NCBI GenBank assembly: GCA_002867475.1
Contig: PKTL01000069.1
Location: 1 to 64,000 of the forward strand
Source: Candidatus Woesearchaeota archaeon
GTDB taxonomy: Archaea > Nanobdellota > Nanobdellia > Woesearchaeales > BM511
Reading direction: 5' to 3'
Length of the DNA stretch: 64,000 nucleotides
In this document: in pieces, positions 1 to 64,000 of the stretch
How the letters are laid out: each line of letters starts with the position of its first letter
Position numbering within the stretch: position 1 is the stretch's first letter
Made by a program: the position numbers and the translations under genes
The notes under the pieces: generated by a model
The model's database searches: none
What the model was told of the DNA's origin: nothing
Seen by the model: the letters and a program-made list of their open reading frames with translations, nothing else

Positions 1-429
1 AACGTCTTCAAAGCAATCATATATTGTTTGGAATTCTCCAGAAACCTTTTGTTGAATCTCTTTTGCTAATGTTTTAGTTTCGGTTCCAAGTTTTTTTGCT
101 GCAAATTCTATGATCTTTTCAGCTTTTTGAGCAAGCTTTACACCTTCTTGCTTCAATCTTCTTTGGCTTTCACTAACTCTTCTAAGAGATAAGTCGATAT
201 GTCCTCTTTGTTCATTAACTTTTAGAACTTTACAGACTATAACTTTACCTTCTTTTACAAAGTCTCTTAAATTTCTGATCCTCCCAGGACTTATCTCACT
301 GATATGAATCATTCCTTGAAGATTCTTATATTCATCAAGTTTAGCAAATACAGAATTATATTGTATGTTAGTAACAGTACAGAGGATTAATTCGCCTTCC
401 TTTGGAAATCCTGTTTTTTTCTCTAACAT
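1..429 (-). CDS. eif2a: Translation initiation factor aIF2 alpha subunit (partial, N-terminal part)
   Basis: The reverse strand reads from an ATG at 429 off the left edge. The protein begins MLEKKTGFPKEGELILC and contains an S1/OB-type RNA-binding domain (GMIHISEISPGRIRNL, then VNEQRGHIDLSLRRVSE), typical of the alpha subunit of archaeal initiation factor 2, which helps deliver initiator Met-tRNA to the small ribosomal subunit. About 143 codons are visible and the C-terminal domain lies outside the window. It is followed upstream by S27e and L44e on the same strand, the usual archaeal L44e-S27e-aIF2alpha operon order, which supports the call. Confidence 0.9.
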   Translation of the reverse strand, partial: MLEKKTGFPKEGELILCTVTNIQYNSVFAKLDEYKNLQGMIHISEISPGRIRNLRDFVKEGKVIVCKVLKVNEQRGHIDLSLRRVSESQRRLKQEGVKLAQKAEKIIEFAAKKLGTETKTLAKEIQQKVSGEFQTIYDCFEDV

Positions 430-479
430 AGTTTGTTTTCTCCTATTTGATTATAAAAATGAAAAACGTTTTTAGACGT

Positions 480-665
480 TTATTCAAGCACTTCTAAGAT
501 TATTGCTTTAACTTTGCTTTTACCACCAGTTGGTTCAGCGATAACTTTTTCGCAAACTAAGCATTTCACTTCTGTACTTGTTTTTCCAAAGATTATCTGC
601 TCATTCTTGCATTTTGGGCATCTTACTTTGATAAATTTTGAAGTTGGTTCTTTTATGATTGTCAT
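480..665 (-). CDS. rps27e: Ribosomal protein S27e
   Basis: A 61-residue protein with a four-cysteine zinc ribbon (CPKC at about 16-19, CLVC at about 35-38), the hallmark of S27e, a small-subunit protein shared by archaea and eukaryotes. The length matches the family. It lies between L44e and aIF2-alpha on the same strand, 12 bases after L44e, so the three are almost certainly cotranscribed. Nothing is unusual. Confidence 0.92.
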   Translation of the reverse strand: MTIIKEPTSKFIKVRCPKCKNEQIIFGKTSTEVKCLVCEKVIAEPTGGKSKVKAIILEVLE

Positions 666-677
666 TTTATTATACCT

Positions 678-989
678 CTAGATGAATTCGACCTTCTTTG
701 CTCTTACGCCGCTTGATTGAACGCTTGATTTCTTACATGTTTTGCATTCATATCTTAGATCTAGTTTCTTTGTAGTTTTCGCACCAGTCATCTTGAATTT
801 ACCGATTGCTGGTTTAGAACCGTATTTTCCTAGGTTACCTGCTCCTTTACCAAAGCCAGTTCTTGATTTAGCTGACTTAGCAAGAGGATGTGCTGCTCCA
901 GGAGTTCTTCTTTTAGCTTGTTTTATATTATGCTCTGTATGAGTCTTACAGTTCTTGCATAATCTTTTTGTTGTTTTTGGTAGTTTCAT
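678..989 (-). CDS. rpl44e: Ribosomal protein L44e
   Basis: A 103-residue basic protein with the L44e pattern: an N-terminal CKNC pair, a long basic linker rich in Gly, Lys and Ser (about 30-70), and a C-terminal CKTC pair. L44e is a large-subunit zinc protein near the E site. It is the first gene of the minus-strand L44e-S27e-aIF2alpha operon, with a strong BRE-TATA about 80 bases upstream. An ORF on the opposite strand here is only an antisense shadow. Confidence 0.92.
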   Translation of the reverse strand: MKLPKTTKRLCKNCKTHTEHNIKQAKRRTPGAAHPLAKSAKSRTGFGKGAGNLGKYGSKPAIGKFKMTGAKTTKKLDLRYECKTCKKSSVQSSGVRAKKVEFI

Positions 990-1066
990 TTTTTAAACGA
1001 TTAATAAATGACTAACGACAATGTCTACGCACTTGACGCTGTCACATAGAATCGGAATTTAGGTTT

Positions 1067-1083
1067 CTTTATAAAAGTTTCCC
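1067..1083 (-). promoter_or_regulatory. BRE-TATA promoter of the L44e operon
   Basis: Read on the minus strand this is GGGAAACTTTTATAAAG, a purine-rich BRE followed by a TATA box. It resembles the elements upstream of L7Ae and TFB in this window. It would place the start site near 1040, giving a leader of roughly 50 bases before the L44e ATG at 989. Confidence 0.6.
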
Positions 1084-1178
1084 TACAAATATTAAATTTA
1101 TATTGACAATGCTATTCATAACTTTTATAAATGATTAATCAGCTCTTCTAAAATATTAAACATCTAGGTGGAACATAA

Positions 1179-3035
1179 ATGGTAAAAAAGACTAAAACAC
1201 AAGAACATTACGACAAGAAAATCAAAGAAAATACTGAAAAAGCACTTGAACAGATGAAAAATCAAGGACCTCAACTTCCAAAAGAAGCACAAGAAAAGCT
1301 TGATGCAATAAAGAAGAAGATAGAAGGTTTTCAAAAAACCCTATTAAAAAAGTTTGATGAAGTTGTTCTAGGAATAAGTCTTTTGCCACCACAAAAAGAT
1401 GAGAAAGGAAATATAGTTCCTGATAAAATAAATGTTCTTGTTTTAATAGATGATACTGATCCAAAAAAGATAGCTAAATTGCAACTAAAAGAAAAATTAA
1501 GTGATTTCATTGCTAAAATGGCAAGTGACGCTGATAAAGATTTAATAGCCCAAACAGTGGTATTAAATGAGGTTTGGCAAAGTTGTTATGATGCAAAATA
1601 TGATTATCTTCAATTGATTGCTAGTGGTGCTCAAATATATGATAAAGGGATGCTTGCAGCAATCAAGATATCTGAAATACATAAGACTATGGTCTTGAAG
1701 AAGTTTGAAAAATATATTGTTTCTTATGTTTTGGCAGGAAGTTTTGTTCAAGGGAAAGCGACTGAGGAAAGTGATATTGATGTTTTCATAGTCATTGATG
1801 ATACAGATGTAAAGAAAATGACCAGAGCTGAACTTAAGGATAAATTACGAGCAATTATTCATGGTATGAGTTATGAAGCTCAAGCAATGACTGGAATTAA
1901 AAAACCATTCAACATCCAAACATATATACTTACTGATTTCTGGGAGAATATCAAGGAAGCAAATCCTGTAATATTCACATTTTTAAGAGATGGAATACCA
2001 TTCTATGACAGAGGAATTTTCATGCCTTGGAAACAGCTTCTTAGGATGGGGAAAGTAAAACCAAGTCCGGAAGCAATCGATATGATGATGAGTAGTGGCG
2101 AGCAGATGCTTAGCAGGATTGAAGCAAGGATTAAAGAGATAGGTATGGAAGACATATTTTACTCACTTCTTATGCCAAGTCAGGCTGCTATAATGCTTTA
2201 TGGAATACCTCCTCCAACACCAAAAGAGACACCTCAATTACTCAGAGAGATCTTTGTAAAAAAAGAAAAGATATTGGAAGAGAAATATGTTAAGACCTTA
2301 GAAGCTGTAATCCAGGTAAGAAAGGACTTAGAGCACGGTTCAAGGACTAAGTTTAGTGGAACAGAGCTAGACAAACACCTAACTGAGGCACATCAATTCC
2401 TTGAAAGATTAAACAAGCTTTTTAGCGAGATAGATATAAAGAAGGAATCAGAAACCGTCATAGAAACATATAATGATATAATAACAATGGTTAGAGACGC
2501 ACTTTCTTTTGAAGGTGTCGAAAAAATGCCAGAAAAAGATTTAGCAAAACTTTTCGATGAGCACATATTGCATAAAGGGTATATGCCTTCCAAATATAAG
2601 AAGGTCTTCGCTGATTTAGTCGAAGCTAAAAAAGATTATGATTCAAAGAAATTAACAAAAACTGAAGTTAATAAAGTGCAAAAAGAAAGTCGTGTATTCA
2701 TAAAAGAACTAGTTGAATATATCCAAAGAAAAAGAGGAAGAGAACTTGAAAGGACAAAAATAAGAGTTAAGCATGGAGACAAGTTTGGAGAGGTAATTCT
2801 TCTAGATAAAGATGCATTTGTAATCCATGACATTGACAATCCTGAAAAAGATGTCTCATTAGCAAAGATAGACTCAAAAGGAAGCCTTTCAGCATTGAAA
2901 AAATCCTCTTTGGTAGAGCTTGAAAAAGCACTAAGTAAGATTGCAATACCAAGCAAGGTATTTATCAAGCAACCAATCTTTAATAATATTAAAGAAATCT
3001 TTGGAGATGATGTTGAGATAATGCTCAATAATTAG
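1179..3035 (+). CDS. Tandem nucleotidyltransferase-fold protein
   Basis: A 618-residue cytoplasmic protein. At about 185-205 it has the polymerase-beta nucleotidyltransferase signature GSFVQGKATEESDIDVFIV (GS, then SDID metal ligands). About 120 residues earlier a similar segment, INVLVLIDDTDPKKI, echoes VFIVIDDTDVKKM but lacks the GS and paired acidic motif. The gene therefore seems to hold a degenerate and an intact copy of the same domain. The C-terminal half is helical and charged. Substrate is unknown; the family includes kanamycin-type, CCA-type and MNT-type transferases. The start follows an AGGTGG site. It converges with the next gene, overlapping by 4 bases. Confidence 0.75.
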   Translation: MVKKTKTQEHYDKKIKENTEKALEQMKNQGPQLPKEAQEKLDAIKKKIEGFQKTLLKKFDEVVLGISLLPPQKDEKGNIVPDKINVLVLIDDTDPKKIAKLQLKEKLSDFIAKMASDADKDLIAQTVVLNEVWQSCYDAKYDYLQLIASGAQIYDKGMLAAIKISEIHKTMVLKKFEKYIVSYVLAGSFVQGKATEESDIDVFIVIDDTDVKKMTRAELKDKLRAIIHGMSYEAQAMTGIKKPFNIQTYILTDFWENIKEANPVIFTFLRDGIPFYDRGIFMPWKQLLRMGKVKPSPEAIDMMMSSGEQMLSRIEARIKEIGMEDIFYSLLMPSQAAIMLYGIPPPTPKETPQLLREIFVKKEKILEEKYVKTLEAVIQVRKDLEHGSRTKFSGTELDKHLTEAHQFLERLNKLFSEIDIKKESETVIETYNDIITMVRDALSFEGVEKMPEKDLAKLFDEHILHKGYMPSKYKKVFADLVEAKKDYDSKKLTKTEVNKVQKESRVFIKELVEYIQRKRGRELERTKIRVKHGDKFGEVILLDKDAFVIHDIDNPEKDVSLAKIDSKGSLSALKKSSLVELEKALSKIAIPSKVFIKQPIFNNIKEIFGDDVEIMLNN

Positions 3036-3517
3036 TTTATTTTATTTATTATTTCTCTTATTATATCTTCTTCTTTTTTATTTTCTGTATGAATTGGAAT
3101 GCCTATATCTACCTCATTCACTTTATTATATACTTCTTTTGTAGCCTTGGTTCCAAGAGAATTTTTCCTATTTTTATCACGCAAAATACAAGATTTAAGG
3201 CTTGCTTTTAGAGAGAATATAATTAATTTGGATCCAAATAATTTTTTTAATTGGTTAATTTGGTCAATATAATAAAAACATCCATCTATAATATAAGATT
3301 CTAGTTTATTTGAAGTTATATCATTAAGTATTATTTTATTAATTTTATTAAAATTTTTTAATGGAATAAATCCTTCTTTTTCATCTAGGTGGTCTAAATC
3401 ATTATCTTCTAATATTTTATCTATTAAATAATATCTCCCATCTATTATTTTTGTCAATTTTTTAGATATAGTTGTTTTTCCAACACCTAAAGGCCCTCTA
3501 ATTAATATCATTTTCAT
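3032..3517 (-). CDS. Small P-loop kinase-like NTPase
   Basis: A 161-residue protein with a Walker A motif near the N-terminus (RGPLGVGKTTISKKL, about 8-22) and a LID-like basic segment (CILRDKNRKNSLG). This matches the shape of small adenylate-kinase, shikimate-kinase or gluconokinase-like enzymes, but the substrate cannot be told. It lies alone on the minus strand between two plus-strand genes. Its base composition is more A+T-rich than its neighbours, which could suggest relaxed selection or acquisition. Confidence 0.65.
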   Translation of the reverse strand: MKMILIRGPLGVGKTTISKKLTKIIDGRYYLIDKILEDNDLDHLDEKEGFIPLKNFNKINKIILNDITSNKLESYIIDGCFYYIDQINQLKKLFGSKLIIFSLKASLKSCILRDKNRKNSLGTKATKEVYNKVNEVDIGIPIHTENKKEEDIIREIINKIN

Positions 3518-3615
3518 GAATTTTAGATATTTTTTACAAATTTTAATAGTTTCCTTTTATTTGATTTCAATAAGTTTAAATATATCTTACTCATCACAGT
3601 TTTTAGGTGGGTAAT

Positions 3616-4158
3616 ATGAATTATAAAGTATATGATGCAATGACAATCAGTCCAGTGACTGTCTCAAAAGAAGAAACTGTACAACACGCAGCACAAAAGA
3701 TGAAACAAAACCATGTAGCTAGTCTTGTAGTAAGAGATGGCGACAAATTTATTGCATTAGTCACTGAAAAAGATATTACTCGAAAGCTTGCAGCAAACGG
3801 CTTAAGCGCAAATGATACAAAAGTCTCACAGATCATGAGTTCGAGTGTTAGAACAACAAGCAGCACTGCAGATATAATAAAAACACTTTCTATAATGAGC
3901 AAGATAAACCAAAGGCAGATGCCAGTAGTTGATAATGGAAAACTAGTCGGATTATTAACTTTAAAAGATGTATTGAGAGTACAACCTCAACTTTTTGGGC
4001 TTGTCTATGAGAATATAAACCTTAAAGAAGAAGACCGAAAACCAATATATAAGTCAGGACATAGCGAAGGAGTTTGCGAATCTTGTGGGTTATATAGTCA
4101 GAGATTAGTTGAAGTTGACGGTGAAATGGTTTGCGCTGAATGTAAAGAAATGCTTTAG
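3616..4158 (+). CDS. Paired CBS-domain protein with C-terminal zinc ribbon
   Basis: About 180 residues. Two CBS domains fill the first 125 residues (MTISPVTVSKEETVQHAA with LVTEKDIT; then VSQIMSSSVRT with GLLTLKDVL), normally a sensor of adenine nucleotides. The C-terminus carries a zinc ribbon (CESCG, then CAEC). Archaeal CBS proteins with such tails are common, and their partners are mostly unknown. I chose ATG 3616 over the in-frame GTG at 3607 because AGGTGG at 3605-3610 is a well-placed ribosome site and the GTG lies inside it. Confidence 0.85.
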   Translation: MNYKVYDAMTISPVTVSKEETVQHAAQKMKQNHVASLVVRDGDKFIALVTEKDITRKLAANGLSANDTKVSQIMSSSVRTTSSTADIIKTLSIMSKINQRQMPVVDNGKLVGLLTLKDVLRVQPQLFGLVYENINLKEEDRKPIYKSGHSEGVCESCGLYSQRLVEVDGEMVCAECKEML

Positions 4159-4194
4159 AAACATTTAAAAAGCAAAATATCTCTATAAACTCTT

Positions 4195-4713
4195 ATGAGC
4201 GCAGGAGGAAATTTAAGCGATTTAAATTATGATTCTGATTTAAACTATAAAGGCTATTTTGATTTTCAAGAAATCCTTCGTTTTATGAAGAAATGGATGG
4301 AAGACAGAGATCTATCATTCTATGAAAGAAGAGTAAATGTCAAAGGAGATCTCAAAGGCAATAGATACAAGATTAAATTAGAAGGTGACAAAAGAATAAA
4401 TCCTTATGTTAAATGGTATTTGATTGTTGAGATATTTGGTTTCGACATAGATCAACGCGAAGTTGTTGAAAAAGGGAAAAAAGTAAAAAAAGATTATGGA
4501 AGGCTTAAATTCATATTCGACGGAAAAATAATCCTCGATCCAGACAATCAATGGGAAAGTTCGGAATTTATGGAAAAATTAAGAGATAAATTTTTTCATG
4601 GAAAAGTTGTCAAATGGGATAATGACATGGTTTGGAGTGATGAATTATATTACTTGATGTATGCTCTTAAAGAAGATTTTTCAAGATATTTGGGTATGTA
4701 TTGTCTTGGATAA
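4195..4713 (+). CDS. Uncharacterised protein, paralogue of the next gene
   Basis: A 172-residue soluble protein I do not recognise. It resembles the following gene: both have an N-terminal helix (FDFQEILRFMKKWM here, FELKELFSLINSYF there), a strand-rich middle, and a tail with a conserved W-D followed by a long helix ending LGM/LNM (VVKWDNDMVWSDELYYLMY here, MTEWDGMLKQQ there). The pair probably arose by tandem duplication and is separated by 33 bases. No catalytic motif, signal peptide or membrane segment is seen. Confidence 0.6.
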   Translation: MSAGGNLSDLNYDSDLNYKGYFDFQEILRFMKKWMEDRDLSFYERRVNVKGDLKGNRYKIKLEGDKRINPYVKWYLIVEIFGFDIDQREVVEKGKKVKKDYGRLKFIFDGKIILDPDNQWESSEFMEKLRDKFFHGKVVKWDNDMVWSDELYYLMYALKEDFSRYLGMYCLG

Positions 4714-4746
4714 TTTTAAAAAGAATAAAAAAAGAAATAGGATAAG

Positions 4747-5277
4747 ATGGCAGAAAAACACACGATAATAGCAGGTGACAAAGTTTCATACTATGGGCTT
4801 TTTGAACTAAAAGAATTGTTTTCGCTTATTAATTCATATTTCAAGCAAGTAGGTTATGATAAAAGAGTAATAACCAATTCTCAACAAGTTTTTGATAACC
4901 ATAAAAGTGTGTTTGTTGAATTTAGACCATGGAAGACATTGACCGATTATGTCCAGTTTGAAATAAAATTAAAAATTTCTGCAGAATTTGAAGATGTTGA
5001 GATAAGAGTTGATGATATTCCAAAAATAGTGCAGAAAGGAGAGGTTTCTTGTCAATTCTTTGCAGCAGTGAAAACAGATTATGAAAAAAGCTGGGAACAA
5101 AAAGCTGAATATTTCTTCTTAAGAACATTATTTAATAAATTTGTATATAAGACCAAGATGACTGAATGGGACGGAATGCTAAAACAACAAACAGCACACC
5201 TAAAAGCGGAAATAAGTAGTTTCTTGAACATGAACAGATTCACTGAGGAACATAAGCATAGAAATCTGATAAAATAA
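4747..5277 (+). CDS. Uncharacterised protein, paralogue of the previous gene
   Basis: A 176-residue soluble protein, probably cotranscribed with the gene 33 bases upstream and similar to it at both ends and in overall length. The middle part is strand-rich with many charged residues (VQFEIKLKISAEFEDVEIRVDD). The shared WDGML/WDNDM motif near residue 140 may be structural. It could be a lineage-specific fold; no function can be assigned. Confidence 0.6.
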   Translation: MAEKHTIIAGDKVSYYGLFELKELFSLINSYFKQVGYDKRVITNSQQVFDNHKSVFVEFRPWKTLTDYVQFEIKLKISAEFEDVEIRVDDIPKIVQKGEVSCQFFAAVKTDYEKSWEQKAEYFFLRTLFNKFVYKTKMTEWDGMLKQQTAHLKAEISSFLNMNRFTEEHKHRNLIK

Positions 5278-5303
5278 TTAATTTATAGAACTATATAATT
5301 TGC

Positions 5304-5621
5304 CTAAAAAATATCTGCTACGGATTCGATTGCTGTTTTAGTACCAAGTTTGATTATAGGAAAATAAGAATTATTAATTTTTTCTAATGAATTAACATAT
5401 TCTGTTATACTTGGTCTGAATTTATCTTTTTCATCATCTTCTAAATCTTTAAATTTTTTTGTAAACCCATCAGGCAATGTTATTTCAAGAGTTTCATTTT
5501 ATAGTTCACTGATCAATTTTTTACTCATAAAATTTCTTGAATATTCGCCCATTTTTTGAAAGGTTAAGGGAATCCCTATTGAAACTATTGTTGGGCCATA
5601 TAATAATATATTTTCAAGAAT
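5304..5621 (-). pseudogene. Decayed gene with an in-frame TAA
   Basis: The minus strand has one long frame of about 105 codons with coding character, interrupted by a single TAA at 5499-5501. It reads ...PLTFQKMGEYSRNFMSK, then LISEL-stop-NETLEITLPDG, and ends ...TKTAIESVADIF at a TAG. No ATG lies at its upstream end; it opens just after another TAA at 5622-5624. It looks like the remains of a longer cytoplasmic protein gene. The family is not recognised. It occupies most of the gap between the paralogue pair and the L7Ae promoter. Confidence 0.45.
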
Positions 5622-5640
5622 TTAAGATATATTGAGTTAA

Positions 5641-5655
5641 GGAAACCTTTATAAA
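5641..5655 (+). promoter_or_regulatory. BRE-TATA promoter of the L7Ae operon
   Basis: GGAAACCTTTATAAA is a clear purine-rich BRE plus TATA box. The same GAAACCTTTATAAA occurs upstream of TFB (39178). It predicts a start near 5680 and a leader of about 135 bases before the L7Ae ATG, long for this genome. Confidence 0.6.
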
Positions 5656-5679
5656 GCAAACAGGATTTCTACTTTTTAT

Positions 5680-5698
5680 TCGAGAATACTATTCTCGA
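5680..5698. promoter_or_regulatory. Perfect 8-bp inverted repeat at the L7Ae start region
   Basis: TCGAGAAT, a 3-base spacer, then ATTCTCGA. It sits 25-40 bases downstream of the TATA box, where transcription should start. It could be an operator or a stem-loop at the 5' end of the mRNA. A second weak hairpin (AGGTC, five-base loop, GACTT) follows at about 5751-5765. Confidence 0.45.
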
Positions 5699-5813
5699 GA
5701 CCAATGATTAGATGAAAATAAGAACAAAGCAGATTCTTGTTGGATGAGAGGTCAAATCGACTTATTCTCAAAAAATAATCAAAAAATAAAATACCGAAGA
5801 CTCGGAGGAAAAA

Positions 5814-6134
5814 ATGGCAGACAATGAAAAAGTATACCAAGCAATCGAGCTTGCAAAATCAACAGGTAAAATAAGAAAAGGAACAAATGAAGTTACAAAA
5901 GCAATAGAAAAAGGACAAGCAAAACTAGTAGCAATCGCTTCAGACGTAAGTCCAAAAGAAATTGTAATGCACATGCCAATATTGGCAAAAGAAAAAGGAA
6001 TACCTTGTTTTGAAGTAGGCGTAAAAGAAGAATTAGGCGCTGCTGCAGGAATTCCAGTAGGAACAGCATCAGTTGTAGTGATTAAAGAAGGCGAAGCAAA
6101 AGACATAATTGCAGAACTAGCTAAGTCAGAGTAA
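5814..6134 (+). CDS. rpl7ae: Ribosomal protein L7Ae
   Basis: A 106-residue protein of the L7Ae/L30e/S12e fold. It has the RNA-contact segment [27 protein letters not shown] and the loop that binds kink-turns. Besides its place in the ribosome, L7Ae is a core protein of box C/D and H/ACA RNPs and of archaeal RNase P. A GGAGG site lies 6-7 bases before the ATG. It opens the operon L7Ae-S28e-L24e-NDK, a standard archaeal order. Confidence 0.93.
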
Positions 6135-6147
6135 GAAGGTTTCTAAA

Positions 6148-6414
6148 ATGGCTAAAAAAGATCAAGAACAACAAACAAAAGGAGGCGTCAATTTCACAAA
6201 CGCAGTTCCAGCAACCGTCGAAGAAATCGTCGGAAGAACAGGAACAAGAGGTGAAGCTATCCAAATAAGATGTAAAATCTTAGAAGGAAGAGATGCAAAC
6301 AAGATACTTCGAAGAAACGTTCGAGGACCTGTCCAAGTAGGTGATACCTTAATGCTTAGAGAAACTGAAATCGAAGCAAGACCTCTAAATAAGACAGGAA
6401 GAGGAAACGTATAG
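6148..6414 (+). CDS. rps28e: Ribosomal protein S28e
   Basis: An 88-residue OB-fold protein; the C-terminal [16 protein letters not shown] is diagnostic of S28e, a small-subunit protein near the mRNA exit. The N-terminus has a short acidic and Gln-rich extension (KKDQEQQTK) beyond the usual core of about 70 residues. It starts 13 bases after L7Ae. Confidence 0.93.
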
Positions 6415-6424
6415 AGGGATTAAC

Positions 6425-6613
6425 ATGGCAGATTGTAGTTTTTGTGGAATAAAAATTGAAGTCGGAACAGGAAAAATCTATGTTAAGGCTGACGGAAGAG
6501 TATTCAATTTCTGCTCAAGCAAATGTGAAAAGAACTTTGTAGAGTTAAGAAGAAAACCAAGAAATACTCGATGGACAAAAGAATATCAAGATATAAAGAA
6601 ACAACAGAAATAA
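6425..6613 (+). CDS. rpl24e: Ribosomal protein L24e
   Basis: A 62-residue zinc protein with the L24e pattern CSFCG (4-8) and CSSKC (29-33), followed by a basic tail (RKPRNTRWTKEYQ). It is a large-subunit protein contacting the 30S interface. It is 10 bases after S28e in the same operon. Confidence 0.92.
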   Translation: MADCSFCGIKIEVGTGKIYVKADGRVFNFCSSKCEKNFVELRRKPRNTRWTKEYQDIKKQQK

Positions 6614-6622
6614 GGGTGAATT

Positions 6623-7108
6623 ATGATGATCGAAAGAACTTTAGTATTGATCAAACCAGATGGCGTACAAAGAGCTGTCGCGGGCAGAATAATCTCAAGA
6701 TTTGAAGATGTCGGCCTAAAGCTAGTAGCTATGAAAATGGTTTGGGTAGATGAGGACTTCTCAAAAAAGCACTATGCTGAACACATAGAAAAACCATTCT
6801 ATAAAGGACTAGAATCCATGATAACAATGGGTCCAGTTATAGCAATGACAATCGAAGGAGTCGAAGCAATAGCACTTGTGAGAAAAATGGTTGGCGCAAC
6901 AGAACCAAAATCAAGCGCACCAGGAACAATAAGAGGAGACTTTGCACATGTTAGCTATGGATACGCAGACGAAAAAGGAATCGGTGTAAAAAATCTCATA
7001 CATGCATCAGCAGATAAAAAAGATGCTGAAATAGAAGTTCCACTATGGTTCAACGACAAAGAGATTCATTCATATAAGACTGTGCACGATGCACACATAC
7101 TAGAATAG
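6623..7108 (+). CDS. ndk: Nucleoside diphosphate kinase
   Basis: A 161-residue enzyme that equalises nucleoside triphosphate pools by a phosphohistidine ping-pong reaction. It begins ERTLVLIKPDGVQR (Lys contacts phosphates) and carries GTIRGDFAHVSYG and NLIHAS, with the active-site His in the last motif. The usual sequence there is NxIHGSD, so the Gly-Ser-Asp positions are altered (HASAD). It follows L24e by 9 bases, the usual archaeal arrangement. Two adjacent ATG codons could both serve as start. Confidence 0.92.
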   Translation: MMIERTLVLIKPDGVQRAVAGRIISRFEDVGLKLVAMKMVWVDEDFSKKHYAEHIEKPFYKGLESMITMGPVIAMTIEGVEAIALVRKMVGATEPKSSAPGTIRGDFAHVSYGYADEKGIGVKNLIHASADKKDAEIEVPLWFNDKEIHSYKTVHDAHILE

Positions 7109-7170
7109 GTGAAAAACACGCGCAAAAGTATTTAACACTTTTGTGTGTTAAAATTCGGAGGAATTTAAAC

Positions 7171-9345
7171 ATGGCAGAAAAAATGACAGACAAGGTCATA
7201 AGGATCAGTAAAAACCCTAAATCTATAAGGAATATTGCTATCTGTGCTCACATCGACCACGGAAAAACAACATTCTCAGACAACCTACTTGCAGGAGCAG
7301 GAATGATGAGTGAAGAACTTGCAGGTAAAGCAAGAGTAACAGATTTTAGGGAAGACGAACAGGAAAGAGGAATCACAATAGATTCAGCAAGTGTTTCCAT
7401 GGTTCAAGACTTTAAAGGTGAAGAATACTTAATAAACTTAATCGACACACCAGGTCACGTAGACTTTGGTGGTGACGTAACAAGAGCAATGAGAGCAGTC
7501 GATGGAGCAATAACACTAGTTTGCGCTTCAGAAGGAATAATGCCTCAAACAGAAACAGTTCTAAGACAAGCACTAAAAGAAAGAGTAAAACCAGTTTTAT
7601 TCATAAACAAAGTTGATAGGCTTATCAAAGAACTGCAATTGACTCCTGAAGCAATGCAGCAAAGATTCATGGAAATCATTGCAAACGTAAATAATTTCAT
7701 AAGAAAAAACGCTCCTGACGAGTTCAAGGAAAAATGGACAGTAAATGTGCAAGATGGAAGCGTAGCATTCGGTTCAGCATTCCATAATTGGGCATTAAGC
7801 GTTCCATACATGCAGGAAAAAGGTATGACTTTCAAAGACATAATAGAAGCTTATGAAAGTGGTGATGATGAACAACGAAAAGCTCTAGCTAAAAAAGCAC
7901 CACTTCATGAAGTAGTGTTAAGTATGAGCATCCAACACCACCCAAATCCAACAGATGCAGCTCCATACAGGATAAAAAAACTATGGCATGGGGACTATGA
8001 AACAACTGAAGGAAAATCATTGATGGCAAATGATACAAAAGGTCCATTAGTTCTTTGCGTTACAAAGATAATAGTTGACCCTCAAGCTGGAGAAATAGCT
8101 ACAGCAAGGGTGTTTTCAGGAACTGTAAAGAAAGGAACACAAGTAAATTTATCCTTTAGCCCAGGACAAAAACAAAGAATACAGCAAGTTTTCGTAATGA
8201 ATGGAGCAAAAAGAGAAATAGTTGAGAGTGTTCCATGTGGAAACATAGTTGGAATAGCAGGACTAAACTCTGTACCTGGAGAAACAATAATGGAAACAGA
8301 GATGGAACCATTCGAAAAACTGACACACATCTTTGATCCGGTAATAACTAAAGCAATTGAAGCTAAAAAACCAAGTGACCTTCCTAAACTAATAGAAGTA
8401 TTAAGAAAAGTTAGTAAGGAAGACCCAAGTATCAAGATAGAAATTAACGAAGAAACTGGAGAACACTTGATGAGTGGAATGGGAGAACTACATCTAGAAG
8501 TTATTGAAAATAGAATCAAAACAGAAAAAGGTGTAGATGTTTCAACTTCACCACCTATTGTTGTATACAGAGAAAGTATAACAAAGAAAAGTGAAGAAGC
8601 AGAAGGAAAATCCCCAAACAAACACAACAAGCTATACTTTACAGTAGAACCATTAAATGACGAAACATATGACGCAATCAAAAGTGGCGAGATTCCTGAA
8701 GGAAGAGTCAAAAGAAAAGATCTGGACTTCAGAAATAAGTTTACTGAAAGAGGCTGGGACACAAAAGAAGCAGATAGTATTAAAGGTGTTTACAATGGAA
8801 GTGTATTTGTTGATAAAACAAGAGGTATTGTTTATATCGGTGAAATAATGGAATTATTGCTTGACATGTTTGAAGAAGTAATGAGAGCAGGCCCAGTCGC
8901 AAGAGAACCATGTGATAAGGTAAAAGTTATACTTCATGACGCAAAACTGCACGAAGATGCAATCCACAGAGGACCAGCGCAAATGTATCCTGCTATCAGA
9001 GAAGGTATCAGAGATGCAATGAGAACTGGAAATCCAATCCTTCTAGAACCAATGCAAACACTAAGATTCGAAGCACCTGAAGAATACATGGGAGAAATAT
9101 CAAAGCTTATCTCAAACAAAAGAGGACAGCTTCTAGAGATGGAACAAGAAGGAGCACAAGTAGTAGTAAAAGGAAAGCTTCCAGTAGCAGAAATGTTTGG
9201 GATGAGTTCAGAATTACGAAGTGCGACAGGAGGACGAGGAACAAGTTCACTAATAGACCAAAACTTTGAAAGACTACCTATGGAACTACAAGATAAGGTT
9301 GTACATATAATCAAACAAAGAAAAGGTCTAAACAAGGAAGAGTAA
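7171..9345 (+). CDS. fusA: Translation elongation factor EF-2
   Basis: A 724-residue translational GTPase that moves tRNAs and mRNA after peptide-bond formation. Seen: G1 AHIDHGKTT (26-34), switch region EDEQERGITIDSA, DTPGHVDFGGDV, NKVDR, and near the C-terminus DAIHRGPAQ, where His599 is the residue that becomes diphthamide in archaea. I use ATG 7171 because CGGAGG precedes it; an in-frame TTG at 7141 is less likely. The gene follows NDK by 62 bases. All key residues are present. Confidence 0.95.
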   Translation: MAEKMTDKVIRISKNPKSIRNIAICAHIDHGKTTFSDNLLAGAGMMSEELAGKARVTDFREDEQERGITIDSASVSMVQDFKGEEYLINLIDTPGHVDFGGDVTRAMRAVDGAITLVCASEGIMPQTETVLRQALKERVKPVLFINKVDRLIKELQLTPEAMQQRFMEIIANVNNFIRKNAPDEFKEKWTVNVQDGSVAFGSAFHNWALSVPYMQEKGMTFKDIIEAYESGDDEQRKALAKKAPLHEVVLSMSIQHHPNPTDAAPYRIKKLWHGDYETTEGKSLMANDTKGPLVLCVTKIIVDPQAGEIATARVFSGTVKKGTQVNLSFSPGQKQRIQQVFVMNGAKREIVESVPCGNIVGIAGLNSVPGETIMETEMEPFEKLTHIFDPVITKAIEAKKPSDLPKLIEVLRKVSKEDPSIKIEINEETGEHLMSGMGELHLEVIENRIKTEKGVDVSTSPPIVVYRESITKKSEEAEGKSPNKHNKLYFTVEPLNDETYDAIKSGEIPEGRVKRKDLDFRNKFTERGWDTKEADSIKGVYNGSVFVDKTRGIVYIGEIMELLLDMFEEVMRAGPVAREPCDKVKVILHDAKLHEDAIHRGPAQMYPAIREGIRDAMRTGNPILLEPMQTLRFEAPEEYMGEISKLISNKRGQLLEMEQEGAQVVVKGKLPVAEMFGMSSELRSATGGRGTSSLIDQNFERLPMELQDKVVHIIKQRKGLNKEE

Positions 9346-9359
9346 CAACATCAAGAACA

Positions 9360-9372
9360 ACATATTTATAAA
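9360..9372 (+). promoter_or_regulatory. TATA element of the EF-1-alpha gene
   Basis: An AT-rich TATA stretch (TTTATAAAT at 9364-9372) lies about 70 bases before the EF-1-alpha ATG and 20 bases after the EF-2 stop. EF-1-alpha can thus have its own promoter as well as readthrough from EF-2. Confidence 0.5.
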
Positions 9373-9441
9373 TGAAGGGATTTTTCAAATCCCTAATTTA
9401 TACTCAAAATAAAACAAGAAAAAAACATTTTGGAGGAAAAA

Positions 9442-10725
9442 ATGGCAGAAAAAACACATATAAACTTAGTATTCATCGGTCACGTTGACCACGGAAAATC
9501 AACATCTGTAGGACGACTTATGTTTGACGCTGGTAACATCGATGAACAGACAATGAGAAAACTAAAAGATAAAGCAGCTCAACTAGGAAAAGCAGGTTTC
9601 GAATTCGCATACGTTATGGATAACCTAAAAGAAGAGCAAGAAAGAGGAGTAACAATCGACCTAGCTCACAAAAAGTTCGAAACAGATAAGTATTATTTTA
9701 CAATAATCGACGCTCCAGGACACAAGGACTTTATCAAGAATATGATTACAGGAGCATCACAAGCTGACGCAGCAGTTCTAGTAGTAGCAGCAAACGATGG
9801 AATCAACGCACAAACAAAAGAACACGTATTCTTAAGTAAAACACTAGGTGTTGGACAAATGATTGTGGCTATCAACAAGATGGACTTACAAGACCACGCA
9901 GAAGCAAGATTCAATACAGTAAAAGACGAAGTTGGAAAACTACTAGCATCAGTAGGATTCAAAGTTGACGAAGTAACATTCATCCCAGTAGCGAGCCTAC
10001 ACGGAGAAAACATCGTAAATAAATCAGACAAGATGCCTTGGTACACAGGACCAGTTCTATTAGAAGCAATCAACGCTCTAAAAGAACCAGAAAAACCAAC
10101 AGACCTACCTCTAAGATTCCCAGTACAGGATGTATACAACATCACAGGAATTGGAGTAGTACCAGTAGGGAGAGTTGAAACAGGAGTTCTAAAACCAGGA
10201 GACAAGATTGTAGCAGTTCCAGGAAGAGAAGGAAAACAAATATCTGCAGAAGTAAAAACTGTAGAGATGCACCACGAACAGTTAAAACAAGCTATCCCTG
10301 GAGACAATGTAGGACTATCATGTAAAGGATTCGGTAAAAAAGACCTTGCAAGAGGAGATGTTATCGGACACCCAGACAGTGTACCTACAGTAGCTGACGA
10401 ATTCGAAGCACAAATCGTAGTATTGAACCACCCAAGTGTAATCACAGTTGGATACACACCTGTAGTTCACTTGCACACAGCTCAAGTAGCTATGAGTTTC
10501 ATAGAAATTGTTAAGAAGATGGATCCAAAATCAGGACAGGAAGTAACAGAAAACAAAGATATCTTAAGAAATGGAGATGCAGCAATTGTTAAACTAAAAC
10601 CTGTTCAACCAGTAGTAATTGAAGAAGTTGGGAAAATCCCACAAATGAGCCGATTCGCTATTAGAGATTCAGGTTCAACAGTTGCAGCTGGAATGGCTAA
10701 ATCAATTAAACCAAAACCAATGTAA
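9442..10725 (+). CDS. tuf: Translation elongation factor EF-1-alpha (EF-Tu homologue)
   Basis: A 427-residue GTPase that brings aminoacyl-tRNA to the ribosome. Motifs: GHVDHGKST (13-21), [30 protein letters not shown], then the two beta-barrel domains ([37 protein letters not shown]). Start at ATG 9442, directly after GGAGG at 9432-9436; the upstream in-frame TTG at 9430 overlaps that site and is rejected. Codon use is strongly biased, as expected of a highly expressed gene. Confidence 0.95.
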
Positions 10726-10750
10726 GTAGATTTTTCTACTTTCTTTTTTT
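10726..10750 (+). terminator. Terminator after EF-1-alpha
   Basis: GTAGA, a TTTT loop and TCTAC form a small hairpin immediately after the stop codon, followed by a T-rich tract. This is a plausible end signal for the translation operon. Confidence 0.5.
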
Positions 10751-10832
10751 ATTATTAATTCTTCTTTAACATTCTTATATCAAAAGATTTATATAGCATT
10801 AGACATCATTTATATTAAAAAAGGTGACAATT

Positions 10833-11141
10833 ATGGATAAAGAGGATTTAAGCATCATAATTCTAAATGAGAAGATAGATCTTATGAAAAGTGAGTTAGA
10901 AGAAAACAAGCTATATCTTGAGTTATGTTTTGTTGCTTTACTTATAATCATCTTTGGTTATTTCAAGACAGAACTTGGTCAACAAGCGATTTCTAGTGCA
11001 TCAACAGTTGGGCTTACTATGATAGTTATAGTTCTTGGATTATATGTTGGTATCGTATACTTTTTTTATTCAGTAATCATGATAAATAATAAGAATAAGA
11101 AATTGATAAATGAAAAGATTGATTTCTTATCAAAGAAATGA
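10833..11141 (+). CDS. Small two-helix membrane protein, related to 11274-11585
   Basis: About 102 residues: an acidic, Lys/Glu-rich N-terminal helix (ILNEKIDLMKSELEENKLYLE), then two hydrophobic segments (about 35-52 and 65-90) and a charged tail. It is clearly similar in plan to the protein two genes downstream (helix with SESRTYF, then two membrane segments). Start at ATG 10833 after GGTGA; the GTG at 10824 lies inside the ribosome site. Function unknown. Confidence 0.6.
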   Translation: MDKEDLSIIILNEKIDLMKSELEENKLYLELCFVALLIIIFGYFKTELGQQAISSASTVGLTMIVIVLGLYVGIVYFFYSVIMINNKNKKLINEKIDFLSKK

Positions 11142-11296
11142 AAAGAAAAGTAGCTATAATACTAATATTATTAGCTGTAGCAAACATGATTTTGTATGCT
11201 GCAAAAAAGATAAATGATCTTACTTTTTGGTTAATGATATTATTGTTATTTATAATAGCTAAATATTTTTACAATGACAAAAGAAGAAAGAGATGA
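11138..11296 (+). CDS. Very small membrane protein between two paralogues
   Basis: A 52-residue frame (MKRKVAIILILLAVANMILY...AKYFYNDKRRKR) with two hydrophobic stretches and basic ends. Its ATG overlaps the previous stop (ATGA), and its 3' end overlaps the next start by 23 bases. This tight coupling argues it is a real gene in a three-gene operon of tiny membrane proteins. No family recognised. Confidence 0.5.
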   Translation: MKRKVAIILILLAVANMILYAAKKINDLTFWLMILLLFIIAKYFYNDKRRKR

Positions 11297-11585
11297 AATT
11301 GACGCGAAGCTTCAACTTTTAAACCATGAGTTATCTGAATCCAGGACTTATTTTAAAGTAGCTTTAGCAACATTATTACTTATACTTTTAGCTTTTTTTA
11401 CTGAGAAAAGTTTCTTATCATACCTTATGGAAAATAAGGTTTTTGCAGTATTTATACTTGTTGTAATCACTTTATTGGTTATGTCGCTTGTGTATTTATT
11501 GACAAACATATTTCTCTTCAACAAGCATGATAAAGATGAGCTTAATGAAGACGAGAAAGATTCCAATAGAGATTGGACAGAATAA
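11274..11585 (+). CDS. Small two-helix membrane protein, related to 10833-11141
   Basis: 103 residues: N-terminal charged helix (EERDEIDAKLQLLNHELSESRTYFK), two membrane segments (about 29-44 and 55-80), and an acidic C-terminal tail. Same architecture as the first gene of this trio, so probably a tandem duplicate. The role is unknown; such proteins could be membrane scaffolds or regulatory subunits. Confidence 0.6.
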   Translation: MTKEERDEIDAKLQLLNHELSESRTYFKVALATLLLILLAFFTEKSFLSYLMENKVFAVFILVVITLLVMSLVYLLTNIFLFNKHDKDELNEDEKDSNRDWTE

Positions 11586-11588
11586 TCC

Positions 11589-12089
11589 TTAATCTAATTC
11601 CATTAAAATTTCTGAAATATTTTTAGAATAATAGATCTTTTCTGCAAAAGCAGGGTCTAAATTAAGGAAACCATCAATTATCTGACTGCTTCCGTGAAGA
11701 TATAAAAGGGGTGTATTATAGTCATTAACAGCAACTATAGATTCTGTTAAAGTTCCTGTTCCTCCTGTCAATGCTAATATTTTATCTCCTTCTCTTAATT
11801 GAAGAATATTTCTTACAGGATAATCTTCATTTGTATAGATTGGTTTATCAGGTTCAACCAATACTTTTTCTCCTATTGATTCCATTTTATCAAGATCTGG
11901 GTAGAATCCTATGAATTGATTTCCTCCAGCTTCCTTGTAATGCTTTGCGACCAAGCCTTGAATACCTGAACTAGGTGAAGCAACAAGAGAATGTTTTCTT
12001 TTTGCAAGATATTTACCAACTATCTGAGCATCTAATTCAAACTGTTTGGAAATGGATTCATTCCAGGTACCTATAACTAGAACTTTCAT
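11589..12089 (-). CDS. LOG-family (SLOG) Rossmann protein
   Basis: A 166-residue protein with the fold once annotated as lysine decarboxylase. It carries the diagnostic GGTGTLTES (about 108-116, equivalent to PGGxGTxxE) and an N-terminal nucleotide-binding turn (VIGTWNES). Family members bind nucleotides or cleave nucleoside monophosphates (LOG-type phosphoribohydrolase) or bind molybdenum cofactor. The precise substrate is not deducible. It converges with the small membrane-protein operon, leaving only 3 bases between stops. Confidence 0.7.
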   Translation of the reverse strand: MKVLVIGTWNESISKQFELDAQIVGKYLAKRKHSLVASPSSGIQGLVAKHYKEAGGNQFIGFYPDLDKMESIGEKVLVEPDKPIYTNEDYPVRNILQLREGDKILALTGGTGTLTESIVAVNDYNTPLLYLHGSSQIIDGFLNLDPAFAEKIYYSKNISEILMELD

Positions 12090-12131
12090 TGTAAATAAAA
12101 AAATAAAAAGTTTAGAGAATTATTTCTCTAA

Positions 12132-13319
12132 TTATTCTTCTGTTTCTCCGTTGATGAATATTGGAGCTCTGTTCTTGTTCAATACTGTAACTTTTACATG
12201 TTGGAATGTGTTATGTGTTTCATCACTTACAGTTATTGTAACAATATATTCTCCTTCATCATCATAGGTTGTTGTGTATGTGCTTGAAGTCATCCAACCT
12301 GAATATCTAAGTGTGATGTCATCACCATCAGGGTCATATGCTATCGGAGTGAATCTTACTGTGTCTCCTTCTTCAACAACCATGTCTTCGACTTCTTCAA
12401 GAATTGGTGCTTTATTAGCCGGTAATACTTCAACTTCAAAGCTTGCAACGGTTTCATCAACACCATCATATGCTGTGACTGTGAATTCTGTAATTCCTTC
12501 ATCTCCAATCTCTGTCATCCATTCACCATTCTCATCTAGAGGTGCACCAAATTCAACTGTTACATCGTCACCGTCAGGATCATATGTTTCAATATCAACT
12601 GATAAGGTTTCACCTTCAACGAGAACTAAATCTGAAGTAATATTTACTGACGCAGGTCTGTTCACATTATTTATTATTACTGTAAATGTTTCAGAAACCT
12701 TCTCTTTTCCATCGTCTCCAGTTATTGTGACTTCATATATTCCTGCTGATTCATAGTCTAAAGGATATCTTGATCCATAATCCCATCCTTCGATGGTATA
12801 GACAACTTCGTCCCCATCTTCATCTGTGATGTTGAAAGGGAGTACCATGTTTGTTCCTTCATCAAAATGTGTTGGATCTTCCATCATAATTATAGGTAGT
12901 GCATTTCTTTGAAGAATCTGTATCACTATTTCTTTTGATACTGTTTCGAATCCGTCGCTTGCAAGAACTAAAGTTCTATAGAACCCGGCATCTCCATCTT
13001 CAGTTTGCCAAATCCCATCATCTGTAAAAGGTGATGAGAAATTATATGTTACTATATCTCCATCAGGATCTATTGCTGTGACATTAAGGTCTATAAGATC
13101 GCCTTCTGTGTATATCAAATTGACTTCAGACTCATTTATTGTCTCGTTCAAATCGACTTTTATTTCTTCAATCTGCTTTTGCATTTCCATTTCGCAGATG
13201 CTTGTAATGTTATCTTTTGGTATGCATATCACTTCACTGTCTTCATTAAAACTAACGTCTTTACATCCTGCAAAGAGCATAAGTGTGATTGCAATAAGAA
13301 TTAATGATATTTTCTTCAT
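12132..13319 (-). CDS. Lipoprotein with tandem Ig/cadherin-like repeats
   Basis: A 395-residue surface protein. It has a lipoprotein-type signal peptide (hydrophobic stretch ending LFAGC, Cys19 as anchor) and about four repeats of roughly 85 residues, each with the calcium-type motif DPDGDxxTxxF or DEDGDEVVY. Such PKD/cadherin-like arrays are typical of extracellular adhesion or cell-contact proteins. It has its own GGTGG site before the ATG. In a DPANN-type cell a display protein like this could mediate contact with another cell; that is inference. Confidence 0.8.
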   Translation of the reverse strand: MKKISLILIAITLMLFAGCKDVSFNEDSEVICIPKDNITSICEMEMQKQIEEIKVDLNETINESEVNLIYTEGDLIDLNVTAIDPDGDIVTYNFSSPFTDDGIWQTEDGDAGFYRTLVLASDGFETVSKEIVIQILQRNALPIIMMEDPTHFDEGTNMVLPFNITDEDGDEVVYTIEGWDYGSRYPLDYESAGIYEVTITGDDGKEKVSETFTVIINNVNRPASVNITSDLVLVEGETLSVDIETYDPDGDDVTVEFGAPLDENGEWMTEIGDEGITEFTVTAYDGVDETVASFEVEVLPANKAPILEEVEDMVVEEGDTVRFTPIAYDPDGDDITLRYSGWMTSSTYTTTYDDEGEYIVTITVSDETHNTFQHVKVTVLNKNRAPIFINGETEE

Positions 13320-13514
13320 CTTTTTACCACCCTATATTGATTTTGTTTTTATTTTATAGTAATTAAACTTTGTTGTTATTTCATAATAATTAAATTATTT
13401 ATAAATCTTGCTATTAAATTTATCTTAATGTCAATAAAATAACTAATCTCATTTATTTCTAAAAGTTTATGAAAGCCTATCATATTTAAATATTGATGCA
13501 AATCCTTTAAATAT

Positions 13515-13895
13515 ATGAGAAGGGAAATGCCTCAATTAAATGAAGATGATATATCTTATGATTATGTTAATGAGTATGGGTATTTATATGGATTAATCAC
13601 ATTATTGAAAAAAGAAGATGTTGATAAATCCAAGATTTCAAGAATTTATGAGGTTTCTGAAGAGGAATATGTATTTAGTAAGGCTCCAATGTTTTTAACA
13701 TATACTGAAAGGTATGACACTGCAGATTTCTTTTTCACTATCAATGATAAAAATAGAGAAATAATTGAAAAATTAGATGATATAGCAATTAAAATAAGAA
13801 ACCATATTGGTGATAAAGGGACTGATTTGGATTATTTAGCAAATCTTTTGAATGAAAGTAATTATTTAATAAAAAAAGAATATTTAAGATTTTAG
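13515..13895 (+). CDS. Uncharacterised acidic protein
   Basis: 126 residues, acidic, no membrane segment, no recognised motif. Upstream is AT-rich with a TATA-like ATTTAAAT about 25-30 bases before the ATG, so it may be transcribed leaderless. It converges with aIF1A, the stops overlapping by 4 bases. Composition and codon use fit coding. Confidence 0.55.
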   Translation: MRREMPQLNEDDISYDYVNEYGYLYGLITLLKKEDVDKSKISRIYEVSEEEYVFSKAPMFLTYTERYDTADFFFTINDKNREIIEKLDDIAIKIRNHIGDKGTDLDYLANLLNESNYLIKKEYLRF

Positions 13896-14260
13896 AAATC
13901 ATCATCGAAATCATCGATTTCTTTAAGAAGTCCTTTTTGTCTAAGGACATGAACCTGATTAGGCTTATACTTGAAGATTATATCTCCTTTCTCATCTCCT
14001 GAAAATTCCCAAGGTTCAATAAGAACAATATTTCCTTCTCTAACCCATAAACTTCTTTTTAGTCTTCCAGGGATTCGGCACACTCTAACTTTCCCATCAA
14101 AGCATCTAATTCGGCACCTTGACCCACCAAGCCTTTGTTCAAGAACACCAAGAACTTGATTATTCCTAGGAAGTCTTACCCTCCTTATATCTTCTTGTTC
14201 TCTTAGCCTTTTAGCTTCAAGTTCAGCCTTTTGTTTTTTTGTTAGATGTTCATCTGCCAT
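13892..14260 (-). CDS. eif1a: Translation initiation factor aIF1A
   Basis: A 122-residue OB-fold factor that binds the ribosomal A site during initiation. Seen: QVLGVLEQRLGGSRCRIRCFDGKVRVCRIPGRLKRSLWVREGN, the classic eIF1A core, followed by an acidic tail (EIDDFDDDF). An N-terminal basic helix of about 25 residues precedes the core. It has its own promoter region facing the gene at 14342. Confidence 0.93.
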   Translation of the reverse strand: MADEHLTKKQKAELEAKRLREQEDIRRVRLPRNNQVLGVLEQRLGGSRCRIRCFDGKVRVCRIPGRLKRSLWVREGNIVLIEPWEFSGDEKGDIIFKYKPNQVHVLRQKGLLKEIDDFDDDF

Positions 14261-14341
14261 TTAATAGTGGAGAAAAAGAGGATGTTTATAAAACCTTTGA
14301 TTTCAATAGATTTAAATAAAATTAGACTATAATATCTTTTT

Positions 14342-14683
14342 ATGGGAACCTTATTATTTATTATAATCTTGTTGATTGGTTTAGCTATTAGTGCTTTGCC
14401 ATTAAATATAGCTGTACATCTTCTTGGAGGAGATAGTAGCACCATAAAAGTTATAATTGTTAATATTTCTGTAGGTATAGTTGCTGCATTGATAAATGTG
14501 TATGTTAATGTTTATGCAGGCATCGTAGCTTTTATCGCAATGCTTTTCATATATAAGGTTGCTTTTGATCTAGGCTGGATAAGAGCATTTTTTGCATGGA
14601 TACTTCAAGGAATCATATTGGCGCTGTTAATATTAGGTCTTATTTTAGTATTTGGTGCAGGAGTATTGACAACATTATTATGA
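14342..14683 (+). CDS. Small multi-helix membrane protein
   Basis: 113 residues, almost wholly hydrophobic, with about four membrane segments separated by GGDSS and a short DLGW turn. It recalls the size and pattern of the SigmaK-processing inhibitor BofA-like family sometimes annotated in archaea, but I cannot confirm this. The start appears leaderless, with TATA-like ATTTAAATAAA about 25-30 bases upstream. It is divergent from aIF1A. Confidence 0.6.
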   Translation: MGTLLFIIILLIGLAISALPLNIAVHLLGGDSSTIKVIIVNISVGIVAALINVYVNVYAGIVAFIAMLFIYKVAFDLGWIRAFFAWILQGIILALLILGLILVFGAGVLTTLL

Positions 14684-14721
14684 TATAACTTTTATTTAGA
14701 AGTAATTTATTGTTAATTTGA

Positions 14722-15261
14722 TTATTTAACTTTGATCTCTTTGACAAGTTCATCAATCCTAGTTTTTAAGAATTCAATAGTTCGAGAATTATCTTGTTGA
14801 TTCATCAGTTCTCCACATTCAGGACATTTAAATTCAAAGTCTACTGCTTTTTCAAACGGCATCCTAGTACATGCGTTCTTGCACATGAAAAATTGATTAT
14901 CTTCTTCTTTATGGAGCCTTTCATTAAGTTTTTCTAATTTCGCCTTTTTTTCTTTCATGTAGGCATGATTGATGTTTTCTGGGTGGTATGTCCAATAGCA
15001 AATGTACCAACCTTTGATCTTATCTTTTTTTCTTATGAATGTGGCTATATTGTTATCTAGGAGTCTATAAAGAAGTGTTCTTGTTTGGTGTATTTCAATA
15101 TTTAATTTTTCAGCGATTATAAATTCAGATATGTCTTTTTTGCCTTTTAGATATTCAATTATCTTAAGTCCTTCTTCGCCTGTTAGGTCACCTACAAGCT
15201 CTTCCTCTATCTGTTTTTCATCTTTCATTGTTGCTAAAATATTATCTGTTGATTTTTCCAT
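14722..15261 (-). CDS. tfe: Transcription factor TFE (alpha subunit)
   Basis: A 179-residue basal transcription factor that stabilises the open complex with RNA polymerase. An N-terminal winged helix (GLKIIEYLKGKKDISEF...LYRLLDNN) is followed by a helical linker and a C-terminal zinc ribbon (FMCKNAC...CPECGE). The C-terminal helix ELVKEIKVK ends the protein. The downstream gene is convergent. The 270-base gap upstream holds only divergent promoters, as far as I can see. Confidence 0.9.
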   Translation of the reverse strand: MEKSTDNILATMKDEKQIEEELVGDLTGEEGLKIIEYLKGKKDISEFIIAEKLNIEIHQTRTLLYRLLDNNIATFIRKKDKIKGWYICYWTYHPENINHAYMKEKKAKLEKLNERLHKEEDNQFFMCKNACTRMPFEKAVDFEFKCPECGELMNQQDNSRTIEFLKTRIDELVKEIKVK

Positions 15262-15530
15262 TTTTAAACATTTCCTTTATGTTCCAAAACAGGTTATTTT
15301 TTTGGGTATCTGGTCGAGAATACCTCTTTTTGTATTCCCAAAAACATCTTGCAAAGTTTTTTTTCTTTTGTTCTTTTTATAAACTTTGCTGAAATGTTGT
15401 TTATTACTGTATAATAGTAAATATATAAATCTATCGGTTTTTCAAATTAAAAGTGACAAAATCTTATTGATCACAATAATGTTTAAAATTATCTAAAGAT
15501 TTATAAATTCTTAATCGAAATATATCCTAT

Positions 15531-16466
15531 ATGGGGAAATTATTAAAGAAAGATGATTTGAACAGGTTCCTCTACAAATTGAAACAAAGAGGTGAACTTA
15601 TAGCTCCAACAAAAGAAAATTCTATTAGTTTTCAAACCATAAAAGACATAAAAAGAATATATTTAGAAGAAATTCCTAATTTTAGTGCAAAAAAATACTT
15701 TTTACCATCAAAATAAGAAATATTATCTTATGAATCACAAAAAGCTTCTCAAGGACCTAAACTTAAAGAAAGAATAATTTTCGGAATGAGATTATGTGAC
15801 CTCAACGCTGTTTTAAGGATGGATTCATTATTTCTAGATCCAAAAAATGAAGATTGTTTATATAAGGACAAAAGAAAAAACACAATAATGATTGGTTATA
15901 ACTGTAAAGAACCAGGACCTTACTGCTTTTGTGATTCTATGGGATTAGAAAATTATCATGATCTCTTTTTCTATGATATGGGTGAATTTTATTATATCGA
16001 TGTTGGAAGTGAAAGAGGTATGAAATTAGTGTCAAGACTAAAAGATTATGATTACAAACCTCCTCAAATAAAGTGCGAAAAGACATTAAATAAGAAATTA
16101 TTCCTTAAACACTTCAAAAATCCTATTTGGGAAAAATTATCAAAAAACTGCTTAAGTTGTGGAAGATGCAATCTTTTATGCCCAACTTGTTACTGTTTTA
16201 CAGTCGAAGATAAACCAGATATGACTCTTACAAAAGGCATAAGAACAAGGGAATGGGACAGTTGTCAATTCAAAGATTTTACAAAAGTAGCAGGGGGCTT
16301 TGTTTTTAGGGACAAAAGAACTGAAAGACTAAAGCATAGAATATATCATAAATTATTATATTATAGACAAAGATTCAATAAAGATATGTGTGTCGGATGT
16401 GGAAAATGCATCGAACACTGTCCAACAAAGATAGATTTCGTTGAAGCGATAAACAAGATCAAATAA
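15531..16466 (+). pseudogene. hydB: Sulfhydrogenase beta subunit (iron-sulfur protein), interrupted by one in-frame TAA
   Basis: One frame of 312 codons encodes the beta subunit of a cytoplasmic group 3b [NiFe]-hydrogenase/sulfhydrogenase, which passes electrons between the diaphorase and catalytic subunits. The N-terminal part (15531-15716) ends FLPSK at a TAA (15714-15716). The same frame then continues EILSYESQ through GMRLCDLNAVLRMD to two ferredoxin-type clusters (CLSCGRCNLLCPTCYC; CVGCGKCIEHC). No frameshift is needed; a single base change explains it. Either the gene is freshly broken, the stop is read through, or it is a sequence error or strain mixture. ATG 15786 could restart translation but would lose the N-terminus. 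Confidence 0.85.
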
Positions 16467-16467
16467 A

Positions 16468-17295
16468 ATGCCACATACAAAATTAAATAAGCTATTAAAA
16501 CCTGTAAAAAATCTTTATCTTCCAAAAGAAGCAAAGATAGAAAGTGTAGAGAAATTCACAAAAGATACATATCTATTCAAAGTAAAAAATGTATTAGACC
16601 AAAAGATACTTCCCGGCCAATTTATAGAAGTCAGCATATTTGGAATGGGTGAATCTCCAATTAGCGTATGTAGTTATAATGATAATCAAATAGAGCTTTT
16701 AGTAAGGGATGTTGGAAATGTAACAAGCCATATTTGTAGGTTAAAAGCAAAAGAAAAGATGATGCTAAGAGGTCCGTATGGTAGAGGATATCCTATGGAC
16801 GAATTGAAAAATGCCAATATTGTAGTTATTTCGGGAGGGACCGGCACTGCGCCTCCTAGAAGTGTTATCCAATACATTCAAAAACATAGAAATGACTATA
16901 AAGACCTAAACATTTTTTTAGGATTTAGATCGCCAGAAGACATTCTTTTTTCAAAGGATCTATCTAAATGGGAAAAGGAATTCAAGACAAAAGTAATAGT
17001 CGATAAAGGGAATCCGTCTTGGCAAGGAGAAACAGGTATGATAACTGACCTGTTAGATAAATATAAATTTCCTAAAAAACCAAAATTTGTGTTATGTGGT
17101 CCGCCCATAATGATAAAATTCGTCACTGAAAAGCTTATAAAACATAATTATCCAGAAACAGATATTTATGTAAGTTTTGAAAGAAATATGAAATGTGGTG
17201 TTGGAAAATGCGGACATTGTATGATACATGGGAGATATGTGTGTACTGATGGGCCAGTATTTAGATATGATCTAGCAAAAAAATTCACTGAATAA
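16468..17295 (+). CDS. hydG: Sulfhydrogenase gamma subunit (FAD/NAD(P)-binding diaphorase)
   Basis: A 275-residue flavoprotein of the ferredoxin-NADP reductase type that connects the hydrogenase to NAD(P)H. FAD-binding barrel with GQFIEV and LRGPYGRGYPM, then the pyridine-nucleotide domain (VVISGGTGTAPPRSV; LCGPPIM), and a C-terminal [2Fe-2S] cluster (CGVGKCGHC...YVC). The ATG is one base past the hydB stop, so translation is coupled. All cofactor motifs are intact. Confidence 0.93.
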   Translation: MPHTKLNKLLKPVKNLYLPKEAKIESVEKFTKDTYLFKVKNVLDQKILPGQFIEVSIFGMGESPISVCSYNDNQIELLVRDVGNVTSHICRLKAKEKMMLRGPYGRGYPMDELKNANIVVISGGTGTAPPRSVIQYIQKHRNDYKDLNIFLGFRSPEDILFSKDLSKWEKEFKTKVIVDKGNPSWQGETGMITDLLDKYKFPKKPKFVLCGPPIMIKFVTEKLIKHNYPETDIYVSFERNMKCGVGKCGHCMIHGRYVCTDGPVFRYDLAKKFTE

Positions 17296-17323
17296 AAATC
17301 AATAAATAATAATTTGAAGAAAA

Positions 17324-18076
17324 ATGAAACCAAAAGTTGCAATACATAGCATAACCGGATGTGCAGGATGCCAATTGACAATTTATTTTTTGCAAGACCA
17401 TTTACTTGACCTACTTTCTAAAATTGACCTTGTTGCTGCACCAATGATTCAATCAAAAAACAGCAAAGGTCCTTATGATATCTGTTTTTTAGAAGGAAGT
17501 GTTTCCTCCGAAGAAGATCTTGAAAAAGCAAAAGAATATAGGGAAAAGTCAACAGTACTTATAGCATTTGGAACTTGTGCAGCGTTTGGAAACATGCAAA
17601 GTAGTCTAAAATATCATCCTAAAAAGAAAGATATACCTAAAAAAATATATAAAAATGTGGACCATTTAAAGATTGTTGAATCTACAAGATTATGTGATCA
17701 TATAGATATAGATTATACAATTCCTGGATGTCCACCTGATAAAAATGAAGTTTTTAAGTTCATCAAAGACCTTTTGCTTGAAAAAAAACCATCATTAACA
17801 ACAAATCCTGTATGTTATTATTGCACGTTGAATGAAAATAATTGCTTGATAGAACAAGGAGTGCCTTGTCTTGGACCTATTACCAATGGGGGTTGCAAAG
17901 CACTATGCCCTACTAATAATCATGGATGTACTGGTTGTAGAGGACCCATAGATGATATGAATTACACTGCACAAAAAGCTCTTTTGAAACGAATAGGTGT
18001 GAGTGAAGAAGTATTTATACAGAAAGTACAAAAGTTTGCACCGAAAAGATTCGATGAACTTATAAAACGGTTTTAA
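17324..18076 (+). CDS. hydD: [NiFe]-hydrogenase small (delta) subunit, copy 1
   Basis: A 250-residue subunit carrying the electron-relay [4Fe-4S] clusters. Proximal cluster ligands: GCAGCQ (near 11-16), FGTCAAFG, and PGCPPD. Further Cys-rich ligands: CYYCTLNENNC, GVPCLGPITNGGCKALCP, GCTGCRGP. The pattern matches group 3b enzymes of Pyrococcus and other archaea. It lies 28 bases after the gamma gene and 24 before its large subunit. Confidence 0.92.
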   Translation: MKPKVAIHSITGCAGCQLTIYFLQDHLLDLLSKIDLVAAPMIQSKNSKGPYDICFLEGSVSSEEDLEKAKEYREKSTVLIAFGTCAAFGNMQSSLKYHPKKKDIPKKIYKNVDHLKIVESTRLCDHIDIDYTIPGCPPDKNEVFKFIKDLLLEKKPSLTTNPVCYYCTLNENNCLIEQGVPCLGPITNGGCKALCPTNNHGCTGCRGPIDDMNYTAQKALLKRIGVSEEVFIQKVQKFAPKRFDELIKRF

Positions 18077-18100
18077 CATATAGAAATCAAACTAAATAAA

Positions 18101-19381
18101 ATGAGTAAAATAAAGCTAAACCACATATGCAAAATTGAAGGCCATGCCAATCTTGAATTAGAGATAGAAGGTAACACCATAAAAAAATGCCATTTAGAAG
18201 CGGCAGAAGGTGCAAGATTTTTCGAAGGAATAATTATTGGGAAAAAATATGATGAGATCACAGAAATAGTAAGTAGGATCTGTGGCATATGTAGTGTGGG
18301 ACACACAGTAACAAGCCTAAAAACTATAGAGACAGCATTTGGGATAAATGTGACAAGACAAACCGAAGTTTTAAGAGAATTATTAACTATGGGTGAAAGG
18401 ATTAGAAGCCACGCAACACACCTATATTTTCTATGTTTGCCAGATTATACGGGGCATAGCAGTGCCATCGAAATGGCATCAAAATATAAAAAAGAAATAA
18501 CTAGAGCCTTGAACTTAATAAAAACAGGCAATAAATTGGTTGAGATAATAGGTGGAAGAGAGATGCATCCGTTCACATCAGTCGTTGGAGGATTTACACG
18601 TTCAATTTCGGGTGAAGAAAAAAATAAATTACTGACAATGCTAAAACAAGCATCGTTAGATGCAGCAAAAACTTATGAATTATTCTCTAAAATTGTATAT
18701 CCTTCTTTTGAAAGATACAGAGAAAACATATCTTTAAAGCAATTTGATGGATTTCCATTATTAGAAGGAACTATAATATCTGATAAAGGAGTTTCTTTAC
18801 AACCTGATAAGTATCAGGAATTCTTAAAGGAATCTTTCAATATATATTCAACAAGCAAATTTGCGCTGCGAGAAGGTAAGGAATTTATGGTTGGTGCACT
18901 TCCAAGAGTGAATAATAATTTTAAACTTTTATCAGGAAACTGTGAAAGGCTCATAAAGAAAAGTAGGATAAGATTCCCTAGCAAGAACCCTTTCCACAAT
19001 CTTATTGCACAAAGTCTCGAATTGGTACATTGGATAGAACATGCTATAGATCTATTAAGCAGAACTGAGTTTTTCAATGAAGTCCCTGTGGAATTTAAAC
19101 CTAAGAAATGCAAAGGGATAGCTGCTACGGAAGTTCCAAGAGGCATATTATATCACCATTATGAATTTGACAATAAAGGTTTTGTCACTAAATCAAATAT
19201 AATAACTCCAACGGTTCAAAATCTTAAAACCATGGAAAAGGACATAAAAGAATTTGTTCCAAGCTTACTACATAAGAAAAAAGAAGAAATAATATTGGAT
19301 ATAGAAAAATTGATACGGGCATATGACCCTTGTTTTAGTTGTAGCACGCATTTTCTAAATGTAAATTGGAAAAGGAGTTAA
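18101..19381 (+). CDS. hydA: [NiFe]-hydrogenase large (alpha) catalytic subunit, copy 1
   Basis: A 426-residue subunit holding the NiFe active site. L1 motif RICGIC with Cys61 and Cys64; L2 motif DPCFSCSTH with Cys411 and Cys414. A 9-residue tail follows His417, the expected site of maturation-protease cleavage. Group 3b enzymes reversibly couple H2 oxidation to NADP+ reduction and can reduce polysulfide. The Hyp maturation genes are not in this window. The sequence looks fully functional. Confidence 0.93.
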   Translation: MSKIKLNHICKIEGHANLELEIEGNTIKKCHLEAAEGARFFEGIIIGKKYDEITEIVSRICGICSVGHTVTSLKTIETAFGINVTRQTEVLRELLTMGERIRSHATHLYFLCLPDYTGHSSAIEMASKYKKEITRALNLIKTGNKLVEIIGGREMHPFTSVVGGFTRSISGEEKNKLLTMLKQASLDAAKTYELFSKIVYPSFERYRENISLKQFDGFPLLEGTIISDKGVSLQPDKYQEFLKESFNIYSTSKFALREGKEFMVGALPRVNNNFKLLSGNCERLIKKSRIRFPSKNPFHNLIAQSLELVHWIEHAIDLLSRTEFFNEVPVEFKPKKCKGIAATEVPRGILYHHYEFDNKGFVTKSNIITPTVQNLKTMEKDIKEFVPSLLHKKKEEIILDIEKLIRAYDPCFSCSTHFLNVNWKRS

Positions 19382-19387
19382 AATATT

Positions 19388-20158
19388 ATGGGTAAGCAAA
19401 AAAAGAGGTTAGGGATATTTTCTCTCACATCTTGTGATGGTTGTCAGATAACTTTTCTTGATATGGATGAAGATTTTTTAGATCTACTTGATAATTATGA
19501 AGTTATTGATTTTCCTCTTATAAAAGATGGAACTAATCTTTTTGAAGAAGTTGATATAGCTTTTGTAGAGGGAACTCCTGTAAACGATGAAGAAATAAAA
19601 ACATTGCAGAAAATAAGAAAACTTTCAAAAAAATTAGTAGCTTTTGGTACTTGCGCAACTTTTGGTGGCGTCACAGCAATAAAAGATTTTAGTGATGATA
19701 AAATAAAAAAAGAAATAAAAAAAGATAATGAGTATCTAAATCTTCATGATAATATAAAAGGAATAGGTGACATTGTCAAAGTAGATGCATACATAAGAGG
19801 ATGCCCACCAACAAAATTTGAGATAAAAAACTTGCTTCAAACCTTTTTAGATGGTAAAGAGATTGAACATAGAAAAAGTCCGGTATGTATCGAATGTAGA
19901 AAAAATGGAAATCCTTGCTTTTTGAAAGAAGGAATTGCTTGTATGGGAAGCATAACTTATAGTGGGTGTGATTCCATATGTATTAATAATAAATTTCCTT
20001 GCTATGGGTGTAGGGGTCCAGTAGAGAAAGCAAACGCAGACAGCTTATTTCTAGTCCTAAAAAACAAGATAGGTATGAATGATAAAGAAGTAAAAAATAT
20101 GTTTATGCTTTATGCAGGAACCAATAAAAGATATTCAAATTTAATAAAAAATGGTTAA
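19388..20158 (+). CDS. [NiFe]-hydrogenase small subunit, copy 2
   Basis: A second small subunit of 256 residues, 6 bases after the first large subunit. It keeps all relay ligands: SCDGCQIT, FGTCATFGG, RGCPPTK, CIECRKNGNPC, GIACMGSITYSGCDSIC, CYGCRGP. It is clearly diverged from copy 1 (for example the N-terminal half and the linker before PPTK), so the duplication is old or the second pair came from elsewhere. Confidence 0.92.
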   Translation: MGKQKKRLGIFSLTSCDGCQITFLDMDEDFLDLLDNYEVIDFPLIKDGTNLFEEVDIAFVEGTPVNDEEIKTLQKIRKLSKKLVAFGTCATFGGVTAIKDFSDDKIKKEIKKDNEYLNLHDNIKGIGDIVKVDAYIRGCPPTKFEIKNLLQTFLDGKEIEHRKSPVCIECRKNGNPCFLKEGIACMGSITYSGCDSICINNKFPCYGCRGPVEKANADSLFLVLKNKIGMNDKEVKNMFMLYAGTNKRYSNLIKNG

Positions 20159-21419
20159 AAAAATTCAAATAGATTATATAACAAAAATAGAAGGCCACGC
20201 AAAATTATATGTAAAAATAGATGAGGGTATAGTAAAAGATGTTCGTATGGAAGTTTTTGAAGGTGCAAGACTTTTTGAAAGCCTTCTCATTGGTAAAAAA
20301 TATGACGAAGTCCCTATAATAACTTCAAGGATCTGCGGGGTTTGTCCTCAAGCACACAGCATAGCATCAATTGACGCAATCGAAAAAGCATTTGGTCATG
20401 TACCTAATAAATCAATTGAGACACTCAGGGAATTATTATTGATTGGTCAAATAATTAAAAGCCACACATTACATCTTTATTTTTTAGCTTTACCTGATTT
20501 TTTCAATAAGAGAAGTGTAATAGAACTTGCTAAAGAACAAAAAGAAGTGTTGAATCTTGGCATAAGATTGAAGAAATTAAGTAATGAGATTACAACAATC
20601 ATTGGTGGAAGAGAGATACATTCAATAACAAATATTCCTGGAGGATTCACAAAAGCGCCAACTGATGAAGAATTGACCACTCTTCAAAAAAATATAAAAT
20701 CTTCTTTGGAAGATTCACTTGAAGGAATAAAGCTTTTTTCATCATTTAGCGTTCCTGACTACTCCAATAAAACAGAATATCTTTATTTGAAAAAAGATGA
20801 AAATCCAAATGTTAAAGGGACTGTGATCTGCAGCGATAATATATGTAATTCTGTTGAGAAATATGCTGATTTGATGAATGAGTTTGTCGAAGAATATAGT
20901 AGTGCAAAACATGTCACTATTGGAGAAAAAAGCTTTTTTGTTGGAGCACTTTCAAGAATAAATCAAACACTTATCCCTGATGATATTAAAAAAATTCTAG
21001 ATAAAAATAGTATACTGTTTCCAAGTTATAACCCTTATTACAATAACCTTGCACAATGTATCGAAATCCATATATTACTTCAAAAAGCTAAAGATCTCAT
21101 CAAAAAAATTGATGTTGGAGAAGTATTTCATCATAAGATCACTCCAAAGAAAGGAAAGGCAGTAAGTGCATTAGAAGCGCCAAGAGGGATATTATTTCAT
21201 GAATATTCATTTGATGATAAGGGTTATGTGACAAAAGCAAATATAATAACTCCAACAACTCAAAATTTAAAGAACATGGAAAATGACATCATGAAAATAT
21301 TGCCTTCTCTGCTCGATAAACCTGAAGAAAAGATAAAGTTTGAACTGGAAAAGCTGATTAGAGCATATGATCCTTGTATCAGTTGCTCAACTCATTTCTT
21401 AGATGTCATTTGGGAATGA
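20151..21419 (+). CDS. [NiFe]-hydrogenase large subunit, copy 2
   Basis: A 422-residue second catalytic subunit; its start overlaps the small-subunit copy 2 by 8 bases. L1 RICGVC with Cys62 and Cys65; L2 DPCISCSTH with Cys409 and Cys412; a 7-residue C-terminal tail after His415. No second beta or gamma gene follows, so either both catalytic pairs share one diaphorase or the second pair uses another electron partner. This ends the operon; a 180-base AT-rich gap with a promoter follows. Confidence 0.92.
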   Translation: MVKKIQIDYITKIEGHAKLYVKIDEGIVKDVRMEVFEGARLFESLLIGKKYDEVPIITSRICGVCPQAHSIASIDAIEKAFGHVPNKSIETLRELLLIGQIIKSHTLHLYFLALPDFFNKRSVIELAKEQKEVLNLGIRLKKLSNEITTIIGGREIHSITNIPGGFTKAPTDEELTTLQKNIKSSLEDSLEGIKLFSSFSVPDYSNKTEYLYLKKDENPNVKGTVICSDNICNSVEKYADLMNEFVEEYSSAKHVTIGEKSFFVGALSRINQTLIPDDIKKILDKNSILFPSYNPYYNNLAQCIEIHILLQKAKDLIKKIDVGEVFHHKITPKKGKAVSALEAPRGILFHEYSFDDKGYVTKANIITPTTQNLKNMENDIMKILPSLLDKPEEKIKFELEKLIRAYDPCISCSTHFLDVIWE

Positions 21420-21599
21420 TTCTAAAATAATTAAAAGAGAAGATCTGCGATGGATTATGAAAATTCATACATATTTTCCATTTTTTCAAAATGAAAAACT
21501 ACAATAAATTCATTTATTGATGAATTTAAGCATCTTTCTCTAAAAGAGAAAGATATATAAATCTAATACTCTATAAAACTATTAAAAATAGGTGATTTT

Positions 21600-22256
21600 A
21601 TGGCTAATGATTATGCAATTGTTCCTGAAGAAGATTTCTCAAAATTAAAAAATAAGGTTGATAAGATAGAAAGTAACCCCTTTGGGGAAAGCAAAGAAGG
21701 AAAAGAATTAGTAACAACTCTAAAAGACTTAAACTCCTCAATGAGCGGTCTTGTAAACCTTTTCAATACGGCAACTGAAGAATTAAAGATTGAAGAACAT
21801 GATTCGTCTTTAATTGCTGAAAAAGTAGGGCCTTTGTTTGAAAAAATTGAAACTTTGGAATCACAAAATGAAAAGATTGCAAAAGGAATTGTTGCTGTTG
21901 CAGATATGGTAAAAGAATTGAAGATGGAAATCGAAGATGTTAAAAGTCAGATAAAACTAGGGTTTGAATCTAAAACTGAAACTCCAAAACCGAAAACTGA
22001 ATCTTTCAAAACGGAAACAACACAAACTCCTAATTTTCCAGATTCAGGAAACATGAATTTTAATCAACCAAATCAACCAGTACCTAACAATAATACTGGG
22101 ATGAATACAGGTTTTCAAACAAATAATAGCTTAAATGACTCATTTAGTGGACAAAACGGGCAAGGAATGAAACCTTTACCTATGGATCCAGCACCAATGC
22201 CTCAAATGGGTGAAGAAAAAAATAAGGATTCTAAAAAAGGAATGTTTCATTTTTAA
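21600..22256 (+). CDS. Coiled-coil protein with Gln/Asn/Pro-rich tail
   Basis: 218 residues. An N-terminal acidic helical region (1-125) with heptad character (LFEKIETLESQNEKIAKGIVAVADMVKELKMEIEDVKSQI) precedes a low-complexity tail rich in Asn, Gln, Pro and Met (about 130-205). No signal peptide. It leads an apparent four- or five-gene operon (coiled-coil proteins, DUF357, PIN). Perhaps a scaffold; no family recognised. GGTGA precedes the ATG. Confidence 0.6.
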   Translation: MANDYAIVPEEDFSKLKNKVDKIESNPFGESKEGKELVTTLKDLNSSMSGLVNLFNTATEELKIEEHDSSLIAEKVGPLFEKIETLESQNEKIAKGIVAVADMVKELKMEIEDVKSQIKLGFESKTETPKPKTESFKTETTQTPNFPDSGNMNFNQPNQPVPNNNTGMNTGFQTNNSLNDSFSGQNGQGMKPLPMDPAPMPQMGEEKNKDSKKGMFHF

Positions 22257-22259
22257 AAA

Positions 22260-22910
22260 ATGAGTGTTGATAGTGCACCATCAAATCAAAACAAACCATT
22301 ACCAGATAATAATCTTTATGGTTCTGTTTTTGAAGGTCAATCACCAAATAATGTAAATTCACAGCCTCATTTATCAAAAAATTCTATGAAACGTCTTGTA
22401 AAACTGATTTTGAGAACTTATTCGAAGATGAGCAAACAAAAAAAGATAGGTCCTAAAAGAAAAATTAAAGTAGGTAAACCTTCTGCAGATTCAGAACATC
22501 AAAATCTCCATGAAGAGATAACTGCTATAAAAAATAAGCTTAAGCAAAGAGCAGATATAAATAAATTGATTCAAGAACAGAAAAAAAAAGAATTCTTCGA
22601 TAAAAAACAAGCTGAAAAAATAGTCGATGAATATCTCGAAAAAGAAGAAGAGAATAAAAAATCACCAGAGCCACAAAAAGAGATAGAAAAAACTGATACA
22701 ATTAGCGATGATCTAGTTATCGAAAAGAAAAAGATAGAGTTAGTAGATAAGAAGAAAAAAGAGCTCGAAGAGATAAAAATCGTACTTAAATCTCTGGAAG
22801 AAAAACATAACGAACTAGTTAAAAAGAAACATGATCCTGTAATACTAGTAAGACTTGATGAAAAGATAAACCTTCTTAAACGAAGAATAAACCATATTGA
22901 AAATGAATAA
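22260..22910 (+). CDS. Charged coiled-coil protein
   Basis: 216 residues, 3 bases after the previous gene. The first 40 residues are polar and Asn-rich; residues 45-80 are basic (KKIGPKRKIKVGKP); from about 85 to the end it is a long Glu/Lys coiled coil. It may pair with the preceding coiled-coil protein. Function unknown. Confidence 0.6.
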   Translation: MSVDSAPSNQNKPLPDNNLYGSVFEGQSPNNVNSQPHLSKNSMKRLVKLILRTYSKMSKQKKIGPKRKIKVGKPSADSEHQNLHEEITAIKNKLKQRADINKLIQEQKKKEFFDKKQAEKIVDEYLEKEEENKKSPEPQKEIEKTDTISDDLVIEKKKIELVDKKKKELEEIKIVLKSLEEKHNELVKKKHDPVILVRLDEKINLLKRRINHIENE

Positions 22911-22941
22911 GAAACTTATTCGAATTAATTTTGGTGCCAAA

Positions 22942-23232
22942 ATGAATAATGAAGTAACAACCGAAAAACTTGATAATTATTTCGATGTTAGCAATAGGGC
23001 TATAAAAATGGTTGAAGAGAAAGGTTTTGATAAATCTAGAATCGATCAAGCTAAAGATTTTCTTGACATGGCTAAACGTTACAATTCAGATGCATATCAT
23101 TTTAGGGAAAAAGGAGATTATGTATTAGCATTCGCTGCATTGAACTATGCCCATGGGTGGCTTGATGCAGGTGCAAGAATCGGTTTATTTTTGGTTAAGG
23201 ATTCAACTCTTTTCACGGTCGATGATGAATGA
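22942..23232 (+). CDS. DUF357-family protein
   Basis: About 96 residues from ATG 22942. The signature RYNSDAYHFREKGDYVLAFAALNYAHGWLDAGARIGLF matches DUF357, a small helical domain found only in archaea, often next to nucleases or in translation-related clusters. I prefer ATG 22942, preceded by GGTG, over the in-frame ATG at 22903, which overlaps the previous gene. The next gene overlaps its stop (ATGA). Confidence 0.8.
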   Translation: MNNEVTTEKLDNYFDVSNRAIKMVEEKGFDKSRIDQAKDFLDMAKRYNSDAYHFREKGDYVLAFAALNYAHGWLDAGARIGLFLVKDSTLFTVDDE

Positions 23233-23660
23233 TATTAGTTAATAATTTGATGAATGGAATTCTTTTAGATACTTGCTATTTGATACATTTAATAAAAAAT
23301 AACCAATTATACACATTAGAAAAAAAGAAGGCTGATTTTAATATTGGAATAACAAGCTTTAACTTCCACGAATTAGAACGTAAAACTAAAGAATTATACC
23401 TTCATTATGAATTGCCTGAACTTTTCATGGTAAATATCCCTTTTTATCCGGGACACATGATTAACGAAAAAATGTTTGTCAATGATGTAGAACCTGAATT
23501 ATTAGAGGTCATAGACGACCCTTCTAATGCAGTGCTTGCAGCAGCAGCAATCAAGTTTGGTGCAAAAAAGATAATAACTAGAGATAAACAGCACTTATTA
23601 AACAACCATGCTAAGCATTTGATGGAAAAATATAGTATAGAAATAAGCTCAGACCTCTAA
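23229..23660 (+). CDS. PIN-domain nuclease-like protein
   Basis: 143 residues. The acidic PIN residues are visible: GILLDTCYLIH (Asp near 14), FHELERKTKEL (Glu), DDPSNAVLAAAAIKFGAKKIITRDKQHL (Asp and terminal Asp). This suggests an RNase or a small RNA-processing factor. It overlaps DUF357 by 4 bases, so it is translationally coupled; no antitoxin-like gene is adjacent, which argues against a VapC toxin. It converges with Cbf5. Confidence 0.75.
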   Translation: MILVNNLMNGILLDTCYLIHLIKNNQLYTLEKKKADFNIGITSFNFHELERKTKELYLHYELPELFMVNIPFYPGHMINEKMFVNDVEPELLEVIDDPSNAVLAAAAIKFGAKKIITRDKQHLLNNHAKHLMEKYSIEISSDL

Positions 23661-24733
23661 TCGATTCTTGGATAAGTTCCTGGTTCCATAAAGACTCTAT
23701 CGACTTCTACAGCGATTCCTTTACTGTTTTTAATTATGTCTTTAGGAAGGATTTTTAACTTTCCTATTGCTACTAATTCATTTTTCAAAGTCATTATAGC
23801 AACATCTTCATCAATTTGTATCTCTGTCTCGACCTTGCTAACTCCAGGTATTTTAAGGTTTGACCCATGACAAAGGCTGTTAACAGTTGAATCAAGAACC
23901 CAAATTTTAGGGATGTGACTAACTGCAAACTCGATAGGGAATATATTTTTTCTTATAGCTTTCTCATCTCCATATTCCTTATAATAATGAAGGTTATCAG
24001 TCAAGGTTTGTAAAGAACATAAAGTTTCTTCATTAAAAGGGCCAACTTTTGTACGTCTAAGTTCAGCCATGTGAGCACCACAACCAAATTTTTCACCCAT
24101 ATCATGACATAGTTTTCTTATGTAGGTTCCTGCTTGAGTACCAACTCTAAATAATACATCTTGTCCTTTGACCTCTAAAATGTCTATGTAATAGACTTTT
24201 CTGTATCTCCATTCACGTTTAATCGCTGACTTGATTGGAGGTAATTGTTTTAATTTGCCAACGAAACCCATCATCACATTCTTGATTTCATCTTCAGGTA
24301 GTTCTTTGTGAATATGTATTAAGCAAACATATTCTTTTCCTGCGCTAAGAAGAGTTTGTACAACTCTTGTGCCTTTTGCTAATGCAGTTGGAAGAAGTCC
24401 TGTAACTCCTGGATCAAGTGTTCCACTATGTCCTGCTTTGTCAACTCCGAGAATCTCTTTAGTGTAAGCACTAACTTGGTGGCTTGTAGGCCCAGCAGGC
24501 TTATCAATATTGACAATGCCAAAATCAATCAGTTCATCAACAGTCCTGTTCTCTGGCTTTTTACCATATTTTGGGTCTGTATCTGCATTTCTTTTGATCA
24601 ATATTTCTCTTTTGATCTTCTCAAAAGGCAATTGATTCAATGAAGAATTATTTTCTTCATGCTCAAAGACTTTATTTTCAGAATAGGTTTTGGCATGTTT
24701 TTCTCCATTAAGTCTTTGATTCTTTTCTTCCAT
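23657..24733 (-). CDS. cbf5: Pseudouridine synthase Cbf5 (TruB family)
   Basis: A 358-residue catalytic subunit of the H/ACA RNP, which makes pseudouridine in rRNA and can act on tRNA U55. The catalytic Asp107 sits in GHSGTLDPGVTG; KPAGPTSHQV precedes it, and a C-terminal PUA domain follows (VETEIQIDEDVAIMTLKNELVAIG...VEVDRVFMEPGTYPR). It carries an N-terminal extension of roughly 40 charged residues that looks disordered. A possible structured RNA lies just upstream. Confidence 0.93.
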   Translation of the reverse strand: MEEKNQRLNGEKHAKTYSENKVFEHEENNSSLNQLPFEKIKREILIKRNADTDPKYGKKPENRTVDELIDFGIVNIDKPAGPTSHQVSAYTKEILGVDKAGHSGTLDPGVTGLLPTALAKGTRVVQTLLSAGKEYVCLIHIHKELPEDEIKNVMMGFVGKLKQLPPIKSAIKREWRYRKVYYIDILEVKGQDVLFRVGTQAGTYIRKLCHDMGEKFGCGAHMAELRRTKVGPFNEETLCSLQTLTDNLHYYKEYGDEKAIRKNIFPIEFAVSHIPKIWVLDSTVNSLCHGSNLKIPGVSKVETEIQIDEDVAIMTLKNELVAIGKLKILPKDIIKNSKGIAVEVDRVFMEPGTYPRID

Positions 24734-24786
24734 GAGATTCTAGAAATTTTGTCTGATTAATAAATGTTTTTAACTTTTAGAAGCAA

Positions 24787-24849
24787 AAACTGAATTGTGC
24801 ACCTGGAAAGAGGCGCGTAATATAAACCAAGCACACATTAGTTCAGTTT
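24787..24849. ncRNA. Candidate hairpin element upstream of Cbf5
   Basis: AAACTGAA (24787-24794) and TTCAGTTT (24842-24849) pair perfectly; within them TGTGC (24796-24800) can pair with GCACA (24831-24835), leaving a GC-rich loop unlike its AT-rich surroundings. It could be a small RNA or an operator for the divergent genes. The 220-base gap holds nothing else except a TATA-like TTTATAAATT at 24871. Confidence 0.3.
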
Positions 24850-24953
24850 AATCATATGAGTTATTCCCCCTTTATAAATTTGATATTGAAGTAAAAAATG
24901 AAGGTTTAATCATAGAAGTTTTTTTAAAGAGAAAAATAAAGAAATCTCCTAGG

Positions 24954-25538
24954 GTGATATCTTTTAATATTAATAGTTTGGTAATACAATTAAAACCTTT
25001 ATTTTATTTCATATTAGGTATCGTCTTCTATTCAATATTCATATTCAAGTTCTATAGATTTCTTGCAACTAAAGATCTGTTGAAGCTTGATCTTGATAGA
25101 TATAATAATGTTGAACATTCAGGACTCAAGAAATTTATCAAAGCAATACTTTATCCTTTTGAATACATGATAGTGATTCCAGTATTCATATTTTTTTGGT
25201 TCATGGTACTGACAACGCTTTTAGTTTTCCTTGCAAAAAACCCTGTCATAGAAAACATTCTTTTGATATCATTATCTCTTGTTGCATCTGTGAGAATCAC
25301 TTCTTATTACGATGAAGATCTCTCTAAAGACCTTGCTAAAATGCTACCTTTCGCGCTTTTAGGTGTCTTCTTGGTTGACGCGTCTTATTTTTCCTTTTCT
25401 GAATCAATAATATTGTTGAAATCTATACCTTCTCACTGGGTTTTATTATTAACATACTTGATGTTTATAGTCATTTTAGAGTTCATATTAAGAATTATAA
25501 TCGGCACCTATAATCTCATAGTAGAACGATGGTTTTGA
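24954..25538 (+). CDS. Multi-helix membrane protein
   Basis: About 190 residues with four or five hydrophobic segments (about 14-34, 63-93, 98-115, 121-140, 160-185). No recognised motif. Start is uncertain: GTG 24954 coincides with a GGTGA ribosome-site-like sequence, and the frame stays open upstream without an ATG, so the true start may be another non-ATG codon nearby. It ends just before the convergent initiator tRNA gene. Confidence 0.55.
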   Translation: MISFNINSLVIQLKPLFYFILGIVFYSIFIFKFYRFLATKDLLKLDLDRYNNVEHSGLKKFIKAILYPFEYMIVIPVFIFFWFMVLTTLLVFLAKNPVIENILLISLSLVASVRITSYYDEDLSKDLAKMLPFALLGVFLVDASYFSFSESIILLKSIPSHWVLLLTYLMFIVILEFILRIIIGTYNLIVERWF

Positions 25539-25567
25539 GAAAATTTTAAGAATAAGTATAAGAAAAT

Positions 25568-25678
25568 AGCGGGGAGAGGATTTGAACCTCCGACCTCCGG
25601 GTTTCTTGATCTCTGATCGAGAATTCGACCTTGGAGATATATGAGCCCGACGGGCACTCCTAGCTGCCCTACCCCGCT
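25568..25678 (-). tRNA. Initiator tRNA-Met (CAT) with a 37-base intron
   Basis: The minus strand folds as a complete tRNA: acceptor AGCGGGG/CCCCGCT, D stem GGGC/GCCC, anticodon stem TCGGG/CCCGG around loop CTCATAA, and T arm with TTCAAAT. A1-T72 and three consecutive G-C pairs in the anticodon stem mark it as the archaeal initiator. The loop is split after position 37 by an intron at about 25603-25639, the standard site for the bulge-helix-bulge splicing endonuclease. Confidence 0.9.
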
Positions 25679-25811
25679 TTATGTAATAAAGAGAAAAAGG
25701 TGCCAGTTTATAAACTTTATCCTAAGAAAATACTGAATTCTTAAAAAATATGTACTTTAGATTCATAAATTTTTTAAAGGATGCATGTTCCATCAATCTT
25801 GGTGGGTACAC

Positions 25812-26801
25812 ATGAATGCAGAAATAAAAAAATTAACAGAAAAATCAGTTAAATATTCTGAGAAAATCAACACTGTAATAAAAGAGATAGAAAAAGTTAT
25901 AGTAGGTCAAGAGGACATTATTGAAAAAGTTATGATCTCTTTGATAGCGAAAGGTCACGTGCTTTTAGAAGGTGCACCAGGATTAGCAAAGACACTTCTT
26001 GTGAAGACCTTGTCAGACACCACAAATCTTGCATTTAAGCGTATACAGTTCACACCAGACTTGCTTCCTGCAGATATTTTAGGAACAAGAATATATAATC
26101 ACAAGGAAGCGTCATTTACAACCCAAAAAGGACCTATCTTTGCAAATCTAGTTTTGGCAGATGAGATCAATAGAGCTCCACCAAAAGTGCAATCAGCACT
26201 ACTTGAAAGCATGCAGGAAAAGCAAGTAACAATAGGTAAGGAATCATTCAATCTTGATGAGCCCTTCTTTGTTCTCGCAACGCAAAACCCTATCGAGACT
26301 GAAGGAACATACAGGCTTCCAGAAGCACAAGTTGATAGGTTCATGTTCAAGTTAATAGTTGATTATCCTAATATAAAAAACAGTGTTGAGATCATTGATA
26401 GGATGACAAAAAATCATGTTCCCTCCGTGAAAAAGATAATTTCTGATAAAGACTTGACTTCCATCCAATTATTTGCTAAAGAAATATATGTGGATGAAAA
26501 AGTCACAGATTATGTTGCTAGAATAGTTGATGCGACAAGAAACCCTAAAGAATATGATCTGGAAGAGCTAGAAGAACAAATAGATTATGGTGCAAGTCCA
26601 AGAGCATTGATCTGGTTAATACTTGGTGCTAAAGCTAATGCTCTTTTGAATTCAAGAGGTTTTGTAAAGCCAGAAGACGTGCTTCACATAGCAAAGGATG
26701 TGCTTAGACACAGGATACTAATAAGCTATGAGGCTGAAGCTGAAGATATAACAAGCGATATGATAATTGATAAGATTCTTTCAAAGGTGAAAATGCCATA
26801 A
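25812..26801 (+). CDS. MoxR-type AAA+ ATPase
   Basis: About 329 residues. Walker A GAPGLAKT (54-61), Walker B LVLADEINRAPPKVQSALLESMQE, then ATQNPIETEGTYRLPEAQVDRFM, the family signature. MoxR ATPases act as chaperones that insert cofactors or remodel von Willebrand-factor-domain partners, and here they lie just upstream of DUF58 and VWA genes. Start taken at ATG 25812 after GGTGGG; the in-frame ATG 25785 lies before that site. Confidence 0.93.
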   Translation: MNAEIKKLTEKSVKYSEKINTVIKEIEKVIVGQEDIIEKVMISLIAKGHVLLEGAPGLAKTLLVKTLSDTTNLAFKRIQFTPDLLPADILGTRIYNHKEASFTTQKGPIFANLVLADEINRAPPKVQSALLESMQEKQVTIGKESFNLDEPFFVLATQNPIETEGTYRLPEAQVDRFMFKLIVDYPNIKNSVEIIDRMTKNHVPSVKKIISDKDLTSIQLFAKEIYVDEKVTDYVARIVDATRNPKEYDLEELEEQIDYGASPRALIWLILGAKANALLNSRGFVKPEDVLHIAKDVLRHRILISYEAEAEDITSDMIIDKILSKVKMP

Positions 26802-26803
26802 AA

Positions 26804-27670
26804 ATGAAGGAGATAATCAAAAAAGTAAAAAAGATAGAAATATCTACAAGAAACCTTGTTGAAGGACTTCTTCAAGGTGCTTACCACTCAGTCTTTAAAG
26901 GAAGAGGTATAGAGTTTTCTGACGTTCGTGAGTATTCTTATGGTGACGCTATAAAAACAATCGATTGGAATGTTACTGCAAGGATGGACACTCCTTTTGT
27001 CAAAGAATTTGTTGAAGAGCGTGACTTGACAGCGTACATCGTTTTTGATGGGAGTGCCAGTGAATCTTTTGGTTATGAGAAAGAAAAACGTATGTCTAAT
27101 ATTGAAATAGCAGCATCCATGGTATTTGCAGCGCAAAAAAACAATGACAACATAGGGCTTTTCATATTTACTGATAAGATAGAAAAATTTATTCCTGCAA
27201 GGAAAGGGAAAAGACACGCATTGAAGATCATAAGTGAGCTTGTAAGATTCAAGCCAGAAAGCAAGAAAACAGATGTTTATGAAGCTTTAAGGAAGATAAA
27301 TAAAGTTGTTAAACGAAAAAGTATCTTTTTCATAGTTAGTGATTTTGATTCTAATGATTTTGAAAAACCATTTAAGATACTTAGAAGAAAGCATGAAATC
27401 ATACCTATTAACGTGTTTGATACGAGAGAGAATCATATTCCTGAAATTGGTTATGTTGAGTTTGAGGATGCTGAGACTGGTGAGACCTTCTTGATAGATA
27501 CTAGCGATAAAGATATTATGAAAGCATATTATAAACTTGTTAAGGAAGATAATAAAAAAATAGAAGGATTTTTTAAGAAAAATAAGATTGATCAAATAAG
27601 GATAAAAACTGATGAGGATTTCTCGATTCCAATAAGGATATTTTTCAAACGAAGGGGGGCAAGAAGATAA
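26804..27670 (+). CDS. DUF58 protein
   Basis: 288 residues. Contains the DUF58 core GRGIEFSDVREYSYGDAIKTIDWNVTARMDTPFVKEF, followed by a VWA-like fold (AYIVFDGSASESFG with DxSxS-like metal site). It is the usual partner of MoxR ATPases. It begins 2 bases after the MoxR stop and overlaps the next gene by 1 base. Confidence 0.88.
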   Translation: MKEIIKKVKKIEISTRNLVEGLLQGAYHSVFKGRGIEFSDVREYSYGDAIKTIDWNVTARMDTPFVKEFVEERDLTAYIVFDGSASESFGYEKEKRMSNIEIAASMVFAAQKNNDNIGLFIFTDKIEKFIPARKGKRHALKIISELVRFKPESKKTDVYEALRKINKVVKRKSIFFIVSDFDSNDFEKPFKILRRKHEIIPINVFDTRENHIPEIGYVEFEDAETGETFLIDTSDKDIMKAYYKLVKEDNKKIEGFFKKNKIDQIRIKTDEDFSIPIRIFFKRRGARR

Positions 27671-28635
27671 TGAGATTGACTTTTCTAAAACCTTTATGGT
27701 TACTTGGATTATTATTTGTTCCTTTGGTTTGGTATTGGTATAAGAAAAGATTAGAAGAAAATAAAAATAGAACTTTAGTCTTTTCAAAACTTGCATTGTT
27801 GAAGAAAGCAGCTGAAAATAAGCAGCCTAAATGGAGAAAGAACTTATCTATGATATTGATGCTTATAATATTTTCATCTTCAATAATTGCTCTTGCAGAT
27901 CCATATTTTCCATTGAAAAACACGAAGAAAGGTGTAAATGTGATTTTAGCGCTTGATGTTAGTGGGAGTATGCAGGAAACTGATTTTAGCCCTAATAGGC
28001 TTGAAGCAGCAAAAAGAAATACTTTGAATCTTATAGATCAATTGAATCCTAATGATTTAGTTGGTGTAATCACTTTTGGTCAAGGAGCGACCACTACAAG
28101 TTATCTTACCAATATGAAAGAAAGAGCAATTGAAAAAGTTAAAGCTATCAAGATACAAGCGACTCAAAGCTTTTTTGGAGGTTGTACAGGTCTTGGTTGT
28201 GAAACACATATAGGTGTAGGGCTTGCTAGCGCAGTTGACATGGCAACAAGCATTCCAAACAAGAAAAAAGTGATAATTTTTTTGTCTGACGGCGCAAATA
28301 ACGGAGGTGTTATAACTCCTGATGAATCAATTGCTTATGCTAAAAGCAATGATATTCAAGTTTTTACTATCGGTATGGGTAGCAAAAAAACTGATGCATA
28401 TGGACGAGTTCTTCTCGATGAAGCACTTTTGAAAAAAATAGCAAGTAATACAGATGGTGAATATTTCAATGCAGTTAATGATGATACTTTAAAAGATATA
28501 TATGATAGTCTCAGCGATAAGATAAAAAGAGAAAAAGAAGATGTATCTATCAAGGATCTTTTCATATTTATCTCGCTTATATCCTCATTATCCTGGATTT
28601 ATTTCAATTATGGGAAGCGTTCAATATTAAGGTGA
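27670..28635 (+). CDS. VWA-domain membrane protein (BatA/BatB-like)
   Basis: 321 residues: two N-terminal membrane segments (about 5-22 and 60-77), then a von Willebrand A domain with the metal-site motif LALDVSGSM (Asp96, Ser98, Ser100) and later Asp/Thr positions (FLSDGANNGG). A C-terminal hydrophobic segment (about 295-312) suggests anchoring at both ends. This fits the aerotolerance-type Bat proteins that work with MoxR. Confidence 0.85.
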   Translation: MRLTFLKPLWLLGLLFVPLVWYWYKKRLEENKNRTLVFSKLALLKKAAENKQPKWRKNLSMILMLIIFSSSIIALADPYFPLKNTKKGVNVILALDVSGSMQETDFSPNRLEAAKRNTLNLIDQLNPNDLVGVITFGQGATTTSYLTNMKERAIEKVKAIKIQATQSFFGGCTGLGCETHIGVGLASAVDMATSIPNKKKVIIFLSDGANNGGVITPDESIAYAKSNDIQVFTIGMGSKKTDAYGRVLLDEALLKKIASNTDGEYFNAVNDDTLKDIYDSLSDKIKREKEDVSIKDLFIFISLISSLSWIYFNYGKRSILR

Positions 28636-28639
28636 TCTA

Positions 28640-30115
28640 ATGAAAAAAAACATTTTTTTCACAATATTGATTCTTCTGATGATCCAAATAGTTTATGCTG
28701 AAGATTTAGTTTTTACTGTGAACAGTACAGATTATTATTTTAATGTTGGTCAAGAAGCTATAATTCCCGTATATGTTGAAAATGATTATGGTTCTGCTAT
28801 ATCGGGTCAATTGACTTATACCATAACTGAAACTGTGAGTTCTTCAGGTTCATACTATAGTTCCTCAAACACACAAACCCAAGGCTTTACCATATTAGAA
28901 GAGCAAGAAGAACCTATAGCATTTGGAATAGGTACTAGTGATAAAGAATTAGTAAGGGAGTTTGCTTCAAGCTTCAAGTACACTAATGAAGCTGGCGATC
29001 AAGTAATTGTAACACTTCCAAAAATAAATATTCATTTCGTTGAAAATAAGGACGAACAAAGTCAAAGCCAAGAAGAACAGCAACAATCATCTTCAAGCGA
29101 TGAAGAAGAGCAACAAACTCAAAGCACAAGTGAGACTCAAGAAAATACTGAGCCTTTGAAGTCAGAAGATCAAATGCAGCAAGATTTGCAGAATAACCAA
29201 GCAAGTCAGGATTCAAGCGCTTTAAAGAATCAGATGAATCAAGAAGTGCAAGATAGCCAGCAAAGAGAACAAGAGCAAAAAGAACAGCTTGAACAAAATA
29301 GTGAATATCAAGACATGAAAGAACAGCTTGAAGAGCAAGGATTCAACCAAGAAAATGAGCCTAATTTCGGTTCTGACGAATTCTCTCAAGAGTTTACCAA
29401 TCCTGAAACGGGAGAAAAAGCTTCCCTTTCTGGAAGTATGGATAATAATACTTTTGATGATTTGAAGTCTGAGTTTGAAAGTGAAAGCTTAGAAAATGAT
29501 ATCTTAAATAATCAGAATAAAACAAATCAAAATTTGAAAAAAGCAATTGAAGACTTAAAAGAAAAGGGTTTTAATGAGTCTCCGATGAAATTTTCAACAA
29601 GCAATAATATGACAACTTTTCAAAAAGAATTTGTTGACGAAAAGAATAACACTGTTGTGATTAAAGGAACACTTGATGATGAAGAAGTTTTGGAGTTTGA
29701 TGAAGATAAAGACAGAAATCTATTATTATGGATAATACTAATCATTTTTGCTGTTGCCACTTATTATTTTTATTCTAAATATTATAAAAAGGAAAATGCG
29801 GTTGAAGAGCCTAAAAAGACACTAAAACCTCTTGATTATAGAAAAGAAGCATTGAAAATATTGAAAGATGCTGAGAAAACTTATTCAATTGATAAAAAAA
29901 CTGCTTATGAGCTTTTAGCATACTCTGTTCGATACTTTTATTCTCATAAGAATAAGCTTTCTAAAGAGTTATCTAATGACGAGTTTAGAAAACAAGTGAA
30001 AGATAAAGATTTGAATAGTTTAATACTTGCGTCAGAAATGATCGAGTTCGCTAAAGGAAAAGATAAAGGAGAATTCAATAGGTTTGTTGACTTTGCTAGA
30101 AGATTCATAAAGTAA
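28640..30115 (+). CDS. Secreted/membrane protein with Gln/Glu-rich stalk (MoxR-cluster partner)
   Basis: 491 residues. Signal peptide (1-20), an N-terminal beta-rich domain resembling a BatD-type extracellular domain (to about 135), a long low-complexity stalk very rich in Gln, Glu and Ser (about 137-250), a single membrane segment (about 360-378) and a cytoplasmic helical domain (YRKEALKILKDAEKTYSIDKKTAYELLAYSVRYFY) like those found in DUF4129/Bat operons. GGTGATCTA precedes the ATG. The exact role is unknown. Confidence 0.65.
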   Translation: MKKNIFFTILILLMIQIVYAEDLVFTVNSTDYYFNVGQEAIIPVYVENDYGSAISGQLTYTITETVSSSGSYYSSSNTQTQGFTILEEQEEPIAFGIGTSDKELVREFASSFKYTNEAGDQVIVTLPKINIHFVENKDEQSQSQEEQQQSSSSDEEEQQTQSTSETQENTEPLKSEDQMQQDLQNNQASQDSSALKNQMNQEVQDSQQREQEQKEQLEQNSEYQDMKEQLEEQGFNQENEPNFGSDEFSQEFTNPETGEKASLSGSMDNNTFDDLKSEFESESLENDILNNQNKTNQNLKKAIEDLKEKGFNESPMKFSTSNNMTTFQKEFVDEKNNTVVIKGTLDDEEVLEFDEDKDRNLLLWIILIIFAVATYYFYSKYYKKENAVEEPKKTLKPLDYRKEALKILKDAEKTYSIDKKTAYELLAYSVRYFYSHKNKLSKELSNDEFRKQVKDKDLNSLILASEMIEFAKGKDKGEFNRFVDFARRFIK

Positions 30116-30161
30116 AACTTTATAAATTGATTAAATAGATTCTTTAACGGGTGATATTAAA

Positions 30162-30899
30162 ATGGTATTAATTACATATATAGCTATATTTGTTCTAGTC
30201 TTTATCCTTTCAGGCATAAAGGTAGTGAACCAATATGAAAGAGGAGTTAAATTTACATTAGGTAAATATAGCGGACTTATGGATCCAGGATTAAGAATAG
30301 TTATCCCCTTAATCCAATCATGGCAAAGAATAGATATAAGGGTTAAAGCTGTTGATGTTCCTGATCAAGATTGTATAACAAAAGATAACATTTCTGTAAA
30401 TGTGAATGCTATAATATACTATAAGGTTAGTGCTGCAGATAAAGCATTTATCGAAGTTGAAAATTATAGGTTTGCAGTAAGTCAACTGGCACAAACCACT
30501 ATGAGAAACATGGTTGGAGAGGTTGATCTTGATGAACTATTGCAACAAAGAGATGAGATTTCAAATAGGATACAAACAATCATAGACAAAGCAACAGATC
30601 CTTGGGGAATAAAAGTTGATAGCGTAGACTTGAAAGACATCACTTTACCACAAGATATGAAGAGAGTTATTGGTAAGCAAGCCGAAGCTGAAAGAGAAAA
30701 AAGAGCAGTTATCATCAAGGCTGAAGGAGAGGTTGTAGCAGCAAATAATATGGCAAAGGCAGCAAAAACTTTAGCATCTGCTGATGGAGCACTTCATCTT
30801 AGAACTCTTCAAAGCATAAATGATATGAGTAGTGATCAATCGAACACTATTGTTTTCACTATTCCTTTAGAGATCTTAAGGGCATTCGGCAAGAAATAA
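30162..30899 (+). CDS. Stomatin/slipin-type SPFH (band 7) protein
   Basis: 245 residues: N-terminal membrane segment (3-18), then the SPFH core (NQYERGVKFTLGKYSGLMDPGLRIVIPLIQSWQRIDIRVKAVDVPDQDCITKDN split across the domain) and a charged helix (QAEAEREKRAVIIKAEGE) used for oligomerisation. It usually partners with an NfeD-type protein, which is not present here. It follows the MoxR cluster and may help organise membrane complexes. Confidence 0.9.
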   Translation: MVLITYIAIFVLVFILSGIKVVNQYERGVKFTLGKYSGLMDPGLRIVIPLIQSWQRIDIRVKAVDVPDQDCITKDNISVNVNAIIYYKVSAADKAFIEVENYRFAVSQLAQTTMRNMVGEVDLDELLQQRDEISNRIQTIIDKATDPWGIKVDSVDLKDITLPQDMKRVIGKQAEAEREKRAVIIKAEGEVVAANNMAKAAKTLASADGALHLRTLQSINDMSSDQSNTIVFTIPLEILRAFGKK

Positions 30900-30984
30900 T
30901 CTCGCTTAATTTTCTTTTATTTTTTATCTTTTTCTACTTTAAAATAACAAACTATTTAAACCTATTAATCCAGAAAGTTATTGG

Positions 30985-32127
30985 ATGGGTGCAGGGACTA
31001 GTATAATTGAAATGTTTCCTTTGACTAAAGAGGAAATAATAATAACCTTATCAGATACATATTCTACTTTTGAAGAACATGATTTTGATATATATGAATA
31101 TCCTTACATAGTTGAAATGTTAAAGAATAGATCTAAAACACAGACATTTGAACTGGATAAAAGATCTATGTTGGATGATATTGGTATGTTCGCAAATTAC
31201 TTGCTTGATGCCCCAAAAAATTATTCCGAAATAATTTCTGATTACTTGAAAAAAGACCATCCTGATTTTGTTCTTAGAAAAGCGTTAGCTCACATGTTTG
31301 CCGCTTCTCTTTACATACAAGATATAAGTAATGAACCTATTCAAGCAGTTGAATTTACACAATTTAATAATCCTGATGATTTTGATGAAAGATTGCTTGA
31401 GGCAAAAATAGTGATTGGAAATCTTGATCGATTTGAAAATGAAAAAAAATTACCTTTTTCCAATTATATTCAAACACTTAACACCATACTTGAAAATGAA
31501 CTTTATCTGCTAACTGGAAGTGATGCAAGAGAATTCTACCTTAGAAAAGCAGAAAGATTGAAAGAAAAAGGGATCTGTACATTGTTTGATAAAGAGTTGG
31601 AATCTGAAAGCTATCATGAATTCAAGAATGGTGAAATCATTAGAAATGGAAACGATTTTCTCAAACGATATGCTTCAGAGGATAGTTGGAATATAAAATC
31701 TGAAAATGAGGATGTGGTGCCGCGATTGAAAGAATTATTATTTTCACATTATGAAAACATGGGATGTAACCTTGATAGATTGGATGATGAAGAAGTTTTT
31801 GAATATTATTCTAATTCTGCAAAAGCTTTCTTATTTTTATCAGGATTTGAAAAACGATCAAGTATTGATTCTTATGTTAAAAGCGCTGAAAAAGCATTGG
31901 ATGCTATAACTGAAGGGATAAGGTTCAATCCGTTAAGAATGGAATTTTATGATATATTTATCAAGTATAATAAGCTAGGTTTGCCTATTCCTTATGAGGT
32001 TTTGCATGAAGTTGTAGATTCATATGAAGAAGAATTCTCCAATTATGGTTATATGATAACTGATAACAGATCAGCTGATGAATTGAAGGATATAGATGAA
32101 GGCATAAGATTATTAAAAGAGGCTTAA
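30985..32127 (+). CDS. Uncharacterised all-helical protein
   Basis: 380 residues, acidic, probably helical throughout, no membrane segment and no catalytic motif I recognise. Repeated patterns such as RKALAHMFAASLYIQDI and KAEKALDAITEGIRFNPLRMEFYDIFIKYNKLG recall TPR-like helix pairs in the C-terminal third. Possibly a lineage-specific scaffold. It converges with the next gene, overlapping by 15 bases. Confidence 0.55.
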   Translation: MGAGTSIIEMFPLTKEEIIITLSDTYSTFEEHDFDIYEYPYIVEMLKNRSKTQTFELDKRSMLDDIGMFANYLLDAPKNYSEIISDYLKKDHPDFVLRKALAHMFAASLYIQDISNEPIQAVEFTQFNNPDDFDERLLEAKIVIGNLDRFENEKKLPFSNYIQTLNTILENELYLLTGSDAREFYLRKAERLKEKGICTLFDKELESESYHEFKNGEIIRNGNDFLKRYASEDSWNIKSENEDVVPRLKELLFSHYENMGCNLDRLDDEEVFEYYSNSAKAFLFLSGFEKRSSIDSYVKSAEKALDAITEGIRFNPLRMEFYDIFIKYNKLGLPIPYEVLHEVVDSYEEEFSNYGYMITDNRSADELKDIDEGIRLLKEA

Positions 32128-32709
32128 TAAAGTCAATATCACGCCGCTAATTAAAGGTATACTGAGGTTATCATCTATCCTGTATTTGAATTCTACAGCT
32201 TCTAGAACCATTGCAAATAGGCTTGCTATAAATGCGTGAATCATTGGCACAACAACGCTTGCAGCAAGGGTTGAAAATATGATTCCAGCAATTGTTCCTT
32301 CAATCAATTTTTTCTCATTGAATATCTTTATTGAAGTCTTTCCATATTTCAATCCTATCAATGGACTTATAGAATCTCCAACTGAAAGTATTAGGATGCT
32401 TGCAGTAACTATATCTTTATTGAAACCAAATATTATCATCGTCAAAAAGCTGCCGATTAAGAAATTTAAAGCACCAAGGCCTTCATATTTAATATCTGGT
32501 CTTTCAAAATGCCTTATAAAAAAATTGATATATTTGATTTTCTTTTTCTTATGTATAAGTATAACTATTGATGCTGCAATTATTGCAAAAAATATGTCTC
32601 TTGGCCCGATATGCTCAAAATAATATAAAACTGCCAAGACCAATCCAAACAATAGGTGGAAAATTTGTCTTTTTATTTCCAGATGTATTTTTCCAGATAT
32701 TTGAACCAC
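32113..32709 (-). CDS. Dolichol kinase / CDP-diglyceride synthase-like membrane protein
   Basis: 198 residues with about six membrane segments. The pattern HLEIKRQIFHLLFGL, then LSVGDSISPLIGLKYGKTSI and EKKLIEGTIAGIIFS, is characteristic of the dolichol kinase/phosphatidate cytidylyltransferase family, which phosphorylates or activates polyprenols. It overlaps the PAP2 phosphatase gene, a natural partner in isoprenoid-lipid recycling. Confidence 0.82.
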   Translation of the reverse strand: MVQISGKIHLEIKRQIFHLLFGLVLAVLYYFEHIGPRDIFFAIIAASIVILIHKKKKIKYINFFIRHFERPDIKYEGLGALNFLIGSFLTMIIFGFNKDIVTASILILSVGDSISPLIGLKYGKTSIKIFNEKKLIEGTIAGIIFSTLAASVVVPMIHAFIASLFAMVLEAVEFKYRIDDNLSIPLISGVILTLLSLF

Positions 32710-33278
32710 CCATATCTTTTTTCTAGTAATAATATTCCTTCTCCTATAACAAGACCTATAAGAACTCCATATATCACATCACTAAAATAATGCACACCTA
32801 AATACAATCTTGATAATCCAACCATGACACCAATAAAAATCCATAGACGCTTATGATGTGAAAATGTATTATCAAGTATAGGTATCATAGCAAATATTAT
32901 TGCTGTGTGAAGTGAAGGAAAACTATAATCTATAAGATTGAAAAATATGACTAATTCGATCCCGTTTGGTCTAGGTCTCATAACAAGAAATTTGAAATAA
33001 TAAACAACAAGTAACGTCAATATCAATGAAGTTAGTATTGCTATTGACCATTTGTGATCTTTTTTTATCGCAAGCATTGATATAGTCACTACTAATATAA
33101 AACCAACAATTATTGAGATATTACTAAAAAAAGAGAATATTATATCAAATAAAGAATTGTGTGTCTTTAGCATTAACTCACTTACAACACCATCAAATAA
33201 GAATGATAAAGGCGTTAATAATATCGTTGCTAGATAGAAATATTGCTTGTTTTCATTCCTTAAAATGGTTGCGTTCAT
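32673..33278 (-). CDS. PAP2-family membrane phosphatase
   Basis: 201 residues, six membrane segments. All three PAP2 motifs are visible: KFLVMRPRPNG, PSLHTA, and SRLYLGVHYFSDV, with the catalytic His pair. It probably dephosphorylates polyprenyl diphosphates or lipid phosphates. It sits between the DedA-like and dolichol-kinase-like genes with overlapping ends, so the trio is an operon. Confidence 0.88.
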   Translation of the reverse strand: MNATILRNENKQYFYLATILLTPLSFLFDGVVSELMLKTHNSLFDIIFSFFSNISIIVGFILVVTISMLAIKKDHKWSIAILTSLILTLLVVYYFKFLVMRPRPNGIELVIFFNLIDYSFPSLHTAIIFAMIPILDNTFSHHKRLWIFIGVMVGLSRLYLGVHYFSDVIYGVLIGLVIGEGILLLEKRYGWFKYLEKYIWK

Positions 33279-33850
33279 TTTTCCCTCTTATTATATATGA
33301 AATAAACTATTGCGAGTATAATTATTGCTATTATGCTTATGATATTGAAATATTTATCTATGAAATTTTGTATGGCAACGCCATAAAGCATCAATAGTGT
33401 TGCTACTATAAAAAACCTCGCACCTCTGCTGATTGAGCTTACAATGATGAATTTTTTAAAATCTATATAGAAAACCCCTGCCGAAACAGCAAATAGCTTG
33501 TAAGGAAGAGGTGTGAATCCCCCTATAGCCACAGCCAAGGTTTCATATTTCTCATAATAATCATGAACTATATCTATCTTCTTTTTTGAAAACATCTTTT
33601 TTAGTATCGGAAGACCCAAATATTCACCAAGCTTATATCCAACAGCCCCACCTAAAATAGACCCTAGCAAGGTTATGAATGCAAAAAACAAAGCCATTTC
33701 TGGGTTTGCTAAGCAAAGAACTATGAGAAGAAAATCTACAGGAATCGGGAAAAATATTGATTCTATAAATGCCAATATAAATAATCCTACAGGACCTAAT
33801 GGAGCAAATGTATCTTTTGTCCAATCAAGTAAACCATTGACAAATCCCAT
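33275..33850 (-). CDS. DedA/VTT-family membrane protein
   Basis: 191 residues with about five hydrophobic segments. FIESIFFPIPVDFLLI and LGSILGGAVGYKLGEYLG near the N-terminus and GGFTPLPYKLFAVSAGVF in the middle match the VTT (SNARE-associated/DedA, YqaA-like) family. Bacterial relatives flip polyprenyl phosphate or phospholipids, consistent with the neighbouring lipid genes. It ends 4 bases into the PAP2 gene. Confidence 0.85.
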   Translation of the reverse strand: MGFVNGLLDWTKDTFAPLGPVGLFILAFIESIFFPIPVDFLLIVLCLANPEMALFFAFITLLGSILGGAVGYKLGEYLGLPILKKMFSKKKIDIVHDYYEKYETLAVAIGGFTPLPYKLFAVSAGVFYIDFKKFIIVSSISRGARFFIVATLLMLYGVAIQNFIDKYFNIISIIAIIILAIVYFIYNKREK

Positions 33851-35110
33851 TTATAATACCTCTTTTTTTATTGCTTTAACCCTTTCTTTTACATATGTTT
33901 CTTTTATCAAAAAATTTGCTATCTGAAGAGGTTTAATGAATTTCCTTTCAACCTTTGCATAAAATCTTCCATTTCTTACATAAACATTGTCATGCTTTGC
34001 TCTAAACCTTGTTGAATCTTCAAGTATCTTTGTTGGTGGACCTCTTTTTTCTAATTCTTTTTCTAATTCTTTTCCATCAATAAAAAAATAGAAACATACA
34101 TCTTTTTCTTTATCCCAATTCCAACCTTTCCTTTTGGTCTTGAAATCGTTTCTTTTTAATTCTTTAGCTAGATATTCATATACTTTGACAAGCTTTGCAC
34201 CGACAACATCAGTTTTTCCAGGTAAAGCCTTTGCATAAAATATTATTATTTTTTCATCGTTAGCTTTCTCTTTTTTTATCTTATTAAGGTCAAACTTCTT
34301 TTTCTTGAAGAATTCTTTACTTGGATTCTTTAGGAACTCTTTTGCTTTTTCCTTGAAAAGATCAAACTTTTCTTCTGAAAGTGCAGCTGCTGCATTTCTA
34401 TCTGGTTGTACAGGATCAACAATTATCAAAGGAGATAAAACTTTAGAACTATTAAGATCATTGAAAGGATCATCCAAATGATGTTCTATATCTATTATTT
34501 CTTTGTCTTTCCAATCTTGAGAAGCATTAAGAACATCTAAAAATGAGCCATAATGGATTGTCATTATATCAATTATGTGTCCAGAAAAACCACCTATATA
34601 GCTTTCAGCACCATAAAGATCATTTGCTTTACAGAATTGTTTTAGAAGTCTTATTTCGGATAAAAGTTTATTATTGCTATTCTTTTTTACCCACTCTACA
34701 TGAAAAGGGCTCATATCTGTGACATTTTTTGCCATCTTATAATTATCTATATATAATACTGGCACTAATTCGAATACTAATTTTTTATCAGTGATCTGGA
34801 AATAATCTCTGCTTCCATGAACTTTTTCATAATCAAAATTTCCTTTGAGCGCTTTTTCAAGCTCTTTACTAATATCTTTATTTTCATATTTTTCAAAATT
34901 GAACCGTACAAAAAGATCAACATCATGATCATCTTTGATCAAGGTTCCTTTAGCAACGCTTCCACCAGGAACGCAGATTGCATCGATTTTTTTTGATGAT
35001 AATAATTCGTTTAGATCTTTGATGAAAACATTTACCTTCTCAATAAATTTCTTATTGGGTTCAAGTGTTTTCGAAACCTCTTTCAACATCCCTGCTAGTC
35101 CCATAGACAT
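33851..35110 (-). CDS. cca: Archaeal CCA-adding tRNA nucleotidyltransferase
   Basis: 419 residues, class I enzyme that builds or repairs the CCA end of tRNAs. The catalytic signature GGSVAKGTLIKDDHDVDLFVRF is seen at 49-70 (Asp63 and Asp65). Later parts show SYIGGFSGHIIDIM and the tail domain with DVVGAKLVKVYEYLAKEL. Start could be Met1 or Met3. It abuts the DedA-like gene directly. Confidence 0.93.
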   Translation of the reverse strand: MSMGLAGMLKEVSKTLEPNKKFIEKVNVFIKDLNELLSSKKIDAICVPGGSVAKGTLIKDDHDVDLFVRFNFEKYENKDISKELEKALKGNFDYEKVHGSRDYFQITDKKLVFELVPVLYIDNYKMAKNVTDMSPFHVEWVKKNSNNKLLSEIRLLKQFCKANDLYGAESYIGGFSGHIIDIMTIHYGSFLDVLNASQDWKDKEIIDIEHHLDDPFNDLNSSKVLSPLIIVDPVQPDRNAAAALSEEKFDLFKEKAKEFLKNPSKEFFKKKKFDLNKIKKEKANDEKIIIFYAKALPGKTDVVGAKLVKVYEYLAKELKRNDFKTKRKGWNWDKEKDVCFYFFIDGKELEKELEKRGPPTKILEDSTRFRAKHDNVYVRNGRFYAKVERKFIKPLQIANFLIKETYVKERVKAIKKEVL

Positions 35111-35220
35111 TTTTGTTAGTGCATCTATTTATATAGTCTTTGAAAATGAACTTATTTCCCTCTTTGCTCCACCAAAAGCTTTATAAACCAGTAATCATCA
35201 AAAATAATCTAGGTGGGAAC

Positions 35221-36633
35221 ATGATAAAAAAGAGCATTCCTTTAATGATATTCTTTCTTTTAATTATGAGTATCTCTTTTGCAGATGTAAATGTAGAGAT
35301 AACTCCAATAACTGATGTGATATTTGAAGATGAAGTTGCATTATTTGAGCTTAAGATCATAAATACTGATTCTTTTGAGCACTATTTTGAGCGACCTTCA
35401 ACATATCAAGTCGATTGGGTCACTTACACATCTCCAGGTTCCATAGTTGTTCCTGCAAATAGCATTCAAATATTTAATCTTACACTAGATCCTAAAATCA
35501 CAGTGAGGCCAGGTCAACAAGAAGTCCTTGTGTCATTCAAGTCTCCAAATCTTGATGACTCAATTGATGAGAACATTCTTGTCCTTGTTAAATCCTTGAA
35601 TCAAATAGCTCCTGAGTATAAGATATCTATTGCTCTTGGTGCTGATGCCCCTTATGATGTTGATCCTAGAGAAAAGCTTCCAGTGACTGTTTATTTAAGA
35701 AATAGGAATCCCATCAATATAGCTAATCTAACAATCTCTATAAAAAGTGATCTCATTGAGAGAGAAGTAAGTTTTCCATTTGAACCTATGGAAGAAAAGA
35801 CTGAGAAGATAATGTTTGATCTTGATAGATATCAAGTGCCTACTGAAGATGAGATTTCTGTTGAAGTTGTCATTAACAATAAAACTTTCAACCAGAAAAC
35901 TTTACCTATAAGAGTGATTGAATATTCTGATCTTGAAGAAAAAGTTATTATGAAGGAGTCTTTGTTGAAGACCACTTGGGCTATAGAATTGACAAATGAA
36001 GGTAATGTTGTAAATAATGGAGGGTATCTTTTCCCTGTTACTAAATTAAGTAACCTTTTCACTTCAACAGAGCCTGAGACTGAACTTATTAAAGGTGATG
36101 AGCAATATAGAAATTTTAATCTTGTCTTTGAACCTTTAGACACTCAAACAATATATGTTGAGACTAATTATAGAAGTATACTTTATACTCTTATTATTAT
36201 AATATTGTCTGTGACAGCTTATTACTTGTATAGAAGTCCAATAGTCTTAAAGAAAAGAATCATACCTATACATGGAGAAGATGGCGCTGTTAATGAGTTC
36301 CACATAAGGCTTCTTGTAATGAACAGGACAAAACAACCTGTTGAGAATATCAGCATTACGGAGATTGTACCAAAGATTGTTAGTGTGGTAAAAGAGCATG
36401 ATATCGGAACAATTGAGCCTTCTAAAGTTATCAAGCATGATAAGAAAGGGACATTACTTAAATGGGAGATAAATTATCTTGAACCTTTTGAAGAAAGGAT
36501 AATTACTTTCAAGATTATTTCAAAGCTAGGTATTGTTGGAAGTATGGTTCTTCCTAAGACAAAAGCTAAGTTTGAGACAAGCAAAGGACATCATAGGATA
36601 ACTTATTCTGGAAAAGAATCATTAAAGATTTAA
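35221..36633 (+). CDS. Secreted membrane-anchored protein with beta-rich domains
   Basis: About 470 residues. Signal peptide ending ISFADV, a long extracytoplasmic part with NEW/CARDB-like features (VALFELKIINTDSFEHYF; NPINIANLTISIKSDL; LTNEGNVVNNGGYLFPV), a membrane segment (about 320-337) and a cytoplasmic beta domain (NEFHIRLLVMNRTKQPVENISITEIVP). Architecture suggests a membrane protein with Ig-like domains on both sides. The ATG follows AGGTGGG; upstream in-frame codons are not needed. Confidence 0.65.
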   Translation: MIKKSIPLMIFFLLIMSISFADVNVEITPITDVIFEDEVALFELKIINTDSFEHYFERPSTYQVDWVTYTSPGSIVVPANSIQIFNLTLDPKITVRPGQQEVLVSFKSPNLDDSIDENILVLVKSLNQIAPEYKISIALGADAPYDVDPREKLPVTVYLRNRNPINIANLTISIKSDLIEREVSFPFEPMEEKTEKIMFDLDRYQVPTEDEISVEVVINNKTFNQKTLPIRVIEYSDLEEKVIMKESLLKTTWAIELTNEGNVVNNGGYLFPVTKLSNLFTSTEPETELIKGDEQYRNFNLVFEPLDTQTIYVETNYRSILYTLIIIILSVTAYYLYRSPIVLKKRIIPIHGEDGAVNEFHIRLLVMNRTKQPVENISITEIVPKIVSVVKEHDIGTIEPSKVIKHDKKGTLLKWEINYLEPFEERIITFKIISKLGIVGSMVLPKTKAKFETSKGHHRITYSGKESLKI

Positions 36634-36683
36634 TGATACTTTTTTACATAAATTTTTTAAATAGTTCATGTTGAGTAAATCAT

Positions 36684-37319
36684 ATGGAAAAAATAAAATC
36701 ATATTATAAAAAAAATAAAGGAAAATCTTTATTGATTGGTCTTTTCATAGTTATTGTTAGCCTTATATTGATCAATAACCTTGTTAAACCAGCATATCCT
36801 GATGTTTATGTACCAAGGCCTGTTGAAGGTAATGCTGACGCGAAAGTTACACTGACAGAATTTAGCGATTATGAATGTCCTGCGTGTAAAGTTGCTTATT
36901 TTGATGTTCAAAGACTTCTTGATGAATATTCTGATGATATCAAGATAGAATACAAGCATCTTCCATTAAGATCGATTCACCCTTATGCTCAAAAAGCTGC
37001 TGAAGCTGCTGAATGCGCTAATGATCAAGGCAAGTTTTGGGAATATACAGACTTATTATTTAAGAATAGTCCTGAGCTTTCCAAGACACACCTAAAGGTC
37101 TATGCTGAAGAGACAGGCTTGAATAAGAGCTTTGAAGCATGTCTTGAGAGTGGTTCGAAGGAAAAGGTTGTAGAAACTGATTTTAGGGAAGCTTTACGTC
37201 TTGGAATACAAGGAACGCCGACATTCTTTGTGAATGGGGAGCAGATGACTTATGTTAATGGAATGACAAGATATGACATCTTAAAGAAAATGATCGAGGA
37301 TGAATTATCTTCATCTTGA
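36684..37319 (+). CDS. DsbA-like thiol:disulfide oxidoreductase, membrane-anchored
   Basis: 211 residues: N-terminal membrane anchor (16-32), then a thioredoxin fold with active site CPAC (Cys65, Cys68) in TEFSDYECPACKVAY, the helical insertion KHLPLRSIHPYAQKAAEAAECANDQGKFWEY, and the cis-Pro region GIQGTPTFFVNGE. Family enzymes form disulfides in exported proteins, which fits the many secreted proteins of this window. Confidence 0.9.
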   Translation: MEKIKSYYKKNKGKSLLIGLFIVIVSLILINNLVKPAYPDVYVPRPVEGNADAKVTLTEFSDYECPACKVAYFDVQRLLDEYSDDIKIEYKHLPLRSIHPYAQKAAEAAECANDQGKFWEYTDLLFKNSPELSKTHLKVYAEETGLNKSFEACLESGSKEKVVETDFREALRLGIQGTPTFFVNGEQMTYVNGMTRYDILKKMIEDELSSS

Positions 37320-37390
37320 TTTATTTTTTGACACTTCTTTAAAGTAGTATAAATAAAAAGATTTATATTAAAGTTATAACTTGATTACTT

Positions 37391-38395
37391 ATGCAACCAA
37401 TAACTCAACTAATAGAAACAGCAAAACATTTGTTCGGATCAGGACATGATTCAAAAGAAATACTCCAACTTGAAGATGATATTGCTCACATGAAGTCAGC
37501 ATATGAAAAGACTAATTCTCATGAAGCTAGACGTGCTCAAGCATTAGTACAGATAGCTGAAGATGAACTTATATTCAAGAAAAGAAATTTTCTTGCATCA
37601 AAAGGAAAAAAATATAATGGTCTCGAAACAGTCCTTAAGATGTATGACTTGGGAAACCTTCGAGGCGTGCAAGACCTATTATCCATAAATCCTGAAGTTT
37701 TTCATTTAGGAACTCGTAGAAATTTTGATCTATATTCAATAGTTGCTAAAGAAAGCCCTCATTTTTTAGAAAACCTTGCAAAGATGGCAAGTGTTGAAGA
37801 TTCAGCATTAATAATGGGTATAGATACGGGTTTTGGAAATAGAAAAGAAGAAATCGAAAATGAAGGTTATGAAATTTCTGCAAGAGATGAAATTTTTCTA
37901 TCAAGTAGAGAATATGAAAATGTTGATAACTCTCTAGGTTACGCTTTTTGCAGTTTGAAAAAAGTTAAAGGAACTTTTGACTATAACAGTAATTCATTAG
38001 TGCTTTTAGGAAAGAAAGAAGATCTTACTGACGAACTTTTGTCAGATCACATAGCATTAAGATGGACTGATAAAGAAATTGAAAATGTTTCTTTCGACAG
38101 ATTTTTAGGTGAAGAAAAATGGATAACTCCTCCTTCTATAGAAGAAGAAAAAGCGATAATTCAGATGACTGAAGCTTACACAGTACATCTTCTACAAAAC
38201 GGGTATAAAGGAGAAAGAAGAGATCCATTCCAATCAATGATGGATGGAGCTTTTGGAATTAGAAAATACAATCCTCCTAGCGTTTCAAAAGAAGGAACAT
38301 ATGGCATTAGACTTGATGACGTTAAAGATTTTATAGAAACTATTCATTTGACAAACAAGGTAGTTGACCATCTTAAAAGATATGACGCTATCTAA
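37391..38395 (+). CDS. Uncharacterised protein
   Basis: 334 residues, soluble, mostly helical in the first 100 residues (LEDDIAHMKSAYEKTNSHEARRAQALVQIAEDEL) and more mixed later. No recognised domain. Codon use is normal for the window. A TATA-like stretch lies about 25 bases before the ATG (AAAGATTTATATTAAAG). It ends before the tRNA-Ser gene. Confidence 0.5.
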   Translation: MQPITQLIETAKHLFGSGHDSKEILQLEDDIAHMKSAYEKTNSHEARRAQALVQIAEDELIFKKRNFLASKGKKYNGLETVLKMYDLGNLRGVQDLLSINPEVFHLGTRRNFDLYSIVAKESPHFLENLAKMASVEDSALIMGIDTGFGNRKEEIENEGYEISARDEIFLSSREYENVDNSLGYAFCSLKKVKGTFDYNSNSLVLLGKKEDLTDELLSDHIALRWTDKEIENVSFDRFLGEEKWITPPSIEEEKAIIQMTEAYTVHLLQNGYKGERRDPFQSMMDGAFGIRKYNPPSVSKEGTYGIRLDDVKDFIETIHLTNKVVDHLKRYDAI

Positions 38396-38472
38396 TTTTT
38401 ATTTTTTTTATTAAACTTAATTCTCAGTAAATTTTATAAAGGAGATAAATTTCCAAATATTAACATTCACAT

Positions 38473-38582
38473 GCTGCGATGGGACAATCTGGTACTCCAC
38501 CGGCCTTGAGATTAAAAACAAGGTTTTTATACGAGTTAGCCGGCTTGCTTTGCATATCCCGGTTCAAATCCGGGTCGCAGCG
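38473..38582 (+). tRNA. tRNA-Ser (TGA) with a 27-base intron
   Basis: Acceptor GCTGCGA/TCGCAGC with discriminator G, anticodon stem CCGGC/GCCGG around loop CTTGAGA (anticodon TGA), a long class II variable arm, and T arm CCCGG-TTCAAAT-CCGGG. The loop is interrupted by an intron at about 38511-38537, placed after position 37. Discriminator G and the long variable arm agree with serine. Confidence 0.88.
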
Positions 38583-38642
38583 CATTTTTTCTAATAATTT
38601 AAAATAGAATTTTTTATTAATAACTTAAATAAATTGTATATT

Positions 38643-39101
38643 ATGATTAAGATCAAATATGAAAACATTCTTGTTCCGATCCTTGTTGGAATTGTAATGA
38701 ATTTGGTCAATTCAAACTTTTTGAAATTATTGTTTCATTATTTTCCCATAACTTTGGTCTGGACCTTTGGAAAGGGTGCTTGGTGGCTTTATGTGCCTTG
38801 GTACATCCAAATTTTATATGTGGGTATCGCAGCACCCGTGTTTGAAGAGTTGATATTTAGAAATCTTATTTTCAATTGGTTCTTGAAAAAGAAATATTTC
38901 ACTTATGGCCTTATTATTTCAAGTGTATTATTTGGCTTTTGGCATATGGTTTCAGGCTGGGGAATCCTTAAAGCTATAGATATGATCTTTGTGGGGATAA
39001 TATTTGCTTTAATATATAATAAATATGGATTTAAAGGATCTCTAATAGCTCACCTTTCAAATAATTGGTTATCCTTGTTTTTTTTACTTGTCTTAAATTA
39101 G
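38643..39101 (+). CDS. CPBP-family (CAAX-type) intramembrane protease
   Basis: About 152 residues with four membrane segments. Motif 1 FEELIFRNLIF (EExxxR), motif 2 FGFWHM (FxxxH) and motif 3 HLSNNW (HxxxN/D) are all present, indicating an active glutamic-type intramembrane protease. Targets unknown. Start at ATG 38643 rather than the TTG at 38634. Confidence 0.85.
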   Translation: MIKIKYENILVPILVGIVMNLVNSNFLKLLFHYFPITLVWTFGKGAWWLYVPWYIQILYVGIAAPVFEELIFRNLIFNWFLKKKYFTYGLIISSVLFGFWHMVSGWGILKAIDMIFVGIIFALIYNKYGFKGSLIAHLSNNWLSLFFLLVLN

Positions 39102-39177
39102 CGAGCCTAACCGAAAAAATTGCAAAAATACGTTTTTAAAAGTTACGCAATGTTTATAAATAAACTTATAAAAAACA

Positions 39178-39191
39178 GAAACCTTTATAAA
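39178..39191 (+). promoter_or_regulatory. BRE-TATA of the TFB gene
   Basis: GAAACCTTTATAAA, identical to the core of the L7Ae promoter. Another TATA-like TTTATAAATA lies at 39153-39162. Near-repeats AAAAGTTACG and AAAAGTTAGG flank the pair (about 39138 and 39213), which may hint at regulation. Confidence 0.55.
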
Positions 39192-39265
39192 TAATGACAT
39201 AACTTTCTTTTTAAAAGTTAGGGTTTATAGAGATATAACTCTCTATATTGCAGGGGGTAGCAACC

Positions 39266-40207
39266 ATGTCAAGAGATGATCATTACGTAAAAAAATGCCC
39301 AGAATGTGGCGGTATAAACTTATTCTGGAACAAAGATAAAGGAGAAATAATCTGTCGAGACTGCGGACTAGTCGTAGAAGAGAAAATGGTTGAATTCGGC
39401 CAGGAATGGAGAGAATTCGACGGAGACGACGCAGACAAGAGAAGAAGAACAGGAGCTCCAATAACATACACTCAATACGATAAAGGTTTAGGTACTGAAA
39501 TAGGAAGAAAAGCAGACCTATATGGCCTAGATGGAAAAGGCAAATCAAAATTCTTTAGATTAAGAAAATGGCAATACAGGATAAGTACTGCAATTGAAAG
39601 AAATCTAAAACTAGCACTTGCTGAACTAAAAAGAGTCAGTTCATTCTTGAAGATTCCTAAAAGCGTTGAAGAAGAAGCTGCAAGGATATATACATTAGCT
39701 GTTCAAAGAGGACTTGTTAGAGGAAGAAGTATGGAATCTGTTGTTGCAGGAGCACTTTACGCGGCTTGTAGAAGACATGAAGTTCCAAGAACTCTTGATG
39801 AACTAAGCGAATCAAGTGGTATAGAGAAAAAAGAAGTTGGAAGAACATATAGGTTTATCACAAGAGAACTTCAAATCTCAATAATGCCAAGTAATCCAGC
39901 TGATTACATTCCAAGATTTTCAAGCGCTTTAAAACTTACACCTGAGACTCAAAGTAAATCTATTGAAATTATTGAACAAGCTCAGATCAAGGAGCTTACT
40001 AGCGGTAGAGGTCCAACAGGAATCGCTGCTGCAGGTCTTTACGTTGCAGCTTTGATCAATGGTGAGAAGCGAACACAAAGAGAAGTTGCTGATGTTGCTG
40101 GTGTGACAGAAGTTACTATCAGGAACAGGTATAAGGAACTTCTTGATAAGTTAGATCTTGAGAAAGAGATCAAAAAGACTAAAAAGCGTAAGAAAGGCGA
40201 AGAATAA
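39266..40207 (+). CDS. tfb: Transcription initiation factor TFB
   Basis: A 313-residue TFIIB homologue that recruits RNA polymerase to TBP-bound promoters. N-terminal zinc ribbon (CPECGG at 11-16, CRDCG), B-finger/linker region (EWREFDGDDADKRRRTGAP), then two cyclin folds (PKSVEEEAARIY...; ELTSGRGPTGIAAAGLYVAA...VAGVTEVTIRNRYKEL). ATG 39266 chosen; the upstream TTG at 39248 is less likely. The C-terminus is very basic (KKTKKRKKGEE). Confidence 0.95.
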   Translation: MSRDDHYVKKCPECGGINLFWNKDKGEIICRDCGLVVEEKMVEFGQEWREFDGDDADKRRRTGAPITYTQYDKGLGTEIGRKADLYGLDGKGKSKFFRLRKWQYRISTAIERNLKLALAELKRVSSFLKIPKSVEEEAARIYTLAVQRGLVRGRSMESVVAGALYAACRRHEVPRTLDELSESSGIEKKEVGRTYRFITRELQISIMPSNPADYIPRFSSALKLTPETQSKSIEIIEQAQIKELTSGRGPTGIAAAGLYVAALINGEKRTQREVADVAGVTEVTIRNRYKELLDKLDLEKEIKKTKKRKKGEE

Positions 40208-40216
40208 GCAAGTAAA

Positions 40217-40639
40217 ATGCTGAAAGTCATTCTTGATACTAATTTTCTTTTTATTCCTTTTCAGTTCAATGTCGATATATTTATTGAGATCGATAGGATT
40301 ATTGAAGAAAAATATGAATTATTCATATTAAAAGAAACTCTTGATGAGCTTGATTTCTTGATAGAAAAAGAAAAGGGTAAAAACAAGCAAAATGCGGTGC
40401 TTGCAAAGAAACTTGCCATGAGTAAAAACATACCTGTTCTTGACGTGTCAAAACAAAAAGACTTATATATTACTGACATTTCCAAAAACAATAAAGTAGA
40501 TGACTTGCTGGTCGCGTTATCCGACAAGGACCACTTGGTGGCTACACTTGATTTAGAACTCAAAAAGAGGATAAGAAAAAAGGGTTCAAAGATTTTATAT
40601 TTAAGATCAAAAGATCATCTCGAGATAGGAGGATTATAA
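40217..40639 (+). CDS. Fcf1/Utp24-like PIN-domain protein
   Basis: 140 residues with the PIN acidic residues: VILDTNFLFIP, ETLDELDFLI, NNKVDDLLVALSDKDHLVATLDLELK. In many archaea a PIN protein of this type sits directly upstream of rpoE and spt4; its eukaryotic relatives cut pre-rRNA, so a role in rRNA processing is likely. The next gene starts right after its stop. Confidence 0.85.
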   Translation: MLKVILDTNFLFIPFQFNVDIFIEIDRIIEEKYELFILKETLDELDFLIEKEKGKNKQNAVLAKKLAMSKNIPVLDVSKQKDLYITDISKNNKVDDLLVALSDKDHLVATLDLELKKRIRKKGSKILYLRSKDHLEIGGL

Positions 40640-41197
40640 ATGTTTTACAAAACTTTAGTAAAGGATCATATAAGGGTTTCACCTGAATTGTTTGCAAAAC
40701 CTACAAAGGATGCAATCACAGAAGAGATCAAAAAACAATATGAAGGTTTCATCAATAAGGACATGGGAGTCGTAATTGATGTATATGATATCAGCAAGAT
40801 CGATGAAGGCGTTGTCATCCCAGGTGATGGTGCTGCTTATTTTGATACAGAATTTACACTTATTACTTATAAACCTGAACTTCAGGAAGTGATTCCTGGA
40901 CAGATAAAGGATATCGCTGACTTTGGTGCTTTCATAACAATGGGTCCTCTCGATGGTATGATTCATATATCTCAGACAATGGATGACTTCGTATCATTTA
41001 GCAAGGACAAAGTACTTCTTGGTAAAGAATCAAAAAGAAACCTAAAAGTTAATGATAAATGTAAAGCTAGAATAATCGCAGTTAGCTATAAAGACATAGC
41101 AAATCCAAAAATAGGACTTACTATGAGACAAGAGCAACTTGGAAAGCTTGAATGGATTGAAGAGACAAACCAAAAGAAAGCTGCTAAAAAAGAATAG
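40640..41197 (+). CDS. rpo7: RNA polymerase subunit Rpo7 (RpoE')
   Basis: 185 residues: N-terminal tip domain (MFYKTLVKDHIRVSPELF) and C-terminal S1/OB domain (VIPGQIKDIADFGAFITMGPLDGMIHIS) of the stalk subunit that pairs with Rpo4 and binds nascent RNA. Archaeal order PIN-rpo7-spt4-S24e-S27ae is kept. The C-terminus is Lys-rich. Confidence 0.94.
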   Translation: MFYKTLVKDHIRVSPELFAKPTKDAITEEIKKQYEGFINKDMGVVIDVYDISKIDEGVVIPGDGAAYFDTEFTLITYKPELQEVIPGQIKDIADFGAFITMGPLDGMIHISQTMDDFVSFSKDKVLLGKESKRNLKVNDKCKARIIAVSYKDIANPKIGLTMRQEQLGKLEWIEETNQKKAAKKE

Positions 41198-41206
41198 GTG
41201 ATCATT

Positions 41207-41392
41207 ATGAAGAAAAAAGCATGTAAGAAATGCAAAATCTTAGTTGAAGGTAATGAATGTCCAATCTGTAAGAAAAATCAATTCTCAACAAACTGGCAAG
41301 GACAGATTGTAGTGATAGACACTGTAAAAAGTGAGATTGCTAAAGTTATGGGTTATGAGCATAAAGGAGATTATGCCATTAAAGTTAGGTAA
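41207..41392 (+). CDS. spt4: Transcription elongation factor Spt4 (RpoE'')
   Basis: 61 residues with a four-cysteine zinc site (CKKC, CPIC), then NWQGQIVVIDTVKSEIAKVMGYEHKGDYAIKVR, the Spt4 signature. Spt4 joins Spt5 to keep RNA polymerase processive. Start at ATG 41207 after GGTGA; the GTG at 41198 is part of the ribosome site. Confidence 0.94.
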   Translation: MKKKACKKCKILVEGNECPICKKNQFSTNWQGQIVVIDTVKSEIAKVMGYEHKGDYAIKVR

Positions 41393-41440
41393 TTAATCAT
41401 ATTAACCAATTTTTAATTTAAAAAAACGGTGAAGCAAAAA

Positions 41441-41839
41441 ATGGAATTAAACATATTAAAAGAAAAGGAAATACCTCTTCTTGAGCGAAAAAGAGTTACA
41501 GCAACAATCGCTTCGCAGGAAGGAAAAACGCCTTCTAGAGTTGATGTAATAAAAGCAGTAGCAAAAAAGCTTAAGACTAAAGAGGAAAATATTGTAGTTA
41601 GGCACATATATTCAAAGTTTGGTAGTGGCATAGCTAAAGCTATCATGCATGTATACAATGATGCGAAAACAAAAGTGAAGTTTGAAAGGAAAGGTCTTCT
41701 TGAGAAGCATGTGATTCCTGTAGAAGCTCCAAAGGAAGAAGAAAAAGCGCCTGAAGCTGCACCAGTAGAAGAAGCTCCTATAGAGGAAGCAGAACCTGTT
41801 GCTACTGAAGAAAAAGCTGAAGAACCTAAGGAGGAATGA
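41441..41839 (+). CDS. rps24e: Ribosomal protein S24e with long acidic tail
   Basis: 132 residues. The first 95 match S24e ([54 protein letters not shown]). The last 40 or so are a Glu/Ala/Pro-rich extension ([26 protein letters not shown]) that is not part of the usual protein. ATG 41441 chosen over the upstream GTG at 41429. Confidence 0.93.
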
Positions 41840-41841
41840 AG

Positions 41842-41997
41842 ATGGGAAAAAAATCATTCGCAAATAAAGCACATACCATGTATGAAGATGGTAAAGCTAA
41901 AAATAAGCCATGCCCTAAATGTGGTGATGGAATATTCTTAAGCGAACATAAGGACCGAAGGACTTGTGGTAAGTGCAAATATATGGAAAAGAAGTAA
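41842..41997 (+). CDS. rps27ae: Ribosomal protein S27ae
   Basis: A 51-residue protein in a frame too short for routine ORF lists. It has the two Cys pairs CPKCG and CGKC of the S27ae zinc finger and ends KYMEKK. It starts 2 bases after S24e with GGAGG upstream, completing the conserved rpo7-spt4-S24e-S27ae order. Confidence 0.93.
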
Positions 41998-42015
41998 ATA
42001 TTTTTTCTATTTTAA

Positions 42016-42330
42016 TTATTTTTCTTTATAATTTTCTTTGATTATTTCTGCAATAGAATCTATAAAACTTCTATATCCAACATCAGTTATATCTTTTCTG
42101 TTTTGATTATCCAAAAACCATTTTTCTTTTTTATCATTTAATTTAGAATATAATTCACTTAAGACATCTTTTCTTTTTTCACCATCTTTAATCTGCCACT
42201 TATAATCTTGATACATCGGCTTTATCTTGAAGAATTCAAAATGAGATTTTGAAGTTTTAGCACCATATGCAGCCGCAGCAGTCAATCCGACTGAAAAAGA
42301 AGCGATCTCAATCATAGTTTCTAAAACCAT
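42016..42330 (-). CDS. Uncharacterised small protein with N-terminal hydrophobic segment
   Basis: 104 residues. The first 22 residues form a hydrophobic, Ala-rich helix (FSVGLTAAAAYGAK) that may anchor it in the membrane; the rest is charged and helical (KRKDVLSELYSKLNDKKEKW). Unknown family. It converges with S27ae. Confidence 0.5.
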   Translation of the reverse strand: MVLETMIEIASFSVGLTAAAAYGAKTSKSHFEFFKIKPMYQDYKWQIKDGEKRKDVLSELYSKLNDKKEKWFLDNQNRKDITDVGYRSFIDSIAEIIKENYKEK

Positions 42331-42349
42331 ATGTGAGAATATCTTATTT

Positions 42350-42973
42350 CTATATATTAATCTTTTGGAGTCTCCAGCAACCGACTCTTATTCTTTGGAT
42401 TTTTTTCTTGTGATAATCCATTGTTTGTTTTAGTGGAAAATCAAACTCGAAAAGATTTGTGACTTCAAAACCTTCATCTTCACTTAATGCATTTATAAAG
42501 CCTTTTGATTCAAGCTTGTGAAATGAATATATAACTTTTCCTGTCTTGAATGCTTTGAGTAAAAATCTTCTGTCAGCATGATCATCCTTAACACCGAAAG
42601 GAGGGTTTTGAAGAACAATATCTGCTGATAACTCGAGATCTTCAATATTTGAATTTATGAACTCATATTCTCCAACTACATACTCTTCTTCTACTTTTTT
42701 TAGGTTCTCTTTCGCAATATTTATTGCTGAACTATCTATATCTATAAAATAAACTTTCTTTGCACCTGCTATCAATGCACCTATACCTAGGATTCCTGTG
42801 CCACAACCTAAGTCAGCAATTATCTTATCTTTGAAATCACCGACTATGTTTGCGTGCCAGATTATATCTGCAGCTATTTCACTGTCCGTTGGGTATTGTT
42901 CAAGCTTCCATTTAGGATTTTCAAAGACTTTTAAATGGCTTAAGTATACACCTAATTCTTTTTTTGTACGCAT
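42350..42973 (-). CDS. METTL5-like N6-adenine rRNA methyltransferase
   Basis: 207 residues. SAM site [28 protein letters not shown], and the catalytic NPPF motif in [18 protein letters not shown], which marks an N6-adenine methyltransferase. The N-terminal [25 protein letters not shown] resembles the METTL5-type enzymes that modify small-subunit rRNA. Archaeal homologues are widespread. Confidence 0.85.
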
Positions 42974-43075
42974 AGATATTAGTTACTATAAATAGTATAA
43001 AAAATATACTATTACTAGAATATAGAAAAGTATATAAACACATTTTTGATTTTAATTTTTAGGGGTTGAAAATTG

Positions 43076-43609
43076 ATGTTTGATATTCAAAGCAAGACAG
43101 TTAAAAAAATTGAAAATGGACTGAAAGATTCTTTTTCTAAAATTCGTGAAGAGATGGATATCCACTTAGACACCATCAATGAAAACACCAATGAACTTGC
43201 TGCAAATTATGATTATATGATGAAGCTTGAAGGAAAGATAGACAAGCTAAATGAAAGAATTGATGAACTCACTATAATGATGGAAGAGTTTGTAGGTATG
43301 CCTAAAAAGATTGGTTACAAAGAGCAGTTTGAAAACATAGTTCTTAGCAATAGAGAACAAGAAGTTTTTTTAGTATTATATTCTTCACAAACAGACCTTT
43401 CCCATAATGAGATTGCGAGAAAATTAGGACTTACTATCCAATTGGTCGATCAGAACATTGATGGGATGATCTCAAAAGGAGTTCCTATAATAAAAAGATA
43501 TAATGAAGGTAAAGTCACTTTAAAAGTTGATGATGACTTCAAGAGTCTTCAGGCAAAAGAGAACATACTTAATATTAACGAAGCAATTGTTACGAGCATC
43601 ATGCAATAA
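43076..43609 (+). CDS. Coiled-coil protein with winged-helix domain
   Basis: 177 residues: a coiled coil (about 5-80, NTNELAANYDYMMKLEGKIDKLNERIDELTIMMEEF) followed by a helix-turn-helix (LSNREQEVFLVLYSSQTDLSHNEIARKLGLTIQLVDQNIDGMISKGVPI) and a strand pair (EGKVTLKVDDDF). Probably a dimeric DNA-binding regulator. TATA-like AAAGTATATAAAC lies about 50 bases before the ATG. Confidence 0.7.
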   Translation: MFDIQSKTVKKIENGLKDSFSKIREEMDIHLDTINENTNELAANYDYMMKLEGKIDKLNERIDELTIMMEEFVGMPKKIGYKEQFENIVLSNREQEVFLVLYSSQTDLSHNEIARKLGLTIQLVDQNIDGMISKGVPIIKRYNEGKVTLKVDDDFKSLQAKENILNINEAIVTSIMQ

Positions 43610-43619
43610 ATTTTTCTTT

Positions 43620-43788
43620 GGACTTGTAGCTCAGCCTGGTATGAGCGCTCGGTTGGCATATGAAAAGTCAAGCTTTTCGAGTTTGGTTTGAAATCCGAAA
43701 ATCGAAAGGCCATGGGTTCACACTAAAATTCTTCTAGAATTTTGTGCACAAAAGAGCTTGACTTTTTTAGTGAATTCCACAGAGTCCA
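43620..43788 (+). tRNA. tRNA-like gene with GGC (Ala) anticodon and two or three insertions
   Basis: GGACTTG-TA-GCTC...GAGC-G-CTCGG-TTGGCAT gives a normal 5' half with anticodon GGC. The 3' half is broken up: the anticodon stem can close with CCGAA (43695) or better TCGAG (43677). AGGCC-ATGGG-TTCA is interrupted by about 52 bases (43721-43772, ends CACTAAAA/TTTTAGTG) before AAT-TCCAC-AGAGTCC-A. Mature parts fit about 74 bases in 169. Position 3-70 is A-T rather than the G-T required by alanyl-tRNA synthetase, and 7-66 and 49-65 mismatch. It may be a multi-intron gene or a degenerate one. Confidence 0.5.
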
Positions 43789-43824
43789 TAAAATATAAAA
43801 AGGATGTATTAATAAGGATTTATT

Positions 43825-44304
43825 ATGAGAATAGCTATAATTTCAGACACTCATGAAAATGAAGCAGCATTATTGAAAGCTGTAAGCATGATAAAAAAAG
43901 AAGGGATAAAGACAGTCCTTCATTGTGGTGATCTGATAAGTCCCCCTATGCTTGATTACTTTAAAGGTTTTGATTTCAGGTTTGTTTTTGGTAATAATGA
44001 TGGAGAACATAATGGATTAGTTAATACTTGTAAAAAGTTAGGTTTTGAAAAACCAGAAATTGCAAAATCTTTAATCCTTGAAGGTAAGAATATATTCATG
44101 TGTCATGAAAAGCCGGATTGTGAGGAAGCTATAAATTCACAAAAGTTTGATTATATATTTTTTGGCCATAGTCATTCTACTTACGATGAAAAAATAGGGA
44201 ACACAAGAGTTATTAATCCTGGTGCATTATTTAGGGCTTCTATCTATACTTTCGCAATCCTTGACCTAAAAACAGATAGTCTAGAATTCCTTAGAGTTTT
44301 TTAA
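43825..44304 (+). CDS. YfcE/MJ0936-type metallophosphodiesterase
   Basis: 159 residues. Calcineurin-like metal ligands all present: ISDTHEN, LHCGDLI, FGNNDGE, CHEK, FFGHSHS and NPGALF. Such enzymes hydrolyse phosphodiesters; the physiological substrate is not known. It is a single-gene unit with a TATA-like AAATATAAAAAGG 30-40 bases before the ATG. Confidence 0.9.
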   Translation: MRIAIISDTHENEAALLKAVSMIKKEGIKTVLHCGDLISPPMLDYFKGFDFRFVFGNNDGEHNGLVNTCKKLGFEKPEIAKSLILEGKNIFMCHEKPDCEEAINSQKFDYIFFGHSHSTYDEKIGNTRVINPGALFRASIYTFAILDLKTDSLEFLRVF

Positions 44305-44348
44305 CTAAGGTACTGGAATAGTTTAACTCTTCAAAGATTATAGAGTTC

Positions 44349-45119
44349 TTATCTAGATAAGTGCTTACTGCTTATTGTTGAAAGATCAGTAGTCTTATCT
44401 ATTTCAAGTATTGCGTTTGCTAGTTGCTTTCCACCAACCACTTCTGGCATCACAACTATTTGCGCACCAACTTTATGAAGTCTTCCAACACTTTCTTCAT
44501 CGCTTGCTTTTGCAGCAATTATCAAATTAGGATTCAGCTCTGATGCTGTCATGACCACATAGATATTATCGCTATTTTCCCTTAAAGTTGAAACTAAAAC
44601 TTTCGCTTGTTTAATATTTGCTTTCTCCAATATGTGTGGATCCATAGCATTTCCTTGGATAACTTGTTCTCCTTTATCAAGAAGTCTTTGTACAACGTCT
44701 GGATCTTTTTCTATTATGATATATTTTTTTGTGTCTTTCTTTAAGTTTTCAAGAGTGTATTTTCCTATCATCCCATAACCGCACACAATGATATGATTCT
44801 TTTCTTTTTTCATTCTGATGATTCCTCCTTTGAGCCCTTTAATGAGTAAATTTGTTTGAGTTTCTATTACCATGCTTGCAAAAGCTGTTGCCGTATATAA
44901 CACGGCACCCATACCTAGATATATTGATATGACTGCAATCAATTTTCCAAAGGGTGTTTCTGGTTTGAAAAGTATATCTACTGTCAAAAACATTAGAAAT
45001 GTGGAGTAGATAGCATCATAGAAGGGGATTCCTTCTACCATTGTCAGAAGCGATGCGCTAAAACTCGCAACTGATATAAAAAATAACACTCCAAAAAAAA
45101 TACTTTTTTTATGTACCAA
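44349..45119 (-). CDS. Ion-channel-like membrane protein with TrkA-N (RCK) domain
   Basis: 256 residues. Two hydrophobic segments flank a pore-helix-like stretch (YDAIYSTFLMFLTVDILF), then a cytoplasmic RCK domain with Rossmann motif HIIVCGYGMIGKYTLENL and NAMDPHILEKANIKQAKVLVSTL. The plan is that of an archaeal K+ channel, but the selectivity filter TVGYG is replaced by TVDIL (46-50). It may be a non-canonical channel or a non-conducting sensor. Confidence 0.75.
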   Translation of the reverse strand: MVHKKSIFFGVLFFISVASFSASLLTMVEGIPFYDAIYSTFLMFLTVDILFKPETPFGKLIAVISIYLGMGAVLYTATAFASMVIETQTNLLIKGLKGGIIRMKKEKNHIIVCGYGMIGKYTLENLKKDTKKYIIIEKDPDVVQRLLDKGEQVIQGNAMDPHILEKANIKQAKVLVSTLRENSDNIYVVMTASELNPNLIIAAKASDEESVGRLHKVGAQIVVMPEVVGGKQLANAILEIDKTTDLSTISSKHLSR

Positions 45120-45245
45120 TAACCCACCTCTTTTAGTCTATAAATTGGTCTTTTCTTATTTAAAGGTTTTTATTTTTTTAATGATTAAATAAGATTTATA
45201 CTATTAAACCATGTTTTTATAAAATATATTTTTTTATCAAATCCT

Positions 45246-45650
45246 ATGGAAGAGGTTAATTTAGCACATGTTCTTATCTGTAACAATCGTTATGAAGTCA
45301 TTGCTGGACTGCATAAAAGTAGGAATGATCTGACACTGCCTGGCGGAAAAGTGGAAGAATATGAAAGTTTTACAGATGCTGCCAAAAGAGAAACCAAGGA
45401 AGAAACTGGAATAATCTTAAATTCCTTAGAGATCTTGCTTTATGAAGCTAGAATACCTAAAGAAGATAAAATATTCAATGTGAAAACTTTTTTTGCAACA
45501 ACAGACAAAAAACCTCGTAACCTCTTAAAAGATGAACATGGGTTCATGAAATTTTTACCATATGAAACCCTTTTTAAGTATCCTAGAGCATTTTATATAG
45601 AGCAACCAATAATAGATTTCTATAATATTAACAATGTATCAAATTTTTAA
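45246..45650 (+). CDS. NUDIX hydrolase
   Basis: 134 residues with the complete Nudix box GGKVEEYESFTDAAKRETKEETGI (shown in the order G5xE7xREUxEExGU; here about 32-55). It hydrolyses nucleoside diphosphate derivatives of unknown identity. TATA-like sequence 20-30 bases upstream suggests a leaderless transcript. Its end overlaps the convergent GTPase gene by 12 bases. Confidence 0.88.
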   Translation: MEEVNLAHVLICNNRYEVIAGLHKSRNDLTLPGGKVEEYESFTDAAKRETKEETGIILNSLEILLYEARIPKEDKIFNVKTFFATTDKKPRNLLKDEHGFMKFLPYETLFKYPRAFYIEQPIIDFYNINNVSNF

Positions 45651-46604
45651 GAACTTAAAATCTTTCAATTCTTCAAAATTCAAGAAATTGTAGTTCTTGT
45701 TTTCTTTTATGAATTCTTCAATCTCTTCTTTTTCGAGAATATCCTGTTTTGACAAGTATACATGAATCGGTTTATGAAGCTTTTTTACGTTATCATAAAG
45801 CTTTTTTTGCTTCTCAATAGGATAAGTTTCTGTAAGATCAATAATAAAAAGTATGGAGTCTGCAACGTAACGCATAGCTAGATATGCTTGGATCTCTACA
45901 GAATTCATCTTTTCTACTCTGTTTAGAGTTCCAGGAGTATCTATTAATTGTATCTTGTTATATGATTTTTTCATATATCCAACATTAAGTTTTTTTGTTG
46001 TGAAAGCATAACTGTTTATCTCTGGAGTGCTTGTTGTAAGTTTTGATAAAAGCGTGCTTTTTCCCACGTTTGGAAAACCTGCTATAGCGACAGTTTTTAA
46101 TCCTGTTTTAATACTTGGATAGTTCTTCATTGTTATTCTTGCTTGTTCTAAGTATTTCAACTCGTTTCTTATTTGTTTTGGAACACTGCTTATTCTTCCT
46201 AAAAATTCCCTTACAAGCTTATTTATTAGTATAAGCTCTTTTGCTGATTTTATCTTTTTCACATAATCATTTGTAAGTTTTGATGTCTGTTTAGTTGCCC
46301 AATTCAAAGATGCGAGACTTTTTTTCAATAAGTCGATTTCTAAAGTAAGATTTAGTAATTGTTTGTAAAACTCGCTCAATTCATCGAAACTTGGATAGGA
46401 TTTGATAATCTTACCATACTGACTATTTATGGATTTTTCAATAACTCTTATCTTTTCTATCTCGATAGTTTTACTCTTTTGCATCCTTGTCAATTTGCTT
46501 GAAAGACTGCTTCTTATCTCTGTAGCGTGCTTTTTTCCTCTTTTTATAGCTACATCTAGATAAAAGTCAGGTGTTTCAATCTTCTGCAATCCTTGAAAGT
46601 TCAT
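45639..46604 (-). CDS. Nog1-like GTPase
   Basis: 321 residues of the OBG/HflX-like superfamily. An N-terminal helical bundle of about 165 residues precedes G1 GFPNVGKSTLL, G3 DTPGTL and G4-like LSKQD. Nog1 assists large-subunit assembly in eukaryotes and its archaeal relatives are thought to do the same. The N-terminal bundle and lengths fit the archaeal form. Confidence 0.88.
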   Translation of the reverse strand: MNFQGLQKIETPDFYLDVAIKRGKKHATEIRSSLSSKLTRMQKSKTIEIEKIRVIEKSINSQYGKIIKSYPSFDELSEFYKQLLNLTLEIDLLKKSLASLNWATKQTSKLTNDYVKKIKSAKELILINKLVREFLGRISSVPKQIRNELKYLEQARITMKNYPSIKTGLKTVAIAGFPNVGKSTLLSKLTTSTPEINSYAFTTKKLNVGYMKKSYNKIQLIDTPGTLNRVEKMNSVEIQAYLAMRYVADSILFIIDLTETYPIEKQKKLYDNVKKLHKPIHVYLSKQDILEKEEIEEFIKENKNYNFLNFEELKDFKFLKI

Positions 46605-46641
46605 AGATATTTAGAAATGGTTGCTTCTTTTTAAATAGATA

Positions 46642-47424
46642 CTATTTATTAAACCATTCTTGCATTTTGATTGCATCGTTTAATGGTTCAGGAGATTCAT
46701 TGATTATTGTAATATTGTAACCTTTATCTCCATATTCTTGTAGCTTTTTTATTAATGGTTCTGCGAATTCCTTGCTTGTTAGAATATGGTTTCTTTCTCC
46801 TTTATCTGTGTATTCAATGCCTGAGAAATGTGCGTGGAAAGTTTTTGGAAGTTTCTTAAATACTTCACCATAATCAATCTTTCCTATATTTCTAGCATAG
46901 ATATGGCTAAAATCGACAGTTATTGAGATTCCCAATTCTTCTCTTAATCTCAATAGTTCGTCTAAATCTCCAAACTGACTTGCCTTCCCAGTAGTTTCAG
47001 GTGCTAAAATCTTCTTATCCCAACAATTTTCTTCCATTATTTGGATTATATCTTCTATTTCTTCTTTAATTATTTCATAGACTTCTTCTTTGTCCTGTTT
47101 TTGGTAGAATCCTGGGTGAAAGACAACATACTTCGCGTTTAAATGAATTGCTCGTTCAACAGAGTCTAATATTCTTTTTTTGCTTGCTTCTCTCTTTATT
47201 TTTTCTGGACTTGCAAGGTTTATGAAATAAGGCGCGTGAATAGTTAAAATTACACCTTGTTCTTTTGCTAATTCGCCCAGTATTTTTGCTTTCTCATTTG
47301 ATACATTTACACCATGGGTGAATGGCATCTCTAGAATCTTCAAACCATTGTTTTTTACATTAGGTATTCCTTTCTCGTAGCCTAAACCATCTGTTCCTGC
47401 CGGACCTATAATTACATTATCCAT
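46642..47424 (-). CDS. nfo: Endonuclease IV-type AP endonuclease (xylose-isomerase-like TIM barrel)
   Basis: 260 residues. Metal-ligand motifs of the AP2Ec family are recognisable: IHAPY, VVFHPGFY, LAPETTGK, VDFSHIYAR, HAHFSGIEY, and a C-terminal INESP. These zinc enzymes cut DNA 5' to abasic sites. It may have its own GGAA-type start and is not in an obvious operon. Confidence 0.85.
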   Translation of the reverse strand: MDNVIIGPAGTDGLGYEKGIPNVKNNGLKILEMPFTHGVNVSNEKAKILGELAKEQGVILTIHAPYFINLASPEKIKREASKKRILDSVERAIHLNAKYVVFHPGFYQKQDKEEVYEIIKEEIEDIIQIMEENCWDKKILAPETTGKASQFGDLDELLRLREELGISITVDFSHIYARNIGKIDYGEVFKKLPKTFHAHFSGIEYTDKGERNHILTSKEFAEPLIKKLQEYGDKGYNITIINESPEPLNDAIKMQEWFNK

Positions 47425-47488
47425 AATAAGAAAATTAAAAGTTCCTTTTTTTAAGGGTTTTGTTTAAAAAAAAAAGAAAAAGAAGAAT

Positions 47489-47734
47489 TTATTCATCTCC
47501 AGACCAATCAGGCCTTTCATCACAGATAGGACCTCTACATGTTGGTCTTACTGGTTCATTAGGTCTTTCCATTAATGTTAATGGGTCATCTATATCTGAA
47601 TTTTCTGTTGGTGGTTCGAAAGATGGATCGAATCCCCACTCATTATAAACATTGTCAGCAAATACACTGACACTCCCAATTATTGTTAAAACTAAAATCG
47701 AAGTCAACAATAAAATTTTTATTTTTCTTTTCAT
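47489..47734 (-). CDS. Small secreted protein
   Basis: 81 residues: signal peptide (1-27, basic MKRKIK then LLLTSILVLTIIGSVSVFA) and a short acidic, Pro-rich mature part with two Cys (PTCRGPICDE). Same export-signal style as the next protein. Last of a run of four exported products. Function unknown. Confidence 0.55.
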   Translation of the reverse strand: MKRKIKILLLTSILVLTIIGSVSVFADNVYNEWGFDPSFEPPTENSDIDDPLTLMERPNEPVRPTCRGPICDERPDWSGDE

Positions 47735-47746
47735 CTTATTCCACCT

Positions 47747-48001
47747 CTATTCATCCATTGAATTTCTTATAGTGTTATTTATTCTTGAGCCTGTTTCATC
47801 AGGATATCCTGAGTAATCAACTAAACTATCTGCACCATATTCTGGTTCAAATTCTGTTCCTTCTCCACTATGGACTCTTTCTTCATTTCCGGGCCACGTT
47901 TCCGGGTCATACATCGGATTTAAATGGTGTGCGCTAACACTCGCAACTAACATTGTCATTAATGCTAGTACCATCAAAATACTCATTGTTTTTCTTTTCA
48001 T
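47747..48001 (-). CDS. Small secreted protein
   Basis: About 84 residues: signal peptide MKRKTMSILMVLALMTMLVASVSA followed by an acidic mature domain with HHLNPMYDPETWPGNEERVH, poor in hydrophobics. ATG 48001 is preceded by GGTGG; an in-frame GTG at 48010 overlaps that site. No family recognised; resembles its neighbour in size and layout. Confidence 0.55.
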   Translation of the reverse strand: MKRKTMSILMVLALMTMLVASVSAHHLNPMYDPETWPGNEERVHSGEGTEFEPEYGADSLVDYSGYPDETGSRINNTIRNSMDE

Positions 48002-48027
48002 ACATACCACCTTTTATTTTTTATTTT

Positions 48028-48222
48028 TTATATCATCTCACCGATCTCAACATATTCATCTTCTAGGAATCCATCTTCTAGATCGCTGATTACTTTTTCA
48101 TCCTCAAATACTGCGTTACCTGTTGTTACTGAAATATCTTTTTCTTCGTTTGTTGAAACTTCTGTATTAGTACATGCAGTAAAAGCTAAAGCAAGAACCA
48201 ATAAAACCATTAAATATTTCAT
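48028..48222 (-). CDS. Small lipoprotein
   Basis: 64 residues with a lipoprotein signal (LVLALAFTAC, Cys17) and an acidic tail (DLEDGFLEDEYVEIGE). Its ATG overlaps the stop of the upstream gene (ATGA) and GGAGGTG lies just before, so it is translationally coupled. Function unknown. Confidence 0.6.
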   Translation of the reverse strand: MKYLMVLLVLALAFTACTNTEVSTNEEKDISVTTGNAVFEDEKVISDLEDGFLEDEYVEIGEMI

Positions 48223-49169
48223 CAGTAAACACCTCCTTTAACACCTGTTTCTTCGCTGCTAGCTGAAGGTTCTTTAGGTGCTGTAGTTGCACTTTCAGTT
48301 GGTGCTTCATCACTGTTTGAATCTTCTGAATTATCGCTTGATTGCTCTCCAGTTACGGTTACTGAATTACTATCTTCATTGCTTGGTGCTGAATCAAAAT
48401 TTGGTTCTTCATTCTTGTTTTCGAATGTTGATTCCACTTGCACTTTCAGTTCTGTCTCTGCTGCTTTGTTCTGTATGCTTGTGCTTACCGCTTCTTCTAT
48501 CACTCTTTTTGCTGCAGTTTCTTTTTCTTCACCGCTCATCTTTGAATAAACATCACTTAAGAATGTTTTTGCTCCATCAACTGTTGCAGAACCACTTTTT
48601 ATTTGTTGTACTGCTTCAGGATTTTCTAATCCTAATAATGCGAGCTTACTTTGAAATTGTAAAGCGTTGTACTCATTCTTTTTCTTTTGAATCTCTGTTT
48701 CAAGTGCTTTTACCTGTTCTTTTTCCTGATTTTTTATCTGTTCTTTTATACTATTTTTTACTGCTTCCTCTGTTACGACTTCGCTTACTGTTTGTCTGAA
48801 TTCAGTTATGAGATCTCTTGATTCTGCTTTTATTGAAAGATAAACTTCACTTAGATAAGTTGTGTTTGAATCTAAATTAATATTTTGTAGTTCTTCTAGT
48901 AAAACTTCGAGTTCGGATAAAATTTCACCCATTCTTGTTGTGTTAAAAGCTGGATACTCCTTATTTATCTCTTCAATTATCAGGTTTCCATCAATTATTT
49001 TGTCTGTAAGATCTTGCTCTAACTCTAAGAATCTTACTTCTCCACCATATTCATTATTGAATGCTGAGACTTCTGATAAGTCTTCAACTAGTACTTCTGG
49101 CTCTGCAAAACCTATACCCATTAGGAATATTGCAAAGATTGCCAAAAACATTATTTTTTTTGTTTTCAT
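48222..49169 (-). CDS. Secreted coiled-coil protein with acidic Ser/Thr tail
   Basis: About 315 residues. Signal peptide (to about GIGFAEPE), long helical region with coiled-coil character (KNQEKEQVKALETEIQKKKNEYNALQFQ), and a low-complexity tail rich in Ser, Glu, Asn and Thr (about 250-310) like a surface stalk. ATG 49169 preceded by GGGAGG. First of four exported proteins; likely a surface component. Confidence 0.6.
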   Translation of the reverse strand: MKTKKIMFLAIFAIFLMGIGFAEPEVLVEDLSEVSAFNNEYGGEVRFLELEQDLTDKIIDGNLIIEEINKEYPAFNTTRMGEILSELEVLLEELQNINLDSNTTYLSEVYLSIKAESRDLITEFRQTVSEVVTEEAVKNSIKEQIKNQEKEQVKALETEIQKKKNEYNALQFQSKLALLGLENPEAVQQIKSGSATVDGAKTFLSDVYSKMSGEEKETAAKRVIEEAVSTSIQNKAAETELKVQVESTFENKNEEPNFDSAPSNEDSNSVTVTGEQSSDNSEDSNSDEAPTESATTAPKEPSASSEETGVKGGVY

Positions 49170-49258
49170 ATTATTGCCTCCCAGTTTTTTGTAAATAGTA
49201 TTAAGATGGAACAAGATATTAATTTTTACCGGAACTAAGCGGAACTACCGGTGAGAAA

Positions 49259-49957
49259 TCAGTTTTTTAAGGTTAATCTGTTACTCATCCCGACCTTTTC
49301 TTTTGAGATGATGTCTTTTCTTACCATTGACTCAATGTTTCTTGAAACACTGCTTTTTGGAAGGTTTGTCTTTTCTTCTATATATTTTTGAGTTAATGGT
49401 TTTTTGCTCTTTTTTAGAATATCATAAATTATCTTTTGCCTTTCAGTTAGAAAAGCTGGGTCTATTCTTTTTGTTTTCTTTTTCTTATGAAAAAAGAAGA
49501 AATATGCTGCAAGTAAAATCAAGATTATAATTGATAAGAAAATAGAGATTAAGTAATTATTGTTTTCAAGCCTGTTTATTGAGTATTGAACTAGGATAAC
49601 CAAACTTTCATCTCTTCCAGTACCAATAACTGTTATTGAATCATCTTGATCTATTCTTGAGAGATGTCTTGTTTTTAGATAATTGATGTCCAAATCCTTT
49701 GGCATGTGAAGCCTGTATATGAACTCATCAAACGTTTCATCCATTGTCATATTGAAAAGCCAATATTTGCCTTTTTTAGAAGTGTAATTAGGGTTTGGTT
49801 GTTCAGTTAATAAATTTGGATAATTCGAGATTCCTTCAATTATCACATTGCCATCATCTTCTAAGAATATATCAATATCTGCATAATATCCAGCAAATAC
49901 AGAGTTTATCATAAGAATAAATACTGTTAAACATAAGAATATGTTCTTAGATCTCAT
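49259..49957 (-). CDS. Membrane-anchored winged-helix regulator
   Basis: 232 residues: signal peptide/first segment (1-22), an extracytoplasmic beta-rich domain (about 23-130), one membrane helix (about 132-153), then a cytoplasmic winged helix (LTERQKIIYDILKKSKKPLTQKYIEEKTNLPKSSVSRNIESMVRKDIISKE, split by turns). A receptor-like, one-component regulator sitting beside the run of exported proteins, which it may control. Confidence 0.75.
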   Translation of the reverse strand: MRSKNIFLCLTVFILMINSVFAGYYADIDIFLEDDGNVIIEGISNYPNLLTEQPNPNYTSKKGKYWLFNMTMDETFDEFIYRLHMPKDLDINYLKTRHLSRIDQDDSITVIGTGRDESLVILVQYSINRLENNNYLISIFLSIIILILLAAYFFFFHKKKKTKRIDPAFLTERQKIIYDILKKSKKPLTQKYIEEKTNLPKSSVSRNIESMVRKDIISKEKVGMSNRLTLKN

Positions 49958-50110
49958 AATTATACTAAGTTCTGGTTAAATAAAAAGCTTTTGTCTTTGA
50001 AAACTTTTTTATAATATTGTTTTCATATAATCATTTATGGATAGCTATTATTTAAATCTTTCGATTATTTTGTCTTTCATTAGTAGTAACATAAAAGACT
50101 TGATTTCGAA

Positions 50111-50216
50111 TTGTAACTAACATCGCTGTTACATACCCCGAAACAAAGTTTATGATTGACTTTAGTCCAATCAATAAACGACTTGAGAGTGCAACGAGGT
50201 CGACTGAAGGGAGAAG
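50111..50216 (+). repeat. Cassette-boundary element R1
   Basis: ATTGTAACTAACATCGCTGTTACATACC with the arms collapsed (TAAC-ATCGC-TGTTA, 50118-50132), then a hairpin (GTTTAT...ATAAAC) and GAGAGTGCAACGAGG at 50185. It is nearly identical to R5 over ACATACCCCGAAACAAAG. It is followed by the left arm of cassette 1. Confidence 0.6.
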
Positions 50217-50698
50217 TTTTAGAGCCCGAAAAAGAGTTAGTTTTTCAAAGTAGTGACAAACCGTAAGATTTATATTTAATTTAATCGTGCTTTTTATTAT
50301 GTCAAAAAATAACGAAAAAAATTTATCAACTATAATGTATCTTGCAGAACAACTTGGTATTAATCTTGATGATAAAAGAACTGCTATTGCTACACCTGAA
50401 GAAATGAGCACAGCAAGAATGTATGATGGTTCTTTAGAAGCTAGAGTAATTCCTAATTCTAGACCTGCTGTTGAAATTGAAACTCCAAGAGGTCCAGGAA
50501 TTTGGATAGAATTAGTTGACCACACTAGAGATTTAGCTCCAGAAGGAGCAATATATCAAATAAGAACTTACGTACCTAAAGAAGATCATAAAGAAGGTTT
50601 AACTGGAGATGTTTATTCTGTTTATGTTGGGAAAACTGGAATTATGCTTGATTTGCCAAAATAAGTTGATAATTCTGCATTGAAATAGGGCTCTAAAA
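50217..50698. repeat. Inverted repeat bounding cassette 1
   Basis: TTTTAGAGCCC (50217-50227) and GGGCTCTAAAA (50688-50698) enclose one gene. The arms match over 11 of 11 bases and occur nowhere else in the array. Confidence 0.75.
50299..50664 (+). CDS. Cassette 1 protein, unknown
   Basis: About 121 residues, soluble, mixed alpha/beta, no recognised motif (SARMYDGSLEARVIPNSRPAVEIETPRGPGIWIELVDH in parts). ATG 50299; a TATA-like TTTATATTTA lies 30 bases upstream, inside the cassette, so the gene has its own promoter. The internal start GTG 50287 is rejected. Confidence 0.55.
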   Translation: MSKNNEKNLSTIMYLAEQLGINLDDKRTAIATPEEMSTARMYDGSLEARVIPNSRPAVEIETPRGPGIWIELVDHTRDLAPEGAIYQIRTYVPKEDHKEGLTGDVYSVYVGKTGIMLDLPK

Positions 50699-50811
50699 TT
50701 GTATGTAACATCGCTGTTAAATACTCCGAGTCCGAGTTTAACTTGAACTTTAGTTCTAAGATTAAACGAAACGAGAGCGCAACGGGACAAGGAGCGACTA
50801 GCGACGCAGAG
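50699..50811 (+). repeat. Cassette-boundary element R2
   Basis: Begins TTGTATGTAACATCGCTGTTA (arms collapsed as in R1, 50706-50719), then hairpin GTTTAACTTGAACT...AGTTC-TAAG-ATTAAAC, GAGAGCGCAACGGG (50773) and CGCAGAG at 50805-50811, which touches the left arm of cassette 2. Confidence 0.6.
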
Positions 50812-50878
50812 TAAATTAGAGTCTTATTCTTCAAAAGAGTGAAACGATGCATTGAAGCTAACTTAAAAGGGCAATTTT

Positions 50879-51178
50879 TTATTCAAATTTGATATTTTCA
50901 TATTTTTTAAGATGTTTAGAACTATGCTTATATACAACATCATGATGTTCATAATCAACAAAAAATACGGTTCCGTCATCTCCAAAAAATAAAATTACAT
51001 AAGAATTATTCACATGAACACGTTTAAATTTCTTTAAATCTTATGAAAGATTTTTATAATGATATAAATTATCTGAATTTAGAATTTCATCTCTTTTATT
51101 AAGAATATTTTGAAGCTCTTTTCCTTTAAGCTTCTTAAGAGCTTTCTTGAAAAGATTGCCATATTTTCTTTTTCTCAT
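50879..51178 (-). pseudogene. RelE/ParE-type toxin with an in-frame TAA
   Basis: A frame of about 99 codons starts at ATG 51178, overlapping the antitoxin stop. It reads MRKRKYGNLFKKALKKLK...YHYKNLS-stop-DLKKFKRVHV...DGTVFFVDYEHHDVVYKHS. RelE-type features (basic N-terminus, RVHV, final DYEHHDVVYKH) continue past the TAA at 51041-51043, so the toxin is inactivated by one nonsense codon or the sequence has an error there. Confidence 0.7.
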
Positions 51179-51426
51179 CATAAATTAGCTCTATCTTTAA
51201 GTTCCTTTTCAAAGATATCAGCTTCTTCGTCTGATAAAAAAGAATTAGCATCTTTACTATTCAATCTTTCTAAATATTCTTCTCTTACTTTGAAATTATC
51301 AAAGATTTTTTCACGTGCAGCTTCACGCATGAATTCTTGAACATTCAAAAAACCATGATTTTTAGCATATTCTTTAGCTTGTTCTAAAAAATCTTCAGAT
51401 AATCTTAGATTTATTTGCGTAGTCAT
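51178..51426 (-). CDS. Antitoxin of the cassette 2 module
   Basis: 82 residues beginning MTTQINLRLSEDFLEQAKEYAKNHGF, a ribbon-helix-helix dimerisation motif, followed by the toxin-binding tail. Its stop overlaps the toxin start. An inverted repeat AATATTAT/ATAATATT (51427-51452) lies at the start codon and could be its operator. The longer frame upstream to 51492 lacks homology. Confidence 0.75.
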   Translation of the reverse strand: MTTQINLRLSEDFLEQAKEYAKNHGFLNVQEFMREAAREKIFDNFKVREEYLERLNSKDANSFLSDEEADIFEKELKDRANL

Positions 51427-51510
51427 AATATTATATGATATTACATAATATTTAAAACTATCGCTTAATCTTAAAAAATTGCCCATTTTCAAAAAAAAGA
51501 CTCTAATTTA

Positions 51511-51594
51511 TTGTATTTAACATCAGGATCGTTGTTAGTCAGTGAGTCTGCAAGACGAACGAAGGAGCGAATAGCGACTGACAGTATGACGCAG
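51511..51594 (+). repeat. Cassette-boundary element R3
   Basis: Starts TTGTATTTAACATCAGG, with core GTTGTTAGTC (51531-51540), then AGTCAG...GACTGAC pairing and CGCAGAG (51590-51596) overlapping the left arm of cassette 3. It is shorter and more diverged than the others. Confidence 0.55.
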
Positions 51595-51620
51595 AGAGCC
51601 GAACGGGCTTAAACGTAAAA

Positions 51621-51659
51621 TTTATATATGATTAAATAACATTAAATAATATTATTTAA
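51621..51659 (+). promoter_or_regulatory. Promoter and operator of the cassette 3 TA module
   Basis: TATA TTTATATATG (51621-51630) is followed by an inverted repeat TTAAATAA (51632-51639) and TTATTTAA (51652-51659), 28 bases overall, just before GGTG and the ATG. Autoregulation by the antitoxin is likely. Confidence 0.5.
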
Positions 51660-51668
51660 GGTGATAAA

Positions 51669-51896
51669 ATGAGTATAAAATCTTTTAACGTCGATGAAGA
51701 CACATATGGGAAATTTTCCTCTTATTGTAAAGAAAATGGGATAAGTATGAGTAAACAAGTGGAAACCTTCATGAAATCAATGATTGAAGAAGATCCACAA
51801 GTGAAACAAGAATACCTAGAAAAATTAGAAAGAATAAGAAAAGGAAAATTCGTAAAAGTAAACAACTTTGCTGAGAGATATGGATTAAAAGAATGA
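51669..51896 (+). CDS. Antitoxin of the cassette 3 module
   Basis: 75 residues, RHH-like DNA-binding N-terminus (SFNVDEDTYGKFSSYCKENGISMSKQVETFMKSM) and charged toxin-binding tail. It overlaps the toxin by 4 bases (ATGA). An intact module, unlike cassette 2. Confidence 0.78.
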   Translation: MSIKSFNVDEDTYGKFSSYCKENGISMSKQVETFMKSMIEEDPQVKQEYLEKLERIRKGKFVKVNNFAERYGLKE

Positions 51897-52156
51897 GTTA
51901 TGAACTTGAAATCCATGAAGATTTAGATAGAACTTTTTCTAAACTTTCAAAGAAAAATAAGAAACAATTAGAAATAATCTTCAAAAAAGTTGATGAAATT
52001 CTAAAAAATCCATATCATTACAAACCTCTTCGTGGAGACATGAAAGGTTCAAGAAGAGTTCATATCGATAAACACTTCGTTCTAATATATGAAATTCTTA
52101 AAGAATCAAAAGTTGTTCGATTACTAGACTATAATCATCACGACAAAGTTTACTAG
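51893..52156 (+). CDS. RelE-type toxin, cassette 3
   Basis: 87 residues of the RelE/ParE fold: DLDRTFSKLSKKNKKQLEIIFKKVDEILKNPYHYKPLRGDMKG, RRVHIDKHFVLIYEI and a final LLDYNHHDKVY. Intact C-terminal His/Tyr typical of mRNA-cutting RelE members. The stop sits in the right arm of the cassette repeat. Confidence 0.82.
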   Translation: MSYELEIHEDLDRTFSKLSKKNKKQLEIIFKKVDEILKNPYHYKPLRGDMKGSRRVHIDKHFVLIYEILKESKVVRLLDYNHHDKVY

Positions 52157-52165
52157 TTCGGCTCT

Positions 52166-52333
52166 TGAGTAATATTGTAACTAACATCGCTGTTAAATGA
52201 GGTTTTCTGATAAGAAAATCTGGAAGAGCGCCGAGCCGAGGCGCGAATCATTTAATCGCTGTTAGACGACCCGAACCATACAAAGTGAAGGTGAGAGCGC
52301 AGCGTGGCAAGAAAATCTATGATTTTCGCAGAG
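52166..52333 (+). repeat. Cassette-boundary element R4
   Basis: The clearest attC-like element: left arm AACATCGCTG-TTAAATGA (52183-52200), loop of about 47 bases, right arm TCATTTAATCGCTGTT (52248-52263) with GTTAGAC (GTTRRRY type). Then GAGAGCGCAGCGTGG, a GAAAATC/GATTTTC hairpin and CGCAGAG (52327-52333). Confidence 0.65.
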
Positions 52334-53221
52334 TTCTTTTGTTTGCCCGTACATAAATTTAAATAGTTACTTTGAATTAATAATTATAATGGTTTCACTT
52401 AATAAATATCTTAATATTCTTCAAAGAGGAATTGATAACTTTATTAGTTTTGAATCTAATTCAATTTTAGAGAAAAAACAATTCCAAGCTAATTTTAATA
52501 GTGATGAAATTGAAAAAATCATCGAAGTAATTGAAAATCAAATCAAAATCATAAAAAAAGCGATTAAGCATGCAGATTTTTATCGAATTCATCTTGAAGT
52601 TATGAATAATAAAGAACTTGTTGCATACATGGAAATTAACAAGAGAGTTCCATATTTTGAGTTCCGTTATAATCAAGTTTTTTCTCAACAAAAAAAAGTG
52701 ATGGAGAAAAGATTAAAAGAATTAAGTAAAGAACAATCTAAAGCAATCAGTTCATGGAATTCAATAATAGGAATCTTTAATATATTCTGCAACGAATCAT
52801 TACATTTACTAAAAAAACAAAGAAGATATTTAGAAAAATATGAAAAAAATCCTGCAAAATATACAAAGAAAAGTTTGGGAAATAAAATGAGGAAATTTCT
52901 TAAAAATGACTTTGAAGGATTATTAAAAATTGAGGAAAAATTATTTTTAACTGTTCTTTATTCAAGTAAAAAAGAATCAGAGAATTTGAGAGAATTTGGT
53001 AAGGAAATTGAAAAATTATTACATTTAGAGGAATTCAAAATGTATCCTCATATCCCTGGTTTAGTCCTAAACATTTTTCCTGAGGCAGGTTTATCAGATA
53101 TAGCATCTGCACCATTTCATGCAGCAGGATTTTTTCTTAGTATAATTCAAAGAACCAACAAATATTACAAAGAGTGGAACGAATTCATTAAAGATAATGC
53201 TTTAAAGAGCAAACAAAAGAA
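52334..53221. repeat. Inverted repeat bounding cassette 4
   Basis: TTCTTTTGTTTGC (52334-52346) and GCAAACAAAAGAA (53209-53221), 13 of 13. The right arm lies inside the end of the gene, so the last codons are part of the repeat. Confidence 0.75.
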
Positions 53222-53231
53222 TTTTGTCTAA
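52389..53231 (+). CDS. Cassette 4 protein, helical, unknown
   Basis: 280 residues, strongly helical and charged with coiled-coil-like stretches (VIENQIKIIKKAIKHADFYRIHLE; YNQVFSQQKKVMEKRLKELSKEQ). A hydrophobic C-terminal part (PFHAAGFFLSIIQ). No enzyme motif. The TAA stop falls in the GTCTAAC of the next element. Internal TATA-like AAATTTAAATAG precedes it. Confidence 0.55.
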   Translation: MVSLNKYLNILQRGIDNFISFESNSILEKKQFQANFNSDEIEKIIEVIENQIKIIKKAIKHADFYRIHLEVMNNKELVAYMEINKRVPYFEFRYNQVFSQQKKVMEKRLKELSKEQSKAISSWNSIIGIFNIFCNESLHLLKKQRRYLEKYEKNPAKYTKKSLGNKMRKFLKNDFEGLLKIEEKLFLTVLYSSKKESENLREFGKEIEKLLHLEEFKMYPHIPGLVLNIFPEAGLSDIASAPFHAAGFFLSIIQRTNKYYKEWNEFIKDNALKSKQKNFV

Positions 53232-53406
53232 CATCGCGATTAAGAGAAGTTATTTTGCAAAAATAATTTGGATGAGGGCGCTGCAAGGCCCGAATCTCTT
53301 AATCGCTGTTACATACCCCGAAACAAAGCTTAACTTGTCGAAGACTAAGATTAAGCGACTTGAGAGTGCAACGAGGTCGAGAATTTATGAAATAAATTCG
53401 AAGAAG
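53222..53406 (+). repeat. Cassette-boundary element R5
   Basis: GTCTAAC (53226-53232, RYYYAAC type), left arm AACATCGCGATTAAGAGA (53230-53247), right arm TCTCTTAATCGCTGTT (53295-53310), followed by the same ACATACCCCGAAACAAAG seen in R1, a hairpin and GAGAGTGCAACGAGGTCGA (53362). It ends AAGAAG next to the left arm of cassette 5. Confidence 0.65.
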
Positions 53407-53424
53407 TTTTGTTTTTAGCGCCGT

Positions 53425-53679
53425 TTACAATTTCTTGTAAACCTTGCTTCGATGATCTGCATGAATGACATATATAATCAATTTATTATCTTCAATGTCA
53501 GCGATTACTCTGTAATCTCCAACTCTTAATTTATATTCAGAACGACTTGATAATTTTACAAAGTAATGATGAGGGTTTTCTTTTGTTTCTTGAAGCTTCT
53601 TAAAAATTCTTTGAGAAATGTCTTTAGGTAATTTTTCTAAATATGTTGATACTTTTTCATCGAAAACTAATTCATACAT
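53425..53679 (-). CDS. RelE-type toxin, cassette 5
   Basis: 84 residues: FDEKVSTYLEKLPKDISQRIFKKLQETKENPHHYFVKLSSRSEYKLRVGDYRVIADI, ending VIHADHRSKVYKKL. Complete RelE/ParE-like protein. The antitoxin lies one base upstream on the same strand. Confidence 0.82.
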   Translation of the reverse strand: MYELVFDEKVSTYLEKLPKDISQRIFKKLQETKENPHHYFVKLSSRSEYKLRVGDYRVIADIEDNKLIIYVIHADHRSKVYKKL

Positions 53680-53680
53680 T

Positions 53681-53920
53681 TTACAATCCTAATCTTTTAG
53701 ACATTTCTGCTTCAGAAACTAAATTTCCTTGTTTGATACGTGCTCTTGCTGCTTCAATAGCTTCAATAGTTTCTTTACTAAGCTCAGGTTCATCTTTAAC
53801 ATGTTTTACAATATGAACTAGTTTAGTAATCACTTCATCATAACTTTCATTACGATATTCTCTAAATTTATCAAGTTCGGACTTTGTCCCGTCATGAATT
53901 TTAATAGTTGTCGCAGTCAT
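53681..53920 (-). CDS. Antitoxin of the cassette 5 module
   Basis: 79 residues, MTATTIKIHDGTKSELDKFREYRNESYDEVITKL, a ribbon-helix-helix domain, with a C-terminal acidic segment that should block the toxin. A striking operator lies between its ATG and TATA box. Confidence 0.8.
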   Translation of the reverse strand: MTATTIKIHDGTKSELDKFREYRNESYDEVITKLVHIVKHVKDEPELSKETIEAIEAARARIKQGNLVSEAEMSKRLGL

Positions 53921-53935
53921 TTTATATCACCTTTG

Positions 53936-53963
53936 AGTTTACTTCAGTATACCATAGTAAACT
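53936..53963. promoter_or_regulatory. Dyad operator of the cassette 5 TA module
   Basis: AGTTTAC (53936-53942) and GTAAACT (53957-53963) flank a central palindrome GTATAC (53947-53952), giving a 28-base perfect-arm dyad. A TATA (TTTATATACT on the minus strand, about 53965-53975) lies just upstream, so antitoxin binding would cover the start site. Confidence 0.6.
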
Positions 53964-54003
53964 AAAGTATATAAATGTATGCTTTAAGGCGCTAAAAACA
54001 AAA

Positions 54004-54096
54004 TTGTATGTAACTTCGGGTTTTGACGAAGTTTTTCGTCAGAAAAATTTTGTTTAAACCCTGTTACGCGAACCGAAAGCCTTTTGCTGAGGGAAG
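54004..54096 (+). repeat. Cassette-boundary element R6a
   Basis: TTGTATGTAACTTCGGGTTT pairs with AAACCCTGTTACG (54056-54068); between them TGACGAA/TTCGTCA makes a further hairpin (54024-54041). It ends AGGGAAG before the left arm of cassette 6. Confidence 0.6.
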
Positions 54097-54339
54097 TTTT
54101 TGCTCGTGCTAATCTTAGTCAGACATACAATAATATATTATTATACTATGTATAATATATTATGTATGGTCTAGACTATCAAGATTAGTAGCACAGGAGT
54201 CAAACCTCCTTAGCACACAAAAAGTCTTAGTTCGAGCTCCACAGGGCTTGAATTTCGTAAAAAACTTTTTACGATGACTATTTGCTTCTGAAATCGAAGC
54301 AGGCAAAAGCTATGCTGCTATTTTGTGCTAGAGCAAAAA
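54097..54339. repeat. Cassette 6: repeat-bounded, no protein gene
   Basis: TTTTTGCTC (54097-54105) and GAGCAAAAA (54331-54339) bound about 225 bases with no credible ORF. It contains a long hairpin (GTGCTAATCTT 54106 to AAGATTAGTAGCAC 54194) with an AT-rich stem, a second GTGCTAA...TTAGCAC pairing (54106, 54210), AGGAG/CTCCT, and two more hairpins (TCGTAAAAA.. and TTGCTTC..). It may encode a structured RNA. Confidence 0.5.
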
Positions 54340-54502
54340 TTTTGCGTAACATCGCGATTAAGAGAAGTTATTTTGGAACAAAATAATTTGGATGGAAAAG
54401 TCTGCAAGACTTTGGAATCTCTTAATCGCTGTTAGTTTCTTCTGATAAGAACGAGGAATAACTGCAAGTGGTTTTTGACGAAGTCAAAAAATTCCGAAGA
54501 GT
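54340..54502 (+). repeat. Cassette-boundary element R6b
   Basis: GCGTAAC then left arm AACATCGCGATTAAGAGA (54348-54365) and right arm TCTCTTAATCGCTGTT (54418-54433), the same arms as R5, with a loop that differs (AAAAGTCTGCAAGACTTT hairpin). GTTAGTT follows. Confidence 0.65.
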
Positions 54503-54998
54503 AATTTTTAGCCCCCATTCAATATCTTTTAGTAATATAAAGAGTAGCTTTAAAATTATCAATATCTCCAGTTGAAAGAAATCTACTTTCTAAACTTGGA
54601 CCTAAGTATAAATTAGAAGTTTTATCAGCAGTAAAATTAGGCACTGGCATAATTCCTGCACACCCCATATACCCATCTTTTAGCTTTAATAATAAATCTT
54701 CTTCAGGTTCATCAAATTCAACCCCTGTTTGACTTAACATAAAATCAACTGGCGTAGAATAATTTTCTGCAAGTGAATATAATCCTCTTCCAACAATAAA
54801 AATTGGACCTGTCATCACGATATGTTGAGGATTAAAAGGCATATCCTCTCCAGACATCATTCTTTGTGAGATTTCATTTCTCATAGATTCAATTGCAGCT
54901 TCAACAAAACCCATATGAATTGCGTTATTATCTTTCATAAAAAGTGTAACTACTAAATAGTTTATATACTTTTCTTTTTTTAAAGGGGGCTAAAAATT
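54503..54998. repeat. Inverted repeat bounding cassette 7
   Basis: AATTTTTAGCCCCC (54503-54516) and GGGGGCTAAAAATT (54985-54998), 14 of 14. The enclosed gene stops 3 bases from the left arm. Confidence 0.75.
54519..54938 (-). CDS. Cassette 7 protein, unknown
   Basis: 139 residues, no membrane segment. Motifs: MGFVEAAIESMRNEISQRMMSGEDMPFNPQHIVMTGPIFIVGRGLYSLAE and GVEFDEPEEDLLLKLKDGYMGCAGIMPV. Unknown family. Short leader with TATA-like TTTATATACTT about 20-30 bases upstream of the ATG, within the cassette. Confidence 0.5.
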   Translation of the reverse strand: MKDNNAIHMGFVEAAIESMRNEISQRMMSGEDMPFNPQHIVMTGPIFIVGRGLYSLAENYSTPVDFMLSQTGVEFDEPEEDLLLKLKDGYMGCAGIMPVPNFTADKTSNLYLGPSLESRFLSTGDIDNFKATLYITKRY

Positions 54999-55167
54999 AT
55001 TGTAACTAACATCGGAATTTAACGAAGTCGCCGAAGGCGATTTGGGAAAAATGCGAGCCGAGCATTTTTCCGTTAAATTCCTGTTAGCCGACCCGCAGCT
55101 ACGAGCGATGTTTTGAGCGGAGTGGCAAGGGCAAGGTTTAACTTGCTTGCAAGATTAAACCGCAGAG
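54999..55167 (+). repeat. Cassette-boundary element R7
   Basis: ATTGTAACTAACATCGG; left arm AACATCGGAATTTAACG (55008-55024) and right arm CGTTAAATTCCTGTT (55071-55085). Between are GTCGCC/GGCGAT and AAAAATGC/GCATTTTT pairings. Then GAGCGGAGTGGCAAGG, hairpin GGTTTAAC...ATTAAACC and CGCAGAG (55161-55167). Confidence 0.65.
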
Positions 55168-55322
55168 TTTTCTTACTGCCGAGAACTAGATAGGTGCCGT
55201 AGTTTTAACTTACTTTAGAAAAATCCTATACATAACGAGTGAAACGAGACAAATTAGTTCGCTAGAACTGGGGGCGTTCTTAAAAAAAATATTTTATGTT
55301 TAATAATTCATGAATTATTTTA

Positions 55323-56783
55323 TTAACATTTAATTGTGAATTTAATATTTATTGTTGAAGGGATATCTATTTCTATAAAATCTGCTCGTAAAATTCCATT
55401 TTCTTCTATTCGAAATTGTGCATTAATTATATCATCATACTTATTTTGACCTAATTCAATACCACATTCTTTATCATCGCACCATGAAGTATCTCTTTGA
55501 ATATTTGTTGTGGTGTTTAAAGCATTTAATTCCATAAAACATTTTGATAAATTGTATTTATTTTCTTCCAATCTATATATGTATTCCCTATAATGTCCTA
55601 CTGAATAATTTAATTTATTATTAATATAAATGCTTACTTTACAAGTATTATTTTCACAAGTTGTTAAATCATCATATTCATATCTTTTATTTCTATCTTC
55701 TTTAACAAAACCTTTAAGGATTAATTTTGAAATATTTTGATCTTTAATTTTAAATTTATTAAATTTTAATAGAATCATACCTTTATTTTCATTTAGCAAA
55801 ATTTTTTCAAATCCGAATCTATCGAAAGAATCTTTTAAATTATTGTTTGAAATATCATAAAACCCATCAATTATTTTATTATTTTTATCTGTTAATAATT
55901 CAAATTTATCATCATGATCCGCACTAGTATCTATATTATATTTTCCATAATTTATAGGTATTAGAGGTATAGTACTTGTCATTAATCCAAAATTATTTTT
56001 GATTTTAATGGGGACTTCAATATTTCTATAAATATATTCACTATTGCCATGGTCAATATAATAATTTACTAATTTTTCATCACCATATGAAAAAAATGGA
56101 ATAGATATTATTGTTGATATTATACCTAATAAAATTATAATAGGAATTGCATAAATAATAAATTTTTTAGTATTAAAATTTTTTGCTAATTTTTCATTTT
56201 TATCCTTTTTTAGAAATTCCTTGATTGATTTATCAAAATTATTAAATATTGATTTGAAATAAACATTATAAATAATAAAACAAATCATCAAAAGCATTAA
56301 AAAGAGTATAAATAATATGATTCCCTCAGCCAAAAATTCATGTAAATAAGGAATTAATGCAATAATAATAATATTTTTGATGAGAATTATTAGAAAAAAT
56401 AATTGGATAAATAATAAAGATATAAACCAATTTCCTAAATCTTTTTTTGAACATTTATGTTTGTTACGATAAATTATAAAAAAAATAAAAATAAAACCTA
56501 TTCCTGCAAAAATAATCCCTAATTGTGTGATTTCCCAAGACTTAGAAATGTCAAAATCTAAATTAAACCTATTGCTAAAATAAGTTCCTAAAAAGAAAGT
56601 AAATAAAGCAGTTATAAATAAAAAAAGCCAAATAACTATTAAATCAATTACAGAATTAGAATTATTCAATTTGAATTTTCCTTTATTTTGGAATTTTGAC
56701 CATAGTAAAAAAGTTAATAATATTGAAACTACTAAATACCCAGGCATATTAACCAAAAGATCAAATAGATTTTCCCAACCCAT
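55323..56783 (-). CDS. Cassette 8 large membrane protein
   Basis: 486 residues. Seven hydrophobic segments lie in the first 235 residues; after these comes a soluble beta-rich extracytoplasmic domain (about 240-486) with few recognisable motifs. Very A+T-rich with Asn/Ile/Lys bias, unlike the core genes, suggesting a different origin. Unknown function. Confidence 0.55.
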   Translation of the reverse strand: MGWENLFDLLVNMPGYLVVSILLTFLLWSKFQNKGKFKLNNSNSVIDLIVIWLFLFITALFTFFLGTYFSNRFNLDFDISKSWEITQLGIIFAGIGFIFIFFIIYRNKHKCSKKDLGNWFISLLFIQLFFLIILIKNIIIIALIPYLHEFLAEGIILFILFLMLLMICFIIYNVYFKSIFNNFDKSIKEFLKKDKNEKLAKNFNTKKFIIYAIPIIILLGIISTIISIPFFSYGDEKLVNYYIDHGNSEYIYRNIEVPIKIKNNFGLMTSTIPLIPINYGKYNIDTSADHDDKFELLTDKNNKIIDGFYDISNNNLKDSFDRFGFEKILLNENKGMILLKFNKFKIKDQNISKLILKGFVKEDRNKRYEYDDLTTCENNTCKVSIYINNKLNYSVGHYREYIYRLEENKYNLSKCFMELNALNTTTNIQRDTSWCDDKECGIELGQNKYDDIINAQFRIEENGILRADFIEIDIPSTINIKFTIKC

Positions 56784-56920
56784 AAAATTATTTATTAAAT
56801 CTTTTATTTAAAAAGCTTTCTTGTGAGTTTGCAAAGATTGGGATAAATTTCTCAATTATTTATCCCAAGACAGCGTTTAAAAAAGAAAGAGTTATATAAT
56901 TAAATAATAAATTGAAATAG

Positions 56921-57586
56921 ATGTCAGAAAAATTAACAGGTTCAGAAATTGAAAAAAAAGTATATGAACACATTATAAAAAGTGTTGGTATGGGTTATAC
57001 TACTGACTTTAATCCTTTAAATTTATCTACAGAAGGGATTGCTGATTGTCTTGGTTTATCAATGGAAGAAGTTGAAGAAGCAATCAACAAACTAAAAGGT
57101 GAAGGTGAATCAACCAATATTGAGAGAATAGAATCTGTGAAACCTAAATTTGAAATTTGGTTACCTAAAACTAAAAAAGGTAAAGAAGTTTTAGATGAAT
57201 TATGTAATTCAGGCGTTGCTATTAAAGGTTCAATGCAATGGTTTTACACTTTTTTACTTTTGGCAGCTTCATATATTTTCACATTTGAAAAACCATACTT
57301 AGCAAATGTGTTAGAATTAAAATCATTTAATGAGTATTTTGTATGGGCTGTTATTTTTACAGGGATTTCATCATACTTTGGAAGTTATTTGGCTCATAAA
57401 TGGCATCAAATAAATTATGAAATGGAAAGAATAAAAGGCGGCAAATATTACATTTATGCATTTATATTATTGATTTCAGGAATAATATATAGTTGGATGA
57501 AAGAAATAGATGTTGCACTTATCATTACAAGTGTAGGAACAATAGCAAATTTGGTATTAGTAATATATCAAATCATAAAAAAATAA
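56921..57586 (+). CDS. Cassette 8 winged-helix membrane protein
   Basis: 221 residues: a cytoplasmic N-terminal winged-helix-like part (about 5-75, ADCLGLSMEEVEEAINKLKGEGE) followed by about four membrane segments (about 105-120, 135-160, 170-190, 195-215). Divergent from the large membrane protein; cotranscribed with the next two genes. Possibly a membrane effector of a small defence or stress system; that is inference. Confidence 0.5.
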   Translation: MSEKLTGSEIEKKVYEHIIKSVGMGYTTDFNPLNLSTEGIADCLGLSMEEVEEAINKLKGEGESTNIERIESVKPKFEIWLPKTKKGKEVLDELCNSGVAIKGSMQWFYTFLLLAASYIFTFEKPYLANVLELKSFNEYFVWAVIFTGISSYFGSYLAHKWHQINYEMERIKGGKYYIYAFILLISGIIYSWMKEIDVALIITSVGTIANLVLVIYQIIKK

Positions 57587-57587
57587 A

Positions 57588-58298
57588 ATGGCAAAGAAAA
57601 AATCATATGAAGAAGGGAGTATTGCAGATTTTGCAGCTCAGGGATTAAAAAATATTAAGAAATTATCAGGAAGTTCTTTAATGAGTGAAAAATTAGTTGG
57701 TTTAAGCACATTTTTATTTTCATTGGTATTTACCTTTAGTTTCGGTAAATGGTTAATACAACCCGAACAGTTATATGAAATAAGTTCAGTAGTTATTTTA
57801 ATTTTAGGATTAATGATTGGTCTAGGATTATCTTCAGGTTATTCATTTATATTGTTAGCAATTTCAGACTTTGCAAAAGATAAAATTCAAAGTTTAAGAT
57901 TAGGAATTGTTTTCTTATTTATTTCAATTCCTTTGTCAATAGCGGGATTAGCATTAAATTCAAACTTTTTCATAGCTTCTAGTTGGATATTAATTGTTGT
58001 TCAACTTGCATTAATCTTGTTAAGTTTCTTTTTTAGCTTTTCATCTCAGAGCATTCCAGATATTAAAGTAAATGCTTCAGGTATATGGAAATCTATAGGT
58101 AGAGCTGGGTCAATTGCAAGTATATTAGGTTTAGTATTGGCTGTTTTAGTAATACTCGCACCACAATATTTCGGACAAACATTATACCAATGTATTGATG
58201 GAACTGTTCAAAAAAGTTTAGAAGCATGTCCAAATATAAAAGAATATTTAGTCACATTTGCTAAAGAACAAGGATATAATTTAACTAATATTAACTAA
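57588..58298 (+). CDS. Cassette 8 multi-helix membrane protein
   Basis: 236 residues with about six hydrophobic segments and a soluble N-terminal 35 residues. No recognised motif. One base after the preceding gene. Confidence 0.5.
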   Translation: MAKKKSYEEGSIADFAAQGLKNIKKLSGSSLMSEKLVGLSTFLFSLVFTFSFGKWLIQPEQLYEISSVVILILGLMIGLGLSSGYSFILLAISDFAKDKIQSLRLGIVFLFISIPLSIAGLALNSNFFIASSWILIVVQLALILLSFFFSFSSQSIPDIKVNASGIWKSIGRAGSIASILGLVLAVLVILAPQYFGQTLYQCIDGTVQKSLEACPNIKEYLVTFAKEQGYNLTNIN

Positions 58299-58325
58299 AT
58301 TAAAAAATATGGGGAAAAAATAAAA

Positions 58326-58631
58326 ATGGAAAATAAAGAAATATTTATTCAAGCTATAAATGAAAAAAAGAAAGTGAAAGTGAAAATCAATACTGATGAA
58401 AAAGGAATTATTATAAGAGATTGTATTCCTTTTGATTTCGGAACTGGTAAATTGCCAGGAATCAGATATCATTTTCTCGATTTAACTAGTCCTGATGGAC
58501 CTCACAATTTATCTGTTTTACCTAATAAATTATTAGAAATTGAAATTTTAGATGAAACATTTAATCCTGCTGATTACATTAAATGGAAACCTAATTGGAA
58601 ATTAGCAAGAGATTGGGGAGAATTTTCTTAG
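58326..58631 (+). CDS. Cassette 8 small soluble protein
   Basis: 101 residues, beta-rich, with a run LDLTSPDGPHNLSVLPNKLLEIEIL and three Trp near the C-terminus. GGGG-rich ribosome site before the ATG. Ends 2 bases before the right-hand inner repeat arm. Unknown. Confidence 0.5.
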   Translation: MENKEIFIQAINEKKKVKVKINTDEKGIIIRDCIPFDFGTGKLPGIRYHFLDLTSPDGPHNLSVLPNKLLEIEILDETFNPADYIKWKPNWKLARDWGEFS

Positions 58632-58647
58632 ATTTTAAGAACGCCCC

Positions 58648-58930
58648 TTTTTATTTTCTTTTTTTTCTAAAGTAAGTTAAAATTTGGGTGGAGTGCGAGG
58701 TTTTCTCGTGCGTAACCGTTAAACATTTGTTAGATACAATCTTTCCAATGTATATTATACGAAGTTTTTTCTAAGCCTTCTCCTCTATGAGAAGAGCTTT
58801 CCCTTTTAACGAAGGCACCTACCTTTTTAGATTCCCGGGCACGTTTTGTCGTCTACAAAAGGCAGTAAGAAAATTTTGGCTAACATCTTTTAGGTGAATT
58901 TTTATGAGAATAAAAGATGTCTTTTATTTT
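58648..58930 (+). repeat. Distal boundary element R8
   Basis: Ends the array. A collapsed core GCGTAACCGTTAAACATTTGTTAGAT (in parts at 58711-58735, with GTTAGAT) and a last attC-like half GGCTAACATCTTTT (58878) that can pair with AAAAGATGTC (58912-58921). Between them are repeat arms already listed. The last arm lacks the terminal GTT, as expected at an array end. Confidence 0.55.
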
Positions 58931-58977
58931 TAAGTTAAAACCCAGTTTTAGGTTTTGATATGTTTTTTGCTAAAGAC

Positions 58978-59178
58978 TTATTTGTCTTTAGCGTGGCTGA
59001 GAAGCTCTTCATGGAGAAGCTCAAGCTTTTCAATTGTTCTTATGTGCATGTCTTTCATGACTGCGAACTGATATTTTTTACTATTGTCTTTTTTTAGTAG
59101 CCAGTTCAACTTATTTGATAATCCTATTATTAGATCTTCATATTGTGTTAAGAGTTCGATTGCTTGTTTTTTATTCAT
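58978..59178 (-). CDS. Small helical protein next to the array
   Basis: 66 residues, helical, basic and acidic mixed (ELLTQYEDLIIGLSNKLNWLLKKDNSKKYQFAVMKDMHIRTIEKLEL). No family recognised. Its promoter side faces an 11-base inverted repeat at 59185-59297. Confidence 0.5.
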   Translation of the reverse strand: MNKKQAIELLTQYEDLIIGLSNKLNWLLKKDNSKKYQFAVMKDMHIRTIEKLELLHEELLSHAKDK

Positions 59179-59184
59179 TTTATA

Positions 59185-59297
59185 TCACCTCGATATGGCT
59201 AAATTCACTGGACAAGACAGCTCATGTAACCTTCGATTATGAAATAATCGATTGGTTCAATGAATGTTGTTGCAGTCCTGCTTTGTTATCGAGGTGA
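59185..59297. repeat. Inverted repeat flanking a 91-base spacer
   Basis: TCACCTCGATA (59185-59195) and TATCGAGGTGA (59287-59297). The spacer contains one CACTGGACA copy (59206-59214). Nothing coding is seen in it. Confidence 0.45.
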
Positions 59298-59374
59298 ATT
59301 GAATAAAAATAGAGGCAGTGGACACTGGACATAGTCAAATGAGATTTAAAAATCATAGATAACATTTAAATAAT

Positions 59375-59614
59375 ATGAGTGGCTATAAATTGAATATGAC
59401 AAAATACACGGCATTTATACAAAAAGATGAAGATATGTATGTTGCTACATGTGTAGAACTTGGCACGGTTAGTCAAGGATACACGGTTGAAGAAGCATTA
59501 GATAATCTAAAAGAAGCAACCGAACTTTACCTTGAAGAAATGCCAGGAGAAGAAGTTTCTGATTATTCTTTTACTACCACTTTTGAAGTTGGTGGTAAAA
59601 GTGTTAAAGCTTAA
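59375..59614 (+). CDS. hicB: HicB-type antitoxin
   Basis: 79 residues: YTAFIQKDEDMYVATCVELGTVSQGYTVEEALDNLKEATELYLEEM is the partial-RNase-H fold of HicB. It overlaps the toxin gene start by 14 bases. The pair is a type II toxin-antitoxin module outside the cassette array. Confidence 0.8.
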   Translation: MSGYKLNMTKYTAFIQKDEDMYVATCVELGTVSQGYTVEEALDNLKEATELYLEEMPGEEVSDYSFTTTFEVGGKSVKA

Positions 59615-59831
59615 AAAAATTTCTGGAAAAAACTGTGTTAAACTAATTTGTAATAAGTTCAGTTTTAAATATGTTAGGCAATCTGGAAGTCATATAATTC
59701 TTAAAAAAATAAGTGGAGATACCACAATTACTTGTGTTGTTCCTAATCATTCTGAAATTAAAATTAACACTCTGAAAGGATTATTAAAACAAGCAAAAAT
59801 TAGACAAGAGGATTTTATAAAATATCAATAG
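59601..59831 (+). CDS. hicA: HicA-type toxin
   Basis: 76 residues from GTG 59601, preceded by GGTGG. Pattern KLKKISGKNCVKLICNKFSFKYVRQSGSHIILKK, with the catalytic His in GSH, and VPNHSEIKINTLKGLLKQAKI, is typical of HicA mRNA interferases (dsRBD-like fold). The upstream frame from 59532 is out of place and rejected. Confidence 0.8.
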   Translation: MLKLKKISGKNCVKLICNKFSFKYVRQSGSHIILKKISGDTTITCVVPNHSEIKINTLKGLLKQAKIRQEDFIKYQ

Positions 59832-59841
59832 AGGTGATAAA

Positions 59842-60618
59842 ATGAATGTGTCAAAAATAATATTTGATAAATTGTTTATTCAAGGTTGTAGTATGAAAAC
59901 CATAACTGCTTATGAATTGCAGCTAGAAAAGTTTCTTGAGTGGGTTGATAAGCCTCCATTAAAAGTCAAACAAAAAGATATTGAAGAGTATACCAAATAT
60001 CTAAGAAGAAATGATTATGCCCATTCAAGTATTAGGCTTTCCCTTAATGCTATCAAATATTATTTTGTGAAAATAATGAAGAGAAGGTTTGAGATTTCCA
60101 TGCCTAAAAAACATGAGAAACACACAGGCGTTTGTGATAGAAATGAGATTGTTGAAGCAATTGATAATTTAAGAAATCCAAAGCACAAATTACTTCTTGC
60201 ATTGCTATATGGTTCTGGTGTTCGTGTTAGTGAAGCTGTAAAGATTAGGCATGATGATATTTTTGATGATTATGCAGTTATCAGGCAAGGTAAAGGAAGT
60301 AAAGATAGAAAGATAATAGTTTCTGATATTTTTCTAGAATTATATGAACCTTTTAAAAAAAGAAAAGGTTTTGTTTTTAATGGTAGAAATTCTCATTTGA
60401 CTGTTAGAAGTGTTCAAGAGATAGTTAAAAAAGCGTTTAAGGATAGACATGTTCATCCTCATATGTTAAGAGCAAGTTTTGCAACGCACCTTTACGAGTC
60501 AAGTGTTGATAAGCATAAGATCCAAAGATTACTTGGTCATAAGGATGTGAGAACTGTTGAAGTTTATACTAAGTATTCAAAGTTCGATCCAGAAGTTAAA
60601 AGCCCTTTAGATATTTAA
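59842..60618 (+). CDS. Xer-like tyrosine recombinase
   Basis: 258 residues. N-terminal SAM-like domain (ITAYELQLEKFLEWVD; HSSIRLSLNAIKYYF) and catalytic core with Arg128 (GSGVRVSE), Lys151, HMLR (His207, Arg210), LLGHKD (His233) and Tyr242 in VEVYTKY. Length and layout match archaeal XerA-like enzymes, with no insertion of the kind seen in integron integrases. It sits about 1 kb from the cassette array and 0.9 kb from the origin boxes, so it could act on either. Confidence 0.88.
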   Translation: MNVSKIIFDKLFIQGCSMKTITAYELQLEKFLEWVDKPPLKVKQKDIEEYTKYLRRNDYAHSSIRLSLNAIKYYFVKIMKRRFEISMPKKHEKHTGVCDRNEIVEAIDNLRNPKHKLLLALLYGSGVRVSEAVKIRHDDIFDDYAVIRQGKGSKDRKIIVSDIFLELYEPFKKRKGFVFNGRNSHLTVRSVQEIVKKAFKDRHVHPHMLRASFATHLYESSVDKHKIQRLLGHKDVRTVEVYTKYSKFDPEVKSPLDI

Positions 60619-60670
60619 AACATTTAAAAAAACAATAAATTTAAATATTTAGATTATCTAAATGTTTGCT

Positions 60671-60934
60671 ATGGGAACTATAACTGTAAATGTATCGGAC
60701 GAGACTGAAAAAATGTTTAGAGAAGCTGTAAAACAAAATATTGGAATAGGAAAGGGGGTCCTCGGAAAAGCTATAGGCGAAGCTATGAATATGTGGGCTG
60801 AAGAAAAAGAAAGAGAAGAAAGAAGAAGAAAAGCTATTGAAAGACTTGAGAAAGGATTTGATTTAGGGAATTTTTCTTATAAGAATAGAGAGGAATTATA
60901 TGGAGATAGATTTAAAAAGTGGGATAAAAAATAA
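60671..60934 (+). CDS. Putative VapB-type antitoxin
   Basis: About 87 residues from ATG 60671 (MGTITVNVSDETEKMFREAVKQ, ribbon-helix-helix-like N-terminus) with a basic, Glu-rich tail. It overlaps the PIN gene by 35 bases. An in-frame ATG at 60662 is possible. TATA-like AAATTTAAATATTT about 15-25 bases upstream. Confidence 0.75.
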   Translation: MGTITVNVSDETEKMFREAVKQNIGIGKGVLGKAIGEAMNMWAEEKEREERRRKAIERLEKGFDLGNFSYKNREELYGDRFKKWDKK

Positions 60935-61352
60935 TATTGAGAAAAAAGTTTTTATTGACACTAATATTTTTATTTATGCTTATAATAATGAGAATTCTAA
61001 AAGAAATATTTGCTTGCAGATTGTTAAAAACTTATTTAAAAATAAAATTTCATATATAAGTATTCAAACATTAAGTGAACTTTCTAATGTTCTATTACAC
61101 AAAATGAAATTATCCAACTTGGATTTAAATGAAGTTATATATGAATTGGTCGAATTTGGAAATCTTTGTGAAATTAAATCAAGCACAATTATTAAAGCAA
61201 TAGATATACATAAAAAATTTAAGATTCATTTTTTCGATGCACAGATTGTTGCTACTATGATTCAAAATGGTGTTGATACAATATATACTGAAAATGTGAA
61301 GGATTTTTCTAAAGTTCCTTTTATTAAAGCTATTAACCCTTTAGATATTTAA
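60900..61352 (+). CDS. vapC: PIN-domain toxin (VapC-like)
   Basis: 150 residues with VFIDTNIFIYAYNNE, LSELSNVLL (Glu), FFDAQIVATMIQNGVDTIYTENVKDF (Asp, Asp-like) typical of VapC. The N-terminal 15 residues (MEIDLKSGIKNNIEK) precede the PIN core; the real start may be later. Overlap with the antitoxin gene supports a TA operon. Confidence 0.78.
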   Translation: MEIDLKSGIKNNIEKKVFIDTNIFIYAYNNENSKRNICLQIVKNLFKNKISYISIQTLSELSNVLLHKMKLSNLDLNEVIYELVEFGNLCEIKSSTIIKAIDIHKKFKIHFFDAQIVATMIQNGVDTIYTENVKDFSKVPFIKAINPLDI

Positions 61353-61523
61353 GCCACTGGACACTGGACACAACGAAGAAATTGTTTCTTCGAGCATCCA
61401 CTGGACAAAAAGTCCACTGGACATTCACGCTTAAGCCTTTTAAACTGTTTTTCCCATAAATGAAATTATGATTAAAAATTTCAATCAATTATTAAAGCAA
61501 ATTTTATATATGAGGCGATAAAA
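61353..61523. other. Probable replication origin with Orc1/Cdc6 boxes
   Basis: Four copies of CACTGGACA (61355, 61362, 61399, 61415) cluster directly upstream of orc1/cdc6; TCCACTGGA resembles the core of archaeal origin recognition boxes. A hairpin CGAAGAAA/TTTCTTCG (61375-61393) lies between them, and an AT-rich stretch (61426-61515), a possible unwinding region, follows. Two more copies lie at 59206 and 59323. Confidence 0.55.
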
Positions 61524-62603
61524 ATGAAAACTATGGGAATGTTTGATGACATGTTAAAGCAAGGAGAATCCTTGTTCAAGGACGCAGTAGCATTAGATTA
61601 TGATTATATTCCCAAACTTGTTCCTTTCAGAGAGACTCAACAAAGGTTTGTTGCTGAAAGCATTAAACCATTATTTAGTCAGAGAAACGGCAAGAACATG
61701 CTTATTCATGGACCGCCAGGAATCGGTAAGACTGTTGCTGTAAGACATCTTCTAAAAGAGTTAGAAGAAAAAACTGATGAAATAGTTCCAATTTATGTTA
61801 ATTGTTGGCAGAAAAATACCACTTTCAAGATACTGATGGAGATCTGTGACCAGTTAGGATACAAGTTCACACATAATAAGAAAACGGATGATCTTTTCAA
61901 GATAATTGAAGACTACTTAAACAAAGATAGTGTTGTTTTCGTCTTTGATGAAGTTGATAAGCTTGAAGATGAAGATTTCTTATATATGATATTAGAAAAG
62001 ATTTACAGAAAAACAATATTGTTGATTACGAATTATCAAGAATGGCTTGTGAATCTTGATGAGAGAATCAGAAGCAGACTTACTCCTGAACTTTTAGAGT
62101 TCAAGAAGTATAATGGTAACGAGATAAAAGGAATACTTAAACAAAGATTAAATTATGCTTTTGTCGATGGAGCACTCCAAGATGATGCTTTTAATGAGAT
62201 TGCTAAAAAAACTATTGAGATGAGTGATATAAGACAAGGTCTTTACATGCTAAAAGAAGCTGGAAATATTGCTGAAAGCAAGTCTAGTAAATCTATTTGT
62301 TTAGAACACGCAACTGAAGCTATTAAGAAATTAGAAGAATTTACGATAAAGAAAACCGATGATTTGGAGACTGAAGAAAGAGTTATATTAAACATTGTGA
62401 AAACTAATCCTGGTAAAAAGATTGGTGAGCTTTTTGAGATCTATCAATCTAATGGAGGAGTTGGAGTGTATAAGACTTTTCAAAGGAAGATAAAAAAGCT
62501 TGCCGATAACAGATTCTTACATGTGAAAAAGGTTACTGGTGGAAAGGATGGCACAACAACTATTGTGAATACTCCCCAAAGTACTAAATTAACTGATTTT
62601 TAA
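61524..62603 (+). CDS. orc1: Orc1/Cdc6 replication initiator
   Basis: 359 residues. AAA+ ATPase with Walker A GPPGIGKT (63-70), Walker B FDEVD (141-145), sensor region (ILLITNYQEWLVNLDERIRSRLTPELLEF) and a C-terminal winged helix (VYKTFQRKIKKLADNRFLHVKKVTGGKDG). It binds origin boxes and loads MCM. Its location next to the boxes is the usual archaeal pattern. Confidence 0.93.
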   Translation: MKTMGMFDDMLKQGESLFKDAVALDYDYIPKLVPFRETQQRFVAESIKPLFSQRNGKNMLIHGPPGIGKTVAVRHLLKELEEKTDEIVPIYVNCWQKNTTFKILMEICDQLGYKFTHNKKTDDLFKIIEDYLNKDSVVFVFDEVDKLEDEDFLYMILEKIYRKTILLITNYQEWLVNLDERIRSRLTPELLEFKKYNGNEIKGILKQRLNYAFVDGALQDDAFNEIAKKTIEMSDIRQGLYMLKEAGNIAESKSSKSICLEHATEAIKKLEEFTIKKTDDLETEERVILNIVKTNPGKKIGELFEIYQSNGGVGVYKTFQRKIKKLADNRFLHVKKVTGGKDGTTTIVNTPQSTKLTDF

Positions 62604-62624
62604 AAAAATAAGAAAAGAAAAAAA

Positions 62625-62891
62625 TTATTCTTTAGTTTCTTCTAAAGCTTCTTCTGCTTGTTCAGCTCCTTCTTCAGCGTTTTCTGTTTGAGTTTCTTCT
62701 TTAGCTACCTCTTTCTCTGCTTCTTTAGCAGCTTGCTTAGCTCTAGTTTTCCCAGCTTCAAACTTCTTCTTCAACGCTTCTTCTTTTATCTTAACACCTG
62801 CACTAGACCTATTACAATCTCTACACATACGAGTATAGTTCAAGAATTTTGTTGCACCACATAATTTGCATTTATCATATATTTTAGCCAT
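62625..62891 (-). CDS. Small zinc-finger protein with Ala/Glu-rich tail
   Basis: 88 residues. An N-terminal zinc ribbon-like unit (CKLCGATKFLNYTRMCRDC) then a basic patch and a long Glu/Ala tail (from about residue 50). The tail resembles that on S24e. It may be a ribosome- or RNA-associated protein; no family confirmed. GGAGG precedes the ATG. Confidence 0.55.
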   Translation of the reverse strand: MAKIYDKCKLCGATKFLNYTRMCRDCNRSSAGVKIKEEALKKKFEAGKTRAKQAAKEAEKEVAKEETQTENAEEGAEQAEEALEETKE

Positions 62892-62991
62892 TTTAATCCT
62901 CCAAAAAAGGGTTCTAACCTATACTTAATTGGTTTGATGTTTATATATGTTTAGGACAAAGTTAATAAAGGACCAATACCAAGATTTCGTG

Positions 62992-63495
62992 ATGATAGAA
63001 ATAGATAAAAAAGATGTTTTCAAAATGATAAGACCTTACCCTCTAGTTTTTGTCATGACTATTGATGGTGAAGGCAAACCTACAGGCATGGCTTGCGGGT
63101 GGCATATGAAATGCAGTTTGAATCCTCCTCTTTACGCTGTCGCGTTGAAAAAAGGAAAATATACTCATGAAATGATTAAGAATTCTAAAGAGTTTGTTGT
63201 TGCTTTTCCAAGTCATGAACTCGAAAAAGAGATTGAATATTTTGGAACCCGTAGCGGAAAAGAGTTCGATAAATTTAAAAAAACAGATATAAAAACTAGA
63301 GAATCAACATATCTTCGTGTGCCTCTTGTAGAAAAAGCAAGTATCAACATGGAATGTTTTCTTCAGGATACTTTTGAGACAAGCGATCATACAGTCTTTG
63401 TGGGAAAGGTTGTCTCAGCACATTATAAGCCAGGACAAAAATTGCTTTTTTATCTTGGTCAAAAAGAAGGTGTAAGAGAATTCAAAGAACTGTGA
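62992..63495 (+). CDS. Flavin reductase-like (split-barrel FMN-binding) protein
   Basis: About 167 residues: IRPYPLVFVMTIDGEGKPTGMACGWHMKCSLNPPLYAVALKKGKYTHEMIKNSKEFVVAF matches the flavin reductase/DIM6 split barrel. It should bind FMN. ATG 62992 is preferred because the upstream ATG at 62947 sits in a TATA-like TTTATATATG. Confidence 0.82.
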   Translation: MIEIDKKDVFKMIRPYPLVFVMTIDGEGKPTGMACGWHMKCSLNPPLYAVALKKGKYTHEMIKNSKEFVVAFPSHELEKEIEYFGTRSGKEFDKFKKTDIKTRESTYLRVPLVEKASINMECFLQDTFETSDHTVFVGKVVSAHYKPGQKLLFYLGQKEGVREFKEL

Positions 63496-63537
63496 CTATT
63501 CAAAAGTTATAAAAATAAAGACATTTTTCTTTTTCAT

Positions 63538-64000
63538 ATGAAATTTAGAAGTACTCCAAGTGGAAGAAAATCCCCAGTGAGAAGAGTGTATGGCGGTTGG
63601 GATGAAAAAGGTAGTGAAAAACCTTTAAGACAGATCATAGAAGAATCAAGTGGAACATCCAGTAATAACCCCTCAAATATTAAAATTGATGAAAATAATA
63701 GACCCTATAAAAAAATATTAGAAGAAGTATCAAAAAGATTAAAAGTACCTTATAATGGTATACTTGTTAATTATTCTGATGATCAAATATATTTTAGAGC
63801 AAAAGTAAGAAGAGATAGTGAGACTAGCAAATTAGTTTTCACATATATTTGGGAATCAGTTGAAAGCAATACTCAAAATCAAGATTTAACTTATTTAAAC
63901 AATGCGATCTTAAAAATAACCCCTAATGAAGAAACATCTCTTTTAAATTCAACACATTATTATGAAGAAAAAGCAAATACATTAACAGAGGATAACTTTT
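63538..64000 (+). CDS. Uncharacterised protein (partial, C-terminus outside)
   Basis: An open frame from ATG 63538 to the edge (154 codons). It begins MKFRSTPSGRKSPVRRVYGGWDEKGSEKPL and has a helical-strand mix with acidic and Asn-rich patches. No motif recognised. Truncated by the window. Confidence 0.5.
   Translation, partial: MKFRSTPSGRKSPVRRVYGGWDEKGSEKPLRQIIEESSGTSSNNPSNIKIDENNRPYKKILEEVSKRLKVPYNGILVNYSDDQIYFRAKVRRDSETSKLVFTYIWESVESNTQNQDLTYLNNAILKITPNEETSLLNSTHYYEEKANTLTEDNF

What the first reader, a model, noticed from the sequence alone, without database searches (positions are those of the whole stretch)
43620..43788. tRNA gene with several insertions that pair with each other, and a missing alanine identity pair
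The anticodon is GGC, but 1-72 to 3-70 reads G-C, G-C, A-T without the G3-U70 pair needed by AlaRS. The 3' half is split by an anticodon-loop insertion, extra bases before AGGCC and about 52 bases inside the T loop. AAAAGTCAAGCT (43663-43674) in the first insertion is perfectly complementary to AGCTTGACTTTT (43755-43766) in the last. Pairing of 12 bases is unlikely by chance and would bring the two insertions together.
Basis: partly seen in the sequence, partly recalled or inferred. Interest (0 to 1): 0.7.

Follow-up and report, generated by a model that had tools for sequence, protein, structure and literature searches.

The report
tRNA-Ala gene broken by hairpin element
In a Woesearchaeota-type archaeon, the only alanine-tRNA (GGC) gene we could find has an ordinary intron plus a 52-base double-hairpin element, which recurs across this genome and its relatives, wedged into its T loop, so the gene is probably broken, and the element points to an apparently unreported pattern of hairpin inserts next to tRNA genes.

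Summary
The locus is a real tRNA-Ala(GGC) gene: 75-nt body, A3-T70 instead of G3-T70, and two insertions, not three. Insertion 1 (43659-43700) is an ordinary bulge-helix-bulge (BHB) intron at 37/38; relatives have it too, with G3-U70 intact. Insertion 2 (43721-43772, exactly at 57/58) has no BHB at the only joint that restores the tRNA. It is one copy of a dispersed element of two 26-nt hairpins (about 20 other loci in this genome, hits in 41 of 144 relatives, the weakest perhaps chance) with strong compensatory covariation. In a sister genus the syntenic locus holds an intact tRNA-Ala(GGC) followed by a second copy of its 3' end with the element at the same T-loop site. Best reading: deletion between these repeats left the element in the only tRNA copy, which is decaying. 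The 12-base complementarity is rare (P about 7e-4) but lacks comparative support, and an unrelated genomic copy pairs almost as well. Unexpected: in three genomes 15 of 88 tRNA genes carry a nearby copy of their own end, always stopping exactly at nt 1 or nt 73, across a hairpin-rich insert.

The parts
43620..43658 (+). tRNA-Ala(GGC) nt 1-37 (acceptor 5' strand, D arm, 5' anticodon arm); A3, and an extra T in the D loop
   Evidence: 97% identity over nt 8-38 to tRNA-Ala(GGC) of relatives; comparison by eye with L070-L080
43659..43700 (+). intron at 37/38 with canonical BHB: central helix TTGG/CCGA, bulges CA^T and AA^A
   Evidence: BHB script, 4/4 central pairs; six relatives' introns at the same site also 4/4
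43701..43720 (+). tRNA nt 38-57 (3' anticodon arm, variable loop, T-stem 5' strand, TTCA)
   Evidence: comparison with relatives
43721..43772 (+). element E: dispersed double-hairpin element inserted at tRNA 57/58
   Evidence: pattern copies at C30, C43, C62; covariance model: window copy 77.6 bits, about 20 further distinct loci in the genome at E<=0.01, 42 of 145 genomes including this one
43721..43746 (+). hairpin 1 of E (CAC, bulged T, AAAATTC...GAATTTT, GTG)
   Evidence: 3 of 10 pairs with change on both sides in the 4-copy alignment; all 10 in the 40-locus set
43747..43772 (+). hairpin 2 of E (CAC, AAAAGAG...CTTTTTT, bulged A, GTG)
   Evidence: 3 of 10 pairs with change on both sides; 9 of 10 in the 40-locus set
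43773..43788 (+). tRNA nt 58-73 (T-stem 3' strand, acceptor 3' strand, A73); no encoded CCA
   Evidence: 3' end AGAGTCCA identical to several relatives' Ala(GGC)
43073..43609 (+). upstream protein-coding gene that anchors synteny with the sister genus
   Evidence: 56% identical protein directly upstream of intact tRNA-Ala(GGC) at G002:C29

Best explanation
The locus is the native tRNA-Ala(GGC) gene of a Woesearchaeota-type archaeon, now disrupted. Its first insertion is an ordinary BHB intron. Its second is a copy of a dispersed, non-coding double-hairpin element (E) in the T loop between nt 57 and 58. Proposed history: an ancestor had an intact tRNA followed by a second copy of the tRNA 3' end carrying E in its T loop, as the syntenic locus in the sister genus still has. 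A deletion between the two GGTTCA repeats removed the intact 3' end and left E inside the only tRNA body. With no BHB motif at that joint the splicing endonuclease cannot remove E in the standard way, so the RNA is not a usable tRNA, and it has lost G3-U70 and picked up stem mismatches (7-66, 27-43, 49-65). The intron-E complementarity is a by-product of two A/T-rich hairpins with complementary loops. Shown: gene identity, intron 1 BHB, absence of BHB at E, E as a covarying repeat family, syntenic arrangement. Inferred: the deletion, loss of function, and mobility of E.
For: E recurs at other sites in the genome and in relatives. In the four copies found by sequence alone, 100% of cells pair and 6 pairs show compensatory change; this holds over 40 loci with flat slid controls, though that set was chosen by the model. 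G002:C29 has the same upstream gene and, before it, the same methyltransferase and S24e-like genes, then an intact intron-less tRNA-Ala(GGC) with G3-U70, then GGTTCA-E-AATCCCGGCCAGTCCA. G000:C21 shows the same layout for tRNA-Ser(GGA). BHB: intron 1 has 4/4 central pairs, the E joint 0/4; a T-loop insertion in G124 scores 4/4 at 59/60 with perfect stems. The tRNA body has A3-U70 plus three stem-end mismatches, while relatives' bodies are clean.
Against: No other Ala(GGC) gene was found, and GCU+GCC make up 273 of 746 Ala codons in the window's long ORFs, so a functional reader is expected somewhere; tRNA-Ala(UGC) is the only other one seen. The D arm and 5' anticodon arm are nearly unmutated and intron 1 keeps its BHB, which is not typical of an old pseudogene. 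The deletion is inferred from one sister genome; E could have inserted directly. A relaxed structure (UUCAC/GUGAA with 2- and 1-nt bulges) could form at the E joint.
Confidence: 0.6

Rival explanations
1. The gene is functional: both insertions are removed, the T-loop one by a lenient splicing endonuclease acting on a relaxed bulge-helix-bulge, and the A3-U70 tRNA is charged by an unusual AlaRS or used otherwise.
For: No other Ala(GGC) found while GCU/GCC codons are common. A same-order relative (G124) has a T-loop insertion with a perfect BHB in a clean tRNA-Ala(GGC), so T-loop introns probably exist in this tRNA. Intron 1 BHB is kept.
Against: 0 of 4 central pairs at the only joint giving UUCAAAU; shifted joints lose A58 or the loop length. 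The two other T-loop copies of E lie in duplicate 3' ends that need no splicing. A3-U70 and three mismatches.
Confidence: 0.15
2. The two insertions are partner introns: the 12-bp helix brings anticodon loop and T loop together to guide or couple splicing.
For: Perfect 12-nt complement, P about 7e-4 by shuffling; the whole transcript folds with z = -3.6 using this helix.
Against: The sister-genus counterpart of E has no intron to pair with; the complement lies in the hairpin-2 arm and loop of a repeat family, and an unrelated copy (C43) pairs 12/12 with G-U; the minimum-energy fold destroys the D and T arms. No covariation can be tested with one sequence.
Confidence: 0.05
3. Assembly artefact: the real genome has an intact tRNA plus a 3'-end copy with E, as in G002, and short-read assembly collapsed the repeat.
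For: G002 and G000:C21 have exactly the layout that would collapse to this; the genome is an 84-contig draft.
Against: The shared repeat is only about 6-22 nt, shorter than usual k-mers; the same assembly resolved the layouts at C21, C3, C45 and C74; the tRNA body itself is degenerate.
Confidence: 0.12
4. E inserted directly into the T loop of this tRNA, and the G002/C21 layouts arose by later repair that restored an intact 3' end upstream of E.
For: Junction GGTTCA-E-AAT is identical at all three loci.
Against: Several tRNA genes show intact gene + insert + end copy without E in a T loop, so that layout looks like the general rule.
Confidence: 0.08

Closest known systems
Non-canonical archaeal tRNA introns and tRNA-intron transposition in Thermoproteales (Fujishima et al. 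2010, cited in PMC4090602)
   Same: Insertions at non-anticodon sites, with similar insert sequences at several tRNA loci
   Different: Those have BHB motifs at the junction; E does not, and most E copies are not in tRNA genes
tRNA-gene disruption by a mobile element in Caldiarchaeum (PMC3293823)
   Same: A tRNA fragment near a tRNA gene, tied to a mobile element and tRNA disruption
   Different: There a 1.8-kb recombinase-coding element; here 44-108-nt non-coding hairpin inserts
tRNA gene fragments left by integrated elements (PMC9897764)
   Same: Partial copy of a tRNA end beside an intact tRNA
   Different: Reported archaeal inserts are about 9-23 kb; here under 110 nt and at both tRNA ends
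Casposons (PMC4046053, PMC6977970)
   Same: Insertion at tRNA 3' ends with about 14-15-nt target duplication
   Different: The casposon target overlaps only the last 4-7 nt of the tRNA; here the copied segment lies wholly inside the tRNA and stops exactly at nt 73 or nt 1, and the inserts are tiny
REP/BIME and palindrome-associated (IS200/IS605) MITE-like repeats (general knowledge; not compared by sequence)
   Same: Short dispersed pairs of imperfect hairpins, mostly between genes, mirror symmetric with bulges
   Different: No Y1 transposase found in this genome; no known terminal motif tested

Membership tests
tRNA-Ala(GGC) gene | GGC anticodon in an Ala(GGC)-like body | tested here: met
   97% over nt 8-38 to relatives' Ala(GGC); synteny with intact Ala(GGC) in G002
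tRNA-Ala(GGC) gene | G3-U70 identity pair | tested here: not met
   A3-U70; relatives G3-U70
tRNA-Ala(GGC) gene (functional) | fully paired acceptor, anticodon and T stems | tested here: not met
   mismatches at 7-66 (G/A), 27-43 (C/A), 49-65 (A/C) once both insertions are removed (for the joined body)
archaeal BHB tRNA intron (insertion 1) | 3-nt bulge, 4-bp helix, 3-nt bulge at the joint | tested here: met
   TTGG/CCGA, CA^T, AA^A
archaeal BHB tRNA intron (insertion 2, E) | 3-nt bulge, 4-bp helix, 3-nt bulge at the joint | tested here: not met
   0/4 pairs at 57/58
dispersed repeat (MITE/REP-like) | multiple copies at unrelated loci with conserved structure | tested here: met
IS200/IS605-derived MITE | resident Y1 transposase or a full-length relative with the same ends | tested here: not met
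   no PF01797 match in this genome; relatives' genomes not tested
transposon with target-site duplication | direct repeats flanking E copies | tested here: inconclusive
   clear at C30 (CCACTGGACA), not general
casposon | cas1-solo and polB, terminal inverted repeats, duplication overlapping the last 4-7 nt of the tRNA | not tested
   inserts are under 110 nt, so cannot encode them; no Cas1 search was made

The most novel reading that the evidence does not exclude
Woesearchaeales carry tiny non-coding hairpin elements that insert at tRNA genes by an unknown machinery that duplicates 10-18 nt of the tRNA and cuts exactly at the mature tRNA terminus (nt 1 or nt 73), and element-bearing T arms made this way are a route by which tRNA genes become interrupted.
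Probability: 0.35. Interest if true: 0.75.

Novelty: new variant of a known kind. Interest (0 to 1): 0.5.

Why it matters
How archaeal tRNA genes gain insertions and fragments is an open question; proposed agents are kilobase mobile elements or transposing BHB introns. Here a syntenic pair (intact tRNA plus element-bearing 3' copy in one genus, element-bearing tRNA in another) suggests a concrete two-step route, and the exact nt 1 / nt 73 limits of the end copies make a testable prediction about the enzyme or the nucleic acid intermediate.

Tried and rejected
A third insertion before AGGCC: rejected by comparison with relatives. E as a BHB intron: rejected. Split or trans-spliced tRNA using a 3' end elsewhere: the only match (C54, AATTCCCGCAGAGTCCA) reads as coding sequence on the other strand, judged by eye. 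E mobilised by a resident Y1 transposase: none found. E in viral contigs: no exact-pattern match. General target-site duplication around all E copies: not supported. T-loop E in other families of the order: only chance-level pattern matches beyond the three known loci. A model of T-arm plus E was abandoned because the alignment went out of register.

Full report
What the locus is. The window lies on contig C65 of a 1.67-Mb, 84-contig, 95%-complete archaeal draft genome, G000. Its 16S and 23S rRNA match archaeal models, and the closest named relative of a neighbouring protein is a Woesearchaeota genome. ARAGORN sees no tRNA in the window and Rfam gives the locus only 18.9 bits. A 97% match over nt 8-38 to relatives' tRNA-Ala(GGC) identifies it. 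In relatives the gene reads, for example, GGGCTCTTAGCTCAGCCTGGTAGAGCGCTCGGTTGGCA[intron or none]ATCGGGAGGCCGCGGGTTCAAATCCCGCAGAGTCCA, with G3-U70. Removing both insertions here leaves GGACTTGTAGCTCAGCCTGGTATGAGCGCTCGGTTGGCAATCGAAAGGCCATGGGTTCAAATTCCACAGAGTCCA: A3-U70, an extra D-loop T, and mismatches at 7-66, 27-43 and 49-65.

First insertion. 43659-43700 is a canonical BHB intron at 37/38 (TTGG/CCGA, bulges CA^T and AA^A). Six relatives have the same geometry at the same site. The 'extra bases before AGGCC' in the finding are simply nt 38-43.

Second insertion. 43721-43772 (52 nt) sits exactly between nt 57 and 58. At that joint none of the four central BHB pairs forms, and shifted joints do not give a normal T loop. 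By contrast G124 has a T-loop insertion at 59/60 with a perfect BHB in a clean tRNA-Ala(GGC). The insertion matches other sites in the genome. Four copies found by sequence pattern alone form two hairpins with 100% of cells paired and six pairs changed on both sides, against 0-2 in slid controls. A covariance model finds about 20 further distinct loci in G000 at E up to 0.01 and matches in 42 of 145 genomes including G000; the weaker matches may be unrelated adjacent hairpins. Over 40 loci, the basal triplets of hairpins 1 and 2 pair in 39 and 37, whereas the alternative outer pairing forms in 19. The element is mirror-symmetric: 3 bp, bulge, stem-loop, then stem-loop, bulge, 3 bp. Most copies checked in G000 lie outside or at the edge of long open frames. 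No Y1 transposase was found and no viral contig holds the exact pattern.

The ortholog. The protein upstream (43073-43609) has its best match in G002 (same family), with the same S24e-like and methyltransferase genes before it. There it is followed by an intact intron-less tRNA-Ala(GGC) with G3-U70, and 26 nt after that by GGTTCA, a copy of the element, and AATCCCGGCCAGTCCA, a second copy of the tRNA 3' end. G000:C21 has the same layout for tRNA-Ser(GGA). A pattern search found no further case of the element in a T loop beyond these three loci; the other matches are at the level of the reversed-pattern control. Deleting one GGTTCA repeat and what lies between gives exactly the window's structure. 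I therefore infer deletion followed by decay. A third family member, G003, also has a clean Ala(GGC).

The complementarity. It is real and unlikely by shuffling (0.07% at 12 or more). But it lies in the arm and loop of hairpin 2, which in the repeat family has its own pairing partner. Copy C43, with no tRNA context, pairs 12/12 with the intron when G-U is allowed. The intron hairpin core AGTCAAGCT also occurs in a hairpin upstream of tRNA-Thr(CGT). With one sequence there is no covariation test. I treat it as incidental, with low but non-zero odds of meaning.

A wider pattern. Testing 88 tRNA genes in G000, G002 and G003, ten genes (two of them near-identical Arg genes; an eleventh match is a neighbouring tRNA and is excluded) have a copy of their own 3' end within 200 nt downstream (score 10 or more), and all ten copies stop exactly at nt 73. 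Five have an upstream copy of their own 5' end, all starting exactly at nt 1. Controls give 0-1 of 88. The inserts between gene and copy (44-108 nt) are hairpin-rich: mean folding z -2.3 versus -0.15 for control windows. One 5'-side insert (L248) looks like the reverse complement of a 3'-side insert (L249) by eye. Only the Ala and Ser inserts contain E proper; others hold different hairpins. This looks like insertion with duplication of the tRNA end, but the mechanism is unknown; direct repeats are not general around E copies away from tRNAs.

Limits. The genome is a draft. tRNA detection is incomplete (tRNA-Ser(GGA) at C21 was missed by the Rfam search, and no Val tRNA was called), so absence of another Ala(GGC) is weak evidence. 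No expression data were available. Loss of function, the deletion and mobility of E are inferences.

Noticed in passing
L005, L013, L014, L024, L183, L185, L202, L239, L249, L255 (3' side); L011, L015, L021, L201, L248 (5' side): tRNA genes with a nearby partial copy of their own end, limits exactly at nt 73 or nt 1, separated by 44-108-nt hairpin-rich inserts.
   Followed up: partly
L080 (G124:C9, minus strand): tRNA-Ala(GGC) with clean stems, a 37/38 intron and a second insertion at T-loop 59/60 with a perfect BHB: a likely true T-loop intron in this order.
   Followed up: partly
L013 (G000:C45): tRNA-Arg(CCT) followed by two successive copies of its 3' end with roughly 47-49-nt spacers, array-like.
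   Followed up: no
L155-L168 (G026): A high-copy repeat of roughly 140 nt with inverted ends (AAAAATTGCC...GGCAATTTTT) contains a double hairpin matching the E model; often at contig ends.
   Followed up: no
L015 (G000:C30:3770-3895, probably tRNA-Thr GGT): The anticodon-loop intron itself holds two adjacent hairpins with a weak match to the E model (18 bits).
   Followed up: no
window 25567-25678 (-) and 38473-38582 (+): Two intron-bearing tRNA-Ser genes (CGA, TGA) in the window, missed by ARAGORN without intron options.
   Followed up: no
Downstream inserts of L005, L109, L133: GGATTTGAA(C), the reverse complement of the T-arm motif (G)TTCAAATCC, recurs (with GATTTGAAC in L133) in the spacer between tRNA and its 3'-end copy.
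   Followed up: no
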